Source: Fluviicola sp. XM-24bin1
GTDB taxonomy: Bacteria; Bacteroidota; Bacteroidia; Flavobacteriales_D; Crocinitomicaceae
DNA: 64,000 nucleotides
Assembly: GCA_003149635.1 (NCBI GenBank)
Contig: QCWI01000014.1
Location: 1-64,000 of the forward strand
Direction: 5' to 3'
Shown: one piece after another, positions 1 to 64,000 of the stretch
Layout of the letters: the number at the start of each line of letters is the position of its first letter
Position numbering within the stretch: position 1 is the stretch's first letter
Position numbers and translations under genes: made by a program
Notes under the pieces: model-generated
Database searches by the model: none
The model's input: only the letters and a program-made list of their open reading frames with translations
Told to the model about the DNA's origin: nothing

Positions 1-1800
1 GTTATCCGTTGAACCATTGTCAATATCCGCTCCTGTGATTGTAACGTTGCCTGCTCCATCCAAGTAGACTGTGATGTCCTGACAAGATGCGGTCGGAGCA
101 AGAGTATCAAGAACCGTTACCGTCGCTGTACACGATCCAACGTTTCCAGATGCATCTGTTGCAGTTAGCGTTACTGTATTCGCTCCCACATTAGAACATG
201 TGAATGCCGAAACATCAACTCCTAAGGTTGGTGTTCCACAGTTGTCTGTAGATCCTCCATCAACATTGTTCGCAGTGATAGAAGCATTTCCAGTACCATC
301 AAGATATACTGTGATATCCTGACATACTGCTGTTGGCGTTACGGAATCAATTACCGTTACCGTTGCCGTACAAGCATCAATATTACCTGCTGCATCCGCT
401 ACTGTTAAAGTAACAGTGTTAGCTCCTGCGTCAGCACATGTAAATGCAGATTGAGAAAGCGCCAATGAAGCGATTCCACAATTATCTGAACTTCCATTAT
501 CAACATCTCCTGTTGTAATCGATGCGTTTCCTGTTCCGTCCAAATACACTGTCAAGTTCTGACAAGATGCAATTGGCGAAGTCGTGTCAGCAATCGTTAC
601 CACTGCCACACATGCAGCTGAATTTCCAGAAGCATCTGTAACCGTTAAGGTCACGTTATTTGTTCCGGCATCAGCACAAGTAAACACAGTTTGCGACGCT
701 GTTAACGTTGGTGTTCCACAGTTATCTGTAGATCCATTATCAATATCCGCCGCTGTGAAAGTCGCGTTTCCAGCACCATCAAGGTACACTGTAATATTCT
801 GACACGCAGCAGTTGGTGAAATTGAGTCCACCACGGTTACAGTCGCTGTACACGATCCAACATTACCCGATCCGTCGGTTGCTGTTAGAGTTACTGTATT
901 CGCTCCTACGTTTGCACATGTGAATGATGATACGTTAATTCCTAAGGTTGGAGTACCACAATTGTCTGTAGATCCTCCGTCAACATCCGCCGCCGTGATA
1001 GAGGCATTTCCTGATCCGTCTAAATATACAGTGATATTCTGACAAACAGCTGTTGGCGTAACGGAATCTAAAACAGTAACCGTTGCTGAACAGGCTCCGC
1101 TATTTCCTCCCGGATCTGTAACTGTCAAAGTCACGTTATTCGTTCCGATGTCAGCACAAGTGAAAGAAGATTGAGATGGAGTGTACGTCAATGATCCCGT
1201 ACAATTGTCCGAAGATCCAGCATCCAAATCTGCCCCTGTGATCGTTGCATTTCCAGCTCCATCCAAGTAAATCGTAAGGTTCTGACAAACTACTGTCGGT
1301 GTAACAGAATCTACAACGGTTACAGTCGCGTTACACGATCCAATATTCCCAGAAGCATCTGTTACCGTTAAAGTTACGTTGTTCGCACCAGCATCTGTAC
1401 ATGTGAAGCTAGATTGAGAAATTGCATAACTAGAAATAGAACAGTTATCCGCACTTCCTGCATCAACGTCGCCTGCTAAAATTGTAGCATTCCCTGCTCC
1501 ATCCAAATAGATCGTAAGGTTTTGACAAACAGCAGTTGGTGCAACCGTATCCAACACAGTAATAGTTGCTCCACAAGCCGCACTATTTCCTGCAGCGTCC
1601 TCCACTATCAATACAACTGAATTTGTTCCGACATCGGCACATGTATAAGCCCCAGAACTTGACCAGAAGCTGTAATTTGTTACACCGATATTATCCGTAC
1701 TTCCTCCATCAACATCGATAGGATTCACTGTTGCGTTTCCAGTTCCATCTAAATACACTGTGATATTTTGACAAACCGGAGTTGGAGGCGTAGTATCTGC
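1..1800 (-). repeat. Tandem 240/243-bp coding repeat (HYR domains)
   Basis: The anchor that encodes CQN.TVYLDG recurs on the minus strand near 77, 317, 557, 800, 1040, 1283, 1523 and 1766, giving a period of 240-243 bases. Units three apart (about 720 bases) resemble each other more than neighbours do; for example the unit ending near 830-1075 and the one near 100-330 both encode TLGxxVSxFTCxNVGANT. Confidence 0.85.
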
Positions 1801-3060
1801 TACAGAAGCAGCAGCTACATATACACCGAAATCATCATTATCCGATCCGCTGGAAGCATCTTTTCTGTTTCCACCTTGCCAAGCAATAATAGGATCATAT
1901 GATTCACTACCAAATGAAACATCAGAAAGCATTTGTTTACCATTCGTTGTGGTATTGATCAGCTCATCTGAGCCTTGGAAGGTACCGGCTTCGTATAAAC
2001 GCGCCATTACTCCTTGTCCACCGTCTCCAGCAGCAGTTTCATCCGTCCAAGTAACAACGAATTTGTTTCCTTCTCTTGATGCTTCTACTCTTGGGTGATC
2101 CTGTGAATCAGCTGTTGTAGAGTTCACTATTACTTCCGATCCTGAGAAAGATCCTGAAGTCGTCATCAAGCGGCTATATACACCATAATGATCTCCATCT
2201 TGACCGAAAGAAGACCAAACCACCATTGCATTTCCGGCAGAATCCGAAGCTACAGCTGGTTCTTGTTGGTTTCCTGCTGTCGTTGTATTGACTTGCACTT
2301 CGCTAAATACTTGTGTATTTGGTTGCTGATACCCAGAAGCGAAAATTCCATTTCGATCTCCATCCAGATTGTCCGCCTGCCATACAAATAAAGCGAGTCC
2401 AGCGTCGTCGATTGTTACATCAACGTGCGCCACGTGATCTCCGGAATTGGTCATTACATCAAAAGGCGATTGCAATGCCGCACCAGTAGTCGCGTCGTAA
2501 AAACGTCCACGAACACTGTAAGCGTCTGTTCCAAATTGAGATTTATAGGCTACAACGACGTAGTTTTCGTTCATTGCTACCGTCGGACGTTGTTGACTTC
2601 GTGTTGTAGTTGAGTTCACTCGTGAGCGCGCTGCAATCTGCACTCCATCGATGTCGTAAATTTTACGGTACACGTCCCATTCTCTATCATATAGGACATC
2701 ATCGTGATTTGACTGCCAAACTACACAGAAGTTACCATTCACATCCATGGCAACATCAGGGTGACGCTGATCTTCCGTTTGATCGTTTGTATTGATCTGA
2801 AATTCAGATACACGAACGGTGTGATCGGCGTTATAGATTTCAGCGTAGATTCCAAATCCGTCTCCGTCTTGGTCTTCGCTTTCCCAGACGACAACATAAC
2901 GACCGGCGGTATCTTGAGCTACCGCGGGATTTTGCTGCGCGCTGGTTGTTGTGTTATTTACGAGAGTTTCCGCATTGGAAATACCCAACTGCCCATAAGA
3001 GATAGCAGACATAAGCAATGCGCATCCTAAGGATGCCCCCGTCATCATTTTACGTATCAT
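1..3060 (-). CDS. Large secreted HYR-repeat surface protein (N-terminal part; runs off the window)
   Basis: The reading frame opens at the ATG complementary to 3058-3060 and stays open to base 1, so at least 1020 residues are present and the C-terminus is missing. It starts with a signal peptide (MIRKMMTGASLGCALLMSAI, then SYGQ). Residues about 25-400 are five or six degenerate repeats with a VNTTT..QQ.PAVA opening and a DGD..GIYA motif, probably a beta-rich or propeller-like region. From about residue 420 there are eight copies of an 80-residue HYR-type Ig-like domain, each with P(T)xxCQN(I/L)TVYLDG, GSxDNC, FTCxxxGxN and VTLTxTDxSGN. HYR arrays are common in Bacteroidota adhesins exported by the type IX system, whose C-terminal sorting domain would lie outside the window. 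It begins 20 bases after the upstream S74 gene, so the two are probably co-transcribed. Ligand unknown. Confidence 0.85.
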   Translation of the reverse strand, partial: MIRKMMTGASLGCALLMSAISYGQLGISNAETLVNNTTTSAQQNPAVAQDTAGRYVVVWESEDQDGDGFGIYAEIYNADHTVRVSEFQINTNDQTEDQRHPDVAMDVNGNFCVVWQSNHDDVLYDREWDVYRKIYDIDGVQIAARSRVNSTTTRSQQRPTVAMNENYVVVAYKSQFGTDAYSVRGRFYDATTGAALQSPFDVMTNSGDHVAHVDVTIDDAGLALFVWQADNLDGDRNGIFASGYQQPNTQVFSEVQVNTTTAGNQQEPAVASDSAGNAMVVWSSFGQDGDHYGVYSRLMTTSGSFSGSEVIVNSTTADSQDHPRVEASREGNKFVVTWTDETAAGDGGQGVMARLYEAGTFQGSDELINTTTNGKQMLSDVSFGSESYDPIIAWQGGNRKDASSGSDNDDFGVYVAAASVADTTPPTPVCQNITVYLDGTGNATVNPIDVDGGSTDNIGVTNYSFWSSSGAYTCADVGTNSVVLIVEDAAGNSAACGATITVLDTVAPTAVCQNLTIYLDGAGNATILAGDVDAGSADNCSISSYAISQSSFTCTDAGANNVTLTVTDASGNIGSCNATVTVVDSVTPTVVCQNLTIYLDGAGNATITGADLDAGSSDNCTGSLTYTPSQSSFTCADIGTNNVTLTVTDPGGNSGACSATVTVLDSVTPTAVCQNITVYLDGSGNASITAADVDGGSTDNCGTPTLGINVSSFTCANVGANTVTLTATDGSGNVGSCTATVTVVDSISPTAACQNITVYLDGAGNATFTAADIDNGSTDNCGTPTLTASQTVFTCADAGTNNVTLTVTDASGNSAACVAVVTIADTTSPIASCQNLTVYLDGTGNASITTGDVDNGSSDNCGIASLALSQSAFTCADAGANTVTLTVADAAGNIDACTATVTVIDSVTPTAVCQDITVYLDGTGNASITANNVDGGSTDNCGTPTLGVDVSAFTCSNVGANTVTLTATDASGNVGSCTATVTVLDTLAPTASCQDITVYLDGAGNVTITGADIDNGSTDN

Positions 3061-3080
3061 ATGTAAATGATTTTGAGGGG

Positions 3081-5057
3081 TTACTTATTCTTTTTCGCGA
3101 AAGCTTGCATCCCAGTACTCTGAGTCTTCACCTCCACTTCTAACGCTTCTAATTCAGCTTTTAAAGATTCAACAGCAGCATTGTATTCTTCCAATTGCTG
3201 ACCATATTTCTCCATCAATTCCTGCTGTGCTGCAAGAATTTCTTGCTGCTTTTCGATTTGTGCATCCTGAGCAGCAATCTTAGCATCCAATTCCTGAGTC
3301 GCTTTTACCAAAGGCACTACGAATTCAGCGTAACGCAATCCGTACATTTGCTCGTCAGCATTTTCTGGAACTTTCACCCCAGAGAAATCGTAACCAAGCT
3401 CTTGTGCTGCCTTCAAAACATCTTGTGCAATGAATCCAGAGTACGTTCCGTCTGCTTTTTGAGTAGCATCCATTCCGTCAGTTCCATTGAACATATTCAA
3501 TTTCTCTGTATCGAAATTGTATGTTACTGGAGATAGCTTATTGATGAAATCCAAACCAGGAACGTTTGACTGAACGTTTGTTTTAAAGCGTCCGTCTGAA
3601 GTCGCTGTCCAGTTTACAGTACCACCAATTGATGTTGTCGCTGAATTTCCAATGAAAACTTCGTTAGTAGCTGAAATGGCTACTCCGTTACCAATACCGA
3701 TGGAGTTTGCTCCTGTAATGCTTGTGCTAGATCCAATTCCGATTCCTCCTGCTCCTGAAACAGCAGATGAATATCCGATCGCCATACCCGAATCAGCGGT
3801 AACTGTTGAGTACGCTCCATATGATATTCCATTAAGTCCGGATGAATATGTATCATAACCAGCTACCGTGCTATAACTGCCGACAACCGTATCTAGGTAT
3901 CCCAAACTCACACTACCAAAGGTAGACATGTAACTATTTGATCCCATTTGCACAGCTTGATCGGCTGCTGCCTCTGTGAAGTTGTTGTACCCCATACTTA
4001 CCGTATAGTTACCGTTGTTGTCTCCCAAGTGACCTACGTAAATTCCGTATTGCCCACTGTTTTCAGCTTTATGTCCAATTACGATTACGTCGTTATTATC
4101 AGCCATGCTGAAACCACCGAACCAACCGTCATCGTCATATCCTGCACCACCACTACCGATAAAAATACATCGTGAACGGTTCGTGTTACCAAAATCGGCA
4201 AAACATCCGATTCCAACGTTGTCTTCTCCTTCTCGGTTCGTTGACCCTGCTTTCGATCCTACATACGTGTTACGGTTTGCGTTTGAAGTATTGTTCGTTC
4301 TGTTGTTATCACCACCCGCTTTAAATCCAACGAATGTATTGTTAGAGGCGTGCTCTGTTGAACATCCAGCTCCCTGTCCGAGCATGGTGTTACGCGTACC
4401 GGCTCCGATATCCGTACCTGCGGAATCTCCTACTGCCGTATTCCAATATCCTGTTGTATTATCGTATCCTGCTTCGTTTCCAACAAAGGTGTTACGTCCA
4501 CCGTAGGTATTTGAACGTCCGGCCGTACTACCAATGAATGTGTTGTCATCTCCTTCGAAAGAATTATAGACGCCACCCGCAGTTCCTAGGTTGTTGAACC
4601 CAGCATCTTCTCCGATAAAGGTATTATCGCGACCGTCTAAGTTTGCCTGACCGGACTCTTCACCAATGAAGGTGTTATCTGAACCAGAGGTATTTTTTTC
4701 TCCAGCCTCACAACCAATAAATACGTTATCTGTAGAAGTAGCTGCAGCTCCTGCAAGCTTACCAATGTAAACGTTATCAGTTCCTGTTGTATTAGTACGA
4801 CCGGCATCTTGTCCGATAAACGTGTTATCAGAAGACGTCGTGTTGGAATAACCCGCTTGTTCACCGATAAAGGTGTTATTCAAACCTGAGGTTGCGTTCG
4901 TACCGGCGGAATCTCCGATAAATGTTACATAATCACCAGTTGTAAGACTTGCCCCAGCTCCAGTTCCGAGCGTGGTGTTACCAATCTGAGCTTGAGCTGA
5001 TGAACTTAGAAAAATAGCGCTAACGGCAATAACTGCCGATTTCCATAGTGTTTTCAT
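3081..5057 (-). CDS. Secreted tail-fibre/adhesin-like protein with C-terminal S74 intramolecular chaperone
   Basis: 658 residues with a signal peptide ending near AQAQ (residue 24). Residues about 25-330 consist of roughly a dozen repeats of 20-24 residues of the form NTFIGxxAGxxNTTG, as in trimeric beta-helical fibre and YadA-head-like stalks; residues 330-480 are further Gly/Ser-rich repeats. Residues 486-595 match the Peptidase_S74 (endosialidase chaperone) family. The SDGRFK motif supplies Ser487 and Lys492 with the spacing of the autocleavage dyad described for phage endosialidase, so self-release of the chaperone is plausible. A Gln/Glu-rich coiled coil (595-650) follows, consistent with trimerisation. 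The gene directly precedes the HYR adhesin (20-base gap). Substrate unknown. Confidence 0.85.
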   Translation of the reverse strand: MKTLWKSAVIAVSAIFLSSSAQAQIGNTTLGTGAGASLTTGDYVTFIGDSAGTNATSGLNNTFIGEQAGYSNTTSSDNTFIGQDAGRTNTTGTDNVYIGKLAGAAATSTDNVFIGCEAGEKNTSGSDNTFIGEESGQANLDGRDNTFIGEDAGFNNLGTAGGVYNSFEGDDNTFIGSTAGRSNTYGGRNTFVGNEAGYDNTTGYWNTAVGDSAGTDIGAGTRNTMLGQGAGCSTEHASNNTFVGFKAGGDNNRTNNTSNANRNTYVGSKAGSTNREGEDNVGIGCFADFGNTNRSRCIFIGSGGAGYDDDGWFGGFSMADNNDVIVIGHKAENSGQYGIYVGHLGDNNGNYTVSMGYNNFTEAAADQAVQMGSNSYMSTFGSVSLGYLDTVVGSYSTVAGYDTYSSGLNGISYGAYSTVTADSGMAIGYSSAVSGAGGIGIGSSTSITGANSIGIGNGVAISATNEVFIGNSATTSIGGTVNWTATSDGRFKTNVQSNVPGLDFINKLSPVTYNFDTEKLNMFNGTDGMDATQKADGTYSGFIAQDVLKAAQELGYDFSGVKVPENADEQMYGLRYAEFVVPLVKATQELDAKIAAQDAQIEKQQEILAAQQELMEKYGQQLEEYNAAVESLKAELEALEVEVKTQSTGMQAFAKKNK

Positions 5058-5175
5058 CTTAAGTTAATTTGATAGAGGTATGAAATTGTAAATTTACAAG
5101 CCCGAAGATAGGCATTTAAATTTTGTTAAAAAAGGTGAAAATGAGTATGGTGGATAACTTAACAGTAGGTTTACA

Positions 5176-7350
5176 TCACGACTGTCTGAAGTAGTTCTTT
5201 ATGTTTGATTTATCCTCTGAAGTATTCAACAAATGGAGAATTTTTTGAATGAATTCATCATCGGGGATCACTTTTAACAAATCGACGCAATATTGCCTTG
5301 ATGCTTCATAGTCCCCAGCTTCTAACGAGATGTGAATTGCCATTCTTAAGGCCTTCCTTTCACTTGGATACTTGTATTTCACCAAATTCGCAACGAGTTC
5401 CTGTGCTTCATTGAACTCTTTGTTCATAAAATGCTCTACTGTCAAGTCAAAGACAACCTGAGCTTCATCCTCGCTCACTGATTGTTGACTTTGCGAATAC
5501 TTCTCTAGCGCATCTTCATCCTTGGCTTTTTTGGCTACATCTTTCGCAAAATCGATGGCTTCAGCTTCATTAGGGTATTTATTGAACACTAGATTCTCAG
5601 CAAGCCGTGATGCCGTTGCAAAATCACCGAGTGCCAAAGCCGTCCGCGAGAGATTATACATATTTGGCAGTAGTGTTTTGTCGTAAGATTCTGAGAGCAT
5701 GTAAAAACGATGTGCTTCTAGCGTATCAAGAGTAACAAACTGATGGTACTTGCCCATGAGGTTCACGAAAGCAGCATATTGCAAGTCCTTACCTTTGATA
5801 CTGTAAGGCTCTAACTCTACGAGAGCATCTTTAAGTTCTTCGTAACGTTCCCCATCCTTCTTGATGGATAAACCACTCTTGAATGTAGCACTGGCACCAA
5901 TCCAATAGGTTTTGTAACTGTATTTTCCGACAGCGATCAACCGGTTTGCTTCAGATTCCTGATTGGCGTTTACAAAAATTCCCGACAGGCCAATTAAAAA
6001 TAACCCCAAAGCAGGAGCCATCAGATACGAGGCGAAACTTCTCCCCTCCTTTTCTTCACGACTCTCCGCAACTAGCGCTGCTGCAAAAACGATCAGGGCA
6101 ACCGCCGGAATACTCATCAAATCCCAATCGATCAGCATTCCTAAGAGCGGATTTAATACGAAAAATACCACGAAAAAAACGATCAGTCCAATTCCGGATG
6201 TAAGTACGAGGGTATTGTTCCAGTTGATCTTCTTTCTTCTGAAGATCAATGCTACCAGCACGATAATGATTGCTATGGCAGACCACAGGAACGACATATT
6301 GAAATAATCAAAAACGTGGTTCCAACTGAACAGGTTGTATCGATCTAATGGCGCTGGATCGGAAGATTTAATAGGGAGAAAGATGGCATCAGTCAAATTT
6401 TCCTCTGTGTAGGTTCTGGTTCCAAAAATGCTGCTAGTAACAAAAGCGTAAAAACTAAATCCAGCAACAAAAAAGATGCTTAAAAATGCCACTCCGAAAT
6501 TTCTCCATCCAATCTCTTTTCCTTTCGACCTCAAAACATGAATAAGTACTGCATTTCCGAAGATTAGAAAAGTTAACGCCCCTGAAATATGGAGTTTCAA
6601 GTTGAAAACACAAAGAACAAAAACTACAATTCCGGTAATCCAAGACGGCTTTTCTATGAATCGGATCAAGCCGTAGAAAAACATTGCCAACGCGAACAAC
6701 ACAGGTGCATACAGCTCAATATGGCCACAGAAAATGAGCAACACAGGACTCCCCATCACAATTAAGGTAAAGAGCAGGCTTTGCTGGTTGTTCTTGGCAA
6801 TTCTGAAAACAGCCGCCAACATAAAAAATACGTAGCCCATTCCACATGTTGTTCCAATAAGTTGAAAAGCCTCTCCAAGACTAATTTCCCTTGTATATGA
6901 AAGCCAAACAACGAAGGCTGAGATAGAGCCTGATCCTAATTTTAAATTAGTGAAATCAAAACTAAAGATGAGTTCTTTATGGAAATCTGTGAACTCCTCC
7001 ATTACGTAATCAGGATCGGAAATCATCGTTGATGCGTCACCATATACGTCTAAGAAAATGGGCATATTATGAAAGAAAACTCCGGCAATTATTGTTAGCA
7101 CAATGATCCAGCCCCATCGACCGGTTCCCATATTACTTTTTGCCAGCCCCTCCCCGAGGCTATAATTTTGCCCGAAGGACGAAATACCAATCGCAAAGAG
7201 TACCATAAACCAACCGCCACCACCAAGGTACGCTGGGTAATGTAGCCCCCACCAGTTGTCCGGAAAGATCAATGCCACCACATACAGAAGCAGAACCACC
7301 GCCGTAATGAGGATTACATGAAAGCTCTCCGGGATCAGCGTTTTTTTCAT
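5176..7350 (-). CDS. Polytopic GT-C-like membrane protein with C-terminal TPR region
   Basis: 724 residues. About 12-13 hydrophobic segments cover residues 10-455, followed by a soluble tail of about 260 residues. The first large loop contains FLDVYGDAS (around residue 100), which resembles the acidic loop motif of GT-C (PMT/ArnT-type) glycosyltransferases that use polyprenyl-phosphate sugars. The tail (residues 500-715) has TPR-like alpha-hairpins such as ALALGDFATASRLAENLVFN and AIHISLEAGDYEASRQYCVD. I do not recognise a named family; the glycosyltransferase assignment is inferred from topology and one motif, and a membrane scaffold is an alternative. The gene stands alone, 118 bases upstream of the S74 gene on the same strand; the start is the ATG preceding KKTLIPESF. 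Confidence 0.6.
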   Translation of the reverse strand: MKKTLIPESFHVILITAVVLLLYVVALIFPDNWWGLHYPAYLGGGGWFMVLFAIGISSFGQNYSLGEGLAKSNMGTGRWGWIIVLTIIAGVFFHNMPIFLDVYGDASTMISDPDYVMEEFTDFHKELIFSFDFTNLKLGSGSISAFVVWLSYTREISLGEAFQLIGTTCGMGYVFFMLAAVFRIAKNNQQSLLFTLIVMGSPVLLIFCGHIELYAPVLFALAMFFYGLIRFIEKPSWITGIVVFVLCVFNLKLHISGALTFLIFGNAVLIHVLRSKGKEIGWRNFGVAFLSIFFVAGFSFYAFVTSSIFGTRTYTEENLTDAIFLPIKSSDPAPLDRYNLFSWNHVFDYFNMSFLWSAIAIIIVLVALIFRRKKINWNNTLVLTSGIGLIVFFVVFFVLNPLLGMLIDWDLMSIPAVALIVFAAALVAESREEKEGRSFASYLMAPALGLFLIGLSGIFVNANQESEANRLIAVGKYSYKTYWIGASATFKSGLSIKKDGERYEELKDALVELEPYSIKGKDLQYAAFVNLMGKYHQFVTLDTLEAHRFYMLSESYDKTLLPNMYNLSRTALALGDFATASRLAENLVFNKYPNEAEAIDFAKDVAKKAKDEDALEKYSQSQQSVSEDEAQVVFDLTVEHFMNKEFNEAQELVANLVKYKYPSERKALRMAIHISLEAGDYEASRQYCVDLLKVIPDDEFIQKILHLLNTSEDKSNIKNYFRQS

Positions 7351-7377
7351 TGGGGTGAAGATAGGAATTTGAAAAGT

Positions 7378-7440
7378 GAATGATGAATTATGAATGATGA
7401 ATTATGAATTAGGATTAAGGAGTTATAAGTTATAAAGGAT
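7378..7440. repeat. Low-complexity intergenic spacer (ATGAATT-type)
   Basis: Imperfect repeats of the words TGATGAAT and TATGAATT fill the gap between divergent genes. Similar spacers lie at 7952-7988 and 11275-11322. No coding potential is seen. Confidence 0.7.
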
Positions 7441-7459
7441 ACAATTACTCTTGGTGCTG

Positions 7460-7491
7460 TTGGGAAAGGATTCGGTTGTTTCGTATCTTTG
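7460..7491 (+). promoter_or_regulatory. Bacteroidota-type promoter for the DUF2452 gene
   Basis: TATCTTTG at 7484-7491 is an exact match to the TAnnTTTG -7 element, with a TTG -33-like element at 7460-7462 and a 21-base spacer. The start codon at 7496 is only 4 bases beyond the -7 element, so the transcript is probably leaderless. Confidence 0.7.
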
Positions 7492-7495
7492 GGGT

Positions 7496-7948
7496 ATGTC
7501 TGAAAAATTTGAAAATCCTATAGATCCAGATAAGGTAACGGAGACTCCGCATTCGTTGGAGTACGGCCACCATGCTGGTTCGGCGGTGGTAAAGCCAGAG
7601 GATCAAGGGAAAATAAAGGGAAGAGCGATTGCGGCGATGGAGCATCAGACTGATATGCAATTGGATCAGATTCGTGAACAGATGCAACTTCTAGCGGATC
7701 AAGCCAAAGCATTGCAGGACAGAAAGGTGATTTCAGAGATTATTTACGGCGCAGAAATGCGTTTTGAGCCTCTGATTAATCATGTGTATCATCTCTACGA
7801 GAAGGAAAATCGCAGTTTTTTGTTATCGCTGATAGCGCCGAATCAATGGGGACGCTCAAAAAAGAGCTTCGAGTTCGTTGCGACGGTTCGATTACTTGCA
7901 GATCATACGTGGGAGATTCTGGAGAAGAATGAGGAGTTTGAGTTCTGA
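7496..7948 (+). CDS. DUF2452 family protein
   Basis: 150 residues, cytosolic and without a signal peptide. It contains the DUF2452 core: a helical region with MEHQTDMQLDQIREQMQLLA, then FEPLINHVYHLYEK and FLLSLIAPNQWG, ending with an aromatic and acidic tail (WEILEKNEEFEF). The family has no known function; it is common in Bacteroidota. I chose the ATG at 7496 because the frame can only be extended upstream through the promoter element, using a TTG at 7451. It is transcribed alone, divergent from the GT-C-like gene and convergent with the following secreted-protein gene. Confidence 0.75.
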   Translation: MSEKFENPIDPDKVTETPHSLEYGHHAGSAVVKPEDQGKIKGRAIAAMEHQTDMQLDQIREQMQLLADQAKALQDRKVISEIIYGAEMRFEPLINHVYHLYEKENRSFLLSLIAPNQWGRSKKSFEFVATVRLLADHTWEILEKNEEFEF

Positions 7949-7951
7949 AGG

Positions 7952-7988
7952 AGGAATGATGAATTATGAGTTATGAGTTATGAATTGA
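7952..7988. repeat. Low-complexity intergenic spacer (ATGAATTATGAGTT type)
   Basis: Tandem imperfect ATGAATT/ATGAGTT words between two convergent genes; same type as 7378-7440 and 11275-11322. Confidence 0.65.
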
Positions 7989-7991
7989 AGC

Positions 7992-8468
7992 CTAGTCATC
8001 TTTTAGCTTGAATTCGCCGTATGATTTTTCCCATTCTCTTGCGGGCACACCTTGCTCATATTCAATTACGTCCGAAATGAATCCATTTGAGCTCCAGAAT
8101 CCTGAGTAGCACTTATCCCCTGCTTCGTTGAGGATAACAAGGTAAAGATCTGCCGTCAGATTGTTATTGAAATAAGAATCGTAATAGTCATTGTACGCTG
8201 TACTATCCGACAATTTCTCCCCCGAATGCGTTGTCATCTCTAAAGGCGGTACTGAATTCTGACTAAATTTCAATTCAGGAGCACCGACAATTACAATTGC
8301 TGTATCCTTCCCAGTCGATTGTGTTCTTTTGGGAGGAGGTGTTGGCGGCATCGGTGGTCGAACCTTTGGTGTGATGTCAATAATTAATTTTTCTCGATCC
8401 AACGAATCTACCTGAGATGTTGCCATGAACGGAGCGAATGAAATGCAAAGAAAAATCAGGTATTTCAT
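7992..8468 (-). CDS. Small secreted protein of unknown function
   Basis: 158 residues with a signal peptide (MKYLIFLCISFAPFMATSQ). After cleavage there is a Pro-rich stretch (RPPMPPTPPPKRT, around residues 36-48) and a globular remainder of about 90 residues containing DLYLVILNEAGDKCYSGFW. I recognise no family. Its ATG overlaps the stop codon of the upstream dikinase-like lipoprotein (4-base ATGA overlap at 8465-8468), so the two are almost certainly translationally coupled and may act together in the periplasm or at the outer membrane. Confidence 0.75.
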   Translation of the reverse strand: MKYLIFLCISFAPFMATSQVDSLDREKLIIDITPKVRPPMPPTPPPKRTQSTGKDTAIVIVGAPELKFSQNSVPPLEMTTHSGEKLSDSTAYNDYYDSYFNNNLTADLYLVILNEAGDKCYSGFWSSNGFISDVIEYEQGVPAREWEKSYGEFKLKDD

Positions 8469-10369
8469 CGATTGTAAATTCTCATTTGCTTGATGTACAA
8501 TTGTCTTGTGTCTCTGTCAAGCTTGAACTCTAAGTCTAAGGCGAGATTGAAATAACTTTCTCGGGTATAATGTGTCCGTGCATATCTTCTTTTGATCAAT
8601 TCGAGCACATTGGCCAAATTTTGAATCTCGTCTTCCGACATCACGAGAACGCCTTCATTGAGTGACGAATAATTAATAATGTCAATTCCTGCCTCTTGAC
8701 GTCCATAAACAGACACTGTCTCATCTGGATAGCAGATGAATTCGTCGCACTGCACTCCCCCATCCGGTTGCACCACGCTTTCATCTCCCAATTGCGCATT
8801 GATTACAAAACCGAGATAATCGTCACGATACAAATTGGATGTTATCGCTACACCATTGACGGCTTCGTCGGGAAAAGATCGATGCACCAAAATTCCCATT
8901 GCGACAGAACTGTGATCGATGTTAAACGCTTCACGTTCCATGAATGCGTTGAATGACCATAAGCTTGCCCAAACTTTCAAAATAGCCTTATCAATGGGTT
9001 TCTCAAGATTTCCTAACTCACCTGTTTTTGAGGTATAAATCCCCGCCCCAGAAAAGCCTTCGCGATCTTCCGCATTCGTTGAGGATCGAAAGCGCATTCT
9101 TCTGAAATCGCCAAGGCGAATGATCATATTCTTAACTTCTTCAACTAAAGCAGCATCAATTGGAGCGTTCTTGATCAGCTTACGGATTTCTTTCAAGTCT
9201 GATTTGATATCGGCGCTACTTCTCGTTCGGTTGTCCTTAGCTAGAAGCTCATCAATTTTTGTCTGAATCTCATTGCTACGAATGTGTTGGTCGTAGAAGT
9301 AGAACGGAATCGCAAAGGCGCTTTCAGGAACCATGAAGTCCATTTTTTTCGCGTACTGATTGAGTTCACCAAAATTCGCTGCCTTACACCCCACTACATT
9401 CCTGTGCTTTTCTCTCAACAAATTCACGGGGATTAGTGAATCGACTTTCACATTCTTCGAGAGCTTCAGTGGTTTGCCTCTATCCCAGATTTCACTGAGA
9501 TCTACATTCTCAGCCCGTTTTAGATGGAAGGTATCTTGATCGACGGTAAATGAAACAACCTTGCCATCCAGCTTCAAAGATTCAGTATAATTGAAAATTT
9601 CGGTGTACGCGCAAATCGGAATGCGACGATTTTGTCCTAGCAAAGTCACATGGCTTAAGGGTGTCTGGAATTGTGTAACAATCACTCCCTGTACTAGCGG
9701 AAACACTTGCGGAATATCGTTGATAATGATAATATCCTCTGGTCGGATGGAATCTCGCTGTTTTTCCCAATCATGCACAACACGCAGACGTCCGTAAGCT
9801 GAATATTTCGAAATGGGTTGATATCGCTGTCCGTTGTAAATCTCTGACGGGCCAATTGTCGGAATCCCCCAATCCTCTATATTCAAATTGGTTACGTGAG
9901 CCGTGTTCAACATTAAATACAGACGATCGCTAAAAAATACGTCTGCTCGTACGGCTTTAAAAAGTTTGATCAGATGCTCTTTATTCATTCGATCGGAAGG
10001 GCCCAATTCTAGCGCAAATTTGTCAAGCGCCTTGTAATGATTGATGTTCGCGATGAGAAAACGGCGGTCTTTGCTGTTCGAATACGCCTCATTATTGAAG
10101 CGCGATAAATCATTAGGAAAGCCCAACTCAGCCATGCAAAACTGGTAATGGAACTCGTACTCTTCTGACGAAACGAAATGAAGTTTCTCTGTTCGATTGT
10201 CGTAAACGATTTTTAACGCAGCAACCTGTCCGTACTTTTGATACAGTGGCCTTGAACTCATTTTATCGAACTGCGATTGATCCTTTATAAAAGGCGTATG
10301 ATCATCTATTTGTGAATTCCCAGAGCAACTCAGCAGAAACACGATAGGAAGCACAAATAACCAGCGCAT
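8465..10369 (-). CDS. Lipoprotein with PEP synthase / glucan-water-dikinase-like domains
   Basis: 634 residues. The N-terminus is a lipoprotein signal (FVLPIVFLLSC, Cys15). Residues about 205-260 resemble the swivelling phosphohistidine domain of PEP-utilising enzymes, with TPLSHV supplying His240 followed by GQNRRIPICAY. Residues 315-630 resemble the ATP-grasp PEP/pyruvate-binding domain, with GCKAANFGEL (328-337) and MRFRSSTNAEDREGFSGAGIY (425-445). The order (phosphohistidine domain first, ATP-binding domain second) is that of glucan, water dikinases rather than of PEP synthase, and no C-terminal PEP-binding barrel is present. Export to a compartment without ATP makes catalysis puzzling; a binding role or an unusual donor is possible. 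It is coupled to the downstream secreted protein. Confidence 0.75.
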   Translation of the reverse strand: MRWLFVLPIVFLLSCSGNSQIDDHTPFIKDQSQFDKMSSRPLYQKYGQVAALKIVYDNRTEKLHFVSSEEYEFHYQFCMAELGFPNDLSRFNNEAYSNSKDRRFLIANINHYKALDKFALELGPSDRMNKEHLIKLFKAVRADVFFSDRLYLMLNTAHVTNLNIEDWGIPTIGPSEIYNGQRYQPISKYSAYGRLRVVHDWEKQRDSIRPEDIIIINDIPQVFPLVQGVIVTQFQTPLSHVTLLGQNRRIPICAYTEIFNYTESLKLDGKVVSFTVDQDTFHLKRAENVDLSEIWDRGKPLKLSKNVKVDSLIPVNLLREKHRNVVGCKAANFGELNQYAKKMDFMVPESAFAIPFYFYDQHIRSNEIQTKIDELLAKDNRTRSSADIKSDLKEIRKLIKNAPIDAALVEEVKNMIIRLGDFRRMRFRSSTNAEDREGFSGAGIYTSKTGELGNLEKPIDKAILKVWASLWSFNAFMEREAFNIDHSSVAMGILVHRSFPDEAVNGVAITSNLYRDDYLGFVINAQLGDESVVQPDGGVQCDEFICYPDETVSVYGRQEAGIDIINYSSLNEGVLVMSEDEIQNLANVLELIKRRYARTHYTRESYFNLALDLEFKLDRDTRQLYIKQMRIYNR

Positions 10370-10474
10370 AGAATTGTTTAAGTACGGTACAATTTAATAC
10401 AAATGTGGTTCAATGTTGATTTTCGACGTTTTGACTGCTTGATCTTTTGACTTGTTAGACAGATTTGATTGATC

Positions 10475-10500
10475 AAACAGACTAGAGTACTAGACTGTTT
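10475..10500. other. Inverted repeat downstream of yaaA
   Basis: Arms AAACAG (10475-10480) and CTGTTT (10495-10500) enclose a smaller CTAG-AGTA-CTAG hairpin. It lies just after the yaaA stop but lacks a T-run on the minus strand, so it may be a weak terminator or another intergenic palindrome. Confidence 0.4.
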
Positions 10501-10509
10501 ATTACGAGT

Positions 10510-11268
10510 TTAACGGGTGAATACCCACTCGTTTTCTGTCGATAAGTTGGCGTCAAATCGATAACCACCTGTATTAAAACCTTTGATCTCTTCTGGATCT
10601 TCAATATTGTTGTCAACAATGTAACGTGCCATTGCCCCTCGCGATTGCTTTGCAAATACCATAATTACTTTGTAATCGCCATTTTTAAAGTCTTTGAAAA
10701 CCGGAGTTATAACGCGGGCTTTGACGTTCTTAAGTTGCGCTGCCTTGAAGTACTCGGCAGATGCACAATTGATGATCACCTCATCTTCTTCCGCATTCAG
10801 CGCATCGCAGATTTTGCTTCCCCAAAATTGATACAAGTTTTTCTTTGCTGCTGTTACCGCCCAAGAGGTTCCCATTTCCAATCGATAAGGACGAACAACA
10901 TCCAACGGGCGCAACATTCCATAGAGTCCCGAAAGAATTCTAACTTTCTCTTGTGCGATTTGAACTCCTTTTTCATCTAGCGTCAAAGCGTCCAATCCGC
11001 GGTACACTTCACCGTTAAAAATGGCCATTGCGTGCCCTGTTTCTTCGGATAATTGAGCTGACGGCTCCCAAGTTTGGTTTCGGTCGTAATTCAACTGTGC
11101 TAGCTCCTTCGATAAATGCATCATTTTCCCAATTTTATTAGCGGAAAACTTGCGCATTTTCTTCATCAATCCTTCTGCCTCATTGATAAACATGGGTTCG
11201 CAAACTTCGGTGGTTGCCAAGCGTTTTGTCATGTCTATCGCCTTAGCTGGAGATAATAAAACTTTCAT
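10510..11268 (-). CDS. yaaA: Peroxide stress protein YaaA (DUF328/UPF0246)
   Basis: 252 residues, a full-length YaaA family member. Characteristic features are the N-terminal MKVLLSPAKAIDM, the central LSGLYGMLRPLDVVRPYRLEMG and the C-terminal KQSRGAMARYI and GFNTGGYRFD. In Escherichia coli YaaA limits free intracellular iron and so reduces damage from hydrogen peroxide; it binds DNA with a fold of its own. It is a single cytosolic gene here, separated from the upstream gene by a spacer of about 100 bases containing low-complexity repeats. Confidence 0.9.
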   Translation of the reverse strand: MKVLLSPAKAIDMTKRLATTEVCEPMFINEAEGLMKKMRKFSANKIGKMMHLSKELAQLNYDRNQTWEPSAQLSEETGHAMAIFNGEVYRGLDALTLDEKGVQIAQEKVRILSGLYGMLRPLDVVRPYRLEMGTSWAVTAAKKNLYQFWGSKICDALNAEEDEVIINCASAEYFKAAQLKNVKARVITPVFKDFKNGDYKVIMVFAKQSRGAMARYIVDNNIEDPEEIKGFNTGGYRFDANLSTENEWVFTR

Positions 11269-11274
11269 ATGTTA

Positions 11275-11322
11275 AAATTATGAATAATGAATAAGAAATA
11301 ATGAATTAGGAACGATGAATAT
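11275..11322. repeat. Low-complexity intergenic spacer (TGAATAATGAAT type)
   Basis: Imperfect repeats of the words ATGAATAA and ATGAATT upstream of yaaA, of the same kind as 7378-7440. Confidence 0.6.
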
Positions 11323-11372
11323 TGACTCTATGTATATGTGATAACAAAGGATTAAATGCGCTTCAATTGCAT

Positions 11373-11870
11373 CTATTTTGAATCAAACATTTTCGCGAAG
11401 ATTGACCAAAAGCCTTTTCTCTGACGGGGTTCGAAACCTGCCGGAATTGGAAATTCTACGTTCATTTCATCAAGATCTTCTCTCGGCTCTTTTTTTATCC
11501 CAAAAAACTCAATCTCTTTCTTATACCCCCTGGCCTTTGTGGGGATCACCAATCCTGCATAGCCAAACTCGAAGAAGGCAGTACCTTCCAAAATAGGCAG
11601 CAGTCTTTTCAATGTGAGTCGAATCTTCTCAATATCCGAACAGCGAATCATGAAATCGCCTTCCATTCGGTTTTCGTGGATTCCAAAAAGTAGTAATTCA
11701 CCAAATCCTGTTTCCGCAAAAAATTCTTGTAATCGATTTACAAATGCTTCTAATTCTGCGTCTTTGAGTTCCTCACATTCGAAATACAAATTGATATGAT
11801 AATTCGGCGTATGATCTCCCCACAGCCTCATGGAATGGAAAAGGAACTCTTTTAAATCATTTTCTGTCAT
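11373..11870 (-). CDS. Conserved hypothetical cytosolic protein
   Basis: 165 residues, no signal peptide or membrane segment. The N-terminal 110 residues look like an alpha/beta domain (NYHINLYFECEELKDAELEAF, LLLFGIHENRMEGDFMIR), followed by a charged tail ending in GFWSIFAKMFDSK. I do not recognise the family. It starts 10 bases downstream of the DASS symporter gene and is probably in the same operon. No function can be assigned. Confidence 0.7.
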   Translation of the reverse strand: MTENDLKEFLFHSMRLWGDHTPNYHINLYFECEELKDAELEAFVNRLQEFFAETGFGELLLFGIHENRMEGDFMIRCSDIEKIRLTLKRLLPILEGTAFFEFGYAGLVIPTKARGYKKEIEFFGIKKEPREDLDEMNVEFPIPAGFEPRQRKGFWSIFAKMFDSK

Positions 11871-11880
11871 GAGAGGAAAA

Positions 11881-13266
11881 CTATCGGATAAAGAGTAGCG
11901 AGAAAAGAGTGATTATCAGTACCCCAACGATGTTGAGGATAAATCCCACGCGAACCATTTGATTGACCGTAACGCGACCTGAAGAAAATATGATTGCGTT
12001 TGGTGGCGTACTGACGGGTAACATGAACGCACATGATGCGGCGAGTGTTACTGGCATGCACAATTGTAAAATAGAATACTCATCCGATCCTAAAGCGAAA
12101 ATGGCAACAATCGGCACGAATACTTGAACTAGGGCTAGATTCGACATCACTTCGGTTCCAAAGATGGAGAACGATACAAAGATAAGTAGGATCAATCCTA
12201 GAGACAATTCGCTATAATTCTTGAAAGCAATGGAAAGTTGCTCTACTACTCCATTCACGTCCATCATTTTTGCCAGAGCCATTCCTCCGCCGAAGAGCAG
12301 CAAGATTCCCCAGGCCATTTTTCGGGTATCTTTCCATTCTAGAAGCGCTTTTGATTTACTAGTGCTGGGAACAATGAATAATAGTATAGCTCCAAGAACT
12401 GCCGGAATTTCATCCCCGTATTTGATATCCAAAGCCGGCTCAATCAGAGATTTGAATGACCAAAGAACGACAATGAACCCAAATAAAACGAGAACCCGGA
12501 TTTGATTATTTGTCCAAGGTGCTTTATCGAATTCTAAATCCTCCAATTTGTCTTTATGTTCATTGCGCAGTAACAAACGGAAGTAAAAGTAAACGATGGT
12601 AATCATGACCATGCTTAGTGGAAAGCCGATTTTAAACCAGTCTATAAATTCGATTTCGATATTGTAGTTGTCACTGAGAATTCCAGCCATAGCAACATTT
12701 GGTGGAGATCCTACCAAGGTTCCCATTCCTCCAATACTGGCACCATAGGCAATGGACAGCAAGAGGTACAGGGAATATTTCGAATTCTTTTTTTGAGGAA
12801 TTTTATCGATTACCGCCAATGCCATGGGCAGCATCATTAGCGCCGTAGCTGTGTTCGACACCCACATGCTTAACAGCGCCGTTGCCATCAAAAAGCCCAA
12901 TAATATTCTTGATTTGGAGTTCCCTATTGCTCGGATAATAAGCTCGGCAATTTTCTGGTGCACTCCCCATTTTTCCAACGCCAACGAGAGCATAAAACCA
13001 CCGAAGAAGAGGAAGACAAACTTGTGCCCATAGGCTTGCGCCAATTGGTCTGTATCTAGCACTCCAAGTGGGACAGAGAGCACCAATGGCAACAAGGCCG
13101 TGACATAGATAGGAAGGACTTCAAAAATCCAAAATACAACCATCAATGTGGCAATACCGATTGTTGCCCAAAACTTGAATTTCTCGGCAGGTGCCAACAA
13201 CATCATCAGGGCCGCGATAAATACGGTAAGCCCCATGACCATATGTTTCATGGTTGTTTTACTCAT
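11881..13266 (-). CDS. DASS (SLC13) family sodium:dicarboxylate/sulfate symporter
   Basis: 461 residues with about 11-12 membrane segments. It carries the family signature: YGASIGGMGTLVGSPPNVAM (around residue 172) and the second SNT-type motif region MSNLALVQVFVP, with MLPVSTPPNAIIFSSG near the C-terminus. The SPPN and TPPN motifs match the two symmetry-related substrate and Na+ binding loops of VcINDY-like carriers. It imports di- or tricarboxylates or sulfate at the inner membrane; which substrate cannot be told. The small 85-residue gene lies 13 bases upstream and the hypothetical gene 10 bases downstream. Confidence 0.88.
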   Translation of the reverse strand: MSKTTMKHMVMGLTVFIAALMMLLAPAEKFKFWATIGIATLMVVFWIFEVLPIYVTALLPLVLSVPLGVLDTDQLAQAYGHKFVFLFFGGFMLSLALEKWGVHQKIAELIIRAIGNSKSRILLGFLMATALLSMWVSNTATALMMLPMALAVIDKIPQKKNSKYSLYLLLSIAYGASIGGMGTLVGSPPNVAMAGILSDNYNIEIEFIDWFKIGFPLSMVMITIVYFYFRLLLRNEHKDKLEDLEFDKAPWTNNQIRVLVLFGFIVVLWSFKSLIEPALDIKYGDEIPAVLGAILLFIVPSTSKSKALLEWKDTRKMAWGILLLFGGGMALAKMMDVNGVVEQLSIAFKNYSELSLGLILLIFVSFSIFGTEVMSNLALVQVFVPIVAIFALGSDEYSILQLCMPVTLAASCAFMLPVSTPPNAIIFSSGRVTVNQMVRVGFILNIVGVLIITLFSLLFIR

Positions 13267-13279
13267 TAAAAGCTATGTT

Positions 13280-13537
13280 TTAAGCCAGTCCGTTGAGTTT
13301 ATCCGTGAAGTCCACATTGGCTTTATCCACTTCATCTGAAATAACACGTAATTCTTTCTGGTCGTTTGAACCGTTGATTCTTGCAATCATGCTATCGTGA
13401 AAATCCACTGCTTCATCAATCATTTTATCAGCTTTGTCCGCTGACGGATGCTCATTCACGATGTGATAGTCGCAGCTATCCAATACTTCGTACACAATTC
13501 TTTTAACGCGTTTTTTGAGTAGTTTCTTACTTGCCAT
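13280..13537 (-). CDS. Small helical hypothetical protein
   Basis: 85 residues, charged and predicted almost entirely helical (KKLLKKRVKRIVYEVLD, KADKMIDEAVDFHDSMIARI). It has no signal peptide. It is the first gene of the group with the DASS symporter (13-base gap). Function unknown; Bacteroidota often carry such small helical proteins. Support comes from clean spacing, an ATG start and a normal amino-acid composition. Confidence 0.65.
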   Translation of the reverse strand: MASKKLLKKRVKRIVYEVLDSCDYHIVNEHPSADKADKMIDEAVDFHDSMIARINGSNDQKELRVISDEVDKANVDFTDKLNGLA

Positions 13538-13692
13538 GGATGGTTATTTTTGGTTATGCCTGATTACTATTGCTTAAATATACAGGATTTCTTTTCGCAA
13601 AAGTTTGGTCAAAGATTTCGTTTATTAACATCTTTTAGTGATTTTGGAATGAACCTTGTGTTCTTTGGTATGTACCCTACAAAAACCAATGT

Positions 13693-14322
13693 ATGAATCG
13701 AAAAGAATTTATAAAGAGTAGTACAATGGCCGCGTTTGCCATTACAACGATGGGCTATGTAGTGAAACGCAACGCACAATCGGAGGAATTGCCAGAATCA
13801 ACACATACGGGGGATTGCGCAACCACCAATGATATTTTAGGGCCGTTTTATCGTCCAGATGCTCCCGATCAATCGGACATGACTTTTACTGGATTGAATG
13901 GATCGAAGGTGTCTATCAAAGGAGTGGTTTATAAAGATGACTGTACAACCCCTTTGAAAGATGTCAAGGTGGAAATCTGGCATTGCGATACGAATGGGGA
14001 TTACGATAACGACTCTGAAGATTTTCGTCACCGAGCGCAGCAGACGAGTGATAGTAACGGGGCGTATCAATTCAAGACGATTTTACCAGGAAAGTATTTG
14101 AACGGAAAATTGTACAGACCTGCGCATATTCATTTCCGTGTTACGCACGATGATCATCAAGAGTTGATTTCTCAAATCTACTTTTCAGGCGATCCACATA
14201 TTGAGGAAGATCCTTGGGCGTCTCAAGAGAAGGCAAAAGCACGCATTCTCCCTATTATTTTAGAAGATACGAAAGGGAACTTGACTGTGGAGTTCAATAT
14301 CTATTTGAATAAGTCGGCTTAA
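13693..14322 (+). CDS. Secreted intradiol ring-cleavage dioxygenase family protein
   Basis: 209 residues. The N-terminus (MNRKEFIKSSTMAAFAITTM) is a Tat-like or Sec export signal. The rest matches protocatechuate 3,4-dioxygenase-type intradiol enzymes: DILGPFYRP, then VEIWHCDTNGDYDN with candidate Fe ligand Tyr104, LPGKY with Tyr135, and RPAHIHF with His145 and His147. All four non-haem Fe(III) ligands of the family appear to be present. These enzymes open catechol rings using O2. The secreted single-subunit form is found in many bacteria and its substrate is unknown. No aromatic-degradation genes are nearby. It ends tail to tail with the next gene, the two stop codons sharing the palindrome TTAA at 14319-14322. 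Confidence 0.85.
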   Translation: MNRKEFIKSSTMAAFAITTMGYVVKRNAQSEELPESTHTGDCATTNDILGPFYRPDAPDQSDMTFTGLNGSKVSIKGVVYKDDCTTPLKDVKVEIWHCDTNGDYDNDSEDFRHRAQQTSDSNGAYQFKTILPGKYLNGKLYRPAHIHFRVTHDDHQELISQIYFSGDPHIEEDPWASQEKAKARILPIILEDTKGNLTVEFNIYLNKSA

Positions 14323-15770
14323 TTCAAATGTTTTAAAATAGGCATCACAACCCTGTTGACTTGATAGAATTGATTGTCGCTCATCCGGTAGTATAAATGA
14401 TGATCATAGACTTTCACATCCGGAGCATGCTTTAGAATTCCGAAATCTTTCACAAAGGTTGTTTCGCCAGTGAAAGCATTGAGAAGATAAATCTTGTGGC
14501 TCCCATCGTTGGTGTACAGGTAGATATGTCCTGTTCCTTTGTCCTGGATTACCTGTTCAATTTTTTTCGGAGCCTCAAATGCCTTTTTCGAAAGCATCGC
14601 GCCGGTATAGTCGATAATGGAAACGGAATCAAATTCAAAATTGACGACGGCCATGTAATTGCCTAATTGATAGGTTTGAATTCGAATAGGATGCGATAAC
14701 ATCAAGAAATTTCCCAAGTTTGTAGCCTCTGGAGATGCTCCGTAATCGCGTCCGAAAACGCCTCTTGGAATTGACATCGCTACCTGTCCTTCGGCGCTAG
14801 TAACTCCGGATTGGATCTGCGAACTGATGAAGTCCATTTCTTGCTTCTTCAACGCGCGTTCAAAATCAGGCCCTGTATCGTTTCGTTGATAAATCTCCCG
14901 GCGTTTTCTCCGTAATTCCTGATAGAGATGTTCATCTGTAATAGTATCTCCCGTGAGCGATTGATTCGATCCCTCTCCAACCAATTTAGCGTATGCTTCC
15001 CATGCCGCTTGATAGGTGTCTCGATCCGTAAATGAGTACACGTTTTGCTCTGACTCTTTTCCATGGATGACCAAATCATAGGTTTGATTGAAGTCGCTGA
15101 AAGAATTCAATACAATTCCCTGATCAAAAGCTGCAACGCAGGGCATGATGAAAGATCTAAAATGCATCATGTCCACGGAGCTTAGAATCTCCAACTTTTC
15201 ATCTCTTAGGGTGAACTGATAAGCGGAATCTTTTGTCAGGACATAAGGAGTTGAAAGGCAGTCGAAGAAGAAATCCACCGGTCGGTCTTTCGTCCACGGA
15301 ATATTCAATGTATCGAACTCCCCTATTCCATCGATTCCCAGATAATACTTCCGACCACGATGTTTTAATGTCAATATTTCATCTCCTAAAGGCTGGTAGG
15401 CAATGATGTTATAATTCTTAATGTCCAGTGCTTTTTCTGAGCTCTTCTTCGTAATGACCACTGGCCCGAGATCTTGTATTTTACGAGTTAGAGTGAATTT
15501 GAATTTCCCATTATCATAAGGAACTAGCGTCCAATACGTTTCAAACCCTGCTTTCTTCAGACCGAACTCTGCCCCTGACTCAGAAGTGAGTACAAACCTC
15601 CCTTCTGAATTCGTTGGTGGACACCATTCGGAACCATCTCGTTTTACAATTTGCACCCTTGGGATAGGTGTACTGTTCTCATCTACCACGCGCGCTTCTA
15701 TCGTTACATCTTGCGCATTGGAATATGATGCGTAGAAGATGTAAATCAGGAACAGTACTATTGTTTTCAT
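14319..15770 (-). CDS. Secreted protein with carboxypeptidase-regulatory-like domain and possible beta-propeller
   Basis: 483 residues with a signal peptide (MKTIVLFLIYIFYASYSNAQ). Residues 22-100 form a CarboxypepD_reg-like beta-sandwich (VTIEARVVDENSTPIPRVQI, NSEGRFVLTSESG). The remaining 380 residues are beta-rich and contain short blade-like segments (YNIIAYQPLGDEILTL, YLGIDGIGEFDTL, NYMAVVNFEFDSVSIIDYTG, GHIYLYTNDGSHKIYLLN), consistent with a six-bladed propeller. I do not recognise a named family. It is probably envelope-located. It converges with the dioxygenase gene without any intergenic space. Confidence 0.65.
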   Translation of the reverse strand: MKTIVLFLIYIFYASYSNAQDVTIEARVVDENSTPIPRVQIVKRDGSEWCPPTNSEGRFVLTSESGAEFGLKKAGFETYWTLVPYDNGKFKFTLTRKIQDLGPVVITKKSSEKALDIKNYNIIAYQPLGDEILTLKHRGRKYYLGIDGIGEFDTLNIPWTKDRPVDFFFDCLSTPYVLTKDSAYQFTLRDEKLEILSSVDMMHFRSFIMPCVAAFDQGIVLNSFSDFNQTYDLVIHGKESEQNVYSFTDRDTYQAAWEAYAKLVGEGSNQSLTGDTITDEHLYQELRRKRREIYQRNDTGPDFERALKKQEMDFISSQIQSGVTSAEGQVAMSIPRGVFGRDYGASPEATNLGNFLMLSHPIRIQTYQLGNYMAVVNFEFDSVSIIDYTGAMLSKKAFEAPKKIEQVIQDKGTGHIYLYTNDGSHKIYLLNAFTGETTFVKDFGILKHAPDVKVYDHHLYYRMSDNQFYQVNRVVMPILKHLN

Positions 15771-15840
15771 ACAAGTTGGTTTAACAGAAAATTAACAAAT
15801 ATCGTTCCAGATCCGAACACTAGTCTTATCTCTTTCAAAG

Positions 15841-16148
15841 TCAACTCATTCTACAATCTTCATAGTGTTGTTTTAAACCAATTAAGTCGCGAAGAAATGA
15901 CTTTCTCGCTGCCACTGAAAGCCTTAAACGAACTTGCTATGGCAAAGCGTTTAATTGTAGTCGTATTTTTTTTGAATTCACTTATCGCCGTCACATTAAT
16001 ACTCAATCGCAAAAATCAATCAACTCTCGATCTATTCGTAATCTTCATAGTGTTGTTTTTTAAAAAATCCTGGCGCGAAGAAATGACTTTTCCGCTGCCA
16101 CTGAAAGGCTAAAATAAACTTGCTAAGGCAAGGCCTTGCATTGTGGCG
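15841..16148 (+). repeat. Tandem direct repeat, two copies about 183-186 bases apart
   Basis: This lies in the 418-base gap between 15771 and 16188, which has no confident gene. Copy 1 spans about 15841-15964 and copy 2 about 16020-16148. Shared words include AATCTTCATAGTGTTGTTTT, GCGAAGAAATGACTTT, CGCTGCCACTGAAAG and ACTTGCTA.GGCAA. Corresponding positions fall in the same reading frame (for example GAC at 15899 and 16085). In that frame both copies would encode RRNDFxAATExLKxTCxGKA, uninterrupted in copy 1 but with stops in copy 2. Copy 1 is followed by a run of eight T. Both could be a decayed coding duplication or a structured noncoding element. Confidence 0.75.
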
Positions 16149-16157
16149 AAAAAGTCA
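16084..16157 (+). ncRNA. Candidate structured RNA element (nested stem-loop)
   Basis: Four nested pairings fit copy 2 of the repeat: TGACTTTT (16084-16091) with AAAAGTCA (16150-16157), GCCAC (16097-16101) with GTGGC (16143-16147), AAGGC (16105-16109) with GCCTT (16133-16137), and CTTGC (16119-16123) with GCAAG (16128-16132). Copy 1 keeps the apical CTTGC/GCAA stem but replaces the middle stem with a different pairing, TTAAACG with CGTTTAA, which suggests that base pairing is retained. It lies 31 bases upstream of the small ORF at 16189. No known RNA family is recognised. Confidence 0.4.
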
Positions 16158-16188
16158 ATGTGGTTGGCTCGAATTTAAAAACAATACT

Positions 16189-16392
16189 ATGAAAGATTAT
16201 TCTCAATTAAACGCTTATGAATTGAACTTCTACCGATCGAAGAAGTCATTATTTAACGACTTACTTCTCTTTCAATCTTTGCTAAGAAGTTCTGAAGAAC
16301 TCAATTTGAGGTATCATGGCAATGCAAAAGAGATTGCAGATGGATTGCAGCCTTGGATTGATGCTTTGCAGATTTCAATTCAAGAAGTTTAA
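16189..16392 (+). CDS. Small hypothetical protein
   Basis: 67 residues from the ATG at 16189 (MKDYSQLNAYELNFYRSKKS), predicted helical, with no signal peptide or membrane segment. The frame is open further upstream, but that extension lies inside the repeat element, so the ATG is preferred. A stem-loop terminator follows 3 bases after the stop. I do not recognise a family. Coding status rests on ORF length, composition and the downstream terminator, so it is moderate. Confidence 0.5.
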   Translation: MKDYSQLNAYELNFYRSKKSLFNDLLLFQSLLRSSEELNLRYHGNAKEIADGLQPWIDALQISIQEV

Positions 16393-16397
16393 GCAAC

Positions 16398-16427
16398 AAA
16401 AAAGCGCGGATCTTTCGAACCGCGCTT
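16398..16427 (-). terminator. Intrinsic terminator of pnp (possibly bidirectional)
   Basis: Arms AAGCGCGG (16402-16409) and CCGCGCTT (16420-16427) with a 10-base loop. On the minus strand the stem is followed by a U-run (A at 16398-16403). It also lies just after the small plus-strand gene. Confidence 0.8.
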
Positions 16428-16445
16428 CTGTTATTCCTTACAGGA

Positions 16446-18593
16446 CTACTCCGCTTTTGGAGCTTCCTCTTTTCTCTCTGGTTTTGGAAGCAACACTTTG
16501 CGTGAAAGTTTCCACTTCTTCGTTTTTGGATCACGTCCAACCACTTTGAATTTCACCAAATCCCCTTCTTTACAAACGTCCTCCATCTTATTGATGCGCT
16601 CGTGTGCAAATTCAGAAATGTGAATCAATCCGTCGGTTCCTGGAACGATTTCTACGAAGACTCCGTAAGCTTGAAGCGACTTGATTTTCCCTTCGTACTC
16701 TGCTCCTTCCTCTACTTGTGGAGGGAATGCGATCAAACGGATTGCTGAAACAGCAGCGTTCATATCGTCGGCATTGTTTGACATCACTTGCACTTGCCCT
16801 TCTCCAGATTCCAACTCTTCGATTGTAATATTCGTGTTAGTATCTTTCTGCAACTGCTGAATGATCTTTCCTCCAGGCCCGATAATCGCTCCAATCATAT
16901 CATTAGGCACGTTGAATGCTTCGATACGTGGCGTATGCGGTTTGAAATCTGGGTTCGGTGCTGCAATCGTCTTCAACATTTCGTTCAATATGTGCACACG
17001 TCCTTCTTTCGCTTGGTTCAATGCTTGAATCAATACTTCGTAAGGAAGTCCATCTACTTTGATATCCATCTGACATGCAGTGATACCAGCAGCTGTTCCT
17101 GTTACTTTGAAGTCCATATCTCCCAAGTGATCCTCATCTCCAAGGATATCGGACAATACAACGAATTTACCGTCTCCGGCGATCAAACCCATTGCGATTC
17201 CTGAAACTGGCGCTTTGATTTGAACCCCTCCGTCCATCATTGCCAAGGTTCCTGAACATACAGTTGCCATGGATGATGATCCGTTTGATTCCAAAATCTC
17301 TGATACCAATCGAATCGTGTATGCGTTGTCTTCTGGAAGCACTGGCTTCAATGCGCGCAATGCCAAGTTTCCGTGTCCAACCTCGCGACGTGATGTACCA
17401 CGAATTGGTCGTGCCTCACCTGTTGAGAATGGAGGGAAGTTGTAGTGCAACATGAACGGTACTGATCCTTTGAACGTTACGTCGTCGATCATTTGCTCAT
17501 CCATTTTACCTCCTAATGTCAATGACATCAAGGCTTGTGTTTCACCTCGTGTAAAGATTGCCGATCCGTGTGCCGTTGGTAGGTAATCTACCTCTGACCA
17601 AATCGGACGAATCTCGTTGAATTGACGTCCGTCTAGACGAACTCCGTCGTGCAACATGGTATCGCGAACGGCTTTCTTCATCGCTTCTTTGAAGTACACT
17701 CCGATGTACGCTTCTTCAGCTTCCAATTCTTCTTCAGAGAGTGATTCGATGTATGCTTCTTTCACTCCTCCGAACAATTCTGAACGCTTGTGTTTGTCTG
17801 CAATTCCTTGTTTTGCAATATCACGACACTTGTCGTAAGCGAATGCAGCTATTTTCTCGCGAATCTCTTCGTTGTGATCCTCGTGTGAGTACTCACGTTT
17901 TGGAGAAGATCCTGGAATCTCAGCTGCCAAGTCCAACTGGAATTGACATTGTTCTTTAATTGCGTCGTGTGCTGTTTTGATGATTTCAACCATCTCGTCT
18001 TCTGAGATTTCTTCCATCTCACCTTCCAACATCACGATGTTGTCAATTGTACCTGCGATGATACAATCAATATCTGATTGCTCCATCTGCTCCAACGTTG
18101 GGTTCACTACGAACTGACCGTCTACGCGTCCTACACGTACTTCTGACATTGGCCCGTTGAAAGGAATATCTGAAATTGCGATGGCTGTAGAGGCAGCGAA
18201 TCCAACCAATGCATCCGGGCTGTTTACCCCGTCGTATGCGATTAGCTGCATCATTACCTGAACCTCTGCGTGGTAATCGTCCGGGAAAAGTGGACGCAAC
18301 GCGCGGTCTACGATACGCATCACAAGAATTTCGCGCTCAGAAGGACGAGCCTCACGACGGAAGAATCCACCTGGGATACGGCCGTCAGCCGCGAATTTCT
18401 CTTTGTAATCTACTGTTAGTGGAAGGAAATCTACTCCTTCTCGTGCATCCTTAGCAGCTACTACAGTTGCTAGGATCATTGTGTCGCCCATTCGTAACAC
18501 TACTGCTCCGTCGGCTTGTTTTGCCAATCTTCCAGTTTCGATGGAAATTTCTTTCCCGCCAGTAGTGATGGTCTTTTTTGTTCCTATGTTCAT
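16446..18593 (-). CDS. pnp: Polyribonucleotide nucleotidyltransferase (PNPase)
   Basis: 715 residues, the usual length. It degrades RNA 3' to 5' by phosphorolysis. The order is RNase PH domain 1 (about 1-145), a helical linker domain (about 150-240), catalytic RNase PH domain 2 (about 310-540, with SAIFTRGETQALMSLTLGG and GTSRREVGHGNLA), a KH domain (PNDMIGAIIGPGGKIIQQL, about 555-610) and an S1 domain (GKIKSLQAYGVFVEIVPGTDG to HISEFAHERI, about 625-695), then a short Lys/Glu tail. It lies downstream of rpsO, the conserved rpsO-pnp order. A hairpin with a U-run between them suggests partial termination. A clear terminator follows pnp. Confidence 0.97.
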   Translation of the reverse strand: MNIGTKKTITTGGKEISIETGRLAKQADGAVVLRMGDTMILATVVAAKDAREGVDFLPLTVDYKEKFAADGRIPGGFFRREARPSEREILVMRIVDRALRPLFPDDYHAEVQVMMQLIAYDGVNSPDALVGFAASTAIAISDIPFNGPMSEVRVGRVDGQFVVNPTLEQMEQSDIDCIIAGTIDNIVMLEGEMEEISEDEMVEIIKTAHDAIKEQCQFQLDLAAEIPGSSPKREYSHEDHNEEIREKIAAFAYDKCRDIAKQGIADKHKRSELFGGVKEAYIESLSEEELEAEEAYIGVYFKEAMKKAVRDTMLHDGVRLDGRQFNEIRPIWSEVDYLPTAHGSAIFTRGETQALMSLTLGGKMDEQMIDDVTFKGSVPFMLHYNFPPFSTGEARPIRGTSRREVGHGNLALRALKPVLPEDNAYTIRLVSEILESNGSSSMATVCSGTLAMMDGGVQIKAPVSGIAMGLIAGDGKFVVLSDILGDEDHLGDMDFKVTGTAAGITACQMDIKVDGLPYEVLIQALNQAKEGRVHILNEMLKTIAAPNPDFKPHTPRIEAFNVPNDMIGAIIGPGGKIIQQLQKDTNTNITIEELESGEGQVQVMSNNADDMNAAVSAIRLIAFPPQVEEGAEYEGKIKSLQAYGVFVEIVPGTDGLIHISEFAHERINKMEDVCKEGDLVKFKVVGRDPKTKKWKLSRKVLLPKPERKEEAPKAE

Positions 18594-18616
18594 TTTTAAT
18601 TGTTTACTAAATTATG

Positions 18617-18640
18617 TCGGCCTTCGAGCGCCTCAGGCCT
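18617..18640 (+). repeat. Intergenic hairpin, copy A of the TTCGAGnGCCTCAG family
   Basis: Core TTCGAGCGCCTCAG at 18623-18636, flanked by GGCC (18619-18622) and GGCC (18636-18639), which pair. It lies between rpsO and pnp. Confidence 0.55.
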
Positions 18641-18678
18641 CAGTGATTCAGCGCTCTCGCACTCAAATCTCAATTCTA

Positions 18679-18711
18679 TTTTGTGTACTGAGGCCCTCGA
18701 AGTACACAAAA
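18679..18711 (-). repeat. Intergenic hairpin, copy B of the TTCGAGnGCCTCAG family
   Basis: Perfect 11-bp arms (18679-18689 and 18701-18711, TTTTGTGTACT with AGTACACAAAA) enclose the loop GAGGCCCTCGA. Read on the minus strand the core is TTCGAGGGCCTCAG. Its A-run is shared with the rpsO terminator. Confidence 0.65.
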
Positions 18712-18741
18712 AAGGGACACCCGAACGAATTCGACTGTCCC
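18708..18741 (-). terminator. Intrinsic terminator downstream of rpsO
   Basis: On the minus strand GGGACA (from 18741-18736) pairs with TGTCCC (18719-18714), followed by a U-run complementary to A at 18708-18713. It would terminate or attenuate transcription from rpsO towards pnp. Confidence 0.75.
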
Positions 18742-18766
18742 CTCTCCAAGATGTTTATTAAAAGAA

Positions 18767-19036
18767 TTAACGACGAAGTCCTAATTCTTTTACGATTGCA
18801 CGATATCTTTCGATATCCTTGTTTTTCAAGTAATCAAGCAAACTACGACGTTTACCTACCATCAATTGAAGTGCACGCTGTGTTCCGTAATCTTTACGGT
18901 TCTTTTTCAAGTGCTCTGTCAAGTGAGAAATTCGGTAAGTGAACAATGCAATTTGTCCTTCAGTTGAACCAGTGTTTGTATCTGATCCTCCGTGTTTTTT
19001 GAAGATTTCTTTCTTCTTTTCTGCGTCTAAATACAT
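18767..19036 (-). CDS. rpsO: 30S ribosomal protein S15
   Basis: 89 residues, the standard S15 length. It has the S15 pattern: GGSDTNTGSTEGQIALFTYRI, LTEHLKKNRKDYGTQRAL, then LMVGKRRSLLDYLKNKD and the end YRAIVKELGLRR. S15 binds 16S rRNA early in assembly of the 30S platform and in several bacteria represses its own mRNA. The gene has its own promoter at 19095-19123 and a terminator at 18708-18741. pnp follows on the same strand. Confidence 0.98.
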   Translation of the reverse strand: MYLDAEKKKEIFKKHGGSDTNTGSTEGQIALFTYRISHLTEHLKKNRKDYGTQRALQLMVGKRRSLLDYLKNKDIERYRAIVKELGLRR

Positions 19037-19094
19037 GCCAATATTTATGTAAATAATTTTTATGTACTGCTACCGTCTTTCGATAACAACGGTG

Positions 19095-19123
19095 CAAAGA
19101 TACGTTTTTGTTACAATTGACAA
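19095..19123 (-). promoter_or_regulatory. Promoter of rpsO
   Basis: CAAAGATA at 19095-19102 is TATCTTTG on the minus strand, an exact TAnnTTTG -7 element. CAA at 19121-19123 gives a TTG -33-like element with an 18-base spacer. The leader would be about 50 bases. Confidence 0.7.
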
Positions 19124-19152
19124 GGTTTTCAACAATTTAATTGCACCGCAAT

Positions 19153-19177
19153 AAAAAAGGGAGACATCGTCTCCCTT
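19153..19177 (-). terminator. Intrinsic terminator of accD
   Basis: Perfect 9-bp arms AAGGGAGAC (19157-19165) and GTCTCCCTT (19169-19177) with a 3-base loop. On the minus strand a U-run (A at 19153-19158) follows. Confidence 0.9.
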
Positions 19178-19183
19178 CTAATT

Positions 19184-20029
19184 TTATGATCTGAACAACT
19201 CTAGTGAGAGTGACAGTGTTTGCTTTAGCTCTTTCCGATCAACGATATAATCTAGGAATCCGTGCTCTAGAACGAACTCTGATTTCTGGAATCCATCTGG
19301 TAAGTCACGACCAATTGTTTCGCGAACAACACGTGGCCCAGCGAAGGCAATTAAGGCGTCTGGCTCAGCGATATTAATATCTCCCAACATTGCGAAGGAT
19401 GCAGTAACACCACCAGTTGTAGGATCTGTCAAGAAAGAAATGTAAGGAAGACCTGCTTCAGAAAGTTGACCTAGTTTCCCGGAAACTTTCGCCATCTGCA
19501 TTAAAGACAATCCAGCTTCCATCATTCGTGCACCTCCAGATTTAGAGATGATCATAAATGGAGCTTTTTCTTTAATGGCAACGTCGATAGCACGAGCGAT
19601 CTTCTCTCCCATTACTGATCCCATAGAACCTCCAATGAATGAGAAATCCATAGCGGCGATTACAATCGTATTTCCGTCTAAATCGCCTTTCGCCGTTCGA
19701 ATGGCATCTGTCAATCCCGTTTTCTTCTGAGTGGTTTTGATTCGATCTGTGTACTTCTTCGTATCCTCGAATTTCAATGGATCTCCCGCTTTCACTTTCG
19801 CATCCAATTCCGTGAACTTCCCGTCATCGAACAAGATTTCGAAATACTGCTCGGAACCGATGCGCTCGTGGTGATTACAACGATTACAAACGTAGGACAT
19901 CCCTGCTAACTCATCTTTCGAGAAGATAGTTTTACAGTTGGAACACTTCTCCCATAATCCTTCTGGAGTTTCTCTCTTCTCTTTCGTTGAGGTAGTAATC
20001 CCTTCCTTTTCTCTTTTAAACCAACTCAT
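19184..20029 (-). CDS. accD: Acetyl-CoA carboxylase carboxyltransferase subunit beta
   Basis: 281 residues. It transfers the carboxyl group from biotin to acetyl-CoA, the first committed step of fatty-acid synthesis, together with AccA, which is not in the window. The N-terminal zinc ribbon has CxxC pairs at Cys29/Cys32 (CSNCKTIF) and Cys48/Cys51 (CNRCNHH). The crotonase-like carboxyltransferase core has [19 protein letters not shown] and [17 protein letters not shown], then [19 protein letters not shown]. It sits 63 bases downstream of fbaA on the same strand, and a strong terminator follows it. Confidence 0.97.
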
Positions 20030-20092
20030 GCGATCAATTCTTAATTGTTAATTGAAAATGAAATTTCTTTCATCCTCAACATTTCGTTTTCA

Positions 20093-21160
20093 TTATAATG
20101 TGTTCACGTTGTTCAAGTCTTCGAAAGATCTTTCCAATCGCTTGATAAACGTTAATTCTCCATCACGAATCCACTTTCGCGGATCGTAGTATTTCTTGTT
20201 TGGCTGATCGTCTCCTTCTGGGTTTCCGATCTGCGTTTTCAAATAGTCAATCTTGTCTGTAATGTAATCACGACATCCTTCTGTAAATGCAAATTGCAAA
20301 TCTGTATCGATGTTCATCTTAATCACACCATATCCAATTGCTTCGCGAATTTCCTCCAACGTAGATCCAGATCCACCGTGGAATACAAAATCAACGGGAT
20401 TGTGACCGGTTTCGTATTTGTTTTGAATGTAATCTTGTGAGTTCAACAAGATCTTCGGTGTCAAAACTACGTTACCTGGCTTGTACACCCCGTGAACATT
20501 TCCAAACGAAGCAGCAATTGTAAATCTACTACTAATCTGGCTCAATTCCTCGTAAGCATAAGCTACTTCTTCAGGCTGCGTGTACAATTTTGATGTATCT
20601 ACATCGGTATTATCAACGCCATCTTCCTCTCCACCAGTAATTCCCAACTCAATTTCGAGCGTCATACCGATTTTGTCCATTCGCTTCAAATACTCTTTAC
20701 AAGTAGCGATGTTTTCTTCCAATGGCTCTTCAGACAAGTCGATCATGTGCGAACTATATAGCGGCTTCCCTGTCTCTTTGTAGAATTGCTCACCAGCATC
20801 TAATAATCCGTCAATCCAAGGCAATAATTTGCGCGCGGCGTGATCTGTATGCAAAATCACCGTTGCTCCATATATTTCTGCCATCGCGTGTACGTGGCGT
20901 GCTCCTGAGACAGCACCTGCAATTCCGGCTTTATGACCGTCGTTACTCAATCCTTTTCCTGCGAAGAATTGCGCCCCTCCATTAGAGAATTGAATGATTA
21001 CCGGAGCATTATTCTTAGCTGCCGCCTCCATAACCGCATTTACCGTACTTGTATTCGTAACGTTTACCGCAGGTAGTGCGAAGCCCTTTTTCTTGGCGTA
21101 GGCAAATATCTTCTGAACATCGTCCCCAGTAGCAACTCCGGGTTTAATTCCATGACTCAT
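20093..21160 (-). CDS. fbaA: Class II fructose-bisphosphate aldolase
   Basis: 355 residues, matching the longer FbaA type of class II, zinc-dependent aldolases. It interconverts fructose-1,6-bisphosphate with glyceraldehyde-3-phosphate and dihydroxyacetone phosphate. Zinc and catalytic regions are visible: ATVILHTDHAARK (metal His and catalytic Asp), ELGITGGEEDGVDNT, FGNVHGVYKPGNV, FVFHGGSGSTLEEI and KMNIDTDLQFAFT. It is the first gene of an fbaA-accD pair. A TAAATTTG -7 element lies 32 bases upstream. Confidence 0.97.
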   Translation of the reverse strand: MSHGIKPGVATGDDVQKIFAYAKKKGFALPAVNVTNTSTVNAVMEAAAKNNAPVIIQFSNGGAQFFAGKGLSNDGHKAGIAGAVSGARHVHAMAEIYGATVILHTDHAARKLLPWIDGLLDAGEQFYKETGKPLYSSHMIDLSEEPLEENIATCKEYLKRMDKIGMTLEIELGITGGEEDGVDNTDVDTSKLYTQPEEVAYAYEELSQISSRFTIAASFGNVHGVYKPGNVVLTPKILLNSQDYIQNKYETGHNPVDFVFHGGSGSTLEEIREAIGYGVIKMNIDTDLQFAFTEGCRDYITDKIDYLKTQIGNPEGDDQPNKKYYDPRKWIRDGELTFIKRLERSFEDLNNVNTL

Positions 21161-21191
21161 TTGTAGCTGTTTCTTTTAATTTAAGGTGGCA

Positions 21192-21199
21192 CAAATTTA
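21192..21199 (-). promoter_or_regulatory. Candidate -7 element for fbaA
   Basis: CAAATTTA reads TAAATTTG on the minus strand, matching TAnnTTTG. No good -33 TTG lies at the expected distance, so confidence is limited. Confidence 0.4.
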
Positions 21200-21313
21200 A
21201 GGATAAATCGGAAACTGAACGAACGGCTTAGATTCAATTTCTCCCTCGCTTTTTGACAGTCAAATAGTTGATAAAAAATGATAACCCATCATCAAACGCA
21301 GCTTACAATTACC

Positions 21314-21321
21314 TACATTTG
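21314..21321 (+). promoter_or_regulatory. Candidate -7 element for pcrA
   Basis: TACATTTG matches TAnnTTTG 51 bases before the pcrA start. No clear -33 element is seen. Confidence 0.4.
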
Positions 21322-21372
21322 TTTAGCGCAGCAAATTCTATTTCTAGGCGCCAGAACAACAGCAAATTATAG

Positions 21373-23655
21373 ATGAGTTACCTCGACGAACTAAACGAAA
21401 GTCAATTAAAAGCCGTACAGAATATTGAAGGCCCTACGATGGTGATTGCCGGAGCGGGATCAGGTAAGACACGGGTTTTGACGTTTCGTATTGCCTACAT
21501 GATGGAACAAGGAATTGATCCGTTCAACATTATGGCGCTGACGTTTACCAACAAGGCGGCTCGTGAAATGACAGAACGTATTGGAAACATCGTTGGTGAA
21601 GGCGAAGCGCGTAACATTACCATGGGAACGTTTCACTCGGTTTTCTCAAGAATCTTACGTTACAACGCCGATCGGTTGGGCTACCCAAGTAACTTCACCA
21701 TCTACGATACCCAAGATTCTAAAAGTTTGCTGAAAGAAATCATCAAACAGTTTAATCTTGATGATAAAGCCTACAAACCCAGCAGCGTTCTGGGACGCAT
21801 TTCTTCCGCAAAGAATAATTTGATCTCCGCGGATGCCTACATGCAGAATCCAGACATTCAGTCAGAGGACAATATGGCCAAGCGACCGGAATTAGGTAGA
21901 ATTTATAAGACCTATGTTCAGCGTTGTTTTAATGCTGGAGCGATGGATTTCGACGATTTGCTCTACAACACGAACGTTTTGTTACGCGACTTTCCAGATG
22001 TTTTGACGCATTATCAGCATAAGTTCAAGTACATTTTGGTAGATGAGTATCAGGATACAAACTATGCTCAATACCTCATCGTGAAGAAACTGGCGGCTGT
22101 TTTCGAGAATATCTCTGTGGTAGGTGATGATGCCCAGAGTATCTACTCTTTCCGAGGAGCGAATATTCAAAACATCCTGAATTTTAAAAAGGATTATCCC
22201 GATTTCAAACTGTTTAAACTAGAGCAGAATTACCGGAGCACCAAGAATATCGTTGAGGCGGCAAACAGCGTAATTGCTCGCAACAAGGATCAAATCAAGA
22301 AGAACGTTTGGACAGATAATACGGAAGGTTCCAAAATCAACGTGATTCGAACACTTACCGACAACGAGGAAGGAAAATTGATTACCAATAAAATCTTCGA
22401 TAAGAGCAAAGAATCCGGATTGACATATAATGATTTTGCGATTCTCTATCGTACGAACCGTCAATCACGTTCATTTGAGGAATCCTTGCGTAAACTGAAC
22501 ATTCCGTATAAGATTTACGGAGGATTGTCTTTCTACCAACGAAAGGAAATCAAGGATTTGTTGGGTTATTTCCGATTGACGGCGAATCCGCAAGATTCAG
22601 AAGCACTGAAGCGTGTAATCAACTATCCGAAGCGCGGCATTGGCCAAACAAGCTTTCAAAATGTGATTGTTGCGGCCAATAATTACAATGTTTCTCCCTG
22701 GGAAGTGATTAGCGATTTCGCAAAATATCCTGTGCAATTGACTACGGGTGCTCGAAACAAAATGATCGACTTTGTGATCATGATTAAAAGTTTCGCAGCG
22801 CAATTGGATAAAATGGATGCGTATCAACTGGCACAGGAGATCGCTAAAACTTCAGGAATCTTGAAGGAAATGTGCTCTGATAAAGACAAAGGACCAGAAG
22901 AAGTAGAACGCTACCAGAACGTGGAGGAACTTTTGGCCGGGATCAAGGAATTTACAGCGTCTCGTCAAGAAGGGGAATCGAAATCACTTTCTGAGTTCAT
23001 GCTTGATGTTGCCTTGCTAACCGACGCGGATGAAGACAAAGGCGATGATCGCAATCATGTAACACTCATGACGATTCACTCAAGCAAGGGATTGGAGTTT
23101 CCGCACGTATATCTCGTTGGATTGGAAGAGAACCTCTTCCCTTCTCAGATGGCACTCCACTCGCGTACGGAACTGGAAGAAGAGCGACGTCTTTTCTACG
23201 TAGCTGTAACACGCGCAAAAGAAACGTGTACTTTATCCTATGCGACATCTCGCTTCCAATGGGGAAATCTTATTACCTCGGAACCGAGCCGCTTTATCGA
23301 TGAAATTGCTCCAGAATTTCTCCATTTTGAAACACCAGAGCGCGGCCGAGGACGATCGCTAGGAGGTGGAATGCGAAATTCATTCGCCAATCCAGCGGGA
23401 CTTGGAGGTCTAAATAAAGGATTTGCCAAATCTCCTTCGCTAAAACGTGTCGACCAGGCGAAGCCTAGCAAACCAAAGACTGGCGGAACTGTTGATTTAA
23501 AAGTGGGCTACAACGTGAGTCACGATCGCTTCGGAAAAGGCAAAGTGATTAAGTTGGAAGGCAATGGACCAGACAAAAAAGCTACGATTTTCTTCCCGAA
23601 ACACGGGTCAAAAACCGTATTGCTTCGTTTTGCTAATCTTACCGTCGACGAGTAA
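21373..23655 (+). CDS. pcrA: UvrD/PcrA-type superfamily 1 DNA helicase
   Basis: 760 residues. Walker A is GAGSGKT (residues 27-33), motif Ia ALTFTNKAAREM, Walker B VDEYQDTN, motif III GDDAQSIYSFRGA, motif IV EQNYRST, motif V TLMTIHSSKGLEF and motif VI FYVAVTRAKE. These are all the motifs of a 3' to 5' helicase used in nucleotide excision and mismatch repair and in removing RecA filaments. The C-terminus ends with the Tudor-like segment VGYNVSHDRFGKGKVIKLEG, which in PcrA/UvrD contacts RNA polymerase. The ATG start is within 10 residues of the conserved LNESQLKAV. Confidence 0.95.
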   Translation: MSYLDELNESQLKAVQNIEGPTMVIAGAGSGKTRVLTFRIAYMMEQGIDPFNIMALTFTNKAAREMTERIGNIVGEGEARNITMGTFHSVFSRILRYNADRLGYPSNFTIYDTQDSKSLLKEIIKQFNLDDKAYKPSSVLGRISSAKNNLISADAYMQNPDIQSEDNMAKRPELGRIYKTYVQRCFNAGAMDFDDLLYNTNVLLRDFPDVLTHYQHKFKYILVDEYQDTNYAQYLIVKKLAAVFENISVVGDDAQSIYSFRGANIQNILNFKKDYPDFKLFKLEQNYRSTKNIVEAANSVIARNKDQIKKNVWTDNTEGSKINVIRTLTDNEEGKLITNKIFDKSKESGLTYNDFAILYRTNRQSRSFEESLRKLNIPYKIYGGLSFYQRKEIKDLLGYFRLTANPQDSEALKRVINYPKRGIGQTSFQNVIVAANNYNVSPWEVISDFAKYPVQLTTGARNKMIDFVIMIKSFAAQLDKMDAYQLAQEIAKTSGILKEMCSDKDKGPEEVERYQNVEELLAGIKEFTASRQEGESKSLSEFMLDVALLTDADEDKGDDRNHVTLMTIHSSKGLEFPHVYLVGLEENLFPSQMALHSRTELEEERRLFYVAVTRAKETCTLSYATSRFQWGNLITSEPSRFIDEIAPEFLHFETPERGRGRSLGGGMRNSFANPAGLGGLNKGFAKSPSLKRVDQAKPSKPKTGGTVDLKVGYNVSHDRFGKGKVIKLEGNGPDKKATIFFPKHGSKTVLLRFANLTVDE

Positions 23656-23708
23656 ACCGCAACCTTTGTACTCGATTTTACGTATCTTAAGTGAACCAAC
23701 GAGATGTT

Positions 23709-24281
23709 ATGAAAGCACTTACTACTATTATCGTATTGCTGTTTGCAGGTATGGCAACAGCTCAAATCAAGTTTTCGGATCAGACATTTGACAATGGTAT
23801 GAAATACCCTGTTGCTCATTTTTCGAAGGATCAAACGATTGCAGATTCCATGAATGCGATCATTAAAAGAAATCTTGTAGACGCCGAAGTAAGCGACTTC
23901 TGTATTGGTGATTACGGATATTTCCAAAAAGGAAATCACATCGAACTGCACATGATTTGCAACTGCATCGACTTTGCCGAGACGGATCATCGCTACTTGT
24001 TCTTTAGCCTAGAAACAGGAGTTTTGGTTCCCTACACAGATCTATTCGATTCAAAAGAGAGAGACAAAGCATTGAAGAAAATCAACGAACTGATTTCCAG
24101 CGCGAGCGACGAGACCTGTAAAGCTGAACTTACTTCTAACGGCACGTTAGATTGGTCACAAATGACGTATCGATTGTACAAGGATGGTATTGAAATTCAT
24201 CCGCAAGCTGGAACATGCGACAATCCGGTGCAAATTCCTTGGACGGAAATCAGCACCTATTTGAAATACAATTTCCTTTAG
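23709..24281 (+). CDS. Secreted protein of unknown function (DUF3298-like C-terminus)
   Basis: 190 residues from the ATG at 23709, which directly begins a signal peptide (MKALTTIIVLLFAGMATAQ); a GTG six codons upstream is the alternative start. The mature part has one Cys-rich segment (DFCIGDYGYF, MICNCIDF) and the pattern YLFFSLETGVLVPYTDLFD, which resembles the DUF3298 region of RsiV-like extracytoplasmic proteins. That link is only a resemblance. The gene follows pcrA by 53 bases. Its stop overlaps the stop of the convergent tamL-like gene (24278-24281). Confidence 0.6.
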   Translation: MKALTTIIVLLFAGMATAQIKFSDQTFDNGMKYPVAHFSKDQTIADSMNAIIKRNLVDAEVSDFCIGDYGYFQKGNHIELHMICNCIDFAETDHRYLFFSLETGVLVPYTDLFDSKERDKALKKINELISSASDETCKAELTSNGTLDWSQMTYRLYKDGIEIHPQAGTCDNPVQIPWTEISTYLKYNFL

Positions 24282-26926
24282 AACGGATATCCAATCCCTA
24301 GGTGGATGGCAGGAATGTAGAGGTTCGGAACTTTATTGGTTTCCTCCCAATTATCCCCGAAAGCGAGCTTCGCTTCTTCTTTGAAGGCTTCTTTTTTCTG
24401 GAAGAACCAATTCTCCCCTCTTGGTAGTGCTGGGTTCCTTATCGGGAGCCCGACATCTACTCGAATGATAAAGTACTCCAAATCCATTCTGAGTCCAACT
24501 CCTGTCGCAACGGCAATTTGACGCCACCAATCACGTGAGATTTGTCCATTCAGTCGATTTGGATCTTCTTGAGTCGTCCAGATATTTCCGGCATCTACGA
24601 AAACCGCACCTTTAAAGAAGGAGTTAATTGCAAATCGGAACTCGCTAAACGCTCCGATTCTTAGATCACCGATTTGCGTGGCACTTCGCAGTGTATCCAA
24701 ATAATATTTGTATCCTCCAGGGCCAAGTGTTCTTGCGCGCCATCCTCGGTTATCGTTGGCACCACCGGCAAAGAAACTGTAATCAAAAGGTAAGGCTGAA
24801 GTTGTGTTTCCATAAGGAATTCCTCCTCCTATTTCCAATTTCATGTTGATGCTTCGCTCATTTCGGAATGGCTTAGAAAAAACCAGTTCGTTGTCTAGTC
24901 GCGCGAATTGCGAATACCCTACTCCATTAATGGCGTATTGCCCCAACTCCGTAGTATCTTGAAACGGACGGAACACACTCAAAACGTTCCCTGCTGGCTC
25001 AAATACCGACGCAAAATACAATTGAGCGTTTCCTTTTCTATTGGGCTTTTCTTTGATATTGTACTCATAACGGAAGCGCCAATCCTGCCAGATAAACTGA
25101 TTACTGAAGGCGTTGAGCAAGAACAAATCTCCCAAATCGTCCAAGCGCTGCTGGAACTCCGGTGATTTGTCAATGTTTACGAATCGAACCACGGAAATTC
25201 CCGGCAATCCAACTTCAAATAGGGATGTTTTGGTTACGATGAATTTCCATTCGTAATCCAATTGGAAAGAACGACGGACGAAATCCTCTCGGTTTTGATA
25301 GCTATAACCTGCCGAGATAATCGTTTGAGGGCGACGCTTTTTGGAAATATCACTGCTTCGTAATGGCAACAATCCGGGAAGTGTCAATCGTAAACTAGGC
25401 CCGATTTCGAAAGTGTTGAAACTACGACCAGAGGTCACTACTGATTCTCCCTGCGATTCATCGAAAATAGCCGGCTGTGACTCAAATCCACCAGATAAAG
25501 TAAAGGTCAAACGTTCTGCACCACGGAACAAGTTTCGGTTGGTATAGCTAATCGATACGGCAGCTCCCAAATATCCGTTCGTATTGGTAGCACGCGGCTG
25601 GAAGGAATAACTCTGCTTCTTTTTCGGAGCAATGTAATAATGTACTTGAAGTCTGTCGGATCCTAGCTCTACAATCTCCGTCTTGATCGCCCTGAACAAA
25701 TCCATTCTAAGTAAAGCCGAATAGGAGGCTTCCGCATTTTTGTTCGAGTAACGCGAATTCTTCTCTAGGAAGTTCTGCGATTCCAGAACCAGAGGCTTCA
25801 CGAAAGGCCTTCCATTGTAATAGAACACAGCCTCACGATTTTCAAGCTTTCTTCCTCCTTTCTCCTTTGCATAAACTAAGGTGTCAACAGTATTCAGGAA
25901 AGGCCCATCATAAAGTGTGAATCCGTTTTCAGTCATCATCTCCATGAAGTTTCCTTCGTACTGAAGTGTATCCGCTAGATGGAAGAATACCTCATCAATT
26001 ACATATTTCTGGTGCTGAATCTGAATTAAGGAGTCTGAAGAAGGTTCTGCTCTAACCGTTCTATCCCCAAAAACGATGGCTAAATCCACCGACATATCGG
26101 CTTTTGTAGTATCTGCCAGGTACGTAATGTGATTCGCGCTAAACCCATAGAATGAGGAATCACGCATGAATTTGGCCACGCGCGAACGATAACTGTCCAG
26201 TAATTCTGAATCGAAGGGCTTATCGATTAGCGGTGGATCGTGACGCGTACGAACGTACTCGTTGTATGCTTCCAATACTTCTTCGTTTTCACAATCGACC
26301 GTCGTGTTTCTGATGATGTATTGCTCCCCCGTAGTTATTACGTAGCTCACAACCGCTTTCTGGTGTGATTTGTATTTGATCAGACCTTCAGCCTTTCCAT
26401 AGTAATACCCTCGCTGACGCAGATACGCCTCCATTTGCTCCAACGTTTTATTGAAAGCTGCTGTATCCAATACTACCGGCGGCTCACCAATCTCGTATTT
26501 GTACCATTCACGAAAGAACTTCGGCGGATCTAGAGTATCCTTGAGTCGAATGTTTTTGTGCGTGTAATAATCCTTCCCTTTTCTTTTGGCTTTGGCGATG
26601 CGCTTCTTGTTGATTCGAATTTGCTTCTCTAGGCGTTCAATATTCTCGGCCTTTATTTCAGCATCTTTTCGAGCGCGTTTATCTGCAATTTTCGTGGAAT
26701 CGAAAGTATTATAGGCGTGCAGTTTCCATTTGATCCACAAGCGTTTGTAGTTGGACGGCTGACGTACAATAGAAGCCACATCATCCTTATCAAGCTTGTC
26801 CCCTTTGATCGAAATCTTGTTCTTTTTGACGAGATACTTTGAATCGGGCACGTACTTTGTCTGATTACAACCGATTAAGAATAGGATCAGGATCGGCAGA
26901 ATATATGTAAGTTTGGTGCGCTGCAC
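24278..26926 (-). CDS. TamL-like Omp85 family outer-membrane assembly lipoprotein
   Basis: 882 residues. A lipoprotein signal (ILPILILFLIGC, Cys20) precedes NQTKYVPDSKYLV, typical of the Bacteroidota TamA variant called TamL. Residues about 35-430 contain POTRA-like repeats (KYVIDEVFFHLADTLQYEG, YSNKNAEASYSALLRMDLF). The C-terminal half is a 16-strand Omp85 barrel with GGANDNRGWRARTLGPGG, which holds the RGW/RGF motif of loop 6, and ends in Phe (LGIGYPF). These proteins insert barrel proteins or move envelope lipids. No tamB gene is adjacent. It is transcribed divergently from the SpoU methyltransferase 38 bases away. Confidence 0.82.
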   Translation of the reverse strand: MQRTKLTYILPILILFLIGCNQTKYVPDSKYLVKKNKISIKGDKLDKDDVASIVRQPSNYKRLWIKWKLHAYNTFDSTKIADKRARKDAEIKAENIERLEKQIRINKKRIAKAKRKGKDYYTHKNIRLKDTLDPPKFFREWYKYEIGEPPVVLDTAAFNKTLEQMEAYLRQRGYYYGKAEGLIKYKSHQKAVVSYVITTGEQYIIRNTTVDCENEEVLEAYNEYVRTRHDPPLIDKPFDSELLDSYRSRVAKFMRDSSFYGFSANHITYLADTTKADMSVDLAIVFGDRTVRAEPSSDSLIQIQHQKYVIDEVFFHLADTLQYEGNFMEMMTENGFTLYDGPFLNTVDTLVYAKEKGGRKLENREAVFYYNGRPFVKPLVLESQNFLEKNSRYSNKNAEASYSALLRMDLFRAIKTEIVELGSDRLQVHYYIAPKKKQSYSFQPRATNTNGYLGAAVSISYTNRNLFRGAERLTFTLSGGFESQPAIFDESQGESVVTSGRSFNTFEIGPSLRLTLPGLLPLRSSDISKKRRPQTIISAGYSYQNREDFVRRSFQLDYEWKFIVTKTSLFEVGLPGISVVRFVNIDKSPEFQQRLDDLGDLFLLNAFSNQFIWQDWRFRYEYNIKEKPNRKGNAQLYFASVFEPAGNVLSVFRPFQDTTELGQYAINGVGYSQFARLDNELVFSKPFRNERSINMKLEIGGGIPYGNTTSALPFDYSFFAGGANDNRGWRARTLGPGGYKYYLDTLRSATQIGDLRIGAFSEFRFAINSFFKGAVFVDAGNIWTTQEDPNRLNGQISRDWWRQIAVATGVGLRMDLEYFIIRVDVGLPIRNPALPRGENWFFQKKEAFKEEAKLAFGDNWEETNKVPNLYIPAIHLGIGYPF

Positions 26927-26964
26927 TTAATGTAATACTTCAAGCAAATTTAATAAAAGCATTC

Positions 26965-27678
26965 ATGGATGCCCTTTCGAAAAATAAGATTAAATGGATC
27001 CGCTCGTTGCGCCTGAAAAAAAACAGGGATGCAGAGGGATTGTTTGTTGTGGAAGGAACAAAAATGGTGCAAGAAATTTTGGCTACACAGCTTTCATTGG
27101 TGGAATGCCTCGTTACAACGGATGAATCCACTGATTCTGAAGCAGTAACCTATCTCACGGATATTGCTACGATGAAGTCGATTAGTGGATTGAGTACCCC
27201 TAGTTCTTTACTCGCAGTGGTGCGAAAACCAGAATTTACGGACTCTAAATCTTCATGGACATTGGCCTTGGATGGTGTCCAAGATCCAGGAAATATGGGT
27301 ACCATCATCCGTACGGCAGATTGGTTCGGAATTACAGAGATCGTCTGCTCTCAAAATACGGTTGATTGCTTTAATCCAAAAGTAATTCAATCTACTATGG
27401 GATCGATTTTCAGGGTGCATGTGAAGTACGAGAAACTAGAGGATTATTTCGATGCAGATGATCGTCCTGTTTTTGGTGCATTGCTCGAAGGTGAAAACAT
27501 GCACTCTGTTGAAGCTCCGGTAAGAGGTATCCTGCTCATGGGCAATGAAGGTAATGGTATTTCAGAATCTCTCGTGAATTCAATTACACATCCAATCCAT
27601 ATTCCAGGAAAAGGCGGGGCGGAGTCTCTTAACGTCTCTGTAGCGACAGGGATTCTCTTGAGCAAGTTTTGTAGATAG
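26965..27678 (+). CDS. SpoU/TrmH family RNA 2'-O-methyltransferase (RlmB-like)
   Basis: 237 residues. An N-terminal substrate-binding domain (IRSLRLKKNRDAEGLFVVEG) is followed by the SPOUT fold with its three motifs: DPGNMGTIIRTADWFG, LMGNEGNGIS and AESLNVSVATGILL. The last two form the trefoil knot that binds S-adenosylmethionine. The family methylates ribose 2'-OH of rRNA or tRNA; RlmB on 23S rRNA is the closest guess but the target cannot be told. Divergent from the TamL-like gene, a common arrangement in this phylum. Confidence 0.88.
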   Translation: MDALSKNKIKWIRSLRLKKNRDAEGLFVVEGTKMVQEILATQLSLVECLVTTDESTDSEAVTYLTDIATMKSISGLSTPSSLLAVVRKPEFTDSKSSWTLALDGVQDPGNMGTIIRTADWFGITEIVCSQNTVDCFNPKVIQSTMGSIFRVHVKYEKLEDYFDADDRPVFGALLEGENMHSVEAPVRGILLMGNEGNGISESLVNSITHPIHIPGKGGAESLNVSVATGILLSKFCR

Positions 27679-27703
27679 TTGTTATTAGACTGTTTGACTT
27701 CCT

Positions 27704-27737
27704 GCCCGCCGTCAGGCACGGCGAGAGCCTCAGTCCG
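27704..27737. repeat. GC-rich hairpin plus weak copy C of the GCCTCAG family
   Basis: CGCCGT (27707-27712) pairs with ACGGCG (27718-27723). It runs into GGCGAGAGCCTCAG (27720-27733), which resembles the core seen at 18623 and 63302. The element overlaps the stop codon of the flavoprotein gene (27730-27732) and lies between convergent genes. Confidence 0.45.
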
Positions 27738-29277
27738 CGTCCTCACTAACTATAGCTTTGACGCACTTCATTCCATCAATCGCGGCGGAGATAATTCCTC
27801 CTGCATATCCAGCGCCTTCAGCACAAGGGTACAAACCAGCTACATCGGGATGTTGCAGATTTTCTCCTCGTGGAATTTGCACTGGCGAAGAAGTACGCGA
27901 TTCTGGTGCATGTAAGACGGCTTCGTTGGTTAGGTAACCGTTTAATTTCCGTCCGAAATCTTCAAATGCTTTGCGCAATCTGCGCGCCACCAAATCCGGA
28001 AGCACTTCATTCAAGTCAACTGATACCAATCCAGGTTGGTAGGAGGAATTAGGCAAACTTTCCGATTTCTTTCCATCGACAAAATCGACCATGCGCTGTG
28101 CCGGTACCTTTTGGGTTTTTCCTCCCGCTTCCCAACATGCCTTTTCCACCGATTTCTGGAAATCCAAACATGCGAATGGATCCTCAGGATTTTCAAAATC
28201 TTCTGGATGGATTTCAACTACAATTCCCGAATTCGACGTTGGATTGTTGCGTTTGGACGGCGACCATCCGTTAGTTACCACTTCTCCCGGTTCCGTTGCG
28301 CACGGTGCCACGATTCCTCCGGGACACATGCAGAACGAGTACACTCCTCTCCCCTCCACTTGCGTCACCAATGAATAACTAGCTGGAGGAAGAAAGTCAT
28401 CGCTTTGACGTCCATGGTACTGAATTTTATTGATCAACTCTTGCGTATGCTCAATCCGAACACCCAAAGCAAAAGGTTTGGCTTTCAATTCCCAATTCTT
28501 ATCTCGGAATAATTGGAAAATATCTCTCGCAGAATGTCCAGTGGCTACAATAACGTGATCAAAGTTCTTGATTTCCGAATTATTGATCTCCAAACCTGTA
28601 ATTCGGCCAGATTCAGAAAGAAACTGCGTGACTTTGCTTTCGAAATGGACTTCTCCGCCACATTCGCGAATACGTTCTCGCATGGCAACAATAATCTTTG
28701 GTAGAACATTGGTTCCAATATGTGGATGCGCATCTACTAGGATATCTCGTGTTGCTCCGAAATCAACGAACCACTCCAAAGCCTTATGAACATCACCTCG
28801 CTTTTTAGATCGTGTGTACAATTTCCCATCAGAATAAGTTCCTGCTCCCCCTTCTCCAAAACAGTAATTCGATTCTGGATTCACAATCCCTTCCTTGTTC
28901 AATGCTGCCAAATCACGTCTTCGAGCACGAACATCCTTGCCGCGTTCAAAAATAATGGGCTTCCACCCCAGTTCAATAGCTTGCAATGCTGCAAATAAAC
29001 CCGCAGGGCCTGCTCCGATGATTGCAATTTGTTTGGATGGATCTACAGGCTGTGGCTTGAAAGAAGGATTCTCATCGAATGCGTCATTCTTTCCAATTAC
29101 CTCAAAAAAACTGTTGATTTTAATAGCTTTTTTGCGCGCATCAATAGACCGCTTTCTCCAACGAAATTTGAATTCTTGCTCATCAACGCGCAATTCTTTT
29201 GCGATGCGCTTTTGGATGTAGGTATCGTCTTTCGCCTGTTCGGGCGTCATTTGAAATTGTATCGTTTGAGGAGTCAT
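27730..29277 (-). CDS. COG2509-type FAD-dependent oxidoreductase
   Basis: 515 residues. A first domain (1-85, MTPEQAKDDTYIQKRIAKEL) precedes the FAD-binding Rossmann motif IIGAGPAGLFAALQA (around residue 90), and FGEGGAGTYSDGKLYTRSKK and VIVATGHSARDIF follow. The C-terminus has GLYPCAEGAGYAGGIISAAIDG, typical of this family. Members are annotated as uncharacterised FAD-dependent dehydrogenases and no substrate is established. The gene has its own -7 element 7 bases upstream of its ATG and is probably leaderless. Its stop codon lies inside an intergenic palindrome. Confidence 0.85.
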   Translation of the reverse strand: MTPQTIQFQMTPEQAKDDTYIQKRIAKELRVDEQEFKFRWRKRSIDARKKAIKINSFFEVIGKNDAFDENPSFKPQPVDPSKQIAIIGAGPAGLFAALQAIELGWKPIIFERGKDVRARRRDLAALNKEGIVNPESNYCFGEGGAGTYSDGKLYTRSKKRGDVHKALEWFVDFGATRDILVDAHPHIGTNVLPKIIVAMRERIRECGGEVHFESKVTQFLSESGRITGLEINNSEIKNFDHVIVATGHSARDIFQLFRDKNWELKAKPFALGVRIEHTQELINKIQYHGRQSDDFLPPASYSLVTQVEGRGVYSFCMCPGGIVAPCATEPGEVVTNGWSPSKRNNPTSNSGIVVEIHPEDFENPEDPFACLDFQKSVEKACWEAGGKTQKVPAQRMVDFVDGKKSESLPNSSYQPGLVSVDLNEVLPDLVARRLRKAFEDFGRKLNGYLTNEAVLHAPESRTSSPVQIPRGENLQHPDVAGLYPCAEGAGYAGGIISAAIDGMKCVKAIVSEDAD

Positions 29278-29284
29278 TCGCCGT

Positions 29285-29292
29285 CAAAGATA
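29285..29292 (-). promoter_or_regulatory. -7 promoter element of the COG2509 flavoprotein gene
   Basis: CAAAGATA reads TATCTTTG on the minus strand, an exact TAnnTTTG match. Only 7 bases separate it from the ATG at 29277, so the transcript would have almost no leader. The -33 element is not clear. Confidence 0.55.
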
Positions 29293-29368
29293 CGAGAGAT
29301 TTTGGGGGATGTTGGTGTGGGAGGTCAATTAAATAAGATATAGATAAATTTTAGCAATTACTAGAATT

Positions 29369-29440
29369 ATTTAATTCGAGACCGCCGAAGGCAGCAGCAA
29401 AGCTAATTGTCGAATTTGAGCAGCTTTCGTGAAATAAAAG
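29369..29440 (-). other. Inverted repeat after porT
   Basis: The gap 29278-29475 contains AAAGCT ... AGCTTT arms around an AATTGTCGAATTTGAGC loop near 29400-29430. It could terminate the aspC-to-porT operon. No U-run follows, so this is weak. Confidence 0.3.
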
Positions 29441-29475
29441 TGTAATTAACCAATAAGTCCAGAAACTAATTCGCC

Positions 29476-30177
29476 CTACCCTTCAAAAATAAGTGAGAAC
29501 CACCACACCTTATTATACAGGCGATCTATCGGTTGCGCGATGGCTGCATTGTCCTTCACATGTACGTTACGGAATCCGTGTTGATATTTAATCTCCATTC
29601 CAAACTTGAAATACGGAGCAAAGAATTCTACTCCTACCCCCAATTGACCGCTCCAATCATGTCGATTCAGTTTGATAAACGGATCCGTAAAATTCTGACT
29701 TGCATCTTGCTGCGATTGTAAATCCAAGGTGTACTGTCCGCCAACAAGGAAATACGAGGCAAAGTTGTTAACACGTAGCGTTCGGAATTGAAACATTAGG
29801 GGAAAGTCCAAGTTCGTGGAACTGATTCGCTCCTGATTCAGAATTTCCGTCGTATCATTCGGCATGAATGTATAATTCAAGATGCGCTCTTGAAACGAAA
29901 GCGTTGGAATGAAACGTAAGCGAACCACAGGAGTTCCCAATTTCATGGTGGTCACGATTCCCAATTGCCCTCCAGGAGCCGATTGATTCGTGAGTGACGT
30001 CACTCCATACTTTTCAAAAATGTCCAATTCGCGGAACATCCTGAAATCCGAGGTATTTCCTCCCAGCATGAAACCGAAATGCAACAATTTTTCATCAAAA
30101 CGCTTGTAATTCTCAGGCTTTTGGCGCTGTGAGAAGCTGTACGACGATATCAAAAGACATAGGATGAGTAATCTCAT
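29476..30177 (-). CDS. porT: PorT/SprT, type IX secretion system biogenesis protein
   Basis: 233 residues from the ATG at 30177, which begins a signal peptide (MRLLILCLLISSYSFSQ); an in-frame ATG 15 codons upstream (30222) is the alternative. The mature protein is an 8-strand-like outer-membrane barrel with the PorT pattern LLHFGFMLGGNTSDF, STNLDFPLMFQFRTLRVNN, YFLVGGQYTLDL and GVGVEFFAPYFKFGMEIKY. PorT is needed for type IX secretion and gliding in Porphyromonas and Flavobacterium. It lies directly after ubiE, the order commonly seen in Flavobacteriia. It implies that the large surface proteins of this genome can be exported by T9SS. Confidence 0.85.
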   Translation of the reverse strand: MRLLILCLLISSYSFSQRQKPENYKRFDEKLLHFGFMLGGNTSDFRMFRELDIFEKYGVTSLTNQSAPGGQLGIVTTMKLGTPVVRLRFIPTLSFQERILNYTFMPNDTTEILNQERISSTNLDFPLMFQFRTLRVNNFASYFLVGGQYTLDLQSQQDASQNFTDPFIKLNRHDWSGQLGVGVEFFAPYFKFGMEIKYQHGFRNVHVKDNAAIAQPIDRLYNKVWWFSLIFEG

Positions 30178-30225
30178 GGCCGTTGAAACGTTCGTAATTG
30201 ATGAATATTGTTTTGCTTGCATGTA

Positions 30226-30960
30226 CTATTTTGTTCCCCAGTAAATGGTAGCGATTCCACCGCTTACCAATTGACTATCTACGTTTTTGTAACCCACTTT
30301 TGTCATAATATCCAAGAAATCCTGTCCTTCAGGGAACGCTTCTACAGACTCAGGCAAATACTCGTATGCACGTTTGTCTTTCGAAATTGTTTTCCCTAAA
30401 AACGGAATCACTCTCTTGGAATAGAATCCAAAAGTTTGTTTCACCGGAAACTTGCGTGGTTTTGAGAACTCGAGAATGATGGCGCGTCCTTCCGGCTTGA
30501 GTACACGCAACATATCTGTCAATCCTTTTTCCAGATTTTCATAGTTGCGGACTCCAAATCCTACAGTCAGTGCATCGAAACGATTGTCGTCGAACGGAAG
30601 CTTTTCCGAATCACCCAACTGCATAGATATAATGTCATCAACGCCTTTTCGTTTCATTTTCTCAATCCCAACGTCCAACATTCCTTGAGAAATGTCAACT
30701 CCGATGATCTCCTCAGGCTTCAATTTTAATGCCGCAATGGCAAAATCTCCCGTCCCCGTAGCGATGTCCAATACGGACTTCGGCTTGACTTCCTGCAACA
30801 AGCGAATCGCCTTCTTACGCCAGATTTTATCAATTCCGAGCGATAAGAAATGATTCAAGAAATCATAACGTTTGGAAATGTTGTTGAACATTGTTGCGAC
30901 TTCCTCTTTTTTCGAGGTATCGCGATCATTGTAAGGTTTTACTACTTTCTTCTCTTCCAT
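30226..30960 (-). CDS. ubiE: Demethylmenaquinone / ubiquinone methyltransferase
   Basis: 244 residues. A class I SAM methyltransferase with the UbiE signatures YDFLNHFLSLGIDKIWRKKA near the N-terminus and LRVLKPEGRAIILEFSKP in the centre. The SAM-binding motif is LDIATGTGDFAI. In Bacteroidota it performs the last step of menaquinone synthesis (also called MenG). It lies 13 bases downstream of trkH and just upstream of porT in the same operon. Confidence 0.95.
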   Translation of the reverse strand: MEEKKVVKPYNDRDTSKKEEVATMFNNISKRYDFLNHFLSLGIDKIWRKKAIRLLQEVKPKSVLDIATGTGDFAIAALKLKPEEIIGVDISQGMLDVGIEKMKRKGVDDIISMQLGDSEKLPFDDNRFDALTVGFGVRNYENLEKGLTDMLRVLKPEGRAIILEFSKPRKFPVKQTFGFYSKRVIPFLGKTISKDKRAYEYLPESVEAFPEGQDFLDIMTKVGYKNVDSQLVSGGIATIYWGTK

Positions 30961-30973
30961 CTACTTCACTTTA

Positions 30974-32803
30974 TCAACCCACCATCGTATGTCCAGAAGG
31001 GTACTTGTAATTTTTACTCATAACGCGTTTTCCGACCAAATATGCTAAGGTCAGCGTTCCTACACGACCAATAAACATGGCAATAATTAGTACAAATTTA
31101 CCAACTGTACTCAATTCAGAGGTAATTCCGGTCGATAAACCTACCGTACTGGCTGCAGAAACATGCTCAAAAACCAAATCTTTGAACTCATAATCTGTAT
31201 TGGCGAGTAGATCCGCTTCTGAAATTGACAGGACAAACGGGCCTATAATGTTTCCAAGCACGAAGAACATAAAAATAGCGTATGCCTTCAATACCAGATC
31301 GTTGGAAATCGTTCGCTTAAACAACTCGGTATGTTTCTTTCCTTTAATGGTAGATAACACAGACGCCCACATTATAGCAAAAGTTGATGTTCTGATACCC
31401 CCTCCGGCTGATCCTGAAGAAGCACCAATAAACATCAAAAACAAGAATATGATCAGAACAGGTAACGCCAAATCTTGTGTCTCTACGACGCTAAATCCTG
31501 CGTTTCTTGTAGTCATGGATTCGAACAGAGCAGTAATCACCATATCCAGTGTACTCTTGTCCTTCATGCTGCTGTTCCACTCGAAAATAAAGAACACTAT
31601 CGCACCTATTCCTAGCAAGATTAAGGTTGTATAAAGCGAAATCTTCGTTCCGAATTCAAAGCTTTTCCAAGGAGTCCTCATTCTTTGTCGAATGCGTCGT
31701 AATTCGAAAACGTCAAACACATAGATCATTCCAAATCCTCCGAGGAAGAACAAGATCATGATGATGGTATGAACGAATGTATTGTGGATGACATCAGGAT
31801 GCATCAAACCGCCTTCTAAGGTCGATAAACCGGCGTTATTGAAGCCAGAAATCCCATGGAAGACCGATTGAAAGAACCTCTCACCGGGATCAGCAAACGC
31901 ACCTTGATTCCCAAATCCTACAAAGAGGAGAATGATTCCAATTACCTCAAATGCTGTCGCCCATAAAACGATTTTCGCCAACATCGATTTCGCTTTCAGG
32001 ATGGAGTCGCGATTCACAAAATCTTCGATGACTTCGTGGTACTTAATCCCCACTCCAAACTTCGCTATAACGAGCATTAAGGCACCAAATGCAATGGTAT
32101 TCAACCCTCCCAATTTGATCAAAATCAAGACCACAACCTGACCTTTAAACGTAAGCGTTTGCGCCACATCTACGGTAGAAAGTCCCGTTACACTTACCGA
32201 AGACATCGACAGGAATAATGAGTCAGTAAATGGCAATCCGCCTTCGACATTTGACATTTCCGGAAGCATCAATAAAAGCCCTCCGAGTAAGGTCATTAAA
32301 GAGATGGAGATCGTAAACAACCAGCCAGGGTGAATCTTCATCCAAGGTTTGAAATTCCGCTGTTTGAACAGGTTGTTCAAGATGATTATGAAGATGTACA
32401 GCTGAACAAAAATGGTCGAAACCGTTCCAAATTCATCAAATCCAATTGACTGGAAAACAGGCTCTAAAAGAACACTATCGAAGAAATTGTAGGCAACCCC
32501 TTCGATTAGAAGTATGGATATAATTATGGCTTCAAACCAATTGTCCTTGAGGAACTGCTTGGGATTGAAATCATAGATATATTTGATGATAAAGCGGGCG
32601 ATGTAGAATCCAAAACTCGCTTGAATGATAGAGAAACAAGTGGCTTCCGCTTCGGGTGTGATTTGGAAACCGTAGAGATAAATAAGCACACCAATGGCAG
32701 TGAGCGACACAAGAACGTTCAAAAATGACAGTGTTCTTAAAACACCCGGTTTTGAATCATAAATCAACAAATTGATCCGCTCTCTCAGGTCGCGTATCCT
32801 CAT
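30974..32803 (-). CDS. trkH: TrkH/KtrB family potassium transporter membrane subunit
   Basis: 609 residues. It has four pore-loop repeats with the filter glycines in SVTGLST (around residue 208), ISGFNNAGLST, TTRNAGFSV and STVGLSTG, and the typical membrane segments between them. An extra N-terminal region of about 150 residues with four hydrophobic segments precedes the first pore module, longer than in simple KtrB. The protein moves K+ across the inner membrane with a cytoplasmic TrkA/KtrA regulator, whose gene is not adjacent. Its ATG overlaps the stop of rfaE1 (4-base overlap at 32800-32803). Confidence 0.93.
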   Translation of the reverse strand: MRIRDLRERINLLIYDSKPGVLRTLSFLNVLVSLTAIGVLIYLYGFQITPEAEATCFSIIQASFGFYIARFIIKYIYDFNPKQFLKDNWFEAIIISILLIEGVAYNFFDSVLLEPVFQSIGFDEFGTVSTIFVQLYIFIIILNNLFKQRNFKPWMKIHPGWLFTISISLMTLLGGLLLMLPEMSNVEGGLPFTDSLFLSMSSVSVTGLSTVDVAQTLTFKGQVVVLILIKLGGLNTIAFGALMLVIAKFGVGIKYHEVIEDFVNRDSILKAKSMLAKIVLWATAFEVIGIILLFVGFGNQGAFADPGERFFQSVFHGISGFNNAGLSTLEGGLMHPDVIHNTFVHTIIMILFFLGGFGMIYVFDVFELRRIRQRMRTPWKSFEFGTKISLYTTLILLGIGAIVFFIFEWNSSMKDKSTLDMVITALFESMTTRNAGFSVVETQDLALPVLIIFLFLMFIGASSGSAGGGIRTSTFAIMWASVLSTIKGKKHTELFKRTISNDLVLKAYAIFMFFVLGNIIGPFVLSISEADLLANTDYEFKDLVFEHVSAASTVGLSTGITSELSTVGKFVLIIAMFIGRVGTLTLAYLVGKRVMSKNYKYPSGHTMVG

Positions 32804-33786
32804 GCTTCTTCTAATTTCACAATTTCGGCCTGTAATTGTTGCTTGTCGACAGGTACCACGCCAGTGCGCTCACAGACCAACCCGCCAGCTAAATTTGCCC
32901 ATTCGGCAACATCACGAATCTCCATTCCTGCCGCTAAACACGCTGTTGCTACAGAAATCACGGTATCCCCTGCTCCACTGACATCCGAAATATTTCGAAT
33001 GTGCGCCGGAACGTAATGTTTCGAATGTGATTTTTGAATGAATACGCCGTGTTCAGAAAGTGTTACAAAACTGATCTCGTTCTGTAGTTTTTCTTCCATT
33101 GCGGCAATAGCTTGCTCAAAGGCATCCCCTTTTGGAACCAGCTCGGCATCGATGTTCAAACCTTCCTTGAGTTCCTTCAAATTGGGCTTAAACATGGTCA
33201 CGTTTCTGTATTCAAAGAAATGCTCCTTCTTAGGATCAACTGTCGTAATGACATCACTTTCTCGTGCCATAGCTATGACTTCCGTAATCACACGAGAAGT
33301 AAGAACTCCTTTGTTGTAATCTTCAAAAATGATCGCATCGATTTCATTCAAATGCTTCGATACATTGGCAATGATTTGATCTTCTTCAGCAATCGTCAAA
33401 GGTGCGATGATCTCGTCATCAATACGTAACAATTGCTGTTGATTGCCGATAACACGCGTTTTGACTGTTGTTTTTCGATCTCGGCTTTTTTCCATTCCGG
33501 AAGTCACCATTCCAGCTTCTTCCATCAGGTTGATGAGGTCTTCCCCGCCTTCGTCATTGCCAATAATGCTCGTCAAAACCGGTGTAGCCCCCAATGCAGC
33601 AAGGTTCAATGCTACGTTTGCAGCACCGCCTAATCTTTGGGTTCTATTCTTCAAATTGACAATGGGAACTGGTGCTTCCGGACTTACTCTGGTCACACTT
33701 CCCTCCACGTAGGCGTCAATCATGACATCACCGATAACGAGAATTCGTAAGGATTCGAATTTTGAAAATATGGTGGATATGTCCAT
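32800..33786 (-). CDS. rfaE1: PfkB-type kinase, D-glycero-beta-D-manno-heptose-7-phosphate kinase-like
   Basis: 328 residues, matching the kinase half of HldE (RfaE domain I) without the adenylyltransferase half. Motifs are LVIGDVMIDAYVEGSVTRVS and RLGGAANVALNLAALG at the N-terminus, MFKPNLKELK, and the ATP/catalytic signature DVSGAGDTVISVATACL. In Gram-negatives it phosphorylates heptose-7-phosphate for LPS core; some Bacteroidota lack heptose, so another sugar substrate is possible. It is the second gene of the aspC-rfaE1-trkH-ubiE-porT operon and overlaps trkH. Confidence 0.85.
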   Translation of the reverse strand: MDISTIFSKFESLRILVIGDVMIDAYVEGSVTRVSPEAPVPIVNLKNRTQRLGGAANVALNLAALGATPVLTSIIGNDEGGEDLINLMEEAGMVTSGMEKSRDRKTTVKTRVIGNQQQLLRIDDEIIAPLTIAEEDQIIANVSKHLNEIDAIIFEDYNKGVLTSRVITEVIAMARESDVITTVDPKKEHFFEYRNVTMFKPNLKELKEGLNIDAELVPKGDAFEQAIAAMEEKLQNEISFVTLSEHGVFIQKSHSKHYVPAHIRNISDVSGAGDTVISVATACLAAGMEIRDVAEWANLAGGLVCERTGVVPVDKQQLQAEIVKLEEA

Positions 33787-34979
33787 TACTTCAACTTTTC
33801 AAGCGCCTCTTTTACACGACGCATCGCCTCCGTTAATGTTTCTTCGGAAGCGGCATAAGAAATTCGGATACAGTTCGGATCACCGAAAGCCTCTCCAGAC
33901 ACCAAAGCAACCAAAGCTTCGTTCAGAAGATACATGGCTAAATCGTTGGCATCCTGAATTTTCTGCCCTTCGAATTCCTTACCGTAAAAGTACGAAACAT
34001 CGGGAAAAACGTAGAATGCTCCGCCTGGCACATTCGCTTTCACTCCGTTAATTTTACTTAACGCGTTCAAAACAAGCGTTCTGCGCGATTCAAAGGCTTT
34101 CACCATATCAGCCACTTCGCTTGGATCAGCATCCATGGCGGCAATGACAGCGCGCTGCGTAATCGAACATGTTCCGGACGTGAATTGTCCTTGAATTTTT
34201 CCGCAAGCCTTCGCGATTTCTTTGTTCGCACCGATGTATCCCAAACGCCATCCAGTCATTGCCCAAGCTTTGGAAACTCCGTTCACCGTTACAACTTGAT
34301 TGTAGATATCATCAAATTGCGCCAAACTCTCATGTTTCGACCCAAAGTTGATGTGCTCATAAATTTCGTCACAGATCACAACCATTTGCGGGTGCTGAAC
34401 GATCACATCAGCCAATTCTCTCAACTCTTCCTTGCTATACACCGAGCCAGTCGGGTTACAAGGTGTAGAGAAAATCATCATTTTTGTTTTCGGTGTGATA
34501 GCCGCCGCAAGCTGCGCTCCAGTAATTTTAAAGTCCGTTTCAATACCAGCGCTTACTGTTACCACATTTCCTTCTGCTACACGTACGATCTCACGATATG
34601 AAACCCAATAAGGCACAGGAATAATTACATCGTCCCCAGGATTCACAATACTCATCACAACATTAGCGATGGACTGCTTAGCTCCGGTAGAAACGACAAT
34701 CTGATCGGCTGGGTAATTCAAGTTGTTATCGCGCTTGAATTTTCTTGAAATTGCTTCTCGCAAATCCAAATAACCCGGAACAGGTGTGTACGTGGTATAA
34801 TTCTCATCCATTCCCTGCTTAGCGGCATCTTTAATGAATTCCGGTGTATGGAAATCCGGCTCCCCTAAACTCAATGAGATTACATCCTTACCCTGAGCGC
34901 GCAACTCTCTACTTTTCTGAGACATTGCAATCGTTGCAGACTCCTCCATGGACTGCAGTCGTTCCGATAGTTCTATCAT
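33786..34979 (-). CDS. aspC: Class I pyridoxal-phosphate aminotransferase (aspartate aminotransferase type)
   Basis: 397 residues, the normal length for fold-type I subgroup I gamma aspartate aminotransferases. Visible features are SLSLGEPDFHTPEFI at the N-terminus, STGAKQSIAN for phosphate contact, FSTPCNPTGSVYS, VICDEIYEHINF, the PLP lysine in NGVSKAWAMTGWRLGY and CIRISYAASEE near the end. It converts oxaloacetate and glutamate to aspartate and 2-oxoglutarate, possibly with wider specificity. First gene of the five-gene operon, with a TAGCTTTG element 29 bases upstream. Confidence 0.9.
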   Translation of the reverse strand: MIELSERLQSMEESATIAMSQKSRELRAQGKDVISLSLGEPDFHTPEFIKDAAKQGMDENYTTYTPVPGYLDLREAISRKFKRDNNLNYPADQIVVSTGAKQSIANVVMSIVNPGDDVIIPVPYWVSYREIVRVAEGNVVTVSAGIETDFKITGAQLAAAITPKTKMMIFSTPCNPTGSVYSKEELRELADVIVQHPQMVVICDEIYEHINFGSKHESLAQFDDIYNQVVTVNGVSKAWAMTGWRLGYIGANKEIAKACGKIQGQFTSGTCSITQRAVIAAMDADPSEVADMVKAFESRRTLVLNALSKINGVKANVPGGAFYVFPDVSYFYGKEFEGQKIQDANDLAMYLLNEALVALVSGEAFGDPNCIRISYAASEETLTEAMRRVKEALEKLK

Positions 34980-35007
34980 TTCTATTGCTTGCGTTTATTA
35001 CAAAGTA

Positions 35008-35043
35008 CAAAGCTAAAAGAAAGTCCAGACTCGCAGAAGCAAA
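35008..35043 (-). promoter_or_regulatory. Candidate promoter of the aspC-rfaE1-trkH-ubiE-porT operon
   Basis: CAAAGCTA at 35008-35015 reads TAGCTTTG on the minus strand, matching TAnnTTTG. CAAA at 35040-35043 would be a TTTG -33 element, but the 24-base spacer is slightly long. Confidence 0.5.
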
Positions 35044-35142
35044 TTGATTGAAAAACACGTGTTTTTTGAAAGGAAGAATGTGAATAAATTCAATCGAATA
35101 ACGTGGGTCAGGTGCCCCTAATGCCGTAAATTCGCGTCTGAT

Positions 35143-35973
35143 ATGAGTGAGAAGGACTTTATCGATGTTGAAAAGCTAATTGCGAGTAAGAACCCTAAGG
35201 CTCTGAAACGTACTCCTCGTTTTGTAATTAGCTACCTGAAGTACATTTTGCATCAGGCAGAAATCAATGCGTTCATTAAGGACAATGCCGACATTAAAAA
35301 TGCGGAATGGTGCCAAGCCGTAGTTGATTATTTCGACATCACTATCAACGTACGTCATATCGAACGCATTCCGAAAGAGGGCAAGATCGTTTTGGCGATG
35401 AACCACCCGTTAGGAGGTATGGACGCCATGATTCTCGTATCTGCATTGAAAGAACATAGAAAGGATTTAAAGTTCATTGTAAATGACTTGTTGATGAATC
35501 TGGAGCCGATGAAGGAAATGTTCGTAGGTGTAGATAAAATCAACAAGAACCGAGCGAATGTTCGAGAGCAAATTAAAGCTTTGTTTCAATCAGACGAGGC
35601 AGTGTGCATCTTCCCCGCAGGACTTGTAAGCCGCAAGAAGAAGGGGGAAATTAAAGATTTAGTCTGGAAAAAAACCTTTGTGACGTATTCAAAGGACTAC
35701 GATAGAACGATTGTCCCTATTTATATTGACGGACGATTGTCACGATTCTTCTATGGATTGTCCAATCTTCGAGGGAGCCTTGGAATCAAAACGAATATCG
35801 AAATGTTGTATCTTGCTAATGAATTGTTCAAACAGCGCAACCGCCATTTTGAGTTTGTTGTTGGGGAACCGATTCGCGCCACTGAACTGGATCCGTCTGT
35901 TGACGACAAGGAAATGGCGCAGCAGATAAAAGAAAAAGTCTACGATTTACGAAAAGAATTGAACCATGGATAA
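35143..35973 (+). CDS. glsA: PlsC-type O-acyltransferase, probably for glycine/ornithine-type aminolipids
   Basis: 276 residues. It has the acyltransferase motif MNHPLGGMD (His88 and Asp94; H-x5-D, as in the OlsA/GlsA branch, rather than the usual H-x4-D) and FPAGLVSRKKKGEIKDL as the second conserved block. In Bacteroides the GlsA/GlsB pair makes glycine lipids: GlsB N-acylates glycine and GlsA O-acylates the product. The assignment rests on the pairing with the next gene, which overlaps it by 8 bases; ornithine is a possible alternative head group. Membrane-associated on the cytoplasmic face. Confidence 0.75.
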   Translation: MSEKDFIDVEKLIASKNPKALKRTPRFVISYLKYILHQAEINAFIKDNADIKNAEWCQAVVDYFDITINVRHIERIPKEGKIVLAMNHPLGGMDAMILVSALKEHRKDLKFIVNDLLMNLEPMKEMFVGVDKINKNRANVREQIKALFQSDEAVCIFPAGLVSRKKKGEIKDLVWKKTFVTYSKDYDRTIVPIYIDGRLSRFFYGLSNLRGSLGIKTNIEMLYLANELFKQRNRHFEFVVGEPIRATELDPSVDDKEMAQQIKEKVYDLRKELNHG

Positions 35974-36889
35974 GATCATCGATCCAGTGGACATAGCAGT
36001 TTTGAAGCAGGAACTTTCGAAAGATCGTTTCTTACGAACCACACGAAAAGGTGGCAATGAGATTTACGCCGTAAATGTTCACAATGCCCCGAACGTGATT
36101 CGTGAAATCGGACGATTGCGAGAAGTTACCTTCCGTGCATCAGGTGGAGGGACAGGCAAAGCGTTAGACCTTGACGATTACGACACTTCAGAAAATTGCT
36201 ACGATCAATTGATTGTTTGGTCGCCAGAAGACGAACAGATCATAGGTGGTTACCGCTACATTCTTTGTTCAAAAGTTTTGAACGGTGGCGATGATAAATT
36301 GGCACTATCTACTGCCAATTACTTTCAATTTAAAGACGAATTTGTAGAACGATATCTTCCGAATACCATTGAACTGGGCCGAAGCTGGGTGCAACCAAAT
36401 TTTCAACCTGCGGTCAATCCAAGAAAAGGATTGTTCGCCTTAGACAATATCTGGGACGGATTGGGAGCCGTGGTTCTGAATCACCCAGAGATCAAGTATT
36501 TCTTCGGTAAAGTGACAATGTATCCAACCTACAATACGGAGGCGCGGGATTTTCTTTTGCATTTTATGCATCACTTTTTCCCGGATAAGGAGAATCTCAT
36601 GCACGCGCATCATCAGTTACAGCAATCGTACGATGCAGCAACGTTTGATGCCATTCTGGAAGGCTTGGACTTCAAAGAAGGTTTCAAGAAACTGAATTCA
36701 TTTGTGCGAGAACGCGGCGAATTCATTCCTCCGTTGGTAAACATCTACATGAACCTTTCTCCAACTATGAAAACCTTTGGAACGGCTGTAAACCCAGATT
36801 TCGGAAATGTGGAAGAAACGGCGATCCTTGTAACCCTTGACGACATCTACGAAGACAAGAAAGAGCGCCATATGCGGATTGAGGAGTAG
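35966..36889 (+). CDS. glsB: GNAT-type N-acyltransferase, GlsB/OlsB-like (glycine lipid synthesis)
   Basis: 307 residues. It matches the OlsB/GlsB branch of acyl-ACP-dependent acyltransferases: LREVTFRASGGGTGKALDLDDYD, YDQLIVWSPEDEQIIGGYRY, TIELGRSWVQPNFQP and LDNIWDGLGAVVLNHPEIKY. The family forms the amide-linked 3-hydroxy fatty acid of glycine or ornithine lipids. It overlaps glsA by 8 bases and no other gene follows in the operon. Product identity (glycine versus ornithine lipid) is inferred from the phylum. Confidence 0.78.
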   Translation: MDKIIDPVDIAVLKQELSKDRFLRTTRKGGNEIYAVNVHNAPNVIREIGRLREVTFRASGGGTGKALDLDDYDTSENCYDQLIVWSPEDEQIIGGYRYILCSKVLNGGDDKLALSTANYFQFKDEFVERYLPNTIELGRSWVQPNFQPAVNPRKGLFALDNIWDGLGAVVLNHPEIKYFFGKVTMYPTYNTEARDFLLHFMHHFFPDKENLMHAHHQLQQSYDAATFDAILEGLDFKEGFKKLNSFVRERGEFIPPLVNIYMNLSPTMKTFGTAVNPDFGNVEETAILVTLDDIYEDKKERHMRIEE

Positions 36890-37020
36890 GTCTAGAAAAA
36901 GACGGAAAGAGCAAAGAAAAAAAGACGCTAGACTTCTAGACATCAGACACTAGACTTTTAATCATTTCATTCACCATTCAACTTAGCTGAGGCCTTTTTG
37001 TAACTCAAAACAACCTTCGA

Positions 37021-37093
37021 TCACCCTCCCGAGACCTCCCTCAAGGGAGGAGAAACAAACCCTCTCCCCTTGAGGGGAGAAAAAGAGGGGTGA
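37021..37093. repeat. Composite intergenic palindrome (REP/MITE-like)
   Basis: This lies in the 321-base gap 36890-37210, which has no gene. Two perfect short palindromes, CCTCCCT-CA-AGGGAGG (37035-37050) and TCTCCCCT-TG-AGGGGAGA (37063-37080), are enclosed by outer inverted repeats TCACCCTC (37021-37028) and GAGGGGTGA (37085-37093). The rest of the gap has CTAGAC-rich low-complexity sequence (36905-36960) and a terminator. Confidence 0.7.
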
Positions 37094-37121
37094 CAGAATC
37101 TGACAAACTTCTTTTAAAAAG

Positions 37122-37147
37122 AAATCCCGATGCGAACACCGGGATTT
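37122..37147. terminator. Bidirectional intrinsic terminator
   Basis: Arms AAATCCCG (37122-37129) and CGGGATTT (37140-37147) with a 10-base loop. T-rich sequence follows on the plus strand, and A-rich sequence before it serves the minus strand. It lies between the convergent glsB and sigma-factor genes. Confidence 0.8.
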
Positions 37148-37210
37148 TTATACTTATTACATTAAAAGTTATTGTGGACTCATCTCAAAGCAACAACCAC
37201 TTTCAACTTC

Positions 37211-37807
37211 TTAAATATGTACGACCAAATTGTGCTGATCGATTAATTTTCTCATGTTAATCAACGCGTAACGCATTCTTCCAAGCGCCGTGTTGATGCT
37301 AATATCCTCCAATTCTGCTATATCTTTGAAAGACATTTCTTTAAAAATACGCATAATTAGAATATCTCGCTGCGATTCCGGCAAATGATCTATTAAACCT
37401 ACCATTTGACCTTCTAACTCCTCACGAGTCATTGATTCAAATGCGTTTTCGTCATCTTGCTTAATCGTGTGGAAGATGTTAAAGTCATCACGCTGTGAAC
37501 TTGATTCCGAAATCATTTTCACTTTGTTTGCTTTACGGAAATGATCGATTACCAAGTTGTGCGCGATACGCATGGCCCATGGTAAAAACTTCCCTTCCTC
37601 GTTGTAACTGCCCGCTTTTAATGTGTTCACGATCTTGATGAAAGCATCTTGGAAGATGTCTTCCGCCAAAGCGTTATCACGAACCTTCATTGCAATAAAA
37701 CGGTAAATTTTATCCTTGTGACGCATGAGCAATGTTTCAAATGCTTGCTCGTTTCCATTAATGTATGCGCTAACAAGAACGCGATCGTCGATGTTTTCCA
37801 TAGCCAT
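37211..37807 (-). CDS. Sigma-70 family (ECF-type) RNA polymerase sigma factor
   Basis: 198 residues. Region 2 spans about residues 25-95 (FETLLMRHKDKIYRFIAMKV, AEDIFQDAFIKI, FLPWAMRIAHNLVIDHFRK) and region 4 about 135-185 (LPESQRDILIMRIFKEMSFKDIAE, SINTALGRMRYALINMR). No anti-sigma gene is adjacent. Its length and sequence resemble the widely conserved Bacteroidota sigma factors related to SigX/RpoE. The start is either MAMENIDD (37807) or MENIDD (37801). The 285 bases upstream are AT-rich with homopolymer runs and no clear gene; no TAnnTTTG element is seen there. Confidence 0.88.
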   Translation of the reverse strand: MAMENIDDRVLVSAYINGNEQAFETLLMRHKDKIYRFIAMKVRDNALAEDIFQDAFIKIVNTLKAGSYNEEGKFLPWAMRIAHNLVIDHFRKANKVKMISESSSQRDDFNIFHTIKQDDENAFESMTREELEGQMVGLIDHLPESQRDILIMRIFKEMSFKDIAELEDISINTALGRMRYALINMRKLIDQHNLVVHI

Positions 37808-38092
37808 AACTTACCTTATTTAATAGTTTAAATCCTGAGTTTCAAACTGTGTTTAGAGTAATGTTATTTCTATAGGCTATCGCGTTTTTAATTGAATTGA
37901 ATAACTAATGTACGAAAAATAAATAGACTACCAAATAAGTAGAGTATTTTTTTCTTCGTACACGACCTAAACGGAGCCATTTCCCAAAGGGTTGGCAAAA
38001 AAGTTATTTTTTTTTCGATTTTTTTTTCAACTCCCTCTATTCCTGCCCTTCAGGAACTATTATCTTTATGTCTTAGCACAAATATTATCGGG

Positions 38093-40873
38093 TTGAAGCA
38101 GAAGGAAATCGAAATAAAAGGCGCTCGCGTCCACAATCTAAAAAACATTGACGTCAAAATTCCACATGGTAAGTTTACCGTGATTACCGGATTGTCTGGT
38201 TCAGGGAAGTCCTCTCTGGCTTTTGACACTTTATATGCGGAAGGACAACGTAGATATATAGAAAGTTTATCTTCTTACGCGCGTCAGTTTCTTGGGAAAT
38301 TGAACAAACCCGAAACAGATTATATTAAAGGTATTGCTCCGGCAATTGCCATTGAGCAAAAAGTCACTTCGAACAATCCGCGATCAACTGTTGGAACAAG
38401 CACCGAGATTTACGATTATCTAAAAGTACTCTTCGCTAGAATCGGAAAGACCTACTCTCCTATTTCCGGGAACGAGGTCAAAAAACACTCCGTCACGGAT
38501 GTTGTAGATCATCTTCGCACGCTAAAAGATGGTTCACGTGCTGTAATTCTAACTCCACTGGAAGGCTTTAAGAAATACGGAAACGATCGTCAATTGGAAA
38601 TTCTAAAACAACAGGGGTACGTTCGTTTGTACCATAACGACGAATTCGCGCTCATCGAAGATGTTATTGAGAAGACCCCGAAAGACATTGACTCTGCCCT
38701 GCTTGTAGTCGATCGGATTCAAATTGATTTCTCCAACGACGAAAGCGTTTCTCGTTATGGCGATTCCGTAGCATTGGCATTCGCTGAAGGAAATGGAACC
38801 TGCTTCATATTGGATGTTGCCAAAAATAAAATGGCCGATTTCTCCAATCGATTTGAATTGGATGGCATGGAATTCCAAGAACCAAGCGAGCATTTCTTTA
38901 CGTTCAACAATCCATTTGGCGCATGTAAAACGTGCGAAGGATTCGGTCAAGTAATCGGAATCGATCCCAATCTCGTGATTCCGAATAAAGACTTGAGCTT
39001 GTACGAAGGAGCCGTATTAGCTTGGAAAGGCGATAAAATGAGTGAATACCGAGATCGTTTCATTGCACAATCTTCGGAATACGGCTTTCCGATTCATCGT
39101 CCTATTTCCGAATTAGACGACGAGCAATTAGAATTGCTTTGGCACGGAACAAAGGGCGTGAAAGGAATCCATGACTTCTTCAAGTTCGTTGAAAGCAAAT
39201 CCTATAAGATTCAATACCGCGTAATGCTTTCCCGTTATCGCGGAAAAACGGAATGTCCTGATTGCCGCGGAACACGTCTTCGTAAAGATGCTTCGTACGT
39301 GAAGGTGGATGGAAAATCCATTACAGACGTCGTTCTCATGCCTGTTGTCGATAGTTTGGAATTCTTTCAGAGCATGAAACCGGGCAAATACGATGCTCAG
39401 GTTATTAAGCGAATTCTACCTGAGATTGTCAATCGCTTGCGCTTTCTAGACGAAGTTGGATTGGGCTATTTGACATTGAATCGACAATCAAATTCACTTT
39501 CGGGAGGAGAATCACAACGTATTAATCTGGCGACTTCGCTAGGAAGCAGTTTGGTTGGATCAATGTACATTTTAGATGAGCCTTCCATTGGATTGCACCC
39601 GAAGGACACTGAACGATTGATCAATGTTTTGAAGTCATTGCGCGATCTTGGAAACACGGTCATTGTGGTAGAACACGAGGAAGACATCATGAAGGCAGCG
39701 GATGAGATCTTGGATATCGGCCCGAAAGCTGGAGTTTATGGTGGTGAGGTCGTATTCCAAGGGCCACATAAAAAATTGATCAAGGCGAAAAACAGTCTTA
39801 CAGCTCAATATTTAACAGGAACAGAAGAGATTCCAGTACCCGAAAAACGAAGAAAAGGAAAGAATAAAATATCGATTGTCGGTGCGCGTCAGAATAACTT
39901 ACAACATATCGATGTCGACTTCCCGTTACATCAGCTTGTTTGTGTTACAGGGGTGAGTGGATCAGGGAAATCTACTTTGGTTACTGAGATCCTTTTACCG
40001 GCTGTTCGCAAGCAATTAGACATTTATGGCGATAAGCAAGGAGATTTCAAATCGATCTCTGGGGACTTTGCCCATGTAAAGGCAATAGAATTTGTAGATC
40101 AAAATCCGATAGGAAAATCTTCCCGCTCAAATCCAATCACTTACGTCAAGGCCTTTGATGATATTCGAGATTTGTTCGCCCGTCAACCATTAGCGAAGAC
40201 GCGCAATTACAAACCGGGATTCTTCAGTTTCAATGTGGAAGGAGGTCGATGTGAAGTTTGCGAAGGCGAGGGCGAAATCACCGTTGGAATGCAATTCATG
40301 GCGGATGTGCATCTTACTTGCGAAAATTGTCACGGCTCGCGATACAAAGCAGAAACTTTGGATATTCAATACGAAGGGAAATCGATTGCGGACATCTTAC
40401 AGATGGATATCCAATCCGCCTACGAATTCTTCAATGCATCCGAAGGTAGAATTGAGCAAAAAATTGCGGCTAAAATTGAACCGTTGGTCAAAGTTGGATT
40501 GGGCTACCTGCAATTAGGGCAAGCTTCGAGCACACTAAGTGGCGGAGAGGCACAGCGTATCAAATTGGCGTCTTTCCTTGCCAAGGGATCTTCGAGTCCT
40601 GCTACCCTCTTCATCTTTGATGAACCAACAACCGGATTGCATTTCCACGATGTCAATAAACTAATTATCGCGTTCAATGAATTAATTGCAGCTGGGCATT
40701 CGATCATCGTTATTGAACACAATCTAGACGTGATTAAATGTGCCGACACTGTAATCGATTTGGGCCCTGGTGGCGGAAACGCAGGAGGACAATTGGTTTT
40801 TACGGGAACTCCAGAAGAACTCGCCAATTGTAAGGAGAGCGCTACAGGAGAATATTTAAAGGAAAAACTATGA
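38093..40873 (+). CDS. uvrA: Excinuclease ABC subunit A
   Basis: 926 residues, the usual size. It recognises DNA damage in nucleotide excision repair as a dimer with UvrB. Two ABC modules are present: Walker [11 protein letters not shown] (around residues 33-42) and [10 protein letters not shown], signatures [12 protein letters not shown] and [12 protein letters not shown], and zinc-finger Cys pairs in [24 protein letters not shown] and CENCHGSR. The start is a TTG at 38093; no in-frame ATG lies upstream before a stop and none lies downstream without losing the conserved [13 protein letters not shown] near-consensus TATCTTTA occurs at 38061-38068. Confidence 0.96.
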
Positions 40874-41424
40874 TTCGATCTCTCCTATTAGTCTTCGTTG
40901 TTCTCAGTCTTCATCAAACTGCTCAGGCGCAATACCGACGTGAACTGGCGAAAGAAATGAACCGCTTGGATGCCGATGTTTCTCTGGTGGTTAGAAGATC
41001 ACTTGACTACCTTCCGATCTGGTCAGAGAATTCCGACACAGTTTATGTAAATATATTGGATAAATGGTACGCTTGGGCCGTTCGCGCCTCTCTTGTAGAA
41101 ACGGAAATACGCGGAGTTCGTGGTGGCTGGAATCAAGTCGAATTGTTGGAGCCTGTATCACAAAACACCATTGATGGATTTGAGTTGGATGGGTACATGA
41201 AACAGGTGAAAGGCGACACGTTGGATAAAATTGAGGCGACCATCGAATACGAAGGCTTCATATCGACACTGATCATTAAAATCAACGGAAAAGAATATTA
41301 CCGGCAGAAGTCAGGCGGTGAAGAATACATGTTTCCGAGAATCTCAATTGCCAAACGAAATTGCTCCTTTCCCTTCTCTCGATTTGCATCTTCATACATG
41401 AACAATCGCCCCTTACAAATATGA
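40870..41424 (+). CDS. Secreted hypothetical protein with an aberrant C-terminus
   Basis: 184 residues with a signal peptide ([21 protein letters not shown]). Its ATG overlaps the uvrA stop (ATGA at 40870-40873), so it is coupled to uvrA. Residues 22-150 look like a normal globular domain (EMNRLDADVSLVVRRSLDYL, WYAWAVRASLVETEI). After about residue 152 the frame continues as antisense of the minus-strand TPR gene, giving the atypical tail FPRISIAKRNCSFPFSRFAS. The natural C-terminus was probably lost or replaced at a junction near 41325. Function unknown. Confidence 0.55.
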   Translation: MIRSLLLVFVVLSLHQTAQAQYRRELAKEMNRLDADVSLVVRRSLDYLPIWSENSDTVYVNILDKWYAWAVRASLVETEIRGVRGGWNQVELLEPVSQNTIDGFELDGYMKQVKGDTLDKIEATIEYEGFISTLIIKINGKEYYRQKSGGEEYMFPRISIAKRNCSFPFSRFASSYMNNRPLQI

Positions 41425-41786
41425 AATATGGATCGAACTACTGGCTTCTTTCCTTTATCAGAAAGAGCTTTAATTTTCTCCACAACCTCCGAAGCTGAAT
41501 CGAAATCCCTCGCCTTTTCAAGTAGGAATTTCATATAAGCTTCGTATGCTCTCGCTTCAAGCACCTGCGAGCCGCTCTTTTTAGATAGTTTTATCGCTAA
41601 TTGTAAGCTATCTTGAATTGGAGCAATATCTATTTGATAGGCTCCTTTCGACCAATCAATTATCCGATTAATGCGATCCTTTGAAATTTCCGTCTGTCCA
41701 TTAACACTTCCACCTACTAGAAATAACAGAAGGAAGGTCAATGCCCATCTTCTATAAAGAATAACATAGGTGACTTTTAAATTCAT
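41298..41786 (-). pseudogene. Truncated N-terminal part of a secreted TPR protein (signalling-type)
   Basis: 162 residues starting with a signal peptide (RRWALTFLLLFLVGGSVNGQ). TPR-like helices follow (SLQLAIKLSKKSGSQVLEARAYEAYMKFL, ASEVVEKIKALSDKG, GRLFMYEDANREKGKEQFRLAIEI). The sequence ends abruptly mid-repeat with MYSSPPDFCR. Bacteroidota proteins that begin this way usually continue through more TPRs to a membrane helix and a histidine-kinase or HTH domain, which are absent here. The last 43 codons overlap the convergent uvrA-linked gene. It is probably a remnant left by a deletion. It lies 8 bases downstream of the gltP-like gene. Confidence 0.55.
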
Positions 41787-41794
41787 TTCAAGAG

Positions 41795-43234
41795 TTAAGA
41801 AACGGATTCGTTGGAATCAATTTCTGCGAATTCCATCTTCTCAGTTTTCGCGACGACAGCAGAAACGGTTGCATCACTGGTCACGTTAATCACCGTACGA
41901 CACATATCTAGAATTCTGTCCATTGGCAATACAATCGCCACCCACATTGGATTCAACCCAACCGACTCTAAAACGATCATCAGCATAATCAATCCTGCTC
42001 CTGGAACTGCAGCCGCACCAATTGAAGCTAAGGTCGCCGTAAGAACAATTCCGAGCTGTTGCATCAAATCCAAATCGACATCGTGATACTGCGCCAAGAA
42101 AATCACTGCAACTGCTTGATACAAGGACGTTCCGTCCATGTTTACGGTAGCACCAATAGGTAGAACGAAATCCGTAGATCGTTCAGAAACGCCCAATCCT
42201 TTGGTCACTCGGTTGATTGTCAAAGGTAATGTCGCAGCACTAGAGCTTGTAGAGAATGCCAAAAACTGCGCCGGACTCATTTTATTAAAGAACGTACGAT
42301 AGGAAATCGGCACACGGAACAAACGCAATAACAGCGGATAGAATAAGAACATCAGAATTCCCAATCCAAGCACTACTACCAGTGAGTATCCAACTAACTG
42401 ACCAAATATCTCCAATAGTTTATCAAGCGTATCAGCGGAACGAGCTAAAACACCCGCCATCAAACAGAATACGAAGAAAGGTGCGGCAATCATGATCAGA
42501 TTCACCATTTTGATGAACACATCGTTCATCCCCTCGAAAAAGTTCACAACTCCTTCCGACCTATTGTTTTTCGGCAAAAGCGCCAATGAGAATCCGAACA
42601 TGAGGGCAAACACAATGACCTGTAACATAAAGCGTCCATCTCCCATGGCAACAACAATGTTACTCGGAACCATGTCTACCAATGGTTGCAATGGGCCATC
42701 TCCCGTTTTTGCAGCATCGGCTTTAGCACGTTTTGCCTCAGCCTTTTTGTATTCGTCCGATTTCTTCGATTCATTGATCGCGCCCTCCGCTTTGGCTCTT
42801 TGCTCTGGTGTTGCCGTTTCCAATTCGTGTCGACCATCCTTGATGTCTACTTTATTATTCTCTGCCCAAATCTCATATTGCAATCTGCGATTTACACGTG
42901 TATCTTCATTGGAAATCTTACCGGGCTGGATCAAGTTCACAAGTAACAATCCCATGGAGATGGAAACGACGGTAGTCACAAGGTACAATCCAAGCGTCTT
43001 CCCTCCTATTCGTCCCAATAAACGAGGATCTCCCATTCCTGCGACACCCGTTATAATTGAGAAAAGCACCAACGGAACAGCTATCAATTTTAAGGCATTG
43101 ATAAAGATCTTCCCGAAGGGATCAATCCAATCGGTTGTAAAATCATTCCAGTGAAAATATCCTGAGATGATCGCCCAAACAACCCCTAGAGCCATGGCTA
43201 TCAATATCTTCCAGTGTAATGCTAATTTTCTCAT
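41795..43234 (-). CDS. DAACS family dicarboxylate/amino acid:cation symporter (GltP/DctA-like)
   Basis: 479 residues from the ATG beginning MRKLALHWKILIAM; an in-frame ATG 8 codons upstream is possible. It has the family features: the Ser-rich re-entrant loop AFSTSSSAATLPLTI and the GATVNMDGTSLYQ motif, then GAAAVPGAGLIML. It imports glutamate/aspartate or C4-dicarboxylates with H+ or Na+ at the inner membrane. A Lys/Glu-rich hydrophilic insert of about 70 residues (residues about 108-180) sits between the third and fourth membrane segments, where most homologues have a short loop. Confidence 0.9.
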   Translation of the reverse strand: MRKLALHWKILIAMALGVVWAIISGYFHWNDFTTDWIDPFGKIFINALKLIAVPLVLFSIITGVAGMGDPRLLGRIGGKTLGLYLVTTVVSISMGLLLVNLIQPGKISNEDTRVNRRLQYEIWAENNKVDIKDGRHELETATPEQRAKAEGAINESKKSDEYKKAEAKRAKADAAKTGDGPLQPLVDMVPSNIVVAMGDGRFMLQVIVFALMFGFSLALLPKNNRSEGVVNFFEGMNDVFIKMVNLIMIAAPFFVFCLMAGVLARSADTLDKLLEIFGQLVGYSLVVVLGLGILMFLFYPLLLRLFRVPISYRTFFNKMSPAQFLAFSTSSSAATLPLTINRVTKGLGVSERSTDFVLPIGATVNMDGTSLYQAVAVIFLAQYHDVDLDLMQQLGIVLTATLASIGAAAVPGAGLIMLMIVLESVGLNPMWVAIVLPMDRILDMCRTVINVTSDATVSAVVAKTEKMEFAEIDSNESVS

Positions 43235-43456
43235 GGGATGAAGATAGCCATATTGCATTAGGAATTAAAAATGATGATTGATGAAATGTGGCAATAAATT
43301 AAGAATTCCACAGTTTTATTGTTCAGAACTTCTTGAAAACGAAATTTGGACAATTCAAGATAATTCGTATCATTGTACCACATTTTGCTCATCAGTAGCA
43401 AAACTGAAATTCTCAGACTTAGATTACCCAACAAGATTTAGTTTCACACCCTATTT

Positions 43457-45115
43457 ATGGACAAAAAAGAATTGGAAGGCAAAAAGGTTGCCGAATTACG
43501 AGAAATTGCAAATGCTGCAGGAATCGATGCTACATCACTAAAAAAAGGTGAAATTGTAGAAAAACTGCTGGCGACTGGGTCGGAATCCAACGACTCTGAT
43601 GCATCAGGAGATTCGGAACCTTCAGACAGACCAAAACGCAAACGCGCGCGCCGCAAGGTAATGAGCGAAGATGCTGAAAGTCAACCAAGTTTGTTCAATG
43701 AAGGTGAAAAGGAAGAATCGAAAGATGCGCAGCCTAAGAAGAAAAAAGCCGATATCAAATCGGAACTTCTAGCGAAAGCGGCAGCAAAAGCAGAGGAAGT
43801 AGGTGCAACTCCTGCTCCTGCAGAAGCTCCTCAAATCCAGAATCAGAATCAAGGGGATAAACAAAATCGACAAGGGAATCAAAACGGCGGACGCAATAAC
43901 AGAAACGACCGCAACGATCGCAACAACAGAAACGATCGCAATAACAACAGAAACAATCAGCGCCAAAATTCTAAGGAAGATGAGGAGAAATACAACCTCG
44001 TCGGAATTGTAGCGGCAGAAGGAGTATTGGAAGTAATGCCTGATGGATACGGATTCTTACGTTCATCGGATTACAACTACCTTCCTTCTCCAGATGATAT
44101 TTATGTATCTCAAAGCCAGGTAAAACTATTTGGTTTGAAAACAGGAGATACAGTCACAGGAACCATTCGTCCTCCGCGTGAAGGAGAGAAATTCTTCCCA
44201 TTGGTAAAAGTGGAATCAATTAACGGACGTCCACCTTCGTACATTCGCGATCGTGTTCCTTTCCAGTATTTGACACCCTTGTTCCCGGATGAGAAGTTTA
44301 AATTGACCGGACACGCACAAGAGACAATGTCTACGCGTGTTATGGATCTTTTCGCGCCGATTGGTAAAGGTCAGCGTGGTATGATCGTAGCACAGCCGAA
44401 AACGGGTAAAACAATGCTCTTGAAGGACGTGGCAAACGCTATCGCGGCGAATCATCCTGAAACGTATTTGATCGTATTGCTGATCGATGAACGTCCAGAG
44501 GAAGTTACCGATATGGCACGATCCGTAAACGCAGAGGTTGTCGCTTCAACGTTTGACGAACCAGCGGATCGTCACGTGAAGGTTGCGAACATGGTATTGG
44601 AAAAAGCAAAACGTATGGTGGAGTGTGGTCACGACGTGTGTATCCTATTGGATTCCATTACGCGTTTGGCTCGTGCTTACAACACCGTATCCCCAGCTTC
44701 TGGTAAAGTATTATCGGGAGGGGTTGACGCGAACGCATTGCACAAACCAAAACGTTTCTTCGGTTCTGCTCGTAAGATTGAAAACGGAGGTTCACTTTCC
44801 ATCCTTGCTACTGCCTTGACAGAAACAGGATCGAAAATGGACGAAGTAATCTTCGAGGAATTTAAAGGAACAGGTAACATGGAATTGCAGTTGGATCGTA
44901 AGATTTCCAACCGTCGTATTTACCCAGCGATCGATATTATTTCTTCCGGTACACGTCGTGAAGATTTGTTGATGGACAAAGACGTACTTCAACGAGTTTG
45001 GTTGATCCGCAAGTTCATCGCAGATATGAATCCAGTGGAAGCGATGGAGTTCTTGAAAGAGCGTATGGACAACACTATGTCAAACGAGGAATTCCTCGTA
45101 ACAATGAACAGCTGA
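43457..45115 (+). CDS. rho: Transcription termination factor Rho
   Basis: 552 residues. A SAP-like N-terminal domain ([18 protein letters not shown]) is followed by a charged, Asn/Arg/Gln-rich low-complexity insert (about residues 125-180, e.g. [18 protein letters not shown]), then the cold-shock-like RNA-binding domain ([17 protein letters not shown]) and the RecA-type ATPase with Walker [14 protein letters not shown], Walker [19 protein letters not shown] and the Q/R loop region. Large N-terminal insertions are usual in Bacteroidota Rho and may promote condensates or RNA contact. It is followed 1 base later by a DUF4199 gene. The 198-base upstream gap has no confident feature. Confidence 0.96.
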
Positions 45116-45116
45116 G

Positions 45117-45680
45117 ATGCGCGTAACCGTTCTCACCGGAATTATTTGTGCAGTCGTCTTCATGATTGTGAAGATGATCTTCTTCTACACCCAACCTGTA
45201 GGATATGATTTGAAAGCTTTGGTGATGATCAACCTATTCTTGTTGATTTCAGCCATCAGCGTTGGATTGTACCTGCAAAAAATGCGGGATACAGAAGAAA
45301 GTACAGGTTTGAGAGACATCAAAAACGGAATGACGGCAGGTGTACCTTACGCTTTAATCATTGGGATCTTTCTTTATTTCTATTACGAAAAGATTGACCC
45401 TGAATACAACCAGCACAAACTGGCGGAGCAAGAATATTTGATTGACACAGAGTTAAATAAACCCGGTGGATTAGAGGAAATCAAAAAGCAAAATCCTGAA
45501 TTCGAAGTATTGTCTAAAGAGGAAATCAAAGAACAAGCAATGGACAGCGCAAAAGGCGCATTGAGTTCTACCTCAACGATGACTTTAACACTGCTAGGAT
45601 TGATTTTGATGTCTGCCTTGAACAGTATTTTCATCACCATCATCTACCGTAGAGTTGTTTTCAGACCGAGAAAGCAATGA
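45117..45680 (+). CDS. DUF4199 family membrane protein
   Basis: 187 residues with four hydrophobic segments (residues about 3-23, 34-52, 72-92 and 150-172) and a Lys/Glu-rich loop between the third and fourth. The pattern MTAGVPYALIIGIFLYFYY before the charged loop and the C-terminal membrane helix fit DUF4199, a family of unknown function common in Bacteroidota. It starts 1 base after the rho stop and its own stop overlaps the next start codon, so the three genes form one operon. Confidence 0.7.
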   Translation: MRVTVLTGIICAVVFMIVKMIFFYTQPVGYDLKALVMINLFLLISAISVGLYLQKMRDTEESTGLRDIKNGMTAGVPYALIIGIFLYFYYEKIDPEYNQHKLAEQEYLIDTELNKPGGLEEIKKQNPEFEVLSKEEIKEQAMDSAKGALSSTSTMTLTLLGLILMSALNSIFITIIYRRVVFRPRKQ

Positions 45681-46486
45681 AATTCGCACTAACATTCTTA
45701 ATCTTTGCTGTAGCTGTAACTTGTTACGGTCAAGACTCCATTATCGTAAAAAACGAGATTCAGGAAAATTCTCTTTATCGAAATGAGGCGACTTCAGTTT
45801 CTTCTACCCAGCTGAGAGTCTACTATGAAACGGATCCAAAAAAAGAAACAATTGAATCTCAGTTCAACTCCGACAGCACTCATGCTATAGATTTAACAAC
45901 TTCGGGAGCTGCAAATGTCTTTGGTGAAATACCGATGACTTCAGAATATGAGCACTTGCACATCACGGATCAGGATTTCTCAATTCCAGAAGATCTTGTT
46001 CTTCATACGCGTTGGGATGGCACTAAAAGTTATTTTGATTCCATCCAAACGAATGTTACAAGTGCTGTTCATAGAGCAAAGCTGCGTCGATTGTTTAGAT
46101 TCTTGGTAAATAATGCCTACTCCCCAGAATTTTCGATAAAGAAAGGCGATACAGCCGAGGTCGAGAGAGTTTTCTCTCTGCCATTGGGCGCTAATGGACA
46201 AGTAGAAGTGGTTTGTACTTATTATTACGTTTTGAAAGATATTCAAGGCAACATTGCTTCTTTTGAAATGTTTGCCAAGGGAGGCGCTGGCGACATTCGT
46301 TTCGAATTATTTGAAACCAATTTCTCTGGTTCTGGCGAATTAAAATTTGACATTAAGAATCGCTATTTTGCTTTAGTTGATTTCAACATTACAGCCAAAG
46401 GAAAAGCCAGAAAAGGGCGTGAACTTGCAGATTTAACCATCGTCATGCAATACCTTCAGAATACAGAGTTCTTGGGAGCGTGCTGA
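45677..46486 (+). CDS. Secreted hypothetical protein
   Basis: 269 residues with a signal peptide (MKFALTFLIFAVAVTCYGQ). The mature part is beta-rich in its second half (VEVVCTYYYVLKDIQGN, GELKFDIKNRYFALVDFNITAKGKA), with no membrane helix. I recognise no family. It is the last gene of the rho operon (4-base overlap with the DUF4199 gene) and is followed by a terminator at 46505-46530. Confidence 0.7.
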   Translation: MKFALTFLIFAVAVTCYGQDSIIVKNEIQENSLYRNEATSVSSTQLRVYYETDPKKETIESQFNSDSTHAIDLTTSGAANVFGEIPMTSEYEHLHITDQDFSIPEDLVLHTRWDGTKSYFDSIQTNVTSAVHRAKLRRLFRFLVNNAYSPEFSIKKGDTAEVERVFSLPLGANGQVEVVCTYYYVLKDIQGNIASFEMFAKGGAGDIRFELFETNFSGSGELKFDIKNRYFALVDFNITAKGKARKGRELADLTIVMQYLQNTEFLGAC

Positions 46487-46504
46487 TTCTTGATCAAATA
46501 CAAA

Positions 46505-46530
46505 AAAGGCAAACCTTTCGGCCTGCCTTT
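46505..46530 (+). terminator. Intrinsic terminator of the rho operon
   Basis: Arms AAAGGCA (46505-46511) and TGCCTTT (46524-46530) with a 12-base loop, followed by T-rich sequence on the plus strand and preceded by an A-run. It may also serve the convergent minus-strand gene. Confidence 0.75.
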
Positions 46531-46566
46531 CTCCATGTAACTTAATCTATCTTGTCTACTCTTATG

Positions 46567-46986
46567 TTACTTAAAGAAGTTGATATACGAGTTTTCAGCG
46601 CTTAAATGTACGGGCTCTGGAAATTCACCGTGAACAATCAGAACATTCTCGTGACGGTGTTCCAAGGATTTCAGCTTTTTGCGGTTCAACAGCAATACCG
46701 ATGTATGTCCGTGGTGATCCAAAGTATCTAGAATTGTCTCTTCGTTGAACTCACACTGCCAGTGGATTTCCGAACAGTTTTCAGCATACGCAAATTCTAC
46801 CGTTGGCATTTGGTAATAGTTGTGTTCTCCAATCCCAGATAAGTTAAAGACCAAGCGTAAAAATCCACCTTCTAAAACCAACTGCTCATCGGTGACTCCT
46901 AATTCTTTTAAACTTATTTTTCCTGCCTTCGGTGCATCAAAAGCAATACTGATTTCTCCTGGTGTAATGTCTACTATTTGTCCCAT
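46567..46986 (-). CDS. Conserved hypothetical cytosolic protein
   Basis: 139 residues, acidic, no signal peptide or membrane segment. Beta-rich sequence such as ISIAFDAPKAGKISLKEL, FLRLVFNLSGIGEHNYYQMP and VLIVHGEFPEPVHLSAE. I recognise no family. Single gene, convergent with the rho operon. The 194 bases upstream, up to the U32 gene start, contain no feature that I can support. Confidence 0.65.
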   Translation of the reverse strand: MGQIVDITPGEISIAFDAPKAGKISLKELGVTDEQLVLEGGFLRLVFNLSGIGEHNYYQMPTVEFAYAENCSEIHWQCEFNEETILDTLDHHGHTSVLLLNRKKLKSLEHRHENVLIVHGEFPEPVHLSAENSYINFFK

Positions 46987-47180
46987 TCTTGTTGTTTTTA
47001 GCGTTTATTCAAAGGTGAGAATAAGTCCCTCTGAAAAACATGACCTAGATCAGGGATAGAGATGAGAATGAACAGGAATCATGGCTTAATACTGGTGATT
47101 TTTTTTCTGAAAAGTGACGAAAGTCATTGAGTGAGCCCAGAATGATATGGAACTTCGCAGCTTATTCCATTTTACCGAAC

Positions 47181-48431
47181 ATGAATAATTCCATAGAACT
47201 GATGGCCCCAGCAGGTGGGTTTGACTCTTTACAAGCAGCATTAGACAACGGTGCTGATTCCGTGTATTTCGGAGTGGATCAGCTGAATATGCGCGCCAGA
47301 GCGACGATGAACTTTACCTTGGTTGATCTTGAGGAAATTGCGCAACGATGCAACAAATACGGAGCAAAATCCTATTTGACGGTGAATACAATCATCTACA
47401 ATCACGATCTGTCTTTGATCAAAACCATTGTACAACGTGTGAAAGAATCAGGAATTACTGCAATAATTGCATCGGATCAAGCTGTGATTGGGTATGCGAA
47501 GTCTGTAGGTGTGGATGTTCATATTTCGACGCAGGTGAACGTCACGAATATCGAAACGGTAAAGTTCTATTCGTTGTTCGCGAATGTAATGGTACTTTCT
47601 CGCGAATTGAGTCTGAGACAAGTTCAGGAAATTTGCGAAGGCGTTGTAAAAGAAGACGTCCGTGGCCCTAACGGTGAATTGGTTCGAATCGAAGTATTCG
47701 GTCATGGCGCTCTTTGCATGGCGGTTTCCGGAAAATGCTACTTAAGTCTGCATACTACCAATTCCTCTGCGAACCGTGGCGCTTGCGTTCAAAATTGCCG
47801 TCGTAAGTATAAAGTCATCGACTTGGAAGATGGACATGAATTAGAATTGGACAACGAGTACATCATGTCTCCGAAAGATCTATGCACGATTGATTTTCTA
47901 GATCAATTGACCAATACTGGAATTTCTGTATTGAAAATTGAAGGACGAGGACGAGCTCCAGAGTACGTGGCAACGGTGATCAAGTGTTATCGCGAAGCCA
48001 TCGATTCCCTTCAAAATGGAACTTACTCCGAGGAGAAGGTGACTGAATGGATGACGGAATTAGAAAAGGTATACAATCGTGGATTCTGGGGCGGATACTA
48101 CCTTGGGCAAGAATTGGGAGAATGGACGGATGCTAGCGGTTCCAAGGCCACTCAAAAGAAAGTATTTCTTGGGAAGGGCATGCATTACTATTCTAAAGCG
48201 AAAATCGGGCAATTTAAAATTGAAGCCCAACAATTGCGCAAGGACGATCAAATTCTAATAACTGGGCCAACAAACGGGGTAATTGAAACAACGGTTAAAT
48301 CCATGCGCGTGGATGATCAAGAAGTTGATGTTGCGCCGCGTGGATCAGAAGTCACCTTTACGATTGATGACGTGATCCGTGCTTCAGACAAGCTGTACAA
48401 GGTCGTTCCATCTGAAGAAGTAACTGCCTAA
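47181..48431 (+). CDS. U32 family iron-sulfur protein (TrhP/YegQ-like)
   Basis: 416 residues from the ATG at 47181, just ahead of the conserved IELMAPAGGFDSLQAALDNGADSVYFGV; an upstream TTG (47127) would add 18 unconserved residues. The U32 signature region EVFGHGALCMAVSGKCYLSL, followed by NRGACVQNCRRKY, provides four Cys that ligate a 4Fe-4S cluster. U32 proteins such as TrhP and RlhA are now known to hydroxylate tRNA or rRNA bases rather than act as proteases. The ferredoxin gene that overlaps its stop (TAATG) is a plausible electron donor. Confidence 0.85.
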   Translation: MNNSIELMAPAGGFDSLQAALDNGADSVYFGVDQLNMRARATMNFTLVDLEEIAQRCNKYGAKSYLTVNTIIYNHDLSLIKTIVQRVKESGITAIIASDQAVIGYAKSVGVDVHISTQVNVTNIETVKFYSLFANVMVLSRELSLRQVQEICEGVVKEDVRGPNGELVRIEVFGHGALCMAVSGKCYLSLHTTNSSANRGACVQNCRRKYKVIDLEDGHELELDNEYIMSPKDLCTIDFLDQLTNTGISVLKIEGRGRAPEYVATVIKCYREAIDSLQNGTYSEEKVTEWMTELEKVYNRGFWGGYYLGQELGEWTDASGSKATQKKVFLGKGMHYYSKAKIGQFKIEAQQLRKDDQILITGPTNGVIETTVKSMRVDDQEVDVAPRGSEVTFTIDDVIRASDKLYKVVPSEEVTA

Positions 48432-48661
48432 TGGTTGTAATTACACATCAGCGGGACAAGTGCATTGGATGCAATTATTGCGTTGAATTGGCCTTTGATC
48501 AGTGGCGCATGTCAAAAAAAGACGGCAAGGCGACCCTTCTCAATGCTGAGAACAAGCGCGGATTCCATACGCTTCGCACCAATGATCACGAAACGTACAA
48601 CAATAATGTAAAAGCCGCCGAAGCCTGTCCCGTAAATATCATCAAAGTCAAAATAGTCTGA
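48431..48661 (+). CDS. Small 4Fe-4S single-cluster ferredoxin
   Basis: 76 residues with the cluster motif CIGCNYC (residues 12-18) and a remote fourth Cys in EACPVNII. Between them lies an insert of about 45 residues (WRMSKKDGKATLLNAENKRG). This is the Fer4_15-like arrangement of monocluster ferredoxins. Its ATG overlaps the U32 stop codon by one base, so it is translationally coupled and probably serves that enzyme. Soluble and cytosolic. Confidence 0.85.
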   Translation: MVVITHQRDKCIGCNYCVELAFDQWRMSKKDGKATLLNAENKRGFHTLRTNDHETYNNNVKAAEACPVNIIKVKIV

Positions 48662-49455
48662 GTATTTTTGACCCTACGCGATTTACCATTGTATTCGTTC
48701 TTTTTTCATTGCTACTGGCAAGTTGCGGCACCGAAAAGCGAAAATCTAAAGAAGAAAAAGAGCTCAAGGGAAATATAGAGGCGTACCACTACCCTTTTGA
48801 TGATCTTGATTCGCTGGTGATTTATAGATACAATACCAAACAAGAATATGAGGGAGAAATCACGAAAGGAAAATTGTTCATGCTCATCGAGAAGAATGAA
48901 GATGGTTTGTTAAAACTATCGGGATTCGATGAAAACTTCAAACCCTTAATGTATTCCAAACTTGCTTTCGGCGTAGACGGCATCACCGAGTTGGAGCGCA
49001 AACATACTTTGGGAGATACAAAATTGGCACGATTTAAATTTTCAGCGCTCCCCAAATTCCAGTGGGAACAAAGCTCTAAGCTCCCGGCTTACGAGAATTC
49101 GACGGTAAAATTTGCCGACCAAAATCAGATCATTAAACTCAACCAACAAATTGAATACAGTTTTGATGGATTTGAAGACAGAACATTCTCATTTATCCAA
49201 GAAAGAAGATGCGCTAAAATAAATCAGCAAACCATCTTACGATACTACGATAATACGAGCAATTTGATCGCTAAGACAGAAACCAAAGGTTTTGTACTAG
49301 ATCTCAAAGGAATAGGCCCGGCTTACGGCTTTGTTAAAGCCCCTAATTTCTCTAACGAGTACGTTCTTGTTGAAATCCTCACTGGTCAAAATGCGAAAGC
49401 AATAAATGGCAAGATAACCAACAACAGAAATGAAATGGTTAGTGCGACCCAATAG
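48658..49455 (+). CDS. Lipoprotein of unknown function, without an ATG/GTG start
   Basis: About 265 residues. The frame has a clear lipoprotein signal (SIFDPTRFTIVFVLFSLLLASC followed by GTEKRKSKEE) that needs a start at or before about 48664, yet only CTG (48658, overlapping the ferredoxin stop) or ATT (48664) are available; the nearest standard codon, a TTG at 48709, lies within the hydrophobic segment and leaves too short a signal. The mature part is beta-rich and repetitive in character. No family recognised. Its end overlaps the convergent GT-C gene by 17 bases. Confidence 0.5.
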   Translation: MSIFDPTRFTIVFVLFSLLLASCGTEKRKSKEEKELKGNIEAYHYPFDDLDSLVIYRYNTKQEYEGEITKGKLFMLIEKNEDGLLKLSGFDENFKPLMYSKLAFGVDGITELERKHTLGDTKLARFKFSALPKFQWEQSSKLPAYENSTVKFADQNQIIKLNQQIEYSFDGFEDRTFSFIQERRCAKINQQTILRYYDNTSNLIAKTETKGFVLDLKGIGPAYGFVKAPNFSNEYVLVEILTGQNAKAINGKITNNRNEMVSATQ

Positions 49456-50965
49456 TAAATCGATAGAAGACAAGCTCCTTGCTCTTTTTAAACGACTTCA
49501 GGGTAATATTAGGAGTCAACGTCTCCGGCTGACGGTTCAGCAGCTTGTATAATTCTGATTCCTTCTTAACCAACATTATACCTTTTCCGTATGAAGTCGC
49601 TAATTCCCTGAGGTTGTGGATATCCAATTGAGCATTCGCAGCGCCATTTACTAAAAACAAGCGCTTCTTATGTACACCGGATTCCAACGCAAGATAATAG
49701 GACGATTCCCAGGTAATGAAGTCAATCACCAAGGCGTCATTGTCCTTCAAATTGCTTTTGAGAGTTTCCCTGAATTCTACTACTTGTGGGTCTTTCAAAC
49801 GTGGTACGGCAGCCAATCCTTGACGAGAAATTCCTTGAAAATGTTCGAGCGCATAATGCGTCGATGTTCCATCTGGGAATACTTTGGCGTAATTTGGTCT
49901 TCCCCATAAGAATGAAAGCGGCAACAGCAGAAGAATTCCAACTTTCGTGATTTGGAGCAATCGCTTTGTTTCCAATTCCCACAAAAGCGCAAGCATAGGC
50001 AAAGAGAACACGATTAACGTACCTGTAAATCGATGTTGATTCAAAAGGGTTCCATTATTACTCTTGTAGATGAATACAATTAAAAGCAGCAAGAAAACAC
50101 CGCCCCATCGCCATTTCTTCCAATCGAACTGTTTGTTTCGAAGCAATTTCCATACGCCAATGAGAAGGGTAATCACCAAAATCGGCGAAAAGATAAAGAA
50201 CCAAGAAGCCGGGAAAAAGAACCAACGAAGCAAAATGATATCGCGGGGCAAATACGAATTCACGCCTTCCTGCACTACGTTCCAATCGTATGCACCGGAG
50301 AGACCAAAGAAGAAATCCTGGTGCGCCATATAATTTCCGATCATCCAAAAGGCAGGGAAAATCATCGCGAATCCCCAAAATATTACCGTTGTTTTCCACG
50401 CTTTCTGGAGCAGTCCAAAACCTGTAAATAATGCGAACAACATCCAACCTTCGTAGCGAAATCCACAAGCCAGAGTCATAAAGACTCCTGCCCAAATAGC
50501 CGCGTTTACATCCGATTCTCGCCACGATTTGCTTAGAGAATTCATCGTTAGCAACAAGAGTAAAATGAAAGGTGTACCTGATAAAGTGTGGTAGCTATTT
50601 CTAAATAGTACCGGAGAAAATACCAGTGCAAGAGCCATCCAAAAGGCAGCACGCTCATTGATTTCTCGTTTGACGAAATGATACATAGGAATTGCCGATA
50701 AGGACGACAACAGGATCGAAACTAAAATTGGGATGGTTTGATGATTGCCTGTTATCCCGACGATAATTCCGTAGAAATATTGATACAATGGCGGCCAAAC
50801 ACCTTCTGAAATCCAGGCAGGATCTTCCCACCATTCCTGTGCCATGAAAATTCGCGTAACGGCATCTGCATCCACAACTTGAGCGAAAGGAAACAAGATC
50901 AATCGGAGGAACAAGCCGATTAAAACAACAGAAGCAATGGGATATGTCTGTAAAAGTTTTTTCAT
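49439..50965 (-). CDS. GT-C family (PMT/GT39-like) membrane glycosyltransferase
   Basis: 508 residues with about 11 membrane segments and a C-terminal soluble domain of about 130 residues. The first periplasmic loop has VVDADAVTRIFMAQEWW (residues about 30-46), matching the acidic catalytic motif of GT-C enzymes that use polyprenyl-phosphate-linked sugars. GVWPPLYQYFYG and RNSYHTLSGTPFILLLL are further matches to the family. It probably glycosylates a lipid or secreted protein on the outer face of the inner membrane; the acceptor is unknown. Upstream, TACCTTCG at about 50980 may be a variant -7 element. Confidence 0.7.
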   Translation of the reverse strand: MKKLLQTYPIASVVLIGLFLRLILFPFAQVVDADAVTRIFMAQEWWEDPAWISEGVWPPLYQYFYGIIVGITGNHQTIPILVSILLSSLSAIPMYHFVKREINERAAFWMALALVFSPVLFRNSYHTLSGTPFILLLLLTMNSLSKSWRESDVNAAIWAGVFMTLACGFRYEGWMLFALFTGFGLLQKAWKTTVIFWGFAMIFPAFWMIGNYMAHQDFFFGLSGAYDWNVVQEGVNSYLPRDIILLRWFFFPASWFFIFSPILVITLLIGVWKLLRNKQFDWKKWRWGGVFLLLLIVFIYKSNNGTLLNQHRFTGTLIVFSLPMLALLWELETKRLLQITKVGILLLLPLSFLWGRPNYAKVFPDGTSTHYALEHFQGISRQGLAAVPRLKDPQVVEFRETLKSNLKDNDALVIDFITWESSYYLALESGVHKKRLFLVNGAANAQLDIHNLRELATSYGKGIMLVKKESELYKLLNRQPETLTPNITLKSFKKSKELVFYRFTIGSH

Positions 50966-51036
50966 TCCAACAACCCGAAGGTATCTTCAATTGCTAAGGT
51001 AAAGGCAATTCCCATAATGACAATGCCACTAGAATT

Positions 51037-52398
51037 TTACAATCGATCAATCAATTCATCGCCTAACGCATCGTAGTCAATTCCATCAAAATTCCCAGAG
51101 GACATCATTAAAAGCACTTTGTTGTTCCAATCACGGCCATGAATAAAACGAAGGACTTCTTCCGTTTCATTAACAACTTGCACTCCTCCGCCAAATCCTT
51201 CCCAGACCTGCTCTTTGGTTATGGGATCTAATTTTTTATGTGCCACTACTTCAGGACTGAAATACACCAAAGCGTGATCGGCCGCACTCATAGCTCCTTC
51301 GTACTGTGGCAAAAATTCCTTTTTCAGCGAGGAGAAGGTATGTAACTCCATGCATGCGATTACCTCTCGCTCTGGATACTGTTCTTTTACAGCCTTCGTC
51401 GTTGCTTGCAACTTGGATGGTGAATGCGCAAAGTCTTTAAACATCGTGAAATTTCCAGACTCAGCCACTTTTTGCAATCGCTTTCCAGCTCCGGTGAATG
51501 AATGCATGGCCGTTAAGAAATTCGATGGTGCAATTCCCATCGCTTCACCAATTCGTATGGCCCCCATTAGGTTTTGAAGGTTGTGCGCACCAAAAATCTT
51601 CATGGGATAATCGTTTCCTTCAAAATGAACCACGGTTCCATCTTCTGTTACTTCGTAATCTGGCGTTGCATAAGCAACCGCATTTACCGCATTCTGATAT
51701 CTAGCCCCAAGTTTTGCCACTTCAGCATCCTCTGAGTTATAAACGAAAGTGCCGTCCGATTCAATCTGCTGGCAGAAAATATCGAACTGCTCTACGTAAT
51801 TATCGAAAGTCGGAAACACGTTAATGTGATCCCAGGCAATTCCACTTATGATAGCAATATTGGGCTTGTACAGATGAAATTTGGGTCTTCTGTCGATAGG
51901 AGAACTCAGGTATTCGTCTCCTTCCAAAATCATGATGGGCGCGTCCGGTGTGATTTTTACCATACAATCGTATCCTTCCAATTGGGCACCAACCATATAA
52001 TCTACGTTTAGATTTAAGGCATTCACGACGTGTAAAATCATGGAAGTGATCGTTGTTTTACCGTGAGAGCCACCAATTACAACGCGTGTTTTGTCCTTGC
52101 TTTGTTCATAGAGATATTCTGGATATGAGTACACCGGAATGCCTTTCTCTTTGGCAGCTATAAGTTCAGGATTGTTCTCTCTGGCATGCATTCCCAGAAT
52201 AACAGCATCCAAATCATCAGTGATTTTATCCGAATTCCATCCTATCGTTTCTGGTAAAATTCCTTCTTTATCCAATCGCGATCTGGAAGGTTCGAAGATT
52301 TCATCATCAGAGCCGGTAACTTGCATTCCTTTTCTGCTTAGTGCAATGGCTAGATTGTGCATGGCGCTTCCGCCAATGGCTATAAAGTGAACTTTCAT
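51037..52398 (-). CDS. mpl: Mpl-type UDP-N-acetylmuramate peptide ligase
   Basis: 453 residues of the Mur ligase family. The N-terminal UDP-binding domain begins VHFIAIGGSAMHNLAIAL, the ATP-binding loop is VIGGSHGKTTITSM (around residues 106-119), and FEGNDYPMKIFGAHNLQNL and FKDFAHSPSKLQATTKA belong to the central and C-terminal domains. Mpl attaches the recycled tripeptide L-Ala-gamma-D-Glu-meso-Dap to UDP-MurNAc. It overlaps the preceding small membrane gene by 4 bases. Confidence 0.92.
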   Translation of the reverse strand: MKVHFIAIGGSAMHNLAIALSRKGMQVTGSDDEIFEPSRSRLDKEGILPETIGWNSDKITDDLDAVILGMHARENNPELIAAKEKGIPVYSYPEYLYEQSKDKTRVVIGGSHGKTTITSMILHVVNALNLNVDYMVGAQLEGYDCMVKITPDAPIMILEGDEYLSSPIDRRPKFHLYKPNIAIISGIAWDHINVFPTFDNYVEQFDIFCQQIESDGTFVYNSEDAEVAKLGARYQNAVNAVAYATPDYEVTEDGTVVHFEGNDYPMKIFGAHNLQNLMGAIRIGEAMGIAPSNFLTAMHSFTGAGKRLQKVAESGNFTMFKDFAHSPSKLQATTKAVKEQYPEREVIACMELHTFSSLKKEFLPQYEGAMSAADHALVYFSPEVVAHKKLDPITKEQVWEGFGGGVQVVNETEEVLRFIHGRDWNNKVLLMMSSGNFDGIDYDALGDELIDRL

Positions 52399-52754
52399 CC
52401 TTTACGTTTCAATAATGTGTAAAAATCCAGAACTACCGGAAGCACCAAGACGAGTGATCCGTAATCCGTAATTCTGTGAAAAATCAATGCGTTTCCTTTG
52501 GTTGCGAAGAACACGGGCAACATAGCAGCTGCCAATCCGATGTAGTAAATCCAATCCCACCAATTTCTGACTTTATACATCCACCTTTTCAGTACTTGTA
52601 CGAGGATATAAAACAGAAATAAGAACTTCAGGTCTCTTGGCAAGATTCGGATAGCGTCCAAAGTCTCTGCCTGCCAATAATACCTTACGATAATTATCGA
52701 CAATGCAAGAAGAGCTGTTAATAGAATACCTTGAAATAATCTCGAAGACCGCAT
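52395..52754 (-). CDS. Small membrane protein of unknown function
   Basis: 119 residues with four hydrophobic segments (about residues 8-24, 42-58, 68-86 and 94-112), the first preceded by basic residues. I recognise no family. It is the first gene of a pair with mpl (ATGA overlap at 52395-52398). Confidence 0.65.
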   Translation of the reverse strand: MRSSRLFQGILLTALLALSIIIVRYYWQAETLDAIRILPRDLKFLFLFYILVQVLKRWMYKVRNWWDWIYYIGLAAAMLPVFFATKGNALIFHRITDYGSLVLVLPVVLDFYTLLKRKG

Positions 52755-52838
52755 GATTTCTTTTCCTGAAAATTACGTAGAAACGGATCAAAAATGATGG
52801 CAGTGCCCAACACTTTCACACAGCGACTTGCGGAAAAC

Positions 52839-53909
52839 CTATTTCAGGTACTTTTTAAAGCCTTTGCTCATTTTGTGTTTGATGTTGCCTTTTCCATCAT
52901 CGTAGAGCAAGTAGATCTCCAATTTCAACTCAGGGTGCTTCTTTACAAACTGCATTGCTTTATCCACTCCCATTACCATAAAAGCGGTGGCATAGGCGTC
53001 GGCATCGGCGCAGGAATTCGCAACCACCGTAGCACTGAGCAATGAATGCTGGACTGGTTTGCCCGTTTTAGGATTGATAGTGTGAGAATACTTCACACCG
53101 TCTTTAACGTAAAATTTGCGGTAGTTTCCACTAGTTGCAATGGCCTTGTTCGAAACGTGGATGATCTTATCCAAAACACGCTTGTCCTTCTCTTGCTTGG
53201 GAGAGTCAATACCAATGCGCCATTTCGCATTTTCAGGGTTTTTACCTTTTACAACGATTTCCCCTCCAATTTCTAGGAAGTAATCTTTGATTCCATTATC
53301 GTCCAGGTATTGTGCCAATATATCCACGGACAAACCTTGAGCAATGGCATTGAAATCCAATTTAAAGGATGGGTTTTGCTTGGTAAATGAAACTCGCTTC
53401 CCAGTGAAAACTCCATTGTGAATATCTCCTCCGAATCCAACAAATTCAAGCAGACTATCGATTTCGCGTTGTGAAGGAACGGGAGCATCTTCTTTGAAAA
53501 AGCCCCATGCTTTCACCAATGGAAATACTGTAGGATCGAAAGCTCCTTCGGTTAAGTAGCTAATATGTGAACTTGTTCTAAAACAGGTAGTAAAATACTC
53601 CGAGGGATCGTCAAAGATTACCGTTGTTGAGTCATTGGCATTGTTGATCTGTGAAATGCGCGAAGAATCGATATACGTAGATAAAACCATATCGAAATCG
53701 TGCAGAATGGAATCCAACGCTTCCTTTTGAACGCTTGCATTGGGATCTTTCAGAATTACACTATAGGTAGTACCTTGCGTAGTTCCGCGAATATTTCTCC
53801 AGTCGTTTTCTTCCTGAGATTCTTCTGTGTTGGTTGATGTGCACCCTACAACGAGGCTACTTAGTATGATTAACAAGGTGAGGCCCTTGTGTTTCAGAGT
53901 TCCAAACAT
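52839..53909 (-). CDS. apbE: FAD:protein FMN transferase (ApbE), lipoprotein
   Basis: 356 residues with a lipoprotein signal ([11 protein letters not shown], Cys23). The ApbE fold is shown by [74 protein letters not shown] and [12 protein letters not shown]. ApbE covalently attaches FMN to Ser/Thr of proteins such as NqrB/NqrC and RnfG in the periplasm. No Nqr or Rnf genes are in the window. The ATG lies 53 bases inside the upstream giant gene, an unusually long overlap; a CTG four codons later would shorten it to 41 bases. Confidence 0.92.
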
Positions 53910-56900
53910 GTTCTGTTACAGCTGTTCCGTTTTTCGAATAAGTAATTCCGACACGTGATTGCGTTCTCACATACACATCGGCATGTCCGTCGATAACAAC
54001 AATTCTTCGCGTTACGACTGCGGTCATCAATCCATTCTGATCGTTTTGAGAGAAATTCTCCTCCGTCACCCCTTCTGGATACTCTTCTCCTAATGAGTTC
54101 GCCACCTTCACTTTCTTTTGAGGCGAGTTGTCAACTTTACTGATCTTAGATGCGTTTCCAGAAAGCTCTTCCGACTTTGCATCCTGACGATCCTGCGTCT
54201 CACGGGTAGTAATTCTCTTCGAATCGGCTAAGAGCTCTTGATTCTGGGCCTGCTTATCCGTTGATGATTTCGTGTTTTCATCGTTGGCCAACTGGATATT
54301 ATCCGTTTGTTTCTGAACTCCAAGACGTTCTTCTTCATCACTAATATCCGAATTCACTTCCACCTGTGTGTTGATGATTTCTTTGTTCGAGTAGGCTTGG
54401 TTCTTATCTTTTCCAGACAGAGCTGCCTGAGCATCTGCCAATTCCTTGTTGTTTTCTTTTAGTACCTCTACAGCTTCCACGCGGCTATCGTCCATACTAC
54501 TCATGTCCGCTCGTGTTTTCTCCTCGTAGGCTTGAATTTGAACATCAGCTTCGATGGCAAAAGTGCGCTCCTCAGCGTTTTGTTCGTTATTTCGATCCAC
54601 GATCTCCGTCTCCATATCACGCAACATCACACCGTTTTCAGCAATGGCTTCGGCGTCTTCCTCGGCTTTCGTAGAATACTTCTTCTCAATATCGTCGATG
54701 GCTAAATTTGCATCCCAAACATCTACAGATTCCGAAGTTCCCAAATCGTAGTTCGCTGTTTGGATTTCCGTATTGATCACCTTTACGCTTTCGTTATTGT
54801 CACCCGATATTTGTGCGTCTTCCGCCGTTTTGTAATCTACGTTCTCGTACACTTCATCGATAACAGTTTGAGAAGTATGATTTTCTTCAAAATCTTCTTT
54901 CGTACGAGTATCATTCTCTTCATTAACATCCGCAACAATTGCTACAACTTCATTGCGCACTTCATCGCGTTCTTTCGTGTCATCAATATTCTCGCTAATG
55001 ACTTGCTCTTTTACTACCGTCAATTTCTCATCGGCAGAAATATTGCTGTCATAGTCAGTTGTTGCTTCCGCTCTAAAAGCTTCATCTAATGCTTTATCGT
55101 AAGCATCCATCGTCTCCGAATTGTCGCGATACACATTGATATCTTCTCCGTACTCCAACGCTACTCCATCCACGATATTCGTCAACTGCTCCTGATCACT
55201 GATGTTTACATTGTAATCCATGGCGGTCTCGTCGCTTCGAATATCGCTCAACTCCTCTTTGGCTTCTTTCATGATGTCAGCATTTTCGTTTTGCTGCATC
55301 ACAGCACCCTCAGAATAAGCATCTGCTTCTGCCAATGATTTCACCAATTCCTGACGTGCATCATCGCGCTCATCTGCCTTCTGAGCATTGCGTGCATCAA
55401 TTTCTTCTTCCGCTTGATCGAATTTGGATTGCAATTTTACTTGCTCTGTTTTCGCACGCTCATCTTCTGCTTCAGCGAACAATGCTTGTCCATCCAATAA
55501 GGATCCGTTGATCGGTGTTCCCAAATCTTCCAGTTTCGCTGATGCTACCCTGGTTGGATTCAAGATCGCTTCGATTTCGGCCAATTTCTTTTTCGGATAT
55601 GGATCATCATCCTTCATCCCTACAGCGTTCGTATAGCGCTCCTTCGCCTTCTCGTAATTCTCTTCTTCAAAGTTCGCATCCGCTGCTTCGATCAATTTTT
55701 GGTATTGCTTTTCGAACAATGCGATGGATTTGGCTTTTTCACGCTTCACACATTCATCCACACGTGATATTGCGTAGGCATCCGTAGAAATGATCGCCAA
55801 TGCCTCCTCGTACTTATGCTTCGCATCCAAATAGGCTTCGTCATCGAACAAGTCATCCGCTTCAGCAATCTTCGCGTCAAATTGATTTCTCAAAGCAAGA
55901 TCCGCAGCATTCTTATTTGCGATATCATCCAAAATCTGTTGGATTTCATCGATTTTGTCTTGCGCTGCCTGATCTCCGTCTTTAGCCGACAATGCACTCT
56001 GGAAGGCAGTTAAAGCAGCTTCGTAGTCTTTTCCGTCCTGCTTGTTCTGCCCTTTCTCCATGTACTCACGGTACAATGCTTCACGCTCCTCTAACGAAGC
56101 TATGTTCGAAATGATTCCATTAATCTCTTCGATTTTATCTTTCGGTTCTTGCTCGTTTTCCTTCAGGATAGCAGCCTCCTTGTATTCTTCGAGTGCTTTA
56201 TCGTACTTCTGATCGTCGAAGAGTGTCTGACCTTCCTCCATGCGCTTCGCATAATCCGCATCGCGTTTTTTGTACAACTTAATACGATCGCGCAATTCTT
56301 TGATCTGTTGCTTGTGCTCCTCTCCTTTCACGAGATTCTCGGTCAAATCGAGAATCGACGAACCGCGGTCGTAATCTCCACCTTCGATCTTCTCCTCCGC
56401 AATTCTCAAGTTCTTTTCGATGGCCTTATTTTCAGCATCTTTATCGCTTCTTGACAACTCCTCTGCGTTCTTTGCCTTCTCCGACCATTCCGGATCGGTA
56501 GGTTTCACTTTACCAGCCGCATTGTACGCTTCAATTGCCTTCGTATATTCTTTTGCTGCAACAAGTTCATCTCCCTTGTCCAATTTCTCACGATACTCCT
56601 GATCCAATTTCGATTGCGCTTCTGAATCCTTCATGCGCTGCTCCGCTTCGGCAATTCGCTGATCAGGAATTTCCGATTCCGACTTCAGGTTTTTGGCTTC
56701 CTTGAACTTCTCAATTGCTTCCTCATACTGACTGCTATTGATCAATTCATCCCCGGCATCGATCAATGCGTTAAATTCAGCTTCTTGCTCGTTTTGCTGT
56801 GCCGCCAAAGCTTCAGCCGCTGCAATGTCTTCCAAGGCTTTTTCCAACTCAGCATCGCTCTTGATTTCCAATGCCTCATTGATTTTCGCCTTCGCTTCTT

Positions 56901-59613
56901 GATACTTTTCCTGGTCTTTTAAAGCAAGTCCGTCTGTTTTTAACTCATTGAAACGCGCTTCTTGTTCTGCCATGGCATTTGCATCTTCAATCGCCTGATT
57001 CGTTTTGTTCAAACCAGCAAGAGCCTCTTCATTTTCTGAGTCTTTTTCCAATGCCTCTTCGAACTTCGCTTTCGCTTCTTCGTACTTACCATCGCCATAG
57101 AACGCCTCCCCATCAAGGATTAAGCTGTTCACTTCAGCTGCTAATGCTGCATCACCTTGCGCTGCGTCGATTTCGTCAATCTTCGCTTGAACCTCACTGT
57201 CCTCTTTTAATGAAAGTGCTTCTCTTAGCTTCGATTTCGCTTCTTCGTATTTTTCCTCATCGGCCAGAGCAAATCCTTCCTCTTTCAATTTCTGGAAGGC
57301 CTCTTCTTTCTCCGCTGCACTTTTCTGGTTCGCTAATTCGTTATTGATCTTTTCAATTTCAGCGAGGGCGGTTTCATTATCAGATTCAATGTTCAATACA
57401 GCCTCATACTTACCTTTTGCATCTTCTAGACTTCCAGCTTCGTACAAAGACTTTCCTTCTTCTAACAACGCAATAACTTCCGCTTGCTCCCCAAGGATCG
57501 CATCAATTTCATCAATCTTGCCTTGGGCATAATCTGGCTCGTCTGTATATGTCAATGCCTCTTCGAACTTAGCTTTGGCCGTAGTATAATCCTCTACACC
57601 CAATGCTGTTTCTCCAGCACTAATAGCTTCTTCGTATTTCTGCTTGCGCTCTGCAGCCGCCTCACCTTCAGAAATCTTCGTATCAATCTCAGCAATTCTT
57701 CCATTGGAGTAAGAAGGATCGTCAGCAAATGTCAATGCCTCCTCGTACTTCGCTTTGGACTCAGACCAGCTCTCTGCATCAAAAAATTGATCTGCAGCTG
57801 CGATTGCCGCTTCGTAATTGGCCTTTTTTTCTTCAGCAGCCTGTTGATCCGCTAGCAAGGCATCAATTTCCGCGATTTTCGTTGGAGGGATGTCACTCGT
57901 GCCGTCTAATTGCTGAGCTTCTTCGAATTTCGCTTTCGAGTCTTCCAATTTCTCGGCTTCCATCAAAGAAGTTGCTTCTGCTATCAATGCTTCGAACTGT
58001 TCTTTAACGGCTTCAGCGTTTTTCAGCGCCTCAAGTTTGGCCTCGGCATCTGCCAATTTGCCTTCTACTTCAGTATCTCCTTTGATCTCTAAAGCTTCTT
58101 TGTACTTAGAGATTCCCGTTTCAAAATCCTCCGAGCCAACGGCGTCATCTCCTTCAGCCACTAAAGCATTGAATTGTTCTTCAGCCGCAGCATTGGCTTC
58201 CATTTCAGCCTTTAATTTCTCCGCTTCTTCTTTTTTCGCGATTGCCGTTTCGTTTTCAGCCTCCAAGCCGAGTACTTCGTCGTAATTGGCAATGGCATCA
58301 TCGAATTTCTTATCATCGATGTTTTGCTGACCCGCTGCTAACAACTCCTCGATTTTCTTCGTTTGCTCCTCAGCAGCTTGAATTTCGTCTAGTTTCTCTT
58401 GGGCTAAATCTCTTCTTCCTTTCGCGTATGAAGACGCGGACTCAATACCCATAGCAATTTCATACTGCTCTACAGCCGTTTTCCAATCTTCCGCATCAAA
58501 GGCCGCATCACCAGCTGCGATTGCTTCTTCGTATTGTTTTTTGAGTTCCTCGGCTGCCTTCTCCGCTTCTAATTTCTCTGCAAGTTCCGCCAACTTATCC
58601 TTTGGATATTGCTCGGAAGGCTTCAACTCGGTCGCTTCCTGATACGCATCACGAGCCGCTTTCCAGCTGCTTTGCCCCATGAAAATATCCGCACGTTTGA
58701 TGGCTGCATCATATGCCGCTTGTGCTTCTTGTTCTTTGGCCAATTGTTCCAACTGCGTCTTTAAATCAGCAATTTGATCTTTTGGATATTGTTCTGCTGG
58801 CTTTTTGGAAGACGCTTCTTCGTAGCGCTTAATCGCTGTTTCCAAGTCACCTTGATCTCTCAATTGATCCGCTGCCGAAATTAAGGCATCGTATTCACCT
58901 TGTGCTTGCTCTGCAGCCAATGCTTCTTCTTTCGCAGCAGCAATTAACGCATCCAATTCCACAATACGATCCGACGGATATTGCTCTGTAGGCTTATAAT
59001 TCAGTGCTTCTTCGTAAAAACCAAGCGCCTCTTCCCAGTTCTCTTGATTGTATGCCGCATCGGCCTTCGCTATTGCGTCGGCATAGTTCTTTTCAAGTTC
59101 GGCTTCTTTGTTTTCGGCGTCTGCTAGTAAGTCCGCGATTCTCTTCCGCATGGCACCTGCTGCGCCAGAATCGAGACGAGGTTGGAAGTTTCGTGTATCC
59201 CAATCGAAACTCGCTACCGGTTCTGTTTCCAAGAAATCGAAATTTACGTTGGGTCTTTCAGCGAAAATCTCGATATCAAGCTTCTCTACAGGACGATAGT
59301 CTCCAGGAGGAATATCTTCATCGTTCATTTTTGAGAAATCGAATTTGATCTTTTTAGTCACCATTCCTCCTTTTCGGAAAACGACGAAGAATGCGGTACC
59401 GTAATTGATATTGCTGACGAGGCTATATTTTCCGTTCGAAGCGGACGTAGCAGAGGCCACATTTCCACCATTTTGTTCGATACTGATTGTTACTCCGCCT
59501 TCCGCGGCACCATTATCTTGATTAGTCACCTTCCCTTTAAATTGAAAAGGGTGTTCCTGCGACCACCCAAAAATGGCCGTAAACAACGCGAAAACGAGTA
59601 TAAAATATTTCAT
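53857..59613 (-). CDS. Giant secreted TPR-like repeat protein (1918 residues)
   Basis: A signal peptide ([19 protein letters not shown]) is followed by a CarboxypepD_reg-like beta-sandwich (residues about 22-125, [19 protein letters not shown]). Residues about 178-1390 are 20 degenerate repeats of 57-64 residues, each of the form (Y/F)xxAIxxADxxFxxExWxxAxxxYxxAxxxKPxxxYPxxxIxEI, i.e. a TPR-like hairpin plus a long helix. Residues 1390-1830 are acidic, helical and partly repetitive ([20 protein letters not shown]). The C-terminal domain has [16 protein letters not shown] and [17 protein letters not shown]. The size and composition suggest a long periplasmic or surface alpha-helical fibre. Function unknown; shorter relatives occur in Flavobacteriales. 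It overlaps apbE. Confidence 0.85.
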
Positions 59614-59661
59614 GCCTCTCTATTTAAACGTTATCCTGTACAACCAGTTACAGAAATGGTT

Positions 59662-59669
59662 TAAATTTG
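59662..59669 (+). promoter_or_regulatory. Candidate -7 element for the FAD oxidoreductase gene
   Basis: TAAATTTG matches TAnnTTTG 46 bases before the ATG. There is no clear -33 TTG. Confidence 0.35.
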
Positions 59670-59715
59670 ATCGAATTAATTAACAAATATGCGAAAATAG
59701 TTCCGATTTGGGGCT

Positions 59716-60864
59716 ATGAAAACCATGCTAAACGGAGCTACATTCAGTTATTGGGAACGCAAGCACTTTTTTGATTCTTGTGATGCAATCGTTATTGGTG
59801 CAGGCATTGTAGGATATAGTACTGCCCTTCATTTCAAACGTTCAAATCCAAATGCGAAAGTCTTAATTCTTGAACGAGGACTTCTCCCTTCTGGAGCAAG
59901 TTCTAAGAATGCAGGATTCGCTTGTTTTGGAAGTCCGACGGAGTTAGCCGATGATTTACAGCGTTTTGACGTGACAACCGTTTGGGATACCGTAGCACTT
60001 CGCTTGGAGGGATTGCGCTATTTGGAAGAGATTATCGGTGGTAAAAACATGGATCTTCAGACCAACGGCTCGTGGGATTTAATTCGCAAGGATGAAAATG
60101 ACATTCAACGTGAAATTTTAGAGCAATTGCCCGATTTCAATGCTGCTTTAGAGAAAATATCTGGAGAGAAAAATGTTTATTCTTGGGACGATCAAGTGAA
60201 CGCGAAGTTCGGATTCCAAGGAGTTTCTGGCGGATTTAACAATCGGCTGGAAGGACAAATTGACACTTCGAAAATGAATGCGGTGTATTATCAGCGCGTG
60301 ATAGATGCAGGAATTTCCGTTTTGTTTGGAGTCTCAGCGAATACTATTACATCTGGCGTAAATGAAGTTGTAGTCGACACGAATCTGGGTGAAATCAAAG
60401 CAGGAAAGGTCGCCATTTGTACCAATGGATTTGCGAAGCAGTTTCTACCAGAAGATGACATCGCCCCAGCCAGAGCACAAGTTTTGATCACAAATCCTAT
60501 TAAAAGTTTGCCATTCGAAGGCACTTTCCATTATCAGAAAGGCTATTACTATTTCAGAAATATTAATGGTCGCGTTTTATTGGGCGGTGGTCGAAATCTT
60601 GACTTTGAAGGTGAAACGACCACAGATATTGCCACATCTGATCAAATTCAATCAGCACTACACGCTTTACTGGAGGAAGTCATTTTACCAGAAACACCTT
60701 TCACCATTGAACACACCTGGGCCGGTGTCATGGGCGTTGGTGACACAAAAAAACCGATTGTGAAAGAGTTGCACCACCATGTATTCTGCGGTGTTCGACT
60801 GGGAGGAATGGGAGTTGCCATTGGCTCACTCGTCGGTAAACAAGTTGCACAAATGATGGAATAA
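59716..60864 (+). CDS. DAO-family FAD-dependent amine/amino-acid oxidoreductase
   Basis: 382 residues. The FAD-binding motif is AIVIGAGIVGYSTALHFKR (around residues 25-43), with ILERGLLPSGASSKNAGFACFG as the family's second block. The C-terminal flavin contact region is HTWAGVMGVGDTKKPIV and GVRLGGMGVAIGSLVG. Relatives oxidise glycine, sarcosine, D-amino acids or similar amines. The gene precedes gcvT by 77 bases on the same strand; sarcosine and dimethylglycine dehydrogenases combine a DAO and a GcvT-like domain in one chain, so a link to one-carbon metabolism is plausible but not shown. Confidence 0.82.
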   Translation: MKTMLNGATFSYWERKHFFDSCDAIVIGAGIVGYSTALHFKRSNPNAKVLILERGLLPSGASSKNAGFACFGSPTELADDLQRFDVTTVWDTVALRLEGLRYLEEIIGGKNMDLQTNGSWDLIRKDENDIQREILEQLPDFNAALEKISGEKNVYSWDDQVNAKFGFQGVSGGFNNRLEGQIDTSKMNAVYYQRVIDAGISVLFGVSANTITSGVNEVVVDTNLGEIKAGKVAICTNGFAKQFLPEDDIAPARAQVLITNPIKSLPFEGTFHYQKGYYYFRNINGRVLLGGGRNLDFEGETTTDIATSDQIQSALHALLEEVILPETPFTIEHTWAGVMGVGDTKKPIVKELHHHVFCGVRLGGMGVAIGSLVGKQVAQMME

Positions 60865-60941
60865 GCGTGAATTTTTCGCTTGGCTGTTTTCCAGTATTTC
60901 TTTATCGTTAAATTTACCTCCAAATTTTAAGGACGTAAACG

Positions 60942-62030
60942 ATGAAGAATACAGCATTATCACACATACATGAGGGATTAGGCGCGAAGATGGTGCCATT
61001 TGCAGGATACAACATGCCTGTACAATATGAGGGGGTGAACGTAGAACACGAAACGGTTCGTGAAGCAGTAGGTGTGTTTGATGTTTCGCACATGGGAGAG
61101 TTTTTATTGACTGGCCCGGGCGCGTTGGATTTGATCCAAAAAGTGACAACGAACGATGCTTCTGTGATGGAAATCGGTCGTGCTCAGTACAGCTGTATGC
61201 CGAACGGAAATGGCGGAATCGTAGACGATTTGATCATTTACAGAATTAAAGAGGAGCAATACCTACTTGTTGTGAACGCTTCTAACATTGAAAAAGACTG
61301 GGATTGGATTTCCAAGCACAATTCGTTCGACGTTGAAATGCGCAACTTGTCCGATGAGTATTCATTATTAGCGATCCAAGGGCCAAAAGCGGTTGAAGCG
61401 ATGCAATCTTTGACATCCATCGATCTATCGGCAATTAAATACTACCACTTTGAAGTAGCTGATTTTGCTGGAATTGAACACGTAATTATTTCTGCAACTG
61501 GATATACAGGTAGCGGTGGATTTGAAATCTACTGCAAGAACGATGAAGCCGAGAAGGTTTGGAACAAAGTATTTGAAGCTGGAAAACATTTCGGGATTCA
61601 ACCGATTGGATTGGCAGCCCGAGATACATTGCGATTGGAAATGGGATTCTGTTTGTACGGAAACGACATCGACGATACTACCTCTCCATTAGAAGCTGGA
61701 TTGGGATGGATTACCAAATTGCAGAAAGAAGCTGATTTCGTTGATAAAGAACGTTTGACAGCATTGAAAGCGAACGGTGTTGAACGTAAATTGGTTGCGT
61801 TTGAAATGATAGACCGTGGAATTCCACGTCACGACTACGAAATTGCAGATGCCAATGACAATATCATCGGTCGCGTTACTTCCGGAACAATGTCTCCTTC
61901 AATGAAAAAGGCAATCGGTCTTGGTTATGTTACTGTAGATCACAGCAAAGTTGATTCTGAGGTGTACATCAAGGTGCGTAACAAGTCTTTGAAGGCTCAG
62001 GTAGTGAAACTTCCTTTCTACAGAAAGTAA
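60942..62030 (+). CDS. gcvT: Glycine cleavage system T protein (aminomethyltransferase)
   Basis: 362 residues, the usual GcvT length. It passes the methylene group from lipoyl-H protein to tetrahydrofolate, releasing ammonia. Signature segments are [36 protein letters not shown] (Asp and folate contact), [31 protein letters not shown] and [21 protein letters not shown]. The remaining glycine cleavage genes are not nearby, which is common in this phylum. RBS-like AAGGA lies about 12 bases upstream. Confidence 0.97.
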
Positions 62031-62036
62031 TTTCTC

Positions 62037-62873
62037 GTGGGGTTCTTTGATTTTTTTCAATCCAAAAGAACTCCAAAGTTTGCCAGTGCATTTACACTGG
62101 AATGGCGCGCCTATCTCAATGATAAGGTGCAATTCTACCGGTCGCTATATGATGATGAAAAGCGTCAATTTGAAGATCGTGTACTTCAATTTCTGAATAC
62201 AACGGAGATTACAGGAATCCAAACGGATGTACAAGACGAAGATCGACTATTGATTGGTGCCAGTGCAATCATTCCTATTTTCGCTTTTCCCAAATGGGAA
62301 TATTTCAAATTGAAAGAAGTACTCCTCTACCCTGCTCATTTCGATTTCGAGCACAACATTGGTCAACGCGTTGAAGATGTCGCCATTCTCGGTATGGTTG
62401 GATAAGGTTATATGGATGGTAAGATGATCGTTTCTCGCAAAGCCCTTCATTTAGGGTTTGACAATGAGGAAGATAAACGAAATACAGCCATACATGAATT
62501 CGTTCACCTGATCGATAAGGCGGATGGAAAAATTGATGGGATTCCAGAACGTCTCATGCATCGTGAGAACGTTATTCCCTGGATTCATTTGATTGACAAA
62601 AAGATTGATGAAATCCTAGAAAACGAAAGTGATATTCATCGTTATGGCGCTACGAATCGTGCTGAGTTCATGGCAGTGATTTCTGAGTATTTCTTCGAGT
62701 GACCGAAATTATTGGAAGAGAATCACCCGGAATTGTATCATGTTCTTGAAGACATCTTTGAACACGAAATGTCTGACAGAAAACTGGTAGAAAAAATCGA
62801 GCCCGTACGTCACTTTGAACCTTGTCCGTGTGGGAGTGGGAAAAAGTTTCAGGAGTGTTGTATGAAGGGTTAA
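62037..62873 (+). pseudogene. mtfA: MtfA-like zinc peptidase (M90) with SEC-C tail, interrupted by two in-frame stops
   Basis: One continuous frame of 278 codons from the GTG at 62037 to the TAA at 62871-62873, interrupted by TAA at codon 123 (62403-62405) and TGA at codon 222 (62700-62702), with no frameshift. It reads GFFDFFQ, AFTLEWRAYLNDKVQFYRSL, LGMVG-stop-GYMDGKMIVSRKAL, TAIHEFVHLIDKADG (zinc motif His153-Glu154-x-x-His157), YGATNRAEFMAV, EYFFE-stop-PKLLEENHPELY, and a SEC-C zinc motif CPCGSGKKFQECC (263-275). MtfA-family peptidases have this core. The flanking residues suggest that GGN or similar became TAA and CGA became TGA. It is either a young pseudogene or has read-through or sequencing errors. 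Confidence 0.8.
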
Positions 62874-62883
62874 ATAAAGACGA

Positions 62884-62946
62884 AAAGAGAAAAGAAAGAA
62901 GACTATTACCTAGTGAGAAGTGAAAAGTCAGAAGTCAAGAGGAAGA
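62884..62946. repeat. Purine-rich low-complexity spacer
   Basis: GAAGTGAAAAGTCAGAAGTCAA-type sequence. A similar sequence in inverted orientation lies at 63318-63352, on the other side of the next gene. Confidence 0.5.
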
Positions 62947-62949
62947 GTT

Positions 62950-63282
62950 TTACCTCGTTCTTTCTAGACCGCAACGATTTATAAATTCCTTTACAACATC
63001 CGCGAACTCTTGCTTGTACTCTCTATGAGCATTGTACTTCCAACTAACGCCGTTTTCTTTAACAATTTTGAAAGTACGGGCATCATACGTGGACATGAAG
63101 AAAGACCAAACGCCCATTCCGAACCACCAGCGGTCTCTATAATGATAGTAGTCGATTTTAACGACTTCAGAATACTTGAACGAACGAAACTCCCAATAAT
63201 CCATGGCTTTGACCTCAAAATAGTCTTCACGGAACCGAATGACGGGAAAGCCGCTTTTATTAAATTCTTTCAATGGAATCAT
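62950..63282 (-). CDS. Small hypothetical protein
   Basis: 110 residues, aromatic-rich and basic (KIDYYHYRDRWWFGMGVWSFF), with one weakly hydrophobic segment. The pattern of beta-strands followed by a C-terminal helix (EYKQEFADVVKEFINRCG) resembles small PH-like or DUF domains, but I cannot name a family. It is bracketed by inverted low-complexity spacers and by a copy of the hairpin repeat. Confidence 0.6.
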   Translation of the reverse strand: MIPLKEFNKSGFPVIRFREDYFEVKAMDYWEFRSFKYSEVVKIDYYHYRDRWWFGMGVWSFFMSTYDARTFKIVKENGVSWKYNAHREYKQEFADVVKEFINRCGLERTR

Positions 63283-63290
63283 TTAATAAT

Positions 63291-63325
63291 GAAAAGTGCA
63301 TTTCGAGAGCCTCAGCGTACTTTTC
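63291..63325 (+). repeat. Intergenic hairpin, copy D of the TTCGAGnGCCTCAG family
   Basis: Arms GAAAAGT (63291-63297) and ACTTTTC (63319-63325) enclose the core TTCGAGAGCCTCAG (63302-63315). Confidence 0.65.
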
Positions 63326-63354
63326 ACTTTTGACTTCCTTACTTCTTTCTCCTT

Positions 63355-63663
63355 CTACAGAGACTTAAACCATTCCTGGAATTGTGCTCCGAGGACTGGG
63401 ATTTCTTTCTTCTCGCCGCTGGTAGCACATACCAAGCTTACGATCCAAAGGGCTACAACTCCCAGATAAATCAACCAACCAATAATAGGAATGATCGCAA
63501 TTATGGAACCGACGATCCCCATGATTAACAATCCTAACATTTGACGGATATAGAAACTTGCGTAATCGTCTTTCTTTTCGCCATTTTGTACCACAGCGAT
63601 AATCCAGCCGATTAATGTAATGTGTGCGATAATTGCGCGCGTTTTTCCTTCTTCAGTTACCAT
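63355..63663 (-). CDS. Small membrane protein, DUF4870/Tic20-like
   Basis: 102 residues with three hydrophobic segments (about residues 10-26, 45-62 and 64-84). The opening RAIIAHITLIGWIIAVV and the following FYIRQMLGLLIMGIV resemble the DUF4870 family of small membrane proteins of unknown function. Single gene, on the same strand as the upstream MFS gene (57 bases between them). Confidence 0.65.
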   Translation of the reverse strand: MVTEEGKTRAIIAHITLIGWIIAVVQNGEKKDDYASFYIRQMLGLLIMGIVGSIIAIIPIIGWLIYLGVVALWIVSLVCATSGEKKEIPVLGAQFQEWFKSL

Positions 63664-63720
63664 AATGCGTGTATTTGGGTTGATTCAGGTTTGAAAATAA
63701 CAAATTTTCTAATGATCGGA

Positions 63721-64000
63721 TTATGAAAGCACGGAAACATGCACTTCGTCAGAATCATCGTCCTTATTCGAACGCTTCAAACGCGGAACAAAGAACAAGA
63801 GAACGAATCCGATGATAAAGAAAATCGCTACTGAAATCACCGATGAACGCAAGGAACCGGTGAGCATCTCGAACATTCCGAAGGCAAATGTCCCGAGTAC
63901 AATTCCGATCTTCTCAGTAACATCAAAGAACGAGAAGTAGCTTGCGTGATCTTCTGTTTCTGGTAGGAACTTGGAGTACGTGGAGCGTGATAAAGCTTGA
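63721..64000 (-). CDS. C-terminal end of an MFS transporter (UMF1/Atg22-like), partial
   Basis: The last 92 or so codons of a gene whose start is outside the window. It reads SLSRSTYSKFLPETEDHASYF and FFDVTEKIGIVLGTFAFGMF, then a final membrane helix (SVISVAIFFIIGFVLLFFV) and a charged, Asp-rich tail. ALSRSxYSxxLP followed by FF.xxxKxGxxLG is characteristic of the UMF1/Atg22-like branch of the major facilitator superfamily. Substrate unknown. Confidence 0.8.
   Translation of the reverse strand, partial: QALSRSTYSKFLPETEDHASYFSFFDVTEKIGIVLGTFAFGMFEMLTGSLRSSVISVAIFFIIGFVLLFFVPRLKRSNKDDDSDEVHVSVLS

Follow-up and report, generated by a model that had tools for sequence, protein, structure and literature searches.

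A structured leader RNA that probably locks the translation start of small genes in a new multicopy family from Fluviicola and its relatives

Introduction

What is the duplicated stretch that lies directly in front of a small open reading frame (ORF) in the genome of Fluviicola sp. XM-24bin1? The DNA analysed here, which we call the window, comprises 64,000 nt (positions 1 to 64,000 of contig QCWI01000014.1), and the coordinates given for it follow this numbering. A preliminary description, made from the letters alone, had found two copies of an element in an otherwise empty 418-base gap and proposed a structured RNA, a mobile palindromic element or a decaying duplicated coding piece. We propose here that a new family of small genes, present in multiple copies, has this element as its structured leader RNA, and that the leader probably locks their translation.

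Results and Discussion

Copy 2 folds into a leader that includes the start of the small ORF

The tandem duplication is real: the two copies are direct repeats (Table 1) whose first 20 nt are the same (20/20) and whose next 88 nt are 80% identical, and blastn aligns them with 82% identity over 104 nt (E 2e-22). They measure about 105 nt, not about 125 as first estimated, and their spacing of 185-186 nt refines the 183-186 of the preliminary description. As had been noted, no other feature was recognised in the gap. The peptide words common to both copies can also be read in the sequence; they are common because the DNA is conserved. A coding duplicate was thus rejected, since the common frame follows from DNA conservation and has stops within copy 2. 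A decaying coding piece is rejected as well: the relatives described below conserve base pairing, and selection on coding sequence acts on the ORF that follows.

Copy 2 (16045-16191) folds at -47.7 kcal/mol, compared to -29.4 +/- 3.5 for its shuffled versions (z -5.2; 0/200 shuffles). This fold contains the nested stems originally seen at 16084-16157, but the real structure is larger, because its outer stem encloses the start codon of the small ORF. The element does adjoin this ORF, as reported; what had been missed is that the ORF start is itself part of the fold. The leader plan consists of the outer stem P1, P2 (GGC/GCC), P3, P4 (AAGRC/GYCUU), a 9-nt bulge and the variable hairpin P5.

Table 1. 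Coordinates of the leader, its parts and the neighbouring features in the window
Feature	Position	Strand	Remarks
Gap with both copies	15771-16188		418 nt, from the minus-strand 483-aa frame to the ATG at 16189
Copy 1 similarity block	15855-15958		Direct repeat of 16040-16144
Copy 1	15855-15984	+	Truncated tandem duplicate of the leader
Complete leader RNA (copy 2), P1 to P5	16038-16200	+	Ends in codon 4 of the small ORF
P1 5' arm	16038-16061	+	Antisense arm for the ribosome site, AUG and initial codons; from fold with flanks
Copy 2 similarity block	16040-16144		Direct repeat of 15855-15958
Conserved core P2-P5	16073-16171	+	R2 76.8 bits, R3 71.5 bits (not independent: the window sequence sits inside both models)
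P3 5' strand	16084-16091	+	Partner 16150-16157; from fold
P4 5' strand AAGGC	16105-16109	+	Partner GCCTT 16133-16137; AAGRC/GYCUU in relatives
9-nt bulge, P4/P5 junction	16110-16118	+	Consensus about UAAARURAA, by eye from alignment
P5 hairpin CTTGC/GCAAG	16119-16132	+	Sequence varied in relatives, pairing kept
P1 3' arm	16175-16200	+	A-rich ribosome site, AUG and codons 2-4; from fold
Small ORF, 67 aa	16189-16392	+	Predicted all-helical
Hairpin AAGCGCGG/CCGCGCTT	16402-16427	.	Terminator-like; in the convergent interval between small ORF and next gene (pnp, by eye); read from sequence

Copy 1 carries a 5' arm (15855-15874) identical to that of copy 2, but its likeness to copy 2 stops at 15958, and the P3 3' strand and the P1 3' arm are absent. 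The self-complementary words TTAAACG/CGTTTAA, on which a stem of its own had been proposed, do exist; taken whole, however, copy 1 has no better fold than shuffled sequences (z +0.8; 151/200 equally good). The two copies alone therefore give no covariation evidence, which is supplied by the relatives. Two observations concern these words: the TTAAACG/CGTTTAA hairpin, followed 11 nt on by a run of eight T (15924-15973), is loosely terminator-like, and 15945-15957 is a perfect 13-nt complement of 16204-16216 (codons 6-10 of the small ORF), which the words partly account for.

The leader belongs to an RNA family that covaries

Below E 0.2, blastn of copy 2 against its own genome returned the window's two copies alone; among eleven weaker hits, two (on contigs C1 and C15) lie inside members later found by covariance model. 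The small ORF has two relatives within the genus (2/34 genomes, its own included), one belonging to genome G020 and the other being a second copy in its own genome (contig C19), and a protein search of 240 family genomes returned the same 2 genomes only. Both relatives encode proteins 52% identical to that of the window, and both have a similar leader upstream, ending at the ATG. Folded singly, the nearest relatives are weak (L025, z -2.1, 7/200 shuffles as good; L026, z -0.1, 85/200); a structure common to the three leaders emerges in the alignment.

A covariance model of these three leaders (R1), against which the full leader scores 137.6 bits over 1-169/169 as one of the model's own sequences, found five further leaders, in each of which a variant of the core CUGAAAGGCUAAAAUGAA-hairpin-GCCUUGCAU is present, as well as a match in G151 at E 1. 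With seven sequences (R2), 16 matches were obtained in 6/399 genomes of the order, copy 1 included (23.7 bits). With 18 sequences (R3), copy 1 now being a member (46.7 bits), there were 54 matches in 14/240 genomes and 3/24 genera of the family, at most seven per genome, one of them likely false; note that model members match by construction, and that the covariance-model counts are likely low because the candidates scored per genome were limited. A sample of the class gave R3 matches in 4/305 genomes: its own, G453 (two copies), G486 and, weakly, G693, where the match (L166) is at the border of a 491-aa frame and probably false. Rescanning 51 loci yielded 55 matches, and 54 of them do not overlap a frame exceeding 200 codons; the exception, L134 in G017, falls within a 254-codon frame and is likely false. 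Hits on the reverse strand were also present and are ascribed to the palindromic outer stem.

In the seven-sequence test (a MAFFT alignment, whose structure was chosen manually using RNAalifold and single-sequence folds), 81% of the cells were paired and 15/31 pairs showed two-sided changes. The covariation score was 0.367 versus 0.148 after shuffling (0/500 shuffles); four of five measures gave 0/500, while 73/500 shuffles reached the remaining one, the count of further pair types, and sliding the structure as a control left 28-44% paired. The signal held in 18 model-fitted rows (83.2% paired; 24/31 pairs with two-sided changes) and in all 55 (83.5%; 26/31), where the score was 0.522 versus 0.181 shuffled, four measures again gave 0/500, further pair types were reached by 22/500 and slid versions were 29-41% paired; none of these controls removes relatedness. 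P5 (helix 3) had 96.6% of its cells paired in the seven-sequence alignment and 94.6% in the 55 rows. The idea of a structured RNA is thus strongly supported by covariation among relatives. P1 stands outside these pair counts and was tested separately.

As the preliminary description had suspected, the RNA matches no known family: a scan with Rfam 15 of the whole window, of 15771-16220 and of the loci of 16 relatives placed no family on the leaders at gathering or credible weak score. The single weak hit on a leader was the plant microRNA model MIR172 on L102 (25.2 bits, gathering 70, E 0.31), and the only gathering hit in the window was the S15-Flavobacteria ribosomal protein leader RF03161 at 19034-19102 (-), with 64.7 bits, whose presence suggests Flavobacteriia or a related group. 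Nor did literature searches among open-licence PMC papers, PMC2864571 included, turn up a description of the RNA.

Several other candidates were set aside. A DNA search of congeners gave 28 rows of short hits, two of which (L034 and L037) were inspected, found in or at coding sequence and taken as chance. Protein matches occurred in G400 and G338, the former antisense to a kinase-like frame and rejected. One viral pattern match (L109) was rejected because it is inside a frame of a viral contig, and two further viral patterns found nothing. No viral relative was found with the window protein set A1, and searches of phages and plasmids, for which the queries were the L025 protein and a leader from G010, returned a single weak phage hit (E 0.2).

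The outer stem pairs with the start of its own ORF

In the window, the duplex of the copy 2 5' arm with the ORF start region has a computed energy of -24.7 kcal/mol. Over 46 ORFs, a set that includes one spurious ORF (behind an upstream L146 copy) left out of the 45- and 31-member sets below, the 5' arm paired with its own start region at a mean of -18.7 kcal/mol, compared to -10.9 for swapped partners (0/10,000 permutations). The 31 representatives with less than 50% protein identity gave -20.1 versus -11.8 kcal/mol (0/20,000), and codons 2-9 alone still gave -10.3 versus -8.2 kcal/mol (0/20,000); the own partner ranked best in 14/31. By these sequence statistics, the predicted pairing between 5' arm and cognate ORF start is specific. 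Pairing of the AUG itself was predicted with a probability above 0.5 in 39/45 leader ORFs versus 33/59 control ORFs, which is moderately above ordinary genes; since the AUG is also paired in so many of the latter, specificity, and not pairing as such, is the strong point. The six ORF-bearing copies of G075 have a weak P1 (-5.7 to -10.9 kcal/mol).

We propose that one unit consists of a rod-like RNA, about 140-200 nt long, with an ORF of about 50-80 aa immediately behind it. The 5' arm of P1 is antisense to the AUG of its own ORF and to the A-rich ribosome site before it, often also to several of the codons, so that translation start would be blocked in the folded state. Thus, the small genes would probably be kept off until P1 is opened by some signal. 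The P4-bulge-P5 module may be the recognition site, where a protein, a ligand or an RNA would stabilise or open P1.

The same module invites another explanation, which we regard as possible but hardly the expected one: a free-standing functional RNA, acting as a scaffold or in trans and bound by the small protein, with the overlap of P1 and ORF start reflecting processing or a shared origin. P4-bulge-P5 is the most conserved part of the RNA, is far from the start codon and is still recognisable while the proteins diverge, and in G453 and G486, outside the family, core matches occur without this protein type; moreover, small RNA-binding helical hairpins such as Rop exist. A free RNA would not need, however, a P1 that tracks the ORF start over 31 diverged genes, even in codons 2-9, and the net charge is negative in 35/46 listed ORFs. 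Note that in G453 the two cores (locus L168, 2446-2583 and 11979-12117) lie within a 1.4-kb repeat, 85% identical, where the usual small protein is absent.

The leaders precede small, diverged and probably helical proteins

In 45/55 matches, an ORF that starts with ATG and is 50 aa or longer begins within 23 nt of the core. The ten others are window copy 1, two upstream copies in L146, L123 (46-aa ORF), L111 (ATT at this place), L142, L145 and L149 (ATG frame short or absent), L158 (at a contig end) and the likely false L134. At L111/L107 (contig C5 of the same genome), a long P1-like pairing is present, ATT occupies the expected ATG site and the frame runs on for 59 codons; this leader adjoins a DnaA-like frame, judged by eye.

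The leader-linked ORFs range from 53 aa, in one truncated where its contig ends, to 83 aa, and their proteins fall into several subfamilies in alignments. AlphaFold2 predicted helices for the window protein (pLDDT 90.4, from a 3-row alignment) and a two-helix hairpin for one protein of another subfamily (pLDDT 87.4); with Foldseek, neither model had a significant match in the PDB (best E 2.7 and 5.3). By eye, the hydrophobicity of the leader-linked proteins is not that of membrane peptides. The dN/dS ratio over 11 pairs was 0.08-0.37 in 8, 0.72 in 1 and saturated in 2, and terminator-like sites lie behind 21/44 ORFs versus 12/225 random positions. Scans of Pfam (sets A1, A13 and A14), NCBIfam (A1 and A14), PADLOC (A14) and PHROGs (A1 and A14) found no family common to more than two members. 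The best matches were CueR (3.8e-5; 2/18 members), an anti-phage model (0.0012; likewise 2/18), BORCS6 (9.5e-5) and LmuB (0.00093); concerning one or two members each, they were taken as chance coiled-coil matches, though the best are not weak.

The standard -7 word of Bacteroidota promoters is TAnnTTTG. In the 110 nt upstream of 45 leaders this word occurred in 2/45, rarer than the shuffled mean of 5.1, and in combination with a -33 word also in 2/45 (shuffles: mean 0.7, maximum 3); these regions gave no promoter signal.

Position and size liken the family to several known systems. According to PMC2864571, many short ORFs in Cyanobacteria and marine sequences carry a structured RNA, the Downstream-peptide motif, in their 5' UTR. 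Our leaders resemble it (RF01704) by position, as they precede short ORFs in 45/55 matches, but they belong to other bacteria and their outer stem enters the ORF itself, and the RF01704 covariance model had no match in the window and the 16 relatives' loci. A metabolite-sensing riboswitch of this kind before small effector proteins would suit the conserved apical module, the start-codon lock and the many short ORFs downstream; we consider it unlikely, since the ORF directly behind encodes a small protein of no known metabolic family in the scans made and up to seven copies occur in one genome. Like ribosomal-protein leaders, such as S15-Flavobacteria RF03161, ours would be a cis-acting structured leader before a small protein gene, but a ribosomal protein family was not found and there are several copies per genome. 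Rop/ROM of ColE1 is similar in size and in the predicted two-helix hairpin; in contrast to it, the two models have no significant PDB fold match and the leader proteins are mostly acidic.

Tandem copies may provide a second lock

Truncated leader copies precede a complete one in the window and at L146 (three leader copies, about 150 nt apart), L153 (three) and L154 (two); at the last two, the upstream copies were missed by the model and found with blastn and reading. The energies of their arms with the ORF start were -21.8 (copy 1) and -24.7 (copy 2) kcal/mol in the window; -39.0 and -36.6 (upstream) at L146, where the local arm is weaker (-32.3); -32.9, -28.9 and -38.4 at L153; and -18.5 and -23.4 at L154. 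Random 50-mers had means of -8 to -12 against the ORF start, with 1% quantiles of -17.6 for the window and -20.0 for L154, which the upstream L154 arm fails; the quantiles of -36.6 for L146 and -32.5 for L153, the latter failed by arm L153 b, are probably inflated because the short backgrounds include the arms.

We speculate that the upstream truncated copies, in keeping the antisense arm, might provide a second, trans-acting lock. An extended version of this idea is doubtful in our judgement: a two-part system of an entirely new kind, in which a self-locking RNA would multiply together with a small helical protein, itself strongly diverged, the truncated tandem copies would act in trans through the antisense arm, and copy number would tune the lock. 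Duplication followed by decay accounts for the truncated copies equally well, and a function in trans is a guess.

The arrangement recalls toxin-antitoxin systems. The hok and dinQ/agrAB mRNAs of type I systems are start-locked and carry a small ORF, and here too there is a predicted start-locked mRNA with a small ORF and neighbouring partial copies with antisense words. A type I-like system, in which the structured, translation-locked mRNA would be countered by antisense RNA from the truncated upstream copies, is in our view improbable. It would fit the multicopy, patchy occurrence (14/240 genomes), and by the computed energies the truncated-copy arms in the window, L146, L153 and L154 pair with the ORF start, both upstream arms of L146 outpairing the local one. 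Type I toxins are, however, short hydrophobic membrane peptides, unlike these predicted helical hairpins, which are mostly acidic and by eye not membrane-like, and the truncated upstream copies, seen at a few loci only, may be decaying duplicates. In type III systems (ToxIN), tandem RNA repeats precede the ORF of an endoribonuclease. Tandem RNA repeats before one ORF were seen here at a few loci (the window, L146, L153 and L154), but the repeats are longer, those that are truncated were seen at a few loci only, and the ORF is small and predicted helical: no ToxN-type endoribonuclease was recognised among the downstream ORFs (53-83 aa; two models all-helical) in the sets scanned.

The window unit lies between two neighbours (pnp and the 483-aa gene, identified by matches and by eye) that are 195 nt apart in G020, compared to 675 in the window, and R3 had no match in 33 other loci, 29 of them pnp regions of other species and some ending at contig borders; the unit was therefore gained here or lost elsewhere. 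This empty site, the long inverted repeat and the multiple copies are what a mobile palindromic DNA element (a MITE or similar), the third reading proposed originally, would predict. We nevertheless hold this explanation to be very improbable: the inverted repeat bounds the leader only and not a whole moving unit, its 3' arm forms the beginning of a gene under selection, the P2-P5 pairs covary, and most copies are strongly diverged, though local duplication is seen. No target duplication was visible at the window site, where the flanks are too diverged to judge the borders.

As the leader of a start-locked gene family, the preferred reading, this RNA represents a structured class with strong covariation, absent from Rfam 15, and linked to small proteins with no consistent family in the libraries scanned. 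Since the leader marks the genes, it offers a way to find small proteins that are otherwise hidden in these bacteria. An antisense arm that tracks its own coding start over many diverged copies constitutes a natural test of start-codon locking in organisms not known to use a strong Shine-Dalgarno signal, and the truncated copies are a chance to follow a cis-acting leader that is possibly becoming a trans-acting RNA.

Finally, entire leader-plus-ORF units, about 475 nt each, are also found in tandem in G075; at L150 (945-2029) this array of complete units, with a period of about 475 nt, runs off the contig end.
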